A DNA stretch of 22,633 nt from a virus, in IMG/VR virus record IMGVR_UViG_3300049489_000882, positions 1 to 22,633 of that record. The stretch is one strand, 5' to 3'. Positions 1 through 22,633 of the stretch are shown piece after piece. The position numbers and the translations under genes are program-made. Each line of letters starts with the position of its first letter. Within the stretch, counting starts at the first letter, position 1. The notes below the pieces were generated by a model. It made no database searches and was not told the origin of the DNA. It saw only the letters and a program-made list of their open reading frames with translations.

Positions 1-1090
1 GAAGGGTATCATAGAGAGCAAAGGCGATTGGAGGCACCTCCTCGACTCCGAGCAAAAAGCTTCCCGTAGTTCCAGTGAAGTTATAATAGCGGACGCCTGC
101 AATCGAAGCCGGTGCAACGCGATTCATGGTCGCGACTTCGCCCGGTATCATTGAGCCAGTTATAACTGCATTGTTCGCTTGTGCTGCATTGGAGAACGTC
201 GGCGCACCGCGTCCAGTCATGGTCACCGATATCGGAACGGATGAAATTGACTGAAAGTTTGGCATCCTTCCTAGGATTCCACCCGTTGAACTTGTCGGAA
301 TCACTCTAAGGCAAGTCTGAGAGGTGTTGAGCCTTCGCGCTGGTTTTGTCGATGCCAGTGGTGGAACAAATAGGCCAGGGTTGACCACTCCGAGATTAAC
401 CTCTGAATCCTTTATAATCTCATATGGAGTCAGGTCCCCGAACACCATCGGGATTGCCATACCATCGTACTCTTCAGGGATATTTGCGCCCGTGTAATAG
501 CCGTTCGTGCTGCTTCGATCGATCCGATTGAGATAGTCCGGGTCTCCCCAATTGCATTCACTGTCGAGAATTGTGATTCTTTTTTGGACATTGATCCGAA
601 TCACATAGCCAGCAACACTGCTTTGGGTCGATATGCCTTTGAAGGTGATAACGTCATCGCGATAGATACGAACCACCCGGTTTGCGAATATCAAAACCTG
701 CTGAATCAGGGGAAGCCAATCGTCATCGATTTGGATTGATATGTTGCCAATTGAGATATCAGTCAGGCCAGTTTCAAACGAGCGGATTGACGTTGCATAG
801 CTGATGAAAGCCGATAGCCTGTTTTCCCAGAATACCAAATCACTCATCGGGTCCGTTGGGTCCTTGGGAAGGTACTGGCTTGGAAGGTCATAGAGCATGT
901 AAAGGGTGAATTCGACCAGTACGGTTCCGGTAGTATAGCTCGGAATTGATAGCGCACCATCGGTCCATGTAAAAGCGGTCGATACCCCTGATACGTAAAC
1001 GGTCTCGACTTCCCAATTCCACGTTGCAGTGGTTCCGCTCATGATCGAAGTGATATCGGCTAAGGGAGTCACCGTGACCTTTTGAGTCAT
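1..1090 (-). CDS. Tail tip / distal tail protein, 3' end outside window
   Basis: The minus-strand frame is open from the ATG at 1090 to the window edge, giving 363 codons with no stop. The start shares one base with the upstream stop (TAATG), the coupling seen repeatedly in this operon. The protein is beta-rich and begins MTQKVTVTPLADI. It has no signal peptide or membrane segment. A stretch around residues 180-215 contains ECNWGDPDYLNR and then IPMVFGDL; short 'P-v-x-G' segments of this kind occur in tail-tip and baseplate-hub proteins. Its place, third after the tape measure, is where siphoviruses encode distal tail, tail-associated and tip proteins. The coding call is firm. The tip/hub function is inferred from position and I do not recognise a named family. 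Confidence 0.8.
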   Translation of the reverse strand, partial: MTQKVTVTPLADITSIMSGTTATWNWEVETVYVSGVSTAFTWTDGALSIPSYTTGTVLVEFTLYMLYDLPSQYLPKDPTDPMSDLVFWENRLSAFISYATSIRSFETGLTDISIGNISIQIDDDWLPLIQQVLIFANRVVRIYRDDVITFKGISTQSSVAGYVIRINVQKRITILDSECNWGDPDYLNRIDRSSTNGYYTGANIPEEYDGMAIPMVFGDLTPYEIIKDSEVNLGVVNPGLFVPPLASTKPARRLNTSQTCLRVIPTSSTGGILGRMPNFQSISSVPISVTMTGRGAPTFSNAAQANNAVITGSMIPGEVATMNRVAPASIAGVRYYNFTGTTGSFLLGVEEVPPIAFALYDTL

Positions 1091-1560
1091 TAGATAGCTC
1101 CATAGAGTTCAAAGGCCATGGGTGCTGAGTTCACGCTTCCAGGGCTTGCGTTGTATGCCATAGTCACAGGCCAATCGAGAATTGCAGCGATGAAAAGAGA
1201 GTCATCAGCCGCATAGGTGTAGTTCTCAAGTTCCAGTTCAAACCGAGTCGGAAGCGCCGAATTGAAGTTGAACCTTGGCGAAAATTCGAAGCGAACCCAG
1301 CCGTAAAAGTTATCGGTCGCTGGGTATGCTGTCTCGATCGCATGGCACGTCACGTCCTGACTTACGCCTTGGAGGACGTCTGAGACGTAGGCATTGATTC
1401 GCATCCTGACTGTCGGCTGAAGTCCCCTTTTGAATATCTGAAGGCCATAGAATTCCAATTGCTGATTGACGTCAGGCGTTGCCGTGCCGAGGTCGATCGT
1501 GTAGGGAGACCCGGTGGAAAGCACAGCCGCTATGCTGTCAGGGTATTGCCGAAAAGCCAT
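1090..1560 (-). CDS. Distal tail protein, small beta-rich
   Basis: A 156-residue protein starting MAFRQYPDSIAAVL. The frame is open further upstream to 1644, but I chose the ATG at 1560 because it overlaps the preceding stop in TAATG and has a strong SD (GGGAGG, 7 bases before the ATG); a longer form would overlap the upstream gene by 85 bp. The sequence alternates hydrophobic and polar residues, has many aromatic residues (LEFYGL, FYGWVRFEFSPRF) and no coiled coil, which suggests a beta-sandwich virion protein. It lies second after the tape measure gene, so it is probably a tail-tip component. No family recognised. Confidence 0.82.
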   Translation of the reverse strand: MAFRQYPDSIAAVLSTGSPYTIDLGTATPDVNQQLEFYGLQIFKRGLQPTVRMRINAYVSDVLQGVSQDVTCHAIETAYPATDNFYGWVRFEFSPRFNFNSALPTRFELELENYTYAADDSLFIAAILDWPVTMAYNASPGSVNSAPMAFELYGAI

Positions 1561-2369
1561 TAGACGACCTCCCTCAGGGCAAAGGCTATGTTGAATTTGT
1601 TGAGATAGGCTTGGGTGAAGTTTGGAATATCCTGGAAATAACAAAGGACCGTTCCGAACTGATATTCGAAAGCCAGTTCCAGTGGATCCAGCACGAACAC
1701 GAAAGGCGACGTCACTCCTATCGTCTCGATTGACGATTGAAGCGCTCGGCGGTCATCAGTGCCAATATAACTAAAACCCATAGCAGTAAAGGTATTGAAC
1801 TGGTTTTTGCGAACCGTGTAAACAACTCCGCTGTCACTTGTAGCCTTCCGAGATAGGTCCTGCCGGTCGAATTGAAATTGCTGTTTGGCATTGAATTGAA
1901 AATCGATATGGTCGCCCAAAAATATCGCGCTGATTTCGATATCGTTTGGATTTAGGGCATCCTCGATTGATACCTGCCAGTATCGGTATTGCTGGCCATA
2001 GGGATTGTCATCGTCGGTAAGGTCCATGAAAGCGCCGAGGTCTGTGACTGGGACCGTTGCCGTGAACGGTTCCCCGCCTGTGAACAGGTCGATCATGTTG
2101 GCCTTGACGGTGATCACTGCCTCATTGCTTAGCGTGAGGTACTTGTTCGATTCCCCAAAGATCGCTATGAAACTGCACTCTTTGTTCGACTGCATGTCGA
2201 TTTCAATCGTGAGAGTTTTCACTCCCGGCTTCCATACCTTCCCGCGTGACCGAAAGTTAAGGGCGTTGGAAAATGGAAAGGCGACCTCCTCAGGTGCCGT
2301 GATGACCGAAGAGTCGAGGTGATTGTTATCACAGATACGGGCGTTGCGCCGAAGTCTGATATTGCTCAT
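1560..2369 (-). CDS. Distal tail (Dit-like or minor tail) protein
   Basis: A 269-residue protein directly downstream of the tape measure gene, with 9 bp between them and an SD AAGGTAAGGG before the ATG. The N-terminus (MSNIRLRRNARICDNN) leads into a segment with W66-type spacing (KVWKPG..TLTIEIDM) and several beta-strand patterns; the C-terminal third has a second beta-rich block (FVFVLDPLELAFEYQFGTV). In siphoviruses the first gene after the tape measure usually encodes the distal tail hub that closes the tube, so this role is inferred from position. Sequence alone does not let me name the family. It could instead be a minor tail protein of the lambda M/L position. Confidence 0.8.
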   Translation of the reverse strand: MSNIRLRRNARICDNNHLDSSVITAPEEVAFPFSNALNFRSRGKVWKPGVKTLTIEIDMQSNKECSFIAIFGESNKYLTLSNEAVITVKANMIDLFTGGEPFTATVPVTDLGAFMDLTDDDNPYGQQYRYWQVSIEDALNPNDIEISAIFLGDHIDFQFNAKQQFQFDRQDLSRKATSDSGVVYTVRKNQFNTFTAMGFSYIGTDDRRALQSSIETIGVTSPFVFVLDPLELAFEYQFGTVLCYFQDIPNFTQAYLNKFNIAFALREVV

Positions 2370-2378
2370 TTGTCGCCC

Positions 2379-4610
2379 TTACCTTGTTATCTGTGGTGGA
2401 CGCCGTGTTTCGACACCTCTGGAGGTTCTCTTCTCTTCGCCATACCCACTTGGTTTGTTTTGCTCAATCTCAGCTATGACAGGCGCGACCGCTTCAGGCG
2501 TGTTCGATGACGCCGCCGCAAGTGCGACCTTGTCCAGCCCACTGACTACATCGTCGAGTAGTTTGACCATGATCGTCAGCTTTTCATTGATAACGCCGAT
2601 TGTCAGCTGGTCCAAAATCTTTGAACTGATCGCGTTTCCTTGCTGCAGGAGGATGACTTGATCGTCGGCAATTGCTCCGCGAACCATATCCGAAGATAGG
2701 TCGGCATAGTTTTTCTTTGGAACAACAACTTCCCCAGGCGTGAGAAGGGCTGGGACTGTGTCTTTGTTTCCAATGCCAGGGACAAGTCCACCCTCGGCAA
2801 AGCCAGGCGGTTGAGCCGATTCGATTTGCCTGAGTTGTTGCTGGCCTGCAAACACAGCCGCCGCTGCAGCGAGTGGAGCTAATATAGGACCGACAAAGGG
2901 AGTACCGATCAATGAAGTGTATGCTGCGAAAGCCGCTTTTGGAATATCGAGAAGGACTTGCGCTTGTGCTGCACGCTTTCCTATGTTGAAAGCATCCCGG
3001 CTTCCAGATTTTTGAAGTGCAGCGATTGCGGAAAGCCCTGTCCTTGCCGTGTCAACGCGCTGGGTGTATGTTTGCTCTTCAAACTTTTTTACTGCTTCGG
3101 TGTTCGCCTTAGTGATGTTAAATTCATCGTCCTTGGCTTTTTTGATTTCCGCTTTTCGTTTAGCTTCACCGACATTAGTGATCTCGGTCAGTTTGTTTTG
3201 TTTGTCCTGAGCCCTGATGAGTTCAGCGTTATCGTATTGGGTTAAAAGGTCTAGCCTTGTCGCCTCTGCTTGAAGCCGTGCGGCTGTTAGTTCTGCCTCA
3301 CGTTCCTGGAGAACCAAAAGCTTTTGTTCGCTTCCGATAATATCTTGCTCAGCAAGAATCTGTTGCCTAACAGCCGCTTCTTGGAAAGCAATTTCAGTGA
3401 TCTTTGCTTCAGATTCCTGAATCTTTTTTTGCTTTTCCTCAGCTGCCTTCTTAACGGCTTCGGCTTCCAGTGCTTGCTGTTCTAGAAGCTTGGCAAGCTT
3501 GTCATCGTCGGCTTTTTGCTTTGCTGCCTCTGCAAGCTTGTTCTCAGCTTCCACCTGTTTTGCAAGGTCGGCTGTTCCTTCAGACTTTAATAACTTGAGC
3601 CTTTCAAGTCCAAGCGCTCTAATTGAAGTGCTTACGACGTCGATATCGGAAGCAACCTTTAAGGCGTCATCACCGAAAAATGAGAACCCGCCTTTTTGCT
3701 GGTCCTGAAGGTCTTTTAATTTTTCGGTAAGTGCCTCAACCTCAGCGCCTATTGCCCTGATTCTTTTTTGCGATTCATTTTCGTTCGCAATTTTCTGTTG
3801 CTCAAGGTTGAGTTGACGGTTCCCTTCAATCGCTTTGGTTGTAAGATTGATGAGTGATGCCAGTCCTGGCACTGCACTCGATCCAAGGGAAGCGCCGAAG
3901 GCTGTGGCGGCGTCTGACAGTTCGTCAAGTGCGCCGCTTAGCGTCTGGCTTTGCTTCGCCGCTTGTTCAAAATATTTCCCGCCCTCTCCCGTAATTTTGG
4001 AAAGTGCGGACGTTATCTGATCAGCTGAAATTTTCCCATCGGCGGCGAGTGCTTTAAATGCAGCGCGGGGAACCCCGATAGCTTCGGCGAAGGTTGTAGC
4101 GAAGCCCGGGATTTGCTTCGATAACTTACTGAAAGTTTCAGCAGTTAGATTGCCTTCCTCCTGAACTTTGCCAAATATCTCAGCAAGGTCCCCAATTTTT
4201 GCGCCGCTTCCGATCGCAACGTCATTCAGCTGGGTCAGCTGTCCAACCGTTTTGCTTGCTGACACGCCAAACGATAGTAGGGCTTTGTCAGCTGCCACGA
4301 GCTCGGGAAGGGAGGGACCGGGAATGCCTGACAAGGCTTCAAGCTGTGCGGCGGCTGATTCGGTGGAACCTGTGAACCCCTGAAGCTGTGTCGTGAGGTC
4401 CTCAAATTGCCTTGTGGCATCGACAACAAAATCAAAGGCACCTTTCAGTGCTCCGAGTGTCGCAAGGCCAGCCAAAGCCTTACCGACCTTCCCAAATTGG
4501 GATTCCAGTCCCCCAGCCGCTGACTCGGCGTCCTTTGTCTGCTTGACTAAGCTGGCAAGCGGATCGGGCGGGCTCACTTCTACGTCAATTTTAATCGTCG
4601 CGTCAGCCAC
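2379..4610 (-). CDS. Tail tape measure protein
   Basis: A 743-residue protein that sets tail length and is packed inside the tube until DNA ejection. The start is a GTG at 4610, 6 bases after AAAGGAAAGG and overlapping the upstream chaperone stop by 8 bp; an ATG at 4640 is open in frame but has no better SD. Residues about 45-240 fit the tape-measure N-terminal domain (QFEDLTTQLQGFTG, LSKQIPGFATTFAEAIGV, ALAADGKISADQI). Residues about 260-540 are charged, Ala/Glu/Lys-rich coiled coil. A hydrophobic Ala-rich segment (AAFAAYTSLIGTPFVGPIL) follows near 560-600. The common C-terminal signature FAEGGLVPG...DTVPALLTPGEVVV comes next. At the usual 1.5 angstrom per residue this predicts a tail of roughly 110 nm (inference). 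Confidence 0.96.
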   Translation of the reverse strand: MADATIKIDVEVSPPDPLASLVKQTKDAESAAGGLESQFGKVGKALAGLATLGALKGAFDFVVDATRQFEDLTTQLQGFTGSTESAAAQLEALSGIPGPSLPELVAADKALLSFGVSASKTVGQLTQLNDVAIGSGAKIGDLAEIFGKVQEEGNLTAETFSKLSKQIPGFATTFAEAIGVPRAAFKALAADGKISADQITSALSKITGEGGKYFEQAAKQSQTLSGALDELSDAATAFGASLGSSAVPGLASLINLTTKAIEGNRQLNLEQQKIANENESQKRIRAIGAEVEALTEKLKDLQDQQKGGFSFFGDDALKVASDIDVVSTSIRALGLERLKLLKSEGTADLAKQVEAENKLAEAAKQKADDDKLAKLLEQQALEAEAVKKAAEEKQKKIQESEAKITEIAFQEAAVRQQILAEQDIIGSEQKLLVLQEREAELTAARLQAEATRLDLLTQYDNAELIRAQDKQNKLTEITNVGEAKRKAEIKKAKDDEFNITKANTEAVKKFEEQTYTQRVDTARTGLSAIAALQKSGSRDAFNIGKRAAQAQVLLDIPKAAFAAYTSLIGTPFVGPILAPLAAAAAVFAGQQQLRQIESAQPPGFAEGGLVPGIGNKDTVPALLTPGEVVVPKKNYADLSSDMVRGAIADDQVILLQQGNAISSKILDQLTIGVINEKLTIMVKLLDDVVSGLDKVALAAASSNTPEAVAPVIAEIEQNKPSGYGEEKRTSRGVETRRPPQITR

Positions 4611-5147
4611 GGCCAGCCTTTCCTTTTGATCCCATCCCATCGACTTGTGCAGCGAGATAGCTCACAAGGTGGAATTCTTGGGCTGTTAATTGCCGAACGG
4701 AAAACCCGTCAAGCTTTAGGCGATCGGCTCCCCTGATTGCTTCCAAGAGATTGACGGCAAGGATGACTGCGTTTTTTTCCTCAGGCTCGACACCGTCAAG
4801 GTATGGCTGTTTCGCTAGGATATTGACGGCGACAAGCCTTAGGGCTTTTTTGTGCTGTCGCCCAACTTGGCCGCTGCAAGGTCCCAAGCGAATTGAATCA
4901 GGGCATCTATATTGGATCGATCCGATAGGACTTCATCGATTGAAGTGTAAAGGCCTTCAACCGCTACAATGAAATCCCTCCCGGTCTCGATTGCTTTGAG
5001 TGTTCTCAAATAAATGTCTGACTGGCATTCGTCGGAATACCAGCCAGACGAACTGAAGAAACGAAGCTGTTCGATAACATTCGGCACGCGGTACTTGATG
5101 CACCCTTTGCCCTCGCCTAACTCAAGCGTCTTGATCATGTCAGTCAT
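4603..5147 (-). CDS. Tail assembly chaperone fusion (G-T type), made by -1 frameshift
   Basis: This is the predicted frameshifted product, 181 residues. Ribosomes translate the upstream chaperone to the slippery heptamer A AAA AAG (4851 to 4845), slip back one base and continue as ...STKKALRLVAVNILAKQ to the stop at 4603. The downstream frame has no start of its own with a good SD and overlaps the first gene in the -1 frame. In lambda-like siphoviruses the gpG/gpGT pair, always just upstream of the tape measure gene, coats the tape measure during tail assembly and is absent from the virion. Both the location and the frame relationship fit. Whether slippage happens, and how often, cannot be read from sequence. 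Confidence 0.85.
4839..5147 (-). CDS. Tail assembly chaperone (G type), unshifted product
   Basis: A 102-residue protein starting MTDMIKTLELGEGKG. The ATG at 5147 has SD GAGG 8 bases upstream and lies 25 bp after the tail tube stop; an open frame continues further upstream but would overlap the tube gene. The body is largely helical and acidic (YSDECQSDIYLRTLKAIETG, SNIDALIQFAWDLAAAKLG), as in gpG-like chaperones. It stops right after the A-run (GDSTKKP, TAA at 4841). It should be made in excess over the frameshifted fusion and act with it on the tape measure protein. The family is assigned by size, position and frameshift architecture rather than by a diagnostic motif. Confidence 0.85.
   Translation of the reverse strand: MTDMIKTLELGEGKGCIKYRVPNVIEQLRFFSSSGWYSDECQSDIYLRTLKAIETGRDFIVAVEGLYTSIDEVLSDRSNIDALIQFAWDLAAAKLGDSTKKP
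4845..4851 (-). promoter_or_regulatory. Programmed -1 frameshift site A AAA AAG
   Basis: On the minus strand the zero-frame codons are ACA AAA AAG CCC TAA, so the heptamer reads A AAA AAG in X XXY YYZ phase. This is the same heptamer as in E. coli dnaX. The zero-frame stop comes one codon after the site (4841-4839). The -1 frame stays open for 80 further codons and ends 8 bp inside the tape measure start. A GGGAGG-type stimulator or stem-loop was not worked out. Confidence 0.85.
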
Positions 5148-5172
5148 TGCGTAAACCTCGATAGCGGTTGAA

Positions 5173-6705
5173 TCAGAGCATATTGATATAGATATCTTCC
5201 AGGTCATCGCCAACAAAAGCAGTCGCTTCGAACTGTTCGACTATGTAGCCGTCCTGGTCTGCAATGGTGTTCGAAGTGATTGAGCAAGTTGGGCAGAAAA
5301 TCGAAACGATAGTTCCAGGAACCCAATTGCCAGCAAGCTTTTGTCCGTGAACAAAGGCCAGCTGAGTCTCGACGTTATTGATGAGGTTATAAAACCGCTG
5401 AACGTCGTGCTTTGCGAACTTCAAGGTCCCTGAGATTGTCACCTCACGAGAAAGCACAACGGATTCATCGATACCAGTCTCGGCGCACCAGTTGGGAACG
5501 TCGGTCTTGGGCGTTGCGATAGATACCGTAAGAGCCTGGCCGCCAACGCATAGGTAGTCAGCGAAGGTTCCGAGTTCAAGCATGTTGTCCCGCACAACCT
5601 GCGGAGGCTGGCTGTCAAAAGTTGGGGTCACGGCAGGATTGTAGGTCAAGGCGTTGTCGGATGTGTAGGTCAGTGCGGCTGTGTCGTCGGTGTTGTTGAA
5701 GCCCAATGCCGTTTTTGCACTTGTCGCTGTATTCGCGCCTGTCAACCAAAGAAGACTTAAAACCGTACCGTCCGATACGATGGTAAACTTGCCGGTTGTG
5801 TTCGACCAGGTGCAAGTGATCACGTCCGCAGCTGATGCCACGGAAGCGGCTGTCATTTTGCTTGTGATCTCATTTGCGAGGTCGATCGGCGTTGCATAGA
5901 ACTTACTGGATAACGTTGCTGCAACGGTTCCTACCGAGTCGGTGAAGTCGATTTTGTTGTTGAGCGAACTGATCTCGATCGGATTTATGAAATATTGAAT
6001 CCCACCGATTTCAAAAGTGACCGACGCGAGTTCATTCGCTGTGAATTCGATATTCATAGCGGTTGTGCGGGAACCCGCGATCATTTGATGCACAGCTGAG
6101 GTAGACGCCGCTGCTTGGTACATATGGCTTGTAAAGGTCGGCTGGTCGGTGCTTGGTAAGTAAAGGACAGCTTTACCAAGTGCGACGCCTGAAGCAGGTG
6201 CAACGCCGAGGTTGAAGGATAGGGGAAGGTTTGTCGATGTGATCCCGTCCCACACGTTCCGAACCGCATAGTTGTTCGTAGCGTCCTTGATCAGAACAGC
6301 CTGGCCCTTTTGGAAGTTCGCTTCGACACCGGCAGTGACCTTCAGGTTTGCGCGAGTCGACGCAGTTCCAGCTGTGCTTGCAGCAACGGTTGTGTATTCG
6401 GTGCTATTGACGTCAACCGCGCCCAAGCATGACTCAATCAAAATGGAATAGTCAGGCGCAACGCCTTCGGTTCCACTGGGCTTAAGGTACTTGGGTATGC
6501 TGGCTGTAGGTGCCTGCGAAGTGACAAAGGACTTCGACGCACCGATGGAATTTCGAAGTTCATCAGATGTGACAGTGTTCACAGCGCCCGCAAAGCTTGC
6601 ACCCTCGCGAACTACAGTAAAATCGGAGGCCGCCGGGTCCACTGGCTCGCCTTCTGTGACCTCTTCAACAAAAGCAAAAACACTGGAACGTGTAGCGAAT
6701 GCCAT
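5173..6705 (-). CDS. Major tail tube protein with inserted beta module
   Basis: A 510-residue protein starting MAFATRSSVFAFVEEVTEGE. The ATG shares a base with the upstream stop (TAATG) and has SD GAGGAG. The N-terminus (VDPAASDFTVVREGASF...ELRNSIGASKSFVTSQAPTAS) and the C-terminal part (REVTISGTLKFAKHDVQRFYNLI) fit tail tube proteins of non-contractile tails, whose hexameric rings build the tail shaft. Tube proteins are often 150-350 residues; the extra length is explained by residues about 243-355, a Thr/Ala-rich module with LANEITSKMTAA, TTGKFTIVSDG, LSLLWLTGAN and ALGFNNTDDTAALTYTSD. I recognise this pattern as one that recurs in unrelated phage tail proteins. The position just before the chaperones and tape measure supports the call. 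Confidence 0.88.
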   Translation of the reverse strand: MAFATRSSVFAFVEEVTEGEPVDPAASDFTVVREGASFAGAVNTVTSDELRNSIGASKSFVTSQAPTASIPKYLKPSGTEGVAPDYSILIESCLGAVDVNSTEYTTVAASTAGTASTRANLKVTAGVEANFQKGQAVLIKDATNNYAVRNVWDGITSTNLPLSFNLGVAPASGVALGKAVLYLPSTDQPTFTSHMYQAAASTSAVHQMIAGSRTTAMNIEFTANELASVTFEIGGIQYFINPIEISSLNNKIDFTDSVGTVAATLSSKFYATPIDLANEITSKMTAASVASAADVITCTWSNTTGKFTIVSDGTVLSLLWLTGANTATSAKTALGFNNTDDTAALTYTSDNALTYNPAVTPTFDSQPPQVVRDNMLELGTFADYLCVGGQALTVSIATPKTDVPNWCAETGIDESVVLSREVTISGTLKFAKHDVQRFYNLINNVETQLAFVHGQKLAGNWVPGTIVSIFCPTCSITSNTIADQDGYIVEQFEATAFVGDDLEDIYINML

Positions 6706-7154
6706 TAGGTTTGCTCCTCATAGTCAACCGTGATTGTTATCACGATTATTATAAATTGTTTCCGATCGTCGATCAGATATTCAAGGCCATTATCAAATGA
6801 AAACCTGGACGATATTGCTTCGCCTGTCAGGGTCACGTCCCGTTCGATTGCAGCGATCAGCGTAAACTCATCGTCTAGTAGTGAGTTCTCAAGGTCCTCC
6901 CGGAACTCTGGGTCAAGGTTCGGCGTGTAAACGTTTGTCAGAATGATTTGGAACTGCCTTCTTTGACGGATAGTTCCAGGGCACCATTCATCAGAGGTAT
7001 TTTCGGCTGGACCATAGCCAATCGAGAACCCCTTTTCCAAAATCATTGCTGCATTGTCCGGGGTCTCATAGCTATCAGATAGCTTCACATACCCTGGCAG
7101 GTTGGTATCGATCAGGGTATTCAGTTGCGTTCTGATATCGGTGACCTTGCTCAT
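6705..7154 (-). CDS. Tail terminator / tail completion-like protein
   Basis: A 149-residue protein starting MSKVTDIRTQLNTLIDTNLPGY. It overlaps the upstream gene by ATGA and ends at the start of the tube gene. It has an N-terminal helix (residues 3-16), then an alternating beta pattern (FQIILTNVY, KQFIIIVITITVDYEEQ) and a central acidic helix (FREDLENSLLDDEFTLIAAIE). Size, fold pattern and position immediately before the tail tube gene match lambda gpU-like tail terminator proteins, which cap the finished tail and join it to the head. Assignment is from context and pattern and not from a diagnostic motif. Confidence 0.8.
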   Translation of the reverse strand: MSKVTDIRTQLNTLIDTNLPGYVKLSDSYETPDNAAMILEKGFSIGYGPAENTSDEWCPGTIRQRRQFQIILTNVYTPNLDPEFREDLENSLLDDEFTLIAAIERDVTLTGEAISSRFSFDNGLEYLIDDRKQFIIIVITITVDYEEQT

Positions 7155-8005
7155 CGCGAAGCCCTCGATGTCGTATTAAGAACCACTTCAGACCGGTCTT
7201 TACGGGCGTTCGCGTTGGTATCGACCTGGAATTTGTCCTGAGTCATGGCCTTATCGAAATTCTCGGCGGCCAGCTTAATCTCTTCGGCGTAGTTCCTGGC
7301 ACCCAGTCCACTGAAAATGATATGAGCCGCTTTATGGACGGCTGGACCTCTGAGTGTCGAGATATCAAGAATTTGGTTGTTCGTGTAAATCAGCCCGCGT
7401 TGGATCATGGTTTTGCTGATGTAGTTTGCAGCAAGTAGGTGCTGGTCATCCCAGTTGGTTTTTCCAGACTTCCACCCGGCAAGGATGGTCTGGCTTTGCA
7501 GCATGGGATATTCCTGGAAAAGGTCGGCGTCCGAGGAGAACTTTTGGCCGATGTATTCAAGCGTAAACGTAGCCGCCGATGCAAACGATATGCGAAGCCA
7601 AAAGGCACCATAGACAACAGGACCTGATGAGAAGCCAGTAATATCGGTCGATGAGCGTGAAACGAGTCCCCAGTTTTTGTCATAGTCAGGCGTGTATTGC
7701 AAAACGCCCGATGCCTGAAAACCATTCGTATAGTCGAGGGAATCGACCACAGGACTCCACTCGCTCGGCGCGTTTAGTATCTCAACCGTTGGCGATCTTA
7801 AGGCTGAGGATGGCGTGTAAAAGCGGAAGTATTTATGGTTGAACGGCAAAAAGCAGGCGATGTAAAGGAAGTCTTCAGGTGCCATGACAAGGGAAACAGT
7901 TTTCCCGTTGTTCCATTCGTTAATAGACACAGTCAAATCAGTAAAAGAATTTGCCGAATCGTCATAAAAGAAAACCCGCTGGTCTATATTGGATTGCATG
8001 GTCAT
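7151..8005 (-). CDS. Virion protein: beta domain plus head-tail adaptor-like helical domain
   Basis: A 284-residue protein starting MTMQSNIDQRVFFYDD. It overlaps both neighbours by 4 bp (ATGA). Residues 1 to about 160 look like a beta-sandwich with many aromatic residues (FLPFNHKYFRFYTPSSALRS, YGAFWLRISFASAATFTLEYIG). Residues about 165-280 are helical (DLFQEYPML, WDDQHLLAANYISKTMIQRGLI, HKAAHIIFSGLGARNYAEEIKLAAENF) and resemble head-tail connector/adaptor proteins, which carry an early helix pair and an AxH-type central helix. Its position between the capsid block and the tail terminator fits an adaptor that docks on the portal. I infer a two-domain protein and do not recognise a named family. 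Confidence 0.78.
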   Translation of the reverse strand: MTMQSNIDQRVFFYDDSANSFTDLTVSINEWNNGKTVSLVMAPEDFLYIACFLPFNHKYFRFYTPSSALRSPTVEILNAPSEWSPVVDSLDYTNGFQASGVLQYTPDYDKNWGLVSRSSTDITGFSSGPVVYGAFWLRISFASAATFTLEYIGQKFSSDADLFQEYPMLQSQTILAGWKSGKTNWDDQHLLAANYISKTMIQRGLIYTNNQILDISTLRGPAVHKAAHIIFSGLGARNYAEEIKLAAENFDKAMTQDKFQVDTNANARKDRSEVVLNTTSRASR

Positions 8006-8580
8006 ACCTCTTTCATGATGACTGACGCGCGCTGATACGTTAGCCCTGCAGCTGTTAGGTTATCCCTAATTCTTATTATGATTTGATCGCCTGCCAGAAA
8101 AATAGCAGGATTTAGAAACTGAAGCGAGGAGTTAAAAACCTCCTCGTTTACGTTGCCAGATATTTTCTTGGCTGTGACTGCAGTCGATGAGACGTGATTG
8201 AGGTCCATGAACGTCTTGATTGTAAAGAACAGGACCTCAGTCCCATCCCTTTTGGTTCGAAGTTCAATGCCGTTAGTCAGGCCGCCGGATATGGTTCCAT
8301 AGTTCAGAATAGAAGTCGGATTGATTGCGACTATCGAAAAATCAATATGCTCAACCAAGGCGCGGGCTGGGAAGTCTATAACGAAATCGACGGGAGTCAC
8401 CGATCCGTTGACCGTCTGATCTTTGCTTCCACCGTTGAGAGCATATCTGATTTCATAGCGATAGCTCTCGTATGGGACAACGCTATAGGCAGGGCTTTGG
8501 ACGCGGACGGTCGACAGGCTTTCGGTCCCACCTGGAAAGTACTTTCCCCGCTCCAAGTCTGTCAAACCGTACTTTGTCAT
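8002..8580 (-). CDS. Virion-associated protein of unknown function
   Basis: A 192-residue protein starting MTKYGLTDLERGKYFPGG. It has SD AAGGGG 6 bases before the ATG, 9 bp after the upstream stop. The sequence is rich in beta-strand patterns (YESYRYEIRYALNGG, PVDFVIDFPARALVEHIDFSIVAINP, FLAGDQIIIRIRDN) and has no helix bundle or coiled coil. Its codon use and tight packing match the surrounding head genes. Downstream of the capsid and upstream of the adaptor, it may be a capsid decoration protein or a connector accessory. This is inference; no family recognised. Confidence 0.75.
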   Translation of the reverse strand: MTKYGLTDLERGKYFPGGTESLSTVRVQSPAYSVVPYESYRYEIRYALNGGSKDQTVNGSVTPVDFVIDFPARALVEHIDFSIVAINPTSILNYGTISGGLTNGIELRTKRDGTEVLFFTIKTFMDLNHVSSTAVTAKKISGNVNEEVFNSSLQFLNPAIFLAGDQIIIRIRDNLTAAGLTYQRASVIMKEV

Positions 8581-8589
8581 GGGAACCCC

Positions 8590-8799
8590 TTAGAGCACTT
8601 CGCTCTTTTTAGGTGCAGAAGGCTGTGCCTTGCTTGGGACAGATACCTTGAGGACCGCATAGGGGAATCCGTTTGGCTTCAGCCCGATATGCAGAATTTG
8701 TGCTGGCACCTGCACTTGCTCAACCATCCTTTGCTTGAGGTTGTCGAACGACCGCCCGTCAATCATGACTAGATTCGAAAATCCATTGATGTCTTCCAT
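8590..8799 (-). CDS. Small hypothetical protein after the capsid gene
   Basis: A 69-residue protein starting MEDINGFSNLVMIDGRSFDN, with SD AAGGA 8 bases before the ATG. A central hydrophobic part (VQVPAQILHIGLKPNGFPYAVLKVSV) is followed by a Pro/Lys/Ser-rich tail (PSKAQPSAPKKSEVL). It is conserved in phase with the operon (9 bp to the next gene). Position after the major capsid protein suggests a decoration or head-completion role, but nothing in the sequence proves it. Confidence 0.65.
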   Translation of the reverse strand: MEDINGFSNLVMIDGRSFDNLKQRMVEQVQVPAQILHIGLKPNGFPYAVLKVSVPSKAQPSAPKKSEVL

Positions 8800-8823
8800 G
8801 CTTCGTTTCCTTCAGTATTTTGA

Positions 8824-8860
8824 AAAATAGGCGGCTAACTCCTCATCGGTGAAAGCCGCC
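8824..8860 (-). terminator. Possible partial terminator/attenuator after the capsid gene
   Basis: On the minus strand GGCGGCT (8860-8854) can pair with AGCCGCC (8836-8830), a perfect 7-bp GC-rich stem, followed by TATTTTT. The 17-base loop is long for an intrinsic terminator, so full termination is doubtful. A partial stop here would raise capsid mRNA relative to downstream genes. The same stretch is also an open reading frame in phase with the capsid gene (see findings). Confidence 0.35.
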
Positions 8861-8895
8861 GTGCTATCGAGAATTACACTAGGAACAATGTCGAA

Positions 8896-9765
8896 TTAAG
8901 CGCCGGTCTGGACTTTGATATGCTTCGCCGCGCCTTGGATACCAAGCTTCGCACCAATCACCCAGTCCACAGACATGACAAAAGCAAACTCATGCTGGCT
9001 GTGCTTGTCAGAGATTTTGAACCGTGGTTCATATTGGGAAACCATGTACAAAAAGTCCGGGTGAAAGAAGAGGCCACCGGCAGTCGCGCCAGCTGTTTGG
9101 GTGTTGTCTTCGAAGATATTAAAGCCGTATCGCTTCAGCCCGATTTGGCCGCTGATCACAGGAGTATCACCGCCGACAAAATCAGCCGATGTAAACGTCG
9201 TGTCGACCAAAAGGTCCGAGTAATACTGGGGAGCGAGCAGACCATACCATGGCTTGTTATAACCCCATTTTGCAATCGCTGCCGTCTCACGGGCAGTCGA
9301 AACAGTCGCGGCTGTCATGGTCGCAATCGATGGGATGGTTGTGGTAGGTGCTACCAGGGAGTAGAGGTAGGTGTTCAGCTGATTGCTGATCGCCTGAACC
9401 ATTGCAGCGCGAATCTCAGTCGCACGCGATCCCACAGGGTCGATCATGGATTGGATCGCGACAAGGTCATGGAAGTCATAGGAAGCTACAATTCGCTGGT
9501 CAGCTGTCACAGAGACAGATGACAGTGAGATTGCTTCGGGAGTGAACGTACGGCCAACGCCCGCGCCGTCGATTGTCAGGCGTTCACCTGTTGGAGCATT
9601 GATTTGGTTGACCTTGACTGTATCGCCCATTTCGCGGAGGTCGCCCGTGTAGTCACGGTTTACGAGGTTATAAAGGAGGTTGGTTTGCCGGAGCTCATCC
9701 ATAAAAAGGGGAGCCCAAAAAGTTTGGATCGCACTGGTTACCTGGTCTAAATCTGAGTTTGCCAT
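8896..9765 (-). CDS. Major capsid protein (HK97 fold, P22 coat-like)
   Basis: A 289-residue protein that should form the icosahedral shell. It begins MANSDLDQVTSAIQTFWAPLF, and the SD AGGGTGACGAC precedes the ATG at 9765. The sequence follows the HK97-fold layout: N-terminal helix (residues 5-35), a beta/extended E-loop-like part (LREMGDTVKVNQINAPTGERL), a spine helix (ATEIRAAMVQAISNQLNTYLYSL, about residues 135-160), P-domain strands and a C-terminal A-domain region (FFHPDFLYMVSQYEPRF, WVIGAKLGIQGAAKHI). 'Gene 5/P22 coat-like' proteins share this profile and lack a prohead protease, and none is encoded here. It follows the scaffold gene, as usual. Confidence 0.92.
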   Translation of the reverse strand: MANSDLDQVTSAIQTFWAPLFMDELRQTNLLYNLVNRDYTGDLREMGDTVKVNQINAPTGERLTIDGAGVGRTFTPEAISLSSVSVTADQRIVASYDFHDLVAIQSMIDPVGSRATEIRAAMVQAISNQLNTYLYSLVAPTTTIPSIATMTAATVSTARETAAIAKWGYNKPWYGLLAPQYYSDLLVDTTFTSADFVGGDTPVISGQIGLKRYGFNIFEDNTQTAGATAGGLFFHPDFLYMVSQYEPRFKISDKHSQHEFAFVMSVDWVIGAKLGIQGAAKHIKVQTGA

Positions 9766-9767
9766 GT

Positions 9768-9812
9768 CGTCACCCTTTTCGTTTGATAAGGATGACGACT
9801 GCCGTCACCCTT
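9768..9812 (-). promoter_or_regulatory. Alternative-hairpin element between scaffold stop and capsid SD
   Basis: In minus-strand RNA the 10-mer AAGGGUGACG occurs twice (9812-9803, starting inside the scaffold TAA stop, and 9777-9768, containing the capsid SD). One complementary arm, CGUCAUCCUU (9797-9788), lies between them. It can pair over 10 bp, with one G-U, with either copy. The first pairing (5-base loop) leaves the capsid SD free; the second (10-base loop) buries it. See findings. Confidence 0.55.
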
Positions 9813-10446
9813 AGAATTTATAGCTATGTTTAACTCGCCCGGCTTTCATTGCTTCCGTTTTTTCTTTGTACGAAAGCTTTTTCCACTCCTCGACACTCAA
9901 TGCATTCGCCGCCGAACCTGACTTGTCGCTGGGCAAAAACGCCTTGGCCGGTGCTGTGAGACGCGGATGCTCCTTTTGGAAGTCCGTGACCACTTGAGAT
10001 ACGGAGGTAAGATCAATTGAACCTTCGTCCGTAATCTCAATTCGATCCAAGGGAAGCAGGCCAAGATACTTGGCTTCCAGCTGGATGCCTTTTTCCTGTA
10101 GAAGTCCGAGCGTGGCGTTGAGTTTGCGAAAGTCTGTTTGCTCTTGCAGGAGGTGACTGGTTTTTTGTTCCAGTTCCAGCTTTTCGCGCTTCAGCTGTTC
10201 GATGTATTCAACGTGCTTTTTTTCAGATATTAGCTTTTGCTCTTCGACCGATTTTTTTTCGTTTTCGAAGGTCAAAAGGCGCTCTTGGACTTCCTGTAAC
10301 TTCTGCTTTGCATTCCGTTCCGCTCTTAACGTTTTCTCGTACGTATCAAACGAAACATGCTTGGGCTTTCCGTCACCGGCTCCGTCGCCACTGGCTAAAT
10401 CGGAGGAGGACCCACTGGATCCATCTAGGTGAGATTCTGCGTTCAT
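9811..10446 (-). CDS. Capsid scaffolding protein
   Basis: A 211-residue, highly charged protein just upstream of the capsid gene. A disordered, Ser/Gly/Asp-rich N-terminus (residues 1-30) leads into a long heptad coiled coil (about 36-115: AERNAKQKLQEVQERLLTF, EQKLISEKKHVEYIEQLKREKLELEQK). The C-terminus is a basic helix-turn segment (WKKLSYKEKTEAMKAGRVKHSYKF), the type of end that scaffolds use to bind coat protein. It should direct procapsid assembly and then leave the head. SD GAAGGAAC lies 6-7 bases before the ATG. The stop codon forms part of the alternative-hairpin element that follows. Confidence 0.9.
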   Translation of the reverse strand: MNAESHLDGSSGSSSDLASGDGAGDGKPKHVSFDTYEKTLRAERNAKQKLQEVQERLLTFENEKKSVEEQKLISEKKHVEYIEQLKREKLELEQKTSHLLQEQTDFRKLNATLGLLQEKGIQLEAKYLGLLPLDRIEITDEGSIDLTSVSQVVTDFQKEHPRLTAPAKAFLPSDKSGSAANALSVEEWKKLSYKEKTEAMKAGRVKHSYKF

Positions 10447-10490
10447 ACTAAGTTCCTTCGTTTATAAATGTCAATAGGGCGTGATACTTT

Positions 10491-10940
10491 TCAACGTCCC
10501 TTGAGTCCCGATTTTACAAAAGCCGCCGCGTCCTTAATTTCTTTTCCGCTAAGGACAAGAAAGCGCCGACCTTGCTCCTCCTGCCATTGAGCCTTGTTCG
10601 CTTCCTTTTGGGTTTTGAAGCCAAGGAAAAGCTGGGTCCGATTTGCTTTTTTTATGATCAGGCTATCAAGCATTTTCCCTGAGAACGTCAAATTGCTTGA
10701 CCTACCCGTTGCTGCCTCTGGGTGTCTTGGTTGCTTCGCCCGCCATTTTGCGTACTTGCTCGTGACCCGCTTGAGTTTGGAAGCTGGACCGCCTGGTTTT
10801 TGAACACCCTCGCCGCGTCCTCTGGTTCTGACTCTGATCATGGCAATCAGAAAAGTTCCGAGCCTTCGCATAGCATCAGGGCTATCGACCTTGCTGAGGA
10901 TCTTTGCAAAGGCTTTGCTCACGTCACTCGCTGCCGTCAC
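10491..10940 (-). CDS. Phage virion morphogenesis / gp10-like protein, second copy
   Basis: A 149-residue protein. I place the start at the GTG at 10940 because AAGAGG lies 6 bases upstream; the frame opens with a TTG at 10955 that lacks an SD. It overlaps the upstream gene by 17 bp. It has an N-terminal helix (SDVSKAFAKILSK), a long helix (AMRRLGTFLIAMIRVRTRG), a basic loop (KLKRVTSKYAKWRAKQ), then LTFSGKMLDSL, a short beta block (TQLFLGFKTQKE) and a C-terminal RRFL...KEIKDAAAFVKSGLK. This is the layout of Mu gpG / HK97 gp10-type proteins, which finish the head-tail joint. It shares that layout with the preceding gene, suggesting an old duplication. Confidence 0.75.
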   Translation of the reverse strand: MTAASDVSKAFAKILSKVDSPDAMRRLGTFLIAMIRVRTRGRGEGVQKPGGPASKLKRVTSKYAKWRAKQPRHPEAATGRSSNLTFSGKMLDSLIIKKANRTQLFLGFKTQKEANKAQWQEEQGRRFLVLSGKEIKDAAAFVKSGLKGR

Positions 10941-11385
10941 TTCGCACCTCTTCAATGATATCCTTCAGGTCCTTCTGCAAAATATCTAGGAACGGGCGCG
11001 CCTTCTTTGGATTGCCTTGGGGTTTTCCATAGCTACCTATGATATTCCCTTCAGCTTTCCGCTCCAAAAGTGTGCCCTTCCGAAAACCGATCGTAATTTG
11101 CCCGGTTGGGCTTTTGCTGGGAAAGTATTGCATCCCATCCAACATATCGTGCGACAGGCTAAGGTCAACGGGACCTCCAGCGGATACACCTTTTTTCTTT
11201 GCGTACTCCTCAGTGTACTTCCCAGCTTCCCCAGACCAGTCGCGTCCGAGGACATTGTAGCCTTTCTTGGATCGGTCTCGGATGAATTCCAAAACCCTGT
11301 CGGCTAACTCAGCCCTCTGGTTTGGATCAAAGTCCTTCGGTATCTGCAGAGTCAGCTGGGTCTCCTTGTTCCTCTCCCGTGCCAT
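10924..11385 (-). CDS. Phage virion morphogenesis / gp10-like protein, first copy
   Basis: A 153-residue protein starting MARERNKETQLTLQIPKD, overlapping the portal gene by 59 bp. Features in order: a helix (NQRAELADRVLEFIRDRSKKG), YTEEYAKKKG, DLSLSHDMLDGM, a beta block (TGQITIGFRKG) and KARPFLDILQKDLKDIIEEV. The 'MLD' followed by a G-F beta strand and an RPFL-type motif is typical of Mu gpG and HK97 gp10-type head-tail joining proteins. Unlike in many phages, two such genes stand side by side between portal and scaffold. The exact role is inferred. Confidence 0.76.
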   Translation of the reverse strand: MARERNKETQLTLQIPKDFDPNQRAELADRVLEFIRDRSKKGYNVLGRDWSGEAGKYTEEYAKKKGVSAGGPVDLSLSHDMLDGMQYFPSKSPTGQITIGFRKGTLLERKAEGNIIGSYGKPQGNPKKARPFLDILQKDLKDIIEEVRSDGSE

Positions 11386-12793
11386 TGCCTTGTACTCCCG
11401 ACTTTATGATAAATTTTTCCTCTTCAATTTCATCCATGAGGTCCTCTAGTTCATCCTCTGACAGGCCAGTATTGAGCATGGATACAGCCCGCTTTTTGGA
11501 TGTGAACCCAGCCACAACTTCGGCTTCCAGGTCCTTGACCAGTTCGCCGCGTGTTTGCATCGGTGTGGGTTTGACGAACTTAGTCACCACTCGCGCGGAC
11601 GGTGTGAAAATAGTTTTGTTTTCCACAATGCCAGCCGCGACCCACTTGGGATGAATATCCTTCAGGAGTTTTTCCCAGAATTCTCTCTCGAATTCCTCAT
11701 AGATTGTGATTTGCTTTTTGATCGAATCAAAAGTGTCTGACTCCTCGATCATTTTGCTGATACCGCTTGATAGCTGGTCCGCTCCGATTTGTCCGATTTG
11801 CCCTGGCCTGATTCCCTTGCTCGATAGCCAAAGGCTCATCTGTGAGGATGCAAGGCTTAGCGTCTCACCGATATCAATGGTTGGTTTGACTACATCGAAG
11901 CTTGGCTTTTCCCCGCCCGGTTTGGTCTGGAAAAGAAGGATTGAGTTAGGGGAAAATTCCACCTGCTTGTCATCGATGTCGATCCCAACAAAAACGGAGA
12001 AGGCTTGAAACTTCACCGCGTAGTTTAGATCAGTCAATAGCAGCGGGATGAGGAGAGTCATATCCTTATTGTCTGGCTGAATCGACGGCATAACGCAATC
12101 CTGAGAACCATTGGCATATGCAAAAGGAGTCACTCCATATATATTTTCCCCGTCCAATTCCCTTTGGCTCATCATGTCGCCAATGATATCGCCTGACTGA
12201 TCAATTATAATGAATTGGTAGTCTGTGTAGACATAGAAAATATCCTGTCTTTCGCCTTTTGCGTCCTGTCTTTTACCCATGAACACAATGATAACATCAG
12301 GCGTTGTTGGGTCGGTCATGCTGGTATTCATGACCAGAAATTGATGGTTCGGAATCGACCTAATGAAAGGCTTACGTGTTAACTCTCCAGGCTTTGGATT
12401 GTTAAGGCCTATCTGCAAAAGGCCATAGAGATATGCGTTAAAGTTTTCATTGTTTTTGGAAAACTTCCGATTCACTGAAAGGATTTCCTCATACCACTGC
12501 ACGAGTTTTTCATCCTGTTCGTTTCCCCCGACAACTTCCCTTGTCACGTTGCCGTCATAAATTTTTGTAAGCTTATCGACGATCTTTCTGAAGACATTGA
12601 TAGGCGCTTGCCTGGTCCTTGCAGCTGAGAAAGACTTGCGTCCGAGGTCCTCAAGCATTTTCTCTTCAAGAAGTCCTTTGACGTTCCCTTCCATGATTTC
12701 AAATATCTCGGCTTGATATTCAATGCGGGGAATTTCATTTCGAATGTATGCGGCTATTTGCTTTCGCGTGGAATCCTGGAATAGGTCGATCAT
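11327..12793 (-). CDS. Portal protein
   Basis: A 488-residue protein that would form the dodecameric DNA gate at one capsid vertex and bind the terminase. The ATG overlaps the large terminase stop (ATGA). The N-terminal third is helical (STRKQIAAYIRNEIPRIEYQ, APINVFRKIVDKLTKIYDG). Middle parts include beta-rich stem/wing elements (FIRSIPNHQFLVMNT, VIIVFMGKRQD) and a crown-like helical part. The C-terminus, SKKRAVSMLNTGLSEDELEDLMDEIEEEK, is a typical portal ending and is followed by an acidic tail (GEEQGDPADSADTEGL). Length and position directly after the large terminase are as expected. Confidence 0.93.
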   Translation of the reverse strand: MIDLFQDSTRKQIAAYIRNEIPRIEYQAEIFEIMEGNVKGLLEEKMLEDLGRKSFSAARTRQAPINVFRKIVDKLTKIYDGNVTREVVGGNEQDEKLVQWYEEILSVNRKFSKNNENFNAYLYGLLQIGLNNPKPGELTRKPFIRSIPNHQFLVMNTSMTDPTTPDVIIVFMGKRQDAKGERQDIFYVYTDYQFIIIDQSGDIIGDMMSQRELDGENIYGVTPFAYANGSQDCVMPSIQPDNKDMTLLIPLLLTDLNYAVKFQAFSVFVGIDIDDKQVEFSPNSILLFQTKPGGEKPSFDVVKPTIDIGETLSLASSQMSLWLSSKGIRPGQIGQIGADQLSSGISKMIEESDTFDSIKKQITIYEEFEREFWEKLLKDIHPKWVAAGIVENKTIFTPSARVVTKFVKPTPMQTRGELVKDLEAEVVAGFTSKKRAVSMLNTGLSEDELEDLMDEIEEEKFIIKSGVQGNGTGEEQGDPADSADTEGL

Positions 12794-14145
12794 AAATGTA
12801 TCACCTTATTTTGAGCGTTCTCATAGTCTTTGACATAGCAGACAGCATACCCAAGCGCGGTTGTCACATGCTGATACCTTTTGCTGTCATCCTCGAGGGC
12901 GGTCCCGGCTTTTTTCCTGGCCAGTTTCATACCCTGGTTTAGGACCGTGCATCCCTGGTAAACAAAAAGCCTGGTCTCTAGCCTAGCATTTTGACACAGT
13001 GCATTGACTGTTGTCCACCGCCGAACTATGGGCGGATTTATTTTTGCGATACACAGCTGCATGGGAAGCCGCCGCTGTGCAAACCACTCCTCTATGAGTT
13101 CATAGTTCGACCTCAGTGAGTTCGATGACCTGGCCCGCCCCGTGGCATCGCCATAGATCATGAACTTTTGGAAGCCTTCGAAATAGCCCTTCGCCTGAAG
13201 GTCATCAAGGTTGTCAACGCACCACTTAGCTCCGTCTATGATCGATTCCCCAAAGAAATGAAAATTCCCATATCTGTCATATTGAAAAACGCAACACGAC
13301 TGAGGTTTCCCCTCGGCTGTGTTGAAGTCAAAACTTAGGCGCAAGGGAAGGGTTTTGTCAGGCTCATAGGCCGCCTTCCTTAGGTTCACCTCCTCGGAAT
13401 AGGCATGATAGATGCCAAGGCCTGATATCGTTATCCAGCGCCCTCTAAGGTATCTCTCAGCTTCCAGTACGGAGTAATCCTGCAATAGCTGGGTGATGTA
13501 AACCGGGTCAAGGTGAAAGTTATCAGTTGTGATTGAGTAGTAGACCAGCCGGGACGGAAATTGCTCCGCGCCTTCAATGAAATATTTGTACCAAAAACAG
13601 TCTGGCTCATCAGGATTAGTCGCGCAAATCAATAGGTTTTGGGTCACGGTCGGGATTCGGCGAAGGCGTGCCTTTAGAATCTTAAAGCCTGGCTCAAATT
13701 CATCGTCGTTTTCCGTGAGCTCCTCGATCAGAATCATGCTCAGCTTCAGCGACCTGAACTTGCCATAGCGCTTGTCCCCCCACGTCACCGATAGAATTCG
13801 CGACCCATTGGCAAAATCAATTTCCCCTGTGTTGTGGCGAATATCATAGTGATCACCTTCAACCATGCTCTCTTCCAGGTGTTCCAGGATTTCCCTGAAC
13901 AGAGTTTTCTTGAGGTCGGGAAGGGACCGCCGGCCAATGGCAACGCACGCTCCCGGGAATTGGATGCAATGGAGGATCGCGATGTGAGCCAGTAAAATGG
14001 ACTTGGCCGATCCGACCGAACCGCTCAAAAGGATTTCGGGCGTCCATTGTGCATAGTTGTGGCTGTGGATAAACCTGAGCACTTCGCACTGATAGCCGAA
14101 AGGAACGAACCCAGAAAGGCTCGTCTTAGAGTGCTTTGGGATCAT
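12790..14145 (-). CDS. terL: Terminase large subunit
   Basis: A 451-residue packaging ATPase and nuclease that pumps DNA into the prohead. The N-terminal ATPase has Walker A SGSVGSAKS (41-49), an adenine-motif region near the start, Walker B ILIEE (about 138-142) and coupling motif ICATNP (173-178). The C-terminal RNase H-like nuclease has the acidic residues D273 (SFDFN), D333 (YGDATGRARS) and an EDD group near 418-420 (EDDSKRYQHVTTALGY). The Walker A has SAKS where many terminases have GKS/T, a variant seen in some terminases. The gene overlaps the small subunit gene by 20 bp and the portal by 4 bp. Confidence 0.97.
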   Translation of the reverse strand: MIPKHSKTSLSGFVPFGYQCEVLRFIHSHNYAQWTPEILLSGSVGSAKSILLAHIAILHCIQFPGACVAIGRRSLPDLKKTLFREILEHLEESMVEGDHYDIRHNTGEIDFANGSRILSVTWGDKRYGKFRSLKLSMILIEELTENDDEFEPGFKILKARLRRIPTVTQNLLICATNPDEPDCFWYKYFIEGAEQFPSRLVYYSITTDNFHLDPVYITQLLQDYSVLEAERYLRGRWITISGLGIYHAYSEEVNLRKAAYEPDKTLPLRLSFDFNTAEGKPQSCCVFQYDRYGNFHFFGESIIDGAKWCVDNLDDLQAKGYFEGFQKFMIYGDATGRARSSNSLRSNYELIEEWFAQRRLPMQLCIAKINPPIVRRWTTVNALCQNARLETRLFVYQGCTVLNQGMKLARKKAGTALEDDSKRYQHVTTALGYAVCYVKDYENAQNKVIHL

Positions 14146-14536
14146 AGGCCAGCCGAATTGTGTTTTTCATTTCGTCCGTAGTAGGCACTGGCTGCACGTT
14201 GTCGGACCACCCGGCGAGGTTCTTCAGACAGAAAATAAGCATCGACACGTTGCCTCCCAAGGCCATCGTCACGGCTTTTCTTTTCAGCTGAATCTTAAGG
14301 GCGTCTTTTCTCTTTTCTCTTAACTCTGTTAGATTGGCGGCCTCAAAATGTTCGCACACAATTTTTTCCAGCGTGCTTTGCGATGGGATTTCGTCGTATT
14401 TGGCATCCTTGCCTTGCATCAATCGGAACAGTTCCACGCGAATGTCAGGCCACGAAGCTCCAAGGCATAGGAGCAAGTCGCACAGCATAGCAATTTGCGC
14501 TCGCCCTTCCGGTTCGAGCATCTTTTTACCCGCCAT
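14126..14536 (-). CDS. terS: Terminase small subunit
   Basis: A 136-residue protein that should recognise the packaging site and hand DNA to the large subunit. The start ATG overlaps the methyltransferase stop by 11 bp and has AAAGGG 6 bases upstream. The N-terminal half is an all-helical, HTH-like DNA-binding part (RAQIAMLCDLLLCLGASWPDIRVELFRLM, IPSQSTLEKIVCEHFEAANLTEL). The C-terminal part contains the recurrent small-terminase signature MLIFCLKNLAGWSDN. Position next to terL confirms it. Confidence 0.92.
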   Translation of the reverse strand: MAGKKMLEPEGRAQIAMLCDLLLCLGASWPDIRVELFRLMQGKDAKYDEIPSQSTLEKIVCEHFEAANLTELREKRKDALKIQLKRKAVTMALGGNVSMLIFCLKNLAGWSDNVQPVPTTDEMKNTIRLAYDPKAL

Positions 14537-15788
14537 CGGATACCCTTTCCGCTGTCTTGCCGGTTAAATTTTCCCACCTTTCGATGATTATATCGCAGTA
14601 GGAAGGATCCATTTCCATGGCAAAACATTTTTTGCCAAATTTTTCTGAAGCTATGATTGTTGTGCCTGATCCGCAAAAAGGCTCATAAATCGTTTTAATA
14701 AAATCCAATCGTTCAAGAAACCACGAAGGAACGTATATAGGCATTGTAGCTGCATGCTGTCCCTTTGCGACGTTATCACTTGCGGCGGTTGCGCCTTCTA
14801 TAACATTGTGAAACTTTCCTTGCCAATCGACTGGGAAACCTTTTTTTCTGCAATCTTTTTCCAAGCACAGAAAAAATTCGAATCGGTTTGTGAAAACTCC
14901 TTTATTAACATTGGGAGGCGCTGTGCTCTTTATCCATGGAAATACGTCCTTTACTGAATCGGCATAATATCCAAAAAATAAAGCCAAAGATCGTCTGTTG
15001 CCAGACAAGAACTGATTATTGAAAAAAACGTATTGACACGTATTCAACGCAATGTCGGTGAATTTTTTTAAAAAATCTAGGTATTCTTCGCTTGTTCTAT
15101 TGTCATCATTTTCTTTTTTATACTTACTTTTTCCTCCGTCATAGCCAAATGATCCAGCATTATATGGTGGCGAAGTAAAACATATATCCAATTTTACGTT
15201 ATCTGCTATTAGCTTGCTAACGCAATCATTGCTTGTACTGTCCCCGCACATAAGCCGATGATCTCCGAGCTGCCAAATTTCCCCAGTCTGCACGCGGGCC
15301 GGTGCTTTTTCTGGTATATCGTCTTCTTTGGATTCGTCGAATTCTTCTTTTGGCTTTTCGAATAGGCTCGATATATCGAACGTGATGTCTGGGAAATCAT
15401 AGTCACCGAAATCAAAATCCTCACCGTCAACAAATTCCAAAAATCCGTCCTTTTGGATTTTCCCGTATTGGGATATTGCAAGCAGAACCAGTTTTTTGGC
15501 ATCGCGATAGGTCTCGGCTGAGACGAATGCGCACGATATCGGCGGGACCTTGATCCCCTGCTTTCGCATCTGGGTAAGGACTGACACCCTTTGATGTCCA
15601 TCGATAATGTAAATCGTCTTATCGTTTTGCCAGACGTGGACCGTGAAGGAAAATCCCTCCTCGACAATCGACTTTCGAAGCTTGTTGAAGTTTTTATCGT
15701 CGAGCGTTTTCAGCTTCCCCTGGAACGGAGTCAGCTTTTCAATATCGACTAATTCATTTTTGATTATCCGGTTTCGAATCGTTTCCAT
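14526..15788 (-). CDS. ParB-like domain fused to DNA methyltransferase (N4-C or N6-A, beta class)
   Basis: A 420-residue fusion. Residues 1 to about 115 form a ParB/Srx-like domain (LVDIEKLTPF, then IIDGHQRV at 61-68). From about 170 the methyltransferase starts: GEIWQLGDHRLMCGDST (169-185), catalytic motif IV TSPPYN (205-210), NRFEFFLCL, HAATMPIYVPSWFLERL and S-adenosylmethionine-binding motif I EPFCGSGTT (369-377). Motif order IV before I is class beta; SPPY is more frequent in cytosine-N4 enzymes, but adenine-N6 is possible. It probably modifies phage DNA against host restriction. The methyltransferase part is clearly more AT-rich than the flanking genes, a sign of separate origin. ParB-methylase fusions next to terminase genes are common in phages and prophages. 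Confidence 0.93.
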   Translation of the reverse strand: METIRNRIIKNELVDIEKLTPFQGKLKTLDDKNFNKLRKSIVEEGFSFTVHVWQNDKTIYIIDGHQRVSVLTQMRKQGIKVPPISCAFVSAETYRDAKKLVLLAISQYGKIQKDGFLEFVDGEDFDFGDYDFPDITFDISSLFEKPKEEFDESKEDDIPEKAPARVQTGEIWQLGDHRLMCGDSTSNDCVSKLIADNVKLDICFTSPPYNAGSFGYDGGKSKYKKENDDNRTSEEYLDFLKKFTDIALNTCQYVFFNNQFLSGNRRSLALFFGYYADSVKDVFPWIKSTAPPNVNKGVFTNRFEFFLCLEKDCRKKGFPVDWQGKFHNVIEGATAASDNVAKGQHAATMPIYVPSWFLERLDFIKTIYEPFCGSGTTIIASEKFGKKCFAMEMDPSYCDIIIERWENLTGKTAERVSDGG

Positions 15789-16048
15789 TATTTTCCTATC
15801 GACTCCAAAAATGAGGCCAATCGATCAAAGACGCCTGTTTTGTTTTCGGGTGTTTCGGGGACGGTCCCTTGGAATGGAACGATCGCGCCGTTGGAACAGA
15901 TGCAGGCATTGAGGGAAACGGCGCTCAGGTTATCTTTTCGCCCGCACTTATTGTAGCACCATGCCCAAGTCGTTTTCAGGATGACCATCGGCGGTTCGGG
16001 TGTCGAAGCACAAGACACCAGGAAAAAACCCAAGCATATTAGCCTCAT
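15788..16048 (-). CDS. Small cysteine-rich lipoprotein
   Basis: An 86-residue protein with a signal peptide and lipobox LVSC (lipidated Cys13), followed by ASTPEPP. The mature part is Cys-rich (WCYNKCGRKDN and NACICSNGAIVPF) and could form disulfide bonds in the periplasm; the end is an amphipathic helix (GVFDRLASFLESIG). It is the first gene of the leftward operon and is coupled to the methyltransferase gene by TAATG. Phage-coded lipoproteins often protect the infected cell from superinfection or act in lysis. Neither role can be shown here. Confidence 0.82.
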   Translation of the reverse strand: MRLICLGFFLVSCASTPEPPMVILKTTWAWCYNKCGRKDNLSAVSLNACICSNGAIVPFQGTVPETPENKTGVFDRLASFLESIGK

Positions 16049-16084
16049 ATATCCACAGCCTTTCTCTTCTAATGATATTAGATA

Positions 16085-16113
16085 GTTATACCTAATCCTT
16101 ACTTTTGAGTAAA
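16085..16113 (-). promoter_or_regulatory. Leftward sigma70-type promoter of the structural operon
   Basis: On the minus strand TTTACT (16113-16108) and TATAAC (16090-16085) are separated by exactly 17 bp. They match the -35 consensus at 4 of 6 and the -10 at 5 of 6. Transcription would start near 16078, about 30 bases before the lipoprotein ATG. Inverted repeats ATTAG/CTAAT (16077-16081 and 16092-16096) bracket the -10 box. Confidence 0.6.
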
Positions 16114-16121
16114 GGCCTCAA

Positions 16122-16138
16122 GTTATTTCCGAAATAAC
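16122..16138. promoter_or_regulatory. Palindromic operator-like site
   Basis: GTTATTTC-C-GAAATAAC is a perfect 8-bp inverted repeat around one base. It lies 9 bp upstream of the -35 box of the leftward promoter and 43 bp upstream of the first rightward gene, so a protein bound there could act on both directions. A candidate binder is the ribbon-helix-helix protein encoded at 16784-17101 (inference). Confidence 0.5.
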
Positions 16139-16180
16139 CGATAAGGACTTGTAAGTGAAATTAACCGAGAGGAAATCGCT

Positions 16181-16360
16181 ATGGATAAGGAAATGAGAAA
16201 AATATTCATGGAAAACTTAGTCGATGAATTCAAAATCTTCGTCCTTGAATCAATTCAGGAAGGGTATGGCGCTGGGTATGACGACCATCTCGAATTTCTC
16301 GACGCTTGCATGACGGTTTTCATCGAACAAAAATCGGATGAAAGTGAGTTAATCAAATGA
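16181..16360 (+). CDS. Small acidic hypothetical protein, 59 aa
   Basis: Starts at the ATG at 16181 (MDKEMRKIFMENLVDEF) with SD GAGAGGA 6-7 bases upstream, and ends at 16360 with a stop that overlaps the next gene by ATGA. The protein is helical and acidic with an Ile/Phe/Leu pattern (KIFVLESIQEGYGAGYDDHLEFLDACMTVFIEQK). No domain is recognised. The SD, the 4-bp overlap and the rightward promoter region support a real gene. It is the first gene of the small rightward operon. Confidence 0.7.
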   Translation: MDKEMRKIFMENLVDEFKIFVLESIQEGYGAGYDDHLEFLDACMTVFIEQKSDESELIK

Positions 16361-16782
16361 AATCATTTATCGCATTGATCGTACTGACACTGACAGCTTG
16401 CGGAACCAATGGGACAAGCGGAGACAAAATAACTGGCACAACAACAACGGAAGGTTCCTCAATAACTTTCGAGAAAACAACGCCGCCGAGTCGGGCGCTT
16501 CCAGACCTTGAAGGCTACACTGTTCAAGCAGAATCTCAAGAGACCTGCCTATCGTGGGGTGGTTCTTACAAGTGTGAATCGAGGTTCACGCCGCAAATCA
16601 ATTGCAGCAAAGCCCTTGTCATGCTTCGAATTCACGATGGTTCGACACTGTGGTGGGTTGAGCAATCGGTCGAACTGGTCAATGGCGAATACCTAATTGT
16701 GCGGTTTGATAGTCTAGTCCGAGGGAAACTAAACGACTACTACTCAGTCCAGTCCCAGACCTCCGTCAAGTGCGAGGACTGA
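16357..16782 (+). CDS. Phage-encoded lipoprotein
   Basis: A 141-residue protein with an N-terminal signal (MKSFIALIVLTLTAC) and lipobox LTAC (Cys15), then a Gly/Thr/Ser-rich linker (GTNGTSGDKITGTTTTEGSS). The mature domain, residues about 45-141, is a predicted beta-rich fold with four cysteines (ETCLSWGGSYKCES, NCSKAL, VKCED) that may pair. It overlaps the preceding gene by 4 bp and lies 1 bp before the next. Membrane-anchored phage proteins of this type often block a phage receptor or DNA entry. That role is inferred. Confidence 0.82.
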   Translation: MKSFIALIVLTLTACGTNGTSGDKITGTTTTEGSSITFEKTTPPSRALPDLEGYTVQAESQETCLSWGGSYKCESRFTPQINCSKALVMLRIHDGSTLWWVEQSVELVNGEYLIVRFDSLVRGKLNDYYSVQSQTSVKCED

Positions 16783-16783
16783 A

Positions 16784-17101
16784 ATGAAAGACAAAGGGGG
16801 AAGGCCTTTTGGTTCCGAGCCGACTGTCAGGAAAAGCTATTCGATAACTGTGCATCAAGAAATATGGGTCAAGACCGTTGCTAAAAAGCTTGGTATCAGT
16901 GAAAGCGCTTGGGTGAGACTTTGCATCGAATCGGCTATGCAAACAGCGAGGGAAGCCATGAAACAGGAATTCAAACCACTGCCGAAACTATGCGGGTATT
17001 GCAATGGGTCGGGGGAAGGAATGTTTGACGGAACGGTTTGCTGGGAGTGTTCAGGCAAGGGCGTAGTAGAACCGAAGGACGAGCGTGATGAGACTGAATG
17101 A
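16784..17101 (+). CDS. Ribbon-helix-helix protein fused to a DnaJ-type zinc finger
   Basis: A 105-residue protein with SD GAGG 6 bases before the ATG. Residues 5-52 fit a ribbon-helix-helix DNA-binding domain (GGRPFGSEPTVRKSYSITV as the ribbon, then two helices IWVKTVAKKLG and SESAWVRLCIESAM). Residues 70-93 have two DnaJ-type repeats, CGYCNGSG (70-77) and CWECSGKG (86-93), giving four cysteines C70, C73, C86, C89 for one zinc. The tail is acidic. The zinc part could extend DNA contact or bind a partner. It is a good candidate for a regulator of its own and the divergent structural operon. The fold assignments are by pattern only. Confidence 0.85.
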   Translation: MKDKGGRPFGSEPTVRKSYSITVHQEIWVKTVAKKLGISESAWVRLCIESAMQTAREAMKQEFKPLPKLCGYCNGSGEGMFDGTVCWECSGKGVVEPKDERDETE

Positions 17102-17234
17102 AGGTATACCCGCCGGTAGGACTCGCACCATACTGCAAGGAGGTGCTAGCGCCTCCCTGCCCGTCTATGCACAACGGGGTTATCCCTGTATGCTAACCGC
17201 TTTCGGTTCAAGGTTCAACCAAGTCATTTTACCG
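17102..17234. other. Structured intergenic region between convergent operons
   Basis: No gene is seen. It holds a long hairpin: GCAAGGAGGTG (17135-17145) pairs with CGCCTCCCTGC (17150-17160; one mismatch, one G-T), loop CTAG. It is followed by CCCGT/ACGGG (17160-17164 and 17174-17178), GGG/CCC, and AACCG-CTTT-CGGTT (17195-17208). No U-run follows any stem on either strand, so classical intrinsic termination is not supported. It may act as an mRNA 3' end shared by two operons or as a structured RNA. Confidence 0.5.
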
Positions 17235-17516
17235 CTATGATTGATTTTCTTCCGTTCGCCACACAATAATTTCATTTAATTCGAAAACTTTCGTCATGTG
17301 AAAAATTGGATAGTCTTTTGACACCATTGGTCCTTCACTGTTCGAGTAGTCATCGATTTCTATATTCAGCCGCCTTTTCATTTCGTTATTTGCGGATTCT
17401 TCGGTCAACCAAACGAGGGGGGGATTCGTTCGGTAAAACTCTGCGTCTGAACGAACGAAGTATCCATTCTCCAGCAAGATTCTGCCTTGATCGTCTTTGA
17501 TACAGTAAATTTTCAC
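17235..17516 (-). CDS. Hypothetical protein, last gene of accessory operon
   Basis: A 93-residue protein starting at a GTG (17516) that overlaps the upstream stop (GTGA); GGGAAGC lies about 9 bases upstream. The sequence (MKIYCIKDDQGRILLENGYFV, then VWLTEESANNEMKRRLN and KDYPIFHMTKVFELNEIIVWR) alternates beta strands with one charged helix. No signal peptide, membrane segment or known motif is seen. Function unknown. Confidence 0.7.
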   Translation of the reverse strand: MKIYCIKDDQGRILLENGYFVRSDAEFYRTNPPLVWLTEESANNEMKRRLNIEIDDYSNSEGPMVSKDYPIFHMTKVFELNEIIVWRTEENQS

Positions 17517-17977
17517 TTATGCTGCTTCCCAGTTTCATCCTGCATTCCCGTTTGTGCTTCCCAACTTCCCCCAACTTCAATAGTCCAGCTTTCTAATTTC
17601 AGTGTCCCGTTGTCGTTAAATTCCCGCTGCACGTTTATTTTCAGCTGTCCCCTCGTGCTGGCACTAAGCCCACCGAGAAGGCTCCCAAGTGTTTCCAATC
17701 TAGGAGGAGGATTCCCCGGTGTTCGCTTCGGCGTTTCCGCGCGACGGTCAACCGAGTAAGCTTCCCCTCGAAACTGTATCGAGACCAAGGTACCCGCAAA
17801 ATATTCATGCGTTTTAAGTTCGCTCATCATTGCGTCAAACCGTTCGGTCTGATACTTCCAAATCTCTTGCGCCGTGTCTTTGTCCGCTTCGAAGTCCATT
17901 CCCGCGTCAATCGCTTGCGCGCGGACTGGACCGGACAATGCTAAGACTGCGAAGATTGCGCACGCTGTTTTTTCCAT
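17513..17977 (-). CDS. Secreted protein with Sec signal peptide
   Basis: A 154-residue protein. The start is the ATG at 17977, chosen because AGGAGG lies 10 bases upstream; the open frame begins at 18007 without an SD. Residues 1-20 (MEKTACAIFAVLALSGPVRA) are a Sec signal peptide with probable cleavage after VRA. The mature protein has an acidic helical part (DFEADKDTAQEIWKYQTERFDAMMSELKTHEYF) and a C-terminal beta-rich part (TRGQLKINVQREFNDNGTLKLESWTIEVGG) separated by a Pro-rich linker. It likely acts in the periplasm. It overlaps the upstream HTH gene by 37 bp. Function unknown. Confidence 0.8.
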   Translation of the reverse strand: MEKTACAIFAVLALSGPVRAQAIDAGMDFEADKDTAQEIWKYQTERFDAMMSELKTHEYFAGTLVSIQFRGEAYSVDRRAETPKRTPGNPPPRLETLGSLLGGLSASTRGQLKINVQREFNDNGTLKLESWTIEVGGSWEAQTGMQDETGKQHK

Positions 17978-18135
17978 CTGGTTAAATCCTCCTGTGTGAC
18001 TAGCCATTCCGAATTAGGCCGATTGAAATATCCTTTCAGCTTTCCGGCTTTCATTGCTCCGAGTGTCTCGGACTCAGCAATCCCATAGCGTTTTGCGATC
18101 TCTCTGATACTTATTTTTTCATCTTTCGTTTTCAC
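17941..18135 (-). CDS. Excisionase-like HTH DNA-binding protein
   Basis: A 64-residue protein, with the start placed at the GTG at 18135 (SD GAGG 6 bases upstream) rather than the TTG at 18147, which lacks an SD. ISIREIAKRYGIAESETLGAMKAGKLKG is a helix-turn-helix of the MerR/Xis type (HTH_17-like), and NSEWLVTQEDLTRWKKQ is the typical wing plus C-terminal helix. Such proteins bind DNA as excisionases or small regulators. With no integrase in the window, a regulator role is as likely as excision. Confidence 0.82.
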   Translation of the reverse strand: MKTKDEKISIREIAKRYGIAESETLGAMKAGKLKGYFNRPNSEWLVTQEDLTRWKKQRAQSSQS

Positions 18136-18143
18136 TTTTATCC

Positions 18144-18488
18144 TCAAACAAATTGAACAAGGTCACATTGCTCACAAATCACAGCTGGGTGCATGTCCCC
18201 GGTTCTCTTGTCTGGCAGGTGAATGTATCGACAATCCTGCGAAAAGCAGCTTGGGCACTTCCAGTCATCATCATCATCATCCGATGGGAGACTGTCGTAA
18301 GCCGCTTCAATTTGCTCTTTTAATTGCTGGTAGTCCTTAGCCTTCCAAAGCAAATGAGCGTGTACGAGTGATTCGGCGCAAGCCATACCGATGAGCGATT
18401 GCAAACCGGAATCAAGTTGGAACTTGTCCGTTAGTATTTTCATTCGCTCGGCGAATATTGTCGGCATTGAAAGTTTGAATTGACTCAT
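18144..18488 (-). CDS. Zinc-ribbon-like hypothetical protein
   Basis: A 114-residue protein starting MSQFKLSMPTIFAERMK; the ATG at 18488 overlaps the upstream stop (ATGA). A helical N-terminal half (residues 8-66) is followed by an acidic patch (SDDDDDDW) and a C-terminal zinc ribbon with CPSC (78-81) and CEQC (105-108), plus Cys86. Proteins with this arrangement often bind nucleic acids or partner proteins. No family recognised. It belongs to the five-gene accessory operon. Confidence 0.75.
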   Translation of the reverse strand: MSQFKLSMPTIFAERMKILTDKFQLDSGLQSLIGMACAESLVHAHLLWKAKDYQQLKEQIEAAYDSLPSDDDDDDWKCPSCFSQDCRYIHLPDKRTGDMHPAVICEQCDLVQFV

Positions 18489-18976
18489 CCTCCTACCCCA
18501 AACCAAACCGAAGCCGTTGAAATGACCTTGTGCTGTGCTGATCGTGAGAGCGGGGAAAGCAGTTGGATGACCTTGCTGAGCGGCTCGGATGGATCAGTAG
18601 GCACCTGAACGTCAAAAACCCGCTCGAGGTCCTCAAGCTGGGTCGCAATCGAAGGCAAGTACGGTCCAAGCTGCAACGGCTCAGGCTCGGTATTTTCGGG
18701 CTCTATTTCGATTTGCTTTTCCGGCGCGGTTTCCAGTGCCCTTGCGATGCAAACAGGTGCCAGACCGACCTGCAGGAAAGCTTCAGCCAGGCGCACAATT
18801 GAGTCGAACTGCTTCCCCCTCGCAAGTGATGAAACGAACTGGGACACTTCGATCAGTTCCCGGCCAGCCGCTTCGGTCACCTGAGTGATCTTTTTGACGT
18901 GTATGCCTTGAGACAATAGGGCTTTAACTCCGGTCTCAATATCCGAAATGAATTCTAACTGCGATTTTGTGGCCAT
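18485..18976 (-). CDS. Hypothetical helical protein, first gene of accessory operon
   Basis: A 163-residue protein with the start at the ATG at 18976 (MATKSQLEFISDIETGVKALL). The frame is open to a TTG at 18997, but no SD supports that start. The N-terminal 85 residues are predicted helices; then comes an acidic Pro/Glu-rich linker (EIEPENTEPEPLQLG) and a C-terminal helical part ending TASVWFGVGG. SD is weak (GGGG 5 bases before the ATG). No known domain. Probably cytoplasmic. Confidence 0.7.
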   Translation of the reverse strand: MATKSQLEFISDIETGVKALLSQGIHVKKITQVTEAAGRELIEVSQFVSSLARGKQFDSIVRLAEAFLQVGLAPVCIARALETAPEKQIEIEPENTEPEPLQLGPYLPSIATQLEDLERVFDVQVPTDPSEPLSKVIQLLSPLSRSAQHKVISTASVWFGVGG

Positions 18977-19063
18977 AAAAACCCCATGGAAAACCAAGGC
19001 TAAGGAAATTCCCTGCCCGGACTATGAATTGCGAATTTTGAAGTCTTTCGATGCAAGCCGGAA

Positions 19064-19090
19064 TTTATAAGGGTTTGGGGTTTATTTCAA
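19064..19090 (-). promoter_or_regulatory. Candidate leftward promoter of the accessory operon
   Basis: TTGAAA (19090-19085) and TATAAA (19069-19064) on the minus strand are separated by 15 bp, shorter than ideal. The transcript would start near 19057, giving a leader of about 80 bases to the ATG at 18976. Confidence 0.35.
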
Positions 19091-19451
19091 GAACATTCCC
19101 GGTTCATCTTTGAAAGGCATTTCGCCGCAATCGCGCACTCCATTAGTGGGAAACTGATAGCTGCAACTCGGTTTGCTCAATTGGCGAATGAGGTGCCCTT
19201 TGCAGGGGTTTTGATCGAGGGATCGAAATCCCTTAAAAGGACAAAGTCCACATATGACCAAGTCGGAGCGCTTGCGCGTAGACGCGGAGGGTTTACGAAA
19301 CTTTGGGTGAAGTTGAACTTTGATCGGTGGAAAGGGGAAAGCAAAAAGCGGTTGACCCCGTCTTTTCGGCTTCGATCAAGTGAAGGGAAGGCCAAGAGTC
19401 ATAAGAAGAGAGGTCAAAAACCTCCTATAATATCAACGAAAAAAAGTCCTC

Positions 19452-19506
19452 AAAGTGTCACCGATTGACACTTTCGAGCTCCAAAGTGTCAGAATTTGAC
19501 ACTTTG
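19452..19506. repeat. Two near-identical palindromes, operator-like
   Basis: AAAGTGTCA-n5-TGACACTTT (arms 19452-19460 and 19466-19474) is followed by CAAAGTGTCA-n5-TGACACTTTG (arms 19482-19491 and 19497-19506). Both have the same half-site and a 5-base centre, CCGAT and GAATT. The centres are 31 bp apart, about three helical turns, so both face the same side of DNA. This is typical of cooperative regulator binding. They lie upstream of the TATAAT at 19535-19540. Confidence 0.8.
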
Positions 19507-19534
19507 TCCGTAACTGTTTGGCGTGTTTATGGTC

Positions 19535-19540
19535 TATAAT
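19535..19540 (+). promoter_or_regulatory. Rightward -10 box (TATAAT) downstream of the palindromes
   Basis: A perfect TATAAT, flanked by GGTC and GACC, with no good -35 at 15-18 bp upstream. A weak -35 suggests a promoter that needs an activator, and the paired palindromes at -53 and -84 are placed for one. Transcription would start near 19547 and run into the gene at 19648. Confidence 0.45.
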
Positions 19541-19554
19541 GACCGGAAAACGGC

Positions 19555-19581
19555 AAAAAAAAAGACCGACTAAAGCCGGTC
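19555..19581 (-). terminator. Strong intrinsic terminator facing left
   Basis: On the minus strand GACCGGC-TTTA-GTCGGTC (19581-19564) forms a 7-bp stem (one G-T) with a 4-base loop, directly followed by nine T (19563-19555). This is a canonical rho-independent terminator. No leftward gene lies just upstream of it in this window. Confidence 0.8.
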
Positions 19582-19590
19582 CCGAGCTTG

Positions 19591-19620
19591 ATTATACTTT
19601 CAAAAAAAGCAAATAATCAG
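19591..19620 (-). promoter_or_regulatory. Candidate leftward promoter just before the terminator
   Basis: On the minus strand TATAAT (19596-19591) is preceded after 18 bp by CTGATT (19620-19615), a weak -35 (3 of 6). Transcription would start near 19583 and hit the terminator at once, giving about 30 bases of RNA. Confidence 0.3.
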
Positions 19621-19647
19621 GCCTCAACAATCAAAGGCAGAGATACC

Positions 19648-20217
19648 ATGGATTTCGACAAAACCATATTGCTTTCAAACATCATTGACGCGCGGCGTTG
19701 TGGTGATACTGAAAGACTGTCCCATCTTATACTTCGATATCTTTCGACCTTTAACGATGGGCTGATTTATACACCTGAAGGCATCGGGAAATTGATGCAA
19801 AATATGACAAGTACTCTGAAAAGAACAACATATAGAAATTTAGAATCACTCACTCAGAGAAGTATTTTACATCGACTCGATGAAAACTCTTTGCAATTGA
19901 ATGATCAATTTAGTAGCAAGGGTACGAAACCTGTACGGTACAAGGGTCCCCGGCTAATTTATGACAGGGATGAGCAAGAATTTATTTTTGCTCTCGATGC
20001 AAAACGCGCTGAATTATGGGAACTCCGAGGAAAAAATAAAAAACACATTAAAGAGGACATAATGATGCACCCTACAGTTAAAAAGGAATTTGATAGCCTT
20101 CGGCAACAAATAGATACCATGCTTGAAATCCTAAAATCGGTCGCGAGTGGTTCGGGCGAAGCCAAGGAAAAAGCCGCAACTCATCTCAAGCTCATCGAAG
20201 GCGGTCTCAAAGACTAA
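19648..20217 (+). CDS. Hypothetical protein, possible winged-helix DNA-binding regulator
   Basis: A 189-residue protein starting MDFDKTILLSNIIDARRCG. I chose the ATG at 19648, with AAGGCAGAG just upstream, over the TTG at 19588. It is AT-rich compared with its neighbours. Residues about 35-95 (GLIYTPEGIGKLMQNMTSTLKRTTYRNLESLTQRSILHRLDE) could be a helix-turn-helix followed by a wing. The C-terminal half is charged helix or coiled coil (KNKKHIKEDIMMHPTVKKEFDSLRQQIDTMLEILK). It lies behind paired palindromes and may be the protein that binds them. DNA binding is inferred from pattern only, and no family is recognised. Confidence 0.72.
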   Translation: MDFDKTILLSNIIDARRCGDTERLSHLILRYLSTFNDGLIYTPEGIGKLMQNMTSTLKRTTYRNLESLTQRSILHRLDENSLQLNDQFSSKGTKPVRYKGPRLIYDRDEQEFIFALDAKRAELWELRGKNKKHIKEDIMMHPTVKKEFDSLRQQIDTMLEILKSVASGSGEAKEKAATHLKLIEGGLKD

Positions 20218-20224
20218 TTTTACC

Positions 20225-20254
20225 CTGCCAATCTTTTCGCATACCCGCTACAAT
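20225..20254 (+). promoter_or_regulatory. Candidate rightward promoter for the appendage genes
   Basis: CTGCCA (20225-20230) and TACAAT (20249-20254) are 18 bp apart. The predicted start, near 20261, lies inside the hairpin that covers the SD of the next gene. Confidence 0.35.
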
Positions 20255-20270
20255 CTCCCAAAACGGGAGA
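20254..20270 (+). promoter_or_regulatory. Hairpin sequestering the SD of the next gene
   Basis: TCTCCC (20254-20259) pairs with GGGAGA (20265-20270) over a 5-base loop AAAAC. GGGAG is the SD, 5-6 bases before the ATG at 20275, so long upstream transcripts would carry a blocked site. Confidence 0.55.
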
Positions 20271-20274
20271 CGAT

Positions 20275-20622
20275 ATGCCAGTTTTCAACTTCACCCGCGC
20301 GAACAATGGCGAGGACTGCCAACAAGGCGCGACATTTCAACGTGAAATCGTCCTGAAAGACGAAAATAACGATGTCATTCCACTCGCTGGCTACAGTGCC
20401 AGCATGCAAATCAGAACCGCGCCCGCATCCTCAACCGTCACCGCAACAGTCACGTCAGTGATCGCATCCGATACGATAACGATAAGTCTCACAGCCGCTC
20501 AAACAGCCGCAATACCAGCTTGGATTTATTACTACGACCTGGAACTAGCCAATGGCTCTGGCGGCGTCGATAGATTGATCGAAGGACGCTTTGAGGTCAC
20601 AGCCGAGGTCACCCGATCATGA
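20275..20622 (+). CDS. Virion-associated beta-sandwich protein, appendage cassette
   Basis: A 115-residue protein starting MPVFNFTRANNGEDCQQGATF. Its pattern, a glycine-containing start, FQREIVLKDENNDVIPLAGYSASMQIRTAP, alternating strands, then YYYDLELANGSGGVDRLIEGRFEVTAEVTRS, is that of a widespread phage family resembling baseplate/tail-fibre N-terminal beta domains. It is the first of the rightward appendage genes and overlaps the next by ATGA. It probably connects a fibre or decorates the virion (inference). Confidence 0.8.
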   Translation: MPVFNFTRANNGEDCQQGATFQREIVLKDENNDVIPLAGYSASMQIRTAPASSTVTATVTSVIASDTITISLTAAQTAAIPAWIYYYDLELANGSGGVDRLIEGRFEVTAEVTRS

Positions 20623-20834
20623 AAATTGAAATAAGCAGAATTGACGTTTCTGGAGGGGTGGAGTCGATATCGGTCATCACCGTCATTAATCATTCTCCCG
20701 TTGTCGGCACCGCGAAAATAGAAATAAGGCGAATCGGGATCGAACCGTCTATCATTCAACTCACTGCTAGAGGCCTTCCCGGTCCGAGCGGTGGGGGATC
20801 AGGTAATTCTTATTTTCCAAGTGGTTGGAACTGA
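20619..20834 (+). CDS. Small protein with collagen-like tail
   Basis: A 71-residue protein starting MKIEISRIDVSGGVESISV, overlapping the previous stop (ATGA). A beta-rich N-terminal part (KIEISRID, ISVITVINHSP, TAKIEIRRIG) is followed by a short collagen-like Gly-Pro-Gly-rich segment (GLPGPSGGGSG) and SYFPSGWN. Such short genes with Gly/Pro-rich tails appear next to fibre genes in phages. Function unknown. Confidence 0.7.
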   Translation: MKIEISRIDVSGGVESISVITVINHSPVVGTAKIEIRRIGIEPSIIQLTARGLPGPSGGGSGNSYFPSGWN

Positions 20835-20842
20835 TTTTTTTT
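20815..20842 (+). terminator. Weak intrinsic terminator or attenuator
   Basis: TTCCAA-GTGG-TTGGAA (20815-20830) forms a 6-bp stem, followed after CTGA by eight T (20835-20842). The 4-base gap and AT-rich stem make it weak. It overlaps the end of the 71-residue gene and precedes the next SD, so partial attenuation is possible. Confidence 0.4.
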
Positions 20843-20857
20843 ATTTAGGAGAGAGTG

Positions 20858-21265
20858 ATGTCCTTTGGAGATACCGCTGAAACAGCTGTCTTGAATCAAG
20901 TGTTTGTTGGAACCGCTTTGCCATGGGCTGCTAACACCGACCTATGGATTGCGCTCTATACAGCTGATCCCGGTGAGACTGGGACCGCGATAACAAATGA
21001 GGCGACCTATGGCGGGTATGCTCGGGCGACACTGACCCGCGCGTCTGATTTTACTGTTGCTGCAAACCTTTTGAGCAATGCCAACCTCGAACAATTTGCC
21101 GTTTGTTCATCCGGCTCAAATGTGATCACTTACGCCGCGATCGTCACGACTGCCAGCGGCGCTGGTACTATCATAGTTCGTGCTGCACTCTCGTCGAGTA
21201 TTACAGTGTCAACGGGCGTTCAGCCGCAATTCGCTAGCGGCGCTTTGTCCTTCACTCTCGATTGA
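20858..21265 (+). CDS. Phage tail-fibre-family protein, 135 aa
   Basis: The start is the ATG at 20858 (AGGAGAG just upstream); the GTG one codon before is in frame. The protein begins MSFGDTAETAVLNQVF and contains LWIALYTADPGETGTAITNEATYGGYARATLTR. This is a well-known phage family of about 130 residues with the 'L..vF...LwiALyTadPGe.Gt...E..y.GYaR' pattern. These are beta-rich proteins found in tail-fibre or capsid-decoration operons. It may coat or extend the virion appendage. The exact role is not established from sequence. Confidence 0.85.
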   Translation: MSFGDTAETAVLNQVFVGTALPWAANTDLWIALYTADPGETGTAITNEATYGGYARATLTRASDFTVAANLLSNANLEQFAVCSSGSNVITYAAIVTTASGAGTIIVRAALSSSITVSTGVQPQFASGALSFTLD

Positions 21266-21274
21266 GGTTGAGTC

Positions 21275-22135
21275 ATGGGCTTTCAAAGCTTTGCAGCTAT
21301 CGGAAGACAAGCTGCACAGGACACCCACTGGCAATATGTTTATAAACCAACGACACCGAATCCTGGAACTACAGGATTCTGTGTCGATCTGAATCAATCG
21401 TCAGGAATTCCAAAATATAACCCTTTTCCTGGAAGCGCGCTTTCTGCGACACCACTTGAAGGAACAGGAAATCTAGGAATTTTCGCGGGGAGTTTTGTAT
21501 CTGGACGATCCAAACATCTTTTACGCTGGCAAATCATGCAGCAAGTTGTTGCCAATGGTCCTCCTGACTATGTCCACCTTTTGGATTATTTGCTTTTCTA
21601 TCCCTTGATTGATACCGATACCCTTGACCCTCAAACTATGGACAATTCAGTCGCCTTGCCACGTTATGCGACTGGTGAAGGTGTTCAAATTGTACTCATA
21701 GTTCAATCGCCTCTATCGACAAGTTCACCAATCACAATCACCTATACGAATAGCGACGGCGTTAGCGGTCGATCCTCGACCTTCAATCTGATACTCGCAT
21801 CCAATATAGGCGTCTGTGCAAGTGGTTCGGGTCCTTTGGGAGGAGCGTCCGAGGCTACTCCTTTCTTTCCTTTGGCTCTGGGTGACAAGGGCGTAAGGTC
21901 GATTGAATCAGCCCAAATGAGCGGCGGTTCAGGTGGGTTTATTCTCGCTGCACTTGTAAAGCCACTCGCTGACATTGCCATCATGGAATCAAACGTTGCG
22001 ACTGAAAAACAATTTGGTATTTTCGGTCAAAATCCTCCCGAAATAATGCCTGGTGCTTGTCTGAATTTTCTCGTGCAGCGAGGCGGGTCGGTCGCGGGAA
22101 ACTATGTTAGCGAATTGCTTTTTGTAAATTCTTGA
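21275..22135 (+). CDS. Virion appendage protein, paralogue of the next gene
   Basis: A 286-residue protein starting MGFQSFAAIGRQAAQD, with SD GAGG 7 bases upstream. Residues about 45-165 resemble the following gene in order and content: NPFPGSALSATP, GIFAGSFVSGRSKHLLRW, LLFYPLID, ALPRYATGEGVQIVLIV, ITITYTN. A Gly/Ser-rich middle leads into a second beta part (SAQMSGGSGGFILAALVKPLADIAIMES) and a third (FGIFGQNPPEIMPGACLNFLVQRG). It is probably a multidomain beta protein of a fibre or capsid decoration. No enzymatic motif is seen. Confidence 0.85.
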   Translation: MGFQSFAAIGRQAAQDTHWQYVYKPTTPNPGTTGFCVDLNQSSGIPKYNPFPGSALSATPLEGTGNLGIFAGSFVSGRSKHLLRWQIMQQVVANGPPDYVHLLDYLLFYPLIDTDTLDPQTMDNSVALPRYATGEGVQIVLIVQSPLSTSSPITITYTNSDGVSGRSSTFNLILASNIGVCASGSGPLGGASEATPFFPLALGDKGVRSIESAQMSGGSGGFILAALVKPLADIAIMESNVATEKQFGIFGQNPPEIMPGACLNFLVQRGGSVAGNYVSELLFVNS

Positions 22136-22148
22136 AGGGAAAACTTCC

Positions 22149-22633
22149 ATGGGTTTCACATCGATTGATGACTTAGTTAGCTCAATTACATCAGGAAAAT
22201 TCGATAGAAATGATTGGAACAAAATCACCGGAGCGGCTGCATATGTTGCGGGCCGATGTTACGATTTTAGTTCTCTCGCAGGCAATCCAATCGCCAACGC
22301 ATATGCGGGAACTGCATTGGCATGGACACCGTGCGATGAATCGACTGGAAACGGGACGGAAATTTTCGGATTGAGGCACGGAGGCAATGTTTCGACCGAA
22401 ACCAAGCATGTGCTCAATGGTTCGGCGATAACAACCGCAGCCACGGGTGTACCTAGTCAACTCATGCTGATCGATATGCAGGGATATTACCCAGGGATAA
22501 GCATGAACACATCAAGTGCGCAAACATTGACTGGAACTCCTACCTTGAGATACACAAACGGCGAAGGCATAAGAGCTTTCCTGACGATCAGAACCACGTC
22601 AGGCGCAACGGCTCATAACGTTAATATTTCATA
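22149..22633 (+). CDS. Virion appendage protein, 3' end outside window
   Basis: An open frame from the ATG at 22149 (GAAGGGA about 9 bases upstream) to the window end, 161 codons, starting MGFTSIDDLVSSITSGKFDRN. It has GNPIANAYAGTALAWTP, IFGLRHGGNVSTETKHVLN, QGYYPGISMN and LRYTNGEGIRAFLTI, which align with the preceding gene. It is longer at its N-terminus than that gene and may be the main member of the pair. The fold is beta-rich. Probable capsid decoration or tail appendage; I cannot choose. Confidence 0.83.
   Translation, partial: MGFTSIDDLVSSITSGKFDRNDWNKITGAAAYVAGRCYDFSSLAGNPIANAYAGTALAWTPCDESTGNGTEIFGLRHGGNVSTETKHVLNGSAITTAATGVPSQLMLIDMQGYYPGISMNTSSAQTLTGTPTLRYTNGEGIRAFLTIRTTSGATAHNVNIS

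Follow-up and report, generated by a model that had tools for sequence, protein, structure and literature searches.

The way in which tailed phages balance scaffold and coat protein made from a single mRNA is unsettled for P22 according to a 2023 paper, in which control of the two proteins at the translational level is suspected but has not been elucidated (PMC9894550). The question raised by the locus described here is whether the short gap between a scaffold-like gene and a major capsid gene contains an RNA that could set such a balance. The window, that is, the whole stretch of DNA that was analysed (22,633 bases of a virus record), carries the two genes on its minus strand, separated by 45 nt, and the gap, including the stop and start codons, reads TAAGGGTGACGGCAGTCGTCATCCTTATCAAACGAAAAGGGTGACGACATG on that strand (Table 1).

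Family searches with the 211-aa protein of the window gave no convincing match. The upstream ORFs of 27 relatives align with it, and some of these match PHROG head scaffolding families (phrog_206, 3.2e-5; phrog_4638, 3.9e-5; phrog_2303, 9.6e-5), so that from these matches and from its position the upstream gene is likely, though not proven, to be the scaffold. The closest named capsid is that of Aeribacillus phage AP45 (24%), and relatives sought in bacterial and archaeal genome contigs gave none.

Table 1. Positions of the genes and pairing segments at the scaffold-capsid junction of the window
Feature	Positions	Strand	Remarks
Scaffold-like protein gene, 211 aa	9811..10446	minus	directly upstream of the capsid gene; from position and alignment
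Scaffold stop codon TAA	9811..9813	minus	inside hairpin 1, with all three bases paired there
Copy 1, UAAGGGUGACG	9803..9813	minus	5′ strand of hairpin 1; from sequence and computed folds
Shared arm, GUCGUCAUCCUUA	9787..9799	minus	3′ strand of hairpin 1 or 5′ strand of hairpin 2
Loop from arm to copy 2	9778..9786	minus	varies among relatives
Copy 2, AAGGGUGACGAC	9766..9777	minus	3′ strand of hairpin 2; contains the capsid SD; last base directly precedes the ATG
Major capsid protein gene, 289 aa	8896..9765	minus	phrog_267 major head protein, 5.1e-14

One arm between two copies

The 10-mer AAGGGTGACG occurs twice on the minus strand, at 9812-9803 (copy 1), where it begins at the second base of the TAA, and at 9777-9768 (copy 2), where the SD for the capsid start codon (ATG at 9765) lies within it. 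Between them, the arm CGTCATCCTT (9797-9788) can pair with only one copy at a time, forming 10 bp, one of them G-U, with either. In the computed folds of the window, hairpin 1 (copy 1 with the arm) extends to 11 bp and takes in the stop codon, hairpin 2 (the arm with copy 2) extends to 12 bp plus two loop pairs and reaches the base before the ATG, and 10 nucleotides swap partner between the two. The preliminary description had placed a repeated 10-mer with a single arm between its copies at 9768-9812, coordinates that are exact, and had proposed two mutually exclusive hairpins, one of them shutting the capsid SD, both of which appear in these folds. Computed folding thus gives two mutually exclusive hairpins that have a segment in common, one of which buries the downstream SD.

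When left unconstrained, this region of the window folds into hairpin 2 (-27.1 kcal/mol, z -5.4). Among 18 genes, the capsid has the third strongest duplex with the anti-SD (-8.3 kcal/mol) and the least unpaired start region (0.28), and this combination of a strong SD with a poorly accessible start fits a site that is strong but gated. Rfam gave no match in the window at the gathering score, and neither a terminator nor a promoter was found at its scaffold-capsid junction; a U run follows hairpin 1 in L017 alone, and the junction of the window does not have the form of an intrinsic terminator.

Of 2000 shuffles of the window's spacer that preserved its dinucleotides and left the stop and start codons in place, none reached the energy of hairpin 1 (-15.5), none that of hairpin 2 (-20.8), and none both. 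A lax scan of the whole window, accepting both hairpins at -10 or better, found one further triple, and 6 were found in 20 single-strand shuffles; because of these triples, the sequence alone is not overwhelming at the lax threshold. At -11 or better, the scaffold-capsid site is the sole triple in the window. A further three-part repeat, formed by CAAAGTGTCA, TGACACTTTG, and AAAGTGTCA, lies at 19466-19506 of the window between leftward and rightward ORFs, and looks like a repressor operator region.

The hairpin pair among related phages

Searches of viral contigs with the capsid yielded relatives of widely differing identity, and the clade of the window, a group of uncultivated tailed phages, comprises 13 records with different junctions and a capsid identity of at least 68%. 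Both competing hairpins are kept in 12 of the 13, and these belong to five sequence types: (i) the window, L014, and L002; (ii) the GGGAAGG type, with L003-L007 and L010; (iii) the AGGGAAGG type, with L008 (the junction of L009 is identical); (iv) L017; and (v) L025. The capsid genes of the five types show 67-80% DNA identity, their joint shuffle hits amount to 0-2 of 2000, and 9-13 nucleotides swap partner between the folds. L012 has a weak version only (76/2000 shuffles). The tree places L002 apart from the window and L014, which join the GGGAAGG type with modest support, and on this placement the letters of the junction change faster than the arrangement of the hairpins.

Outside these records the pair is absent in L013, L016, L030, and L032, and more generally in phages whose capsids have 63% identity or less, while those still more distant mostly have short spacers. 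L013 and L032 have a strong SD-side hairpin only: at 5931-6000 of L013 and 1954-2017 of L032, in the junction before the capsid, the start region lies within one long hairpin without a competing copy 1, which is possibly a simpler form of control. In L003 (2245-2331), TTA replaces the scaffold stop, a possible sequencing error, and the frame crosses both hairpins, which are kept, to end at nt 28 of the capsid gene. A fusion of scaffold and capsid by readthrough was considered and rejected, as the distances from stop to start (45, 53, 54, 56, 58, and 59 nt) do not keep their value modulo 3.

As the MAFFT alignment of the junctions misplaced the segments, pairs were counted in an ungapped alignment of the window, L014, L002, and L025, placed visually on the core of the arm, and for the other types the evidence comes from each record folded alone. 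Pair 9, which is C-G in the window, is G-C in L025 in either hairpin, a change that involves copy 1, the arm, and copy 2 together; in hairpin 2, pairs 10 and 12 also differ on both sides. Some pairs at the helix ends are lost in L025, namely 1 and 2 in hairpin 2 and 2 and 12 in hairpin 1. In L002, copy 1 differs at two positions (G to A and A to G) and copy 2 at one, and pairing survives via G-U. Eight records together have 16 G-U pairs and four single A-C mismatches. The preliminary description had expected that related phages would keep the pairings despite changed letters, and this is what the five sequence types do. Given the 12 of 13 records, the shuffle results, and the compensatory changes, it is very probable that the bistable arrangement exists and is under selection.

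As regards the strand, the antisense folds more weakly in the window type, L017, and L025, about equally in L008, and better in the GGGAAGG type, in the latter in part owing to an A-C mismatch within hairpin 2. Evidence on the strand is therefore good in three of the types, and in the other two it is lacking or points the other way. A DNA operator or an antisense RNA, considered as candidates, are not favoured, given the weaker antisense of three types, with the GGGAAGG type and L008 contrary or equal in this respect.

Stability, folding order, and the scaffold ribosome

When copy 2 or copy 1 was held unpaired for comparison, the SD-closing hairpin 2 was more stable than hairpin 1 in every type, by 0.7-5.3 kcal/mol. 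The window lies at the upper end, with -20.8 for hairpin 2 and -15.5 for hairpin 1, a gap of 5.3 kcal/mol in favour of the closed fold, where the preliminary description had expected two folds close in energy. Folding the short segment freely gives hairpin 1 in L006 and L008, where the two folds are nearly balanced.

Measured from the stop, copy 1 mostly occupies nt 1-14, or reaches as far as 19 if inner pairs are counted, and the first base of the arm is at nt 14-24. The 3′ boundary of a ribosome lies roughly 12 nt from the A site (PMC6377232), so that one standing at the stop would hide the greater part of copy 1 and spare the arm, although part of this geometry is unavoidable given the short gap. 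Since it stops short of the arm, the scaffold ribosome would probably not melt hairpin 2 in the way that upstream ribosomes, in coupling of the MS2 type, melt the structure hiding the next start; in L003, the frame does run through hairpin 2. The idea that a ribosome at the stop covers copy 1 therefore agrees in position with the published boundary; the consequence drawn from it, a change in the state of the SD, hardly follows at equilibrium in the window. With such a ribosome modelled as 13 blocked nt, the SD is unpaired at 0.18 both with and without it, and in most records SD exposure at equilibrium is hardly altered, because hairpin 2 is the more stable; the exceptions are L006, where exposure shifts from 0.44 to 0.12, and to a lesser degree L008. 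Nor does the complementary claim, that without a ribosome hairpin 1 forms and the SD is open, hold at equilibrium in the window, where the closed fold is favoured whether a ribosome is present or not. The equilibrium version of the switch is thus rejected for most records, as the closed fold prevails either way.

In the absence of a ribosome, the SD-open state can hold only kinetically, in the nascent RNA, or otherwise where copy 2 is cleared by a capsid ribosome. By computation, hairpin 1 is the best fold of the nascent RNA of the window at lengths 24 to 47 of 51 nt, and much the same holds for seven further records, some of which keep it up to full length. Over the five types, refolding from hairpin 1 into hairpin 2 has a computed barrier of 9.0-11.4 kcal/mol, and the reverse step one of 11.6-14.8 kcal/mol. 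On ordinary rate estimates, hairpin 1 would persist for anything between less than a second and about a minute, and hairpin 2 for longer.

A possible translational seesaw and its alternatives

We tentatively read the element as a kinetic translational seesaw controlling capsid translation and setting the scaffold:capsid ratio, a reading to which we would grant somewhat less than an even chance. Hairpin 1 would leave the capsid SD free and hairpin 2 would bury it. In the nascent RNA, hairpin 1 would form first, and the SD would stay open until the RNA refolds into hairpin 2, which is the more stable. A ribosome terminating the scaffold would sit on copy 1 and break hairpin 1, so that hairpin 2 closes, and one initiating the capsid would sit on copy 2, so that hairpin 1 re-forms and the SD stays open. 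In other words, termination and capsid initiation would push one RNA seesaw in opposite directions, limiting the simultaneous translation of both genes on each mRNA. Every step assigned here to a ribosome, and the effect on the protein ratio, we infer. Counted against the seesaw are the dominance of hairpin 2 at equilibrium, the loss of the stop in L003, the weak version in L012, the antisense of the GGGAAGG type, and the absence of the pair at 63% identity or less.

The main rival is a nascent-RNA timer in which scaffold ribosomes have no role: hairpin 1 would be a kinetic trap holding the SD open briefly, hairpin 2 would then shut it, and capsid yield would track the rate of transcription. 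We judge it unlikely. In its favour, no nascent fold is better than hairpin 1 until about the start codon, a barrier of 9-11 kcal/mol separates it from a closed fold that the constrained comparison makes more stable in every type, and L003, which has no stop at this place, is compatible with it. It does not explain why in the other types copy 1 is positioned at the scaffold stop, although the short spacer restricts where it could be placed. Lower still we would rank a static tuning of SD accessibility, or an operator bound by the scaffold or coat protein and repressing capsid or scaffold translation, which seems rather improbable to us. L013 and L032 bury the capsid start without any copy 1, so occlusion alone may be selected, and the suspicion of translational control over scaffold and capsid in P22, its mechanism not elucidated (PMC9894550), is in keeping with such an operator; yet a second complementary copy would be superfluous and is nevertheless kept in five types, and the hairpin sequences vary from type to type, unlike a conserved protein site.

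That the hairpins serve mRNA processing or stability, by protecting the end of the scaffold mRNA or attracting an RNase with no direct effect on initiation, is in our opinion very unlikely: hairpin 1 does stand at the end of the scaffold reading frame and is followed by a U run in L017, but the junction of the window has no terminator-like site, and a stability hairpin has no need of a second partner over the SD. Chance, or a by-product of a duplicated SD-like stretch opposite a pyrimidine-rich one, might be invoked since the copies are purine-rich and SD-like and lax triples arise by chance (6 in 20 shuffles); it is scarcely credible in view of the joint shuffle results in five types and the compensatory change across three segments.

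To return to the seesaw, its nearest known relatives would be the erm attenuators (ermC, ermB), which also consist of an mRNA conformational switch with a hairpin over a downstream SD, the outcome being decided by a ribosome in the upstream frame; there, a ribosome stalled by the drug on a short leader peptide opens the SD (PMC5118997). In the phage element, a full structural gene takes the place of the leader peptide, the ribosome would stand at the stop of this gene, the segments number three, and the SD would close. No short leader peptide with a stall site of the ermC kind lies upstream, where there is instead the 211-aa gene with copy 1 at its stop, and the anatomy, in which covering copy 1 leaves the closed fold, predicts a sign opposite to that of ermC. 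In the RNA phage MS2, the coat-replicase coupling (the Min Jou interaction) is alike in that it belongs to a phage coat region and the movement of the upstream ribosome alters access to the next start; a long-range pairing with the upstream coding region is there opened by ribosomes (PMC11339067; PMC9894550). The pairing of the present element, in contrast, is local, within the gap between genes, and the predicted effect is opposite.

Control of the MS2 maturation protein depends on delayed RNA folding, in which a transient early hairpin keeps the SD open and a more stable closed fold comes later. The early open hairpin resembles hairpin 1, although the maturation leader is located at the start of an RNA phage genome, with no upstream gene stop. 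In P22, the scaffold is autoregulated, its gene is situated just before the coat gene, and the ratio of the two proteins matters for assembly. The order of scaffold before coat is thus the same as here, and no comparable switch RNA is described for P22 in the available part of the source (PMC9894550). Control in the phage of the window would fall on the capsid, as against the scaffold in P22. No published counterpart of such a phage capsid switch was found in the literature searched, which is a part of the whole.

The wider proposition, that a dsDNA phage sets its scaffold:capsid ratio by a cis-acting RNA seesaw, in which the scaffold-ending ribosome represses and the capsid-starting one activates by way of a shared arm, that is, by negative translational coupling, appears to us conceivable and more doubtful than the reading of this locus. 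If true, it would represent a negative coupling of neighbouring genes by upstream termination, the reverse of ordinary translational coupling, residing in a compact and conserved stretch of some 50 nt, which offers a specific prediction that is easy to test and natural variants differing in sequence.

Elsewhere on the minus strand of the window, a strong 15-bp hairpin (-23.7 kcal/mol) is found at 5016-5049, and an ORF at 14526-15788 combines a ParB-like N-terminal part with a DNA methyltransferase in its C-terminal part.
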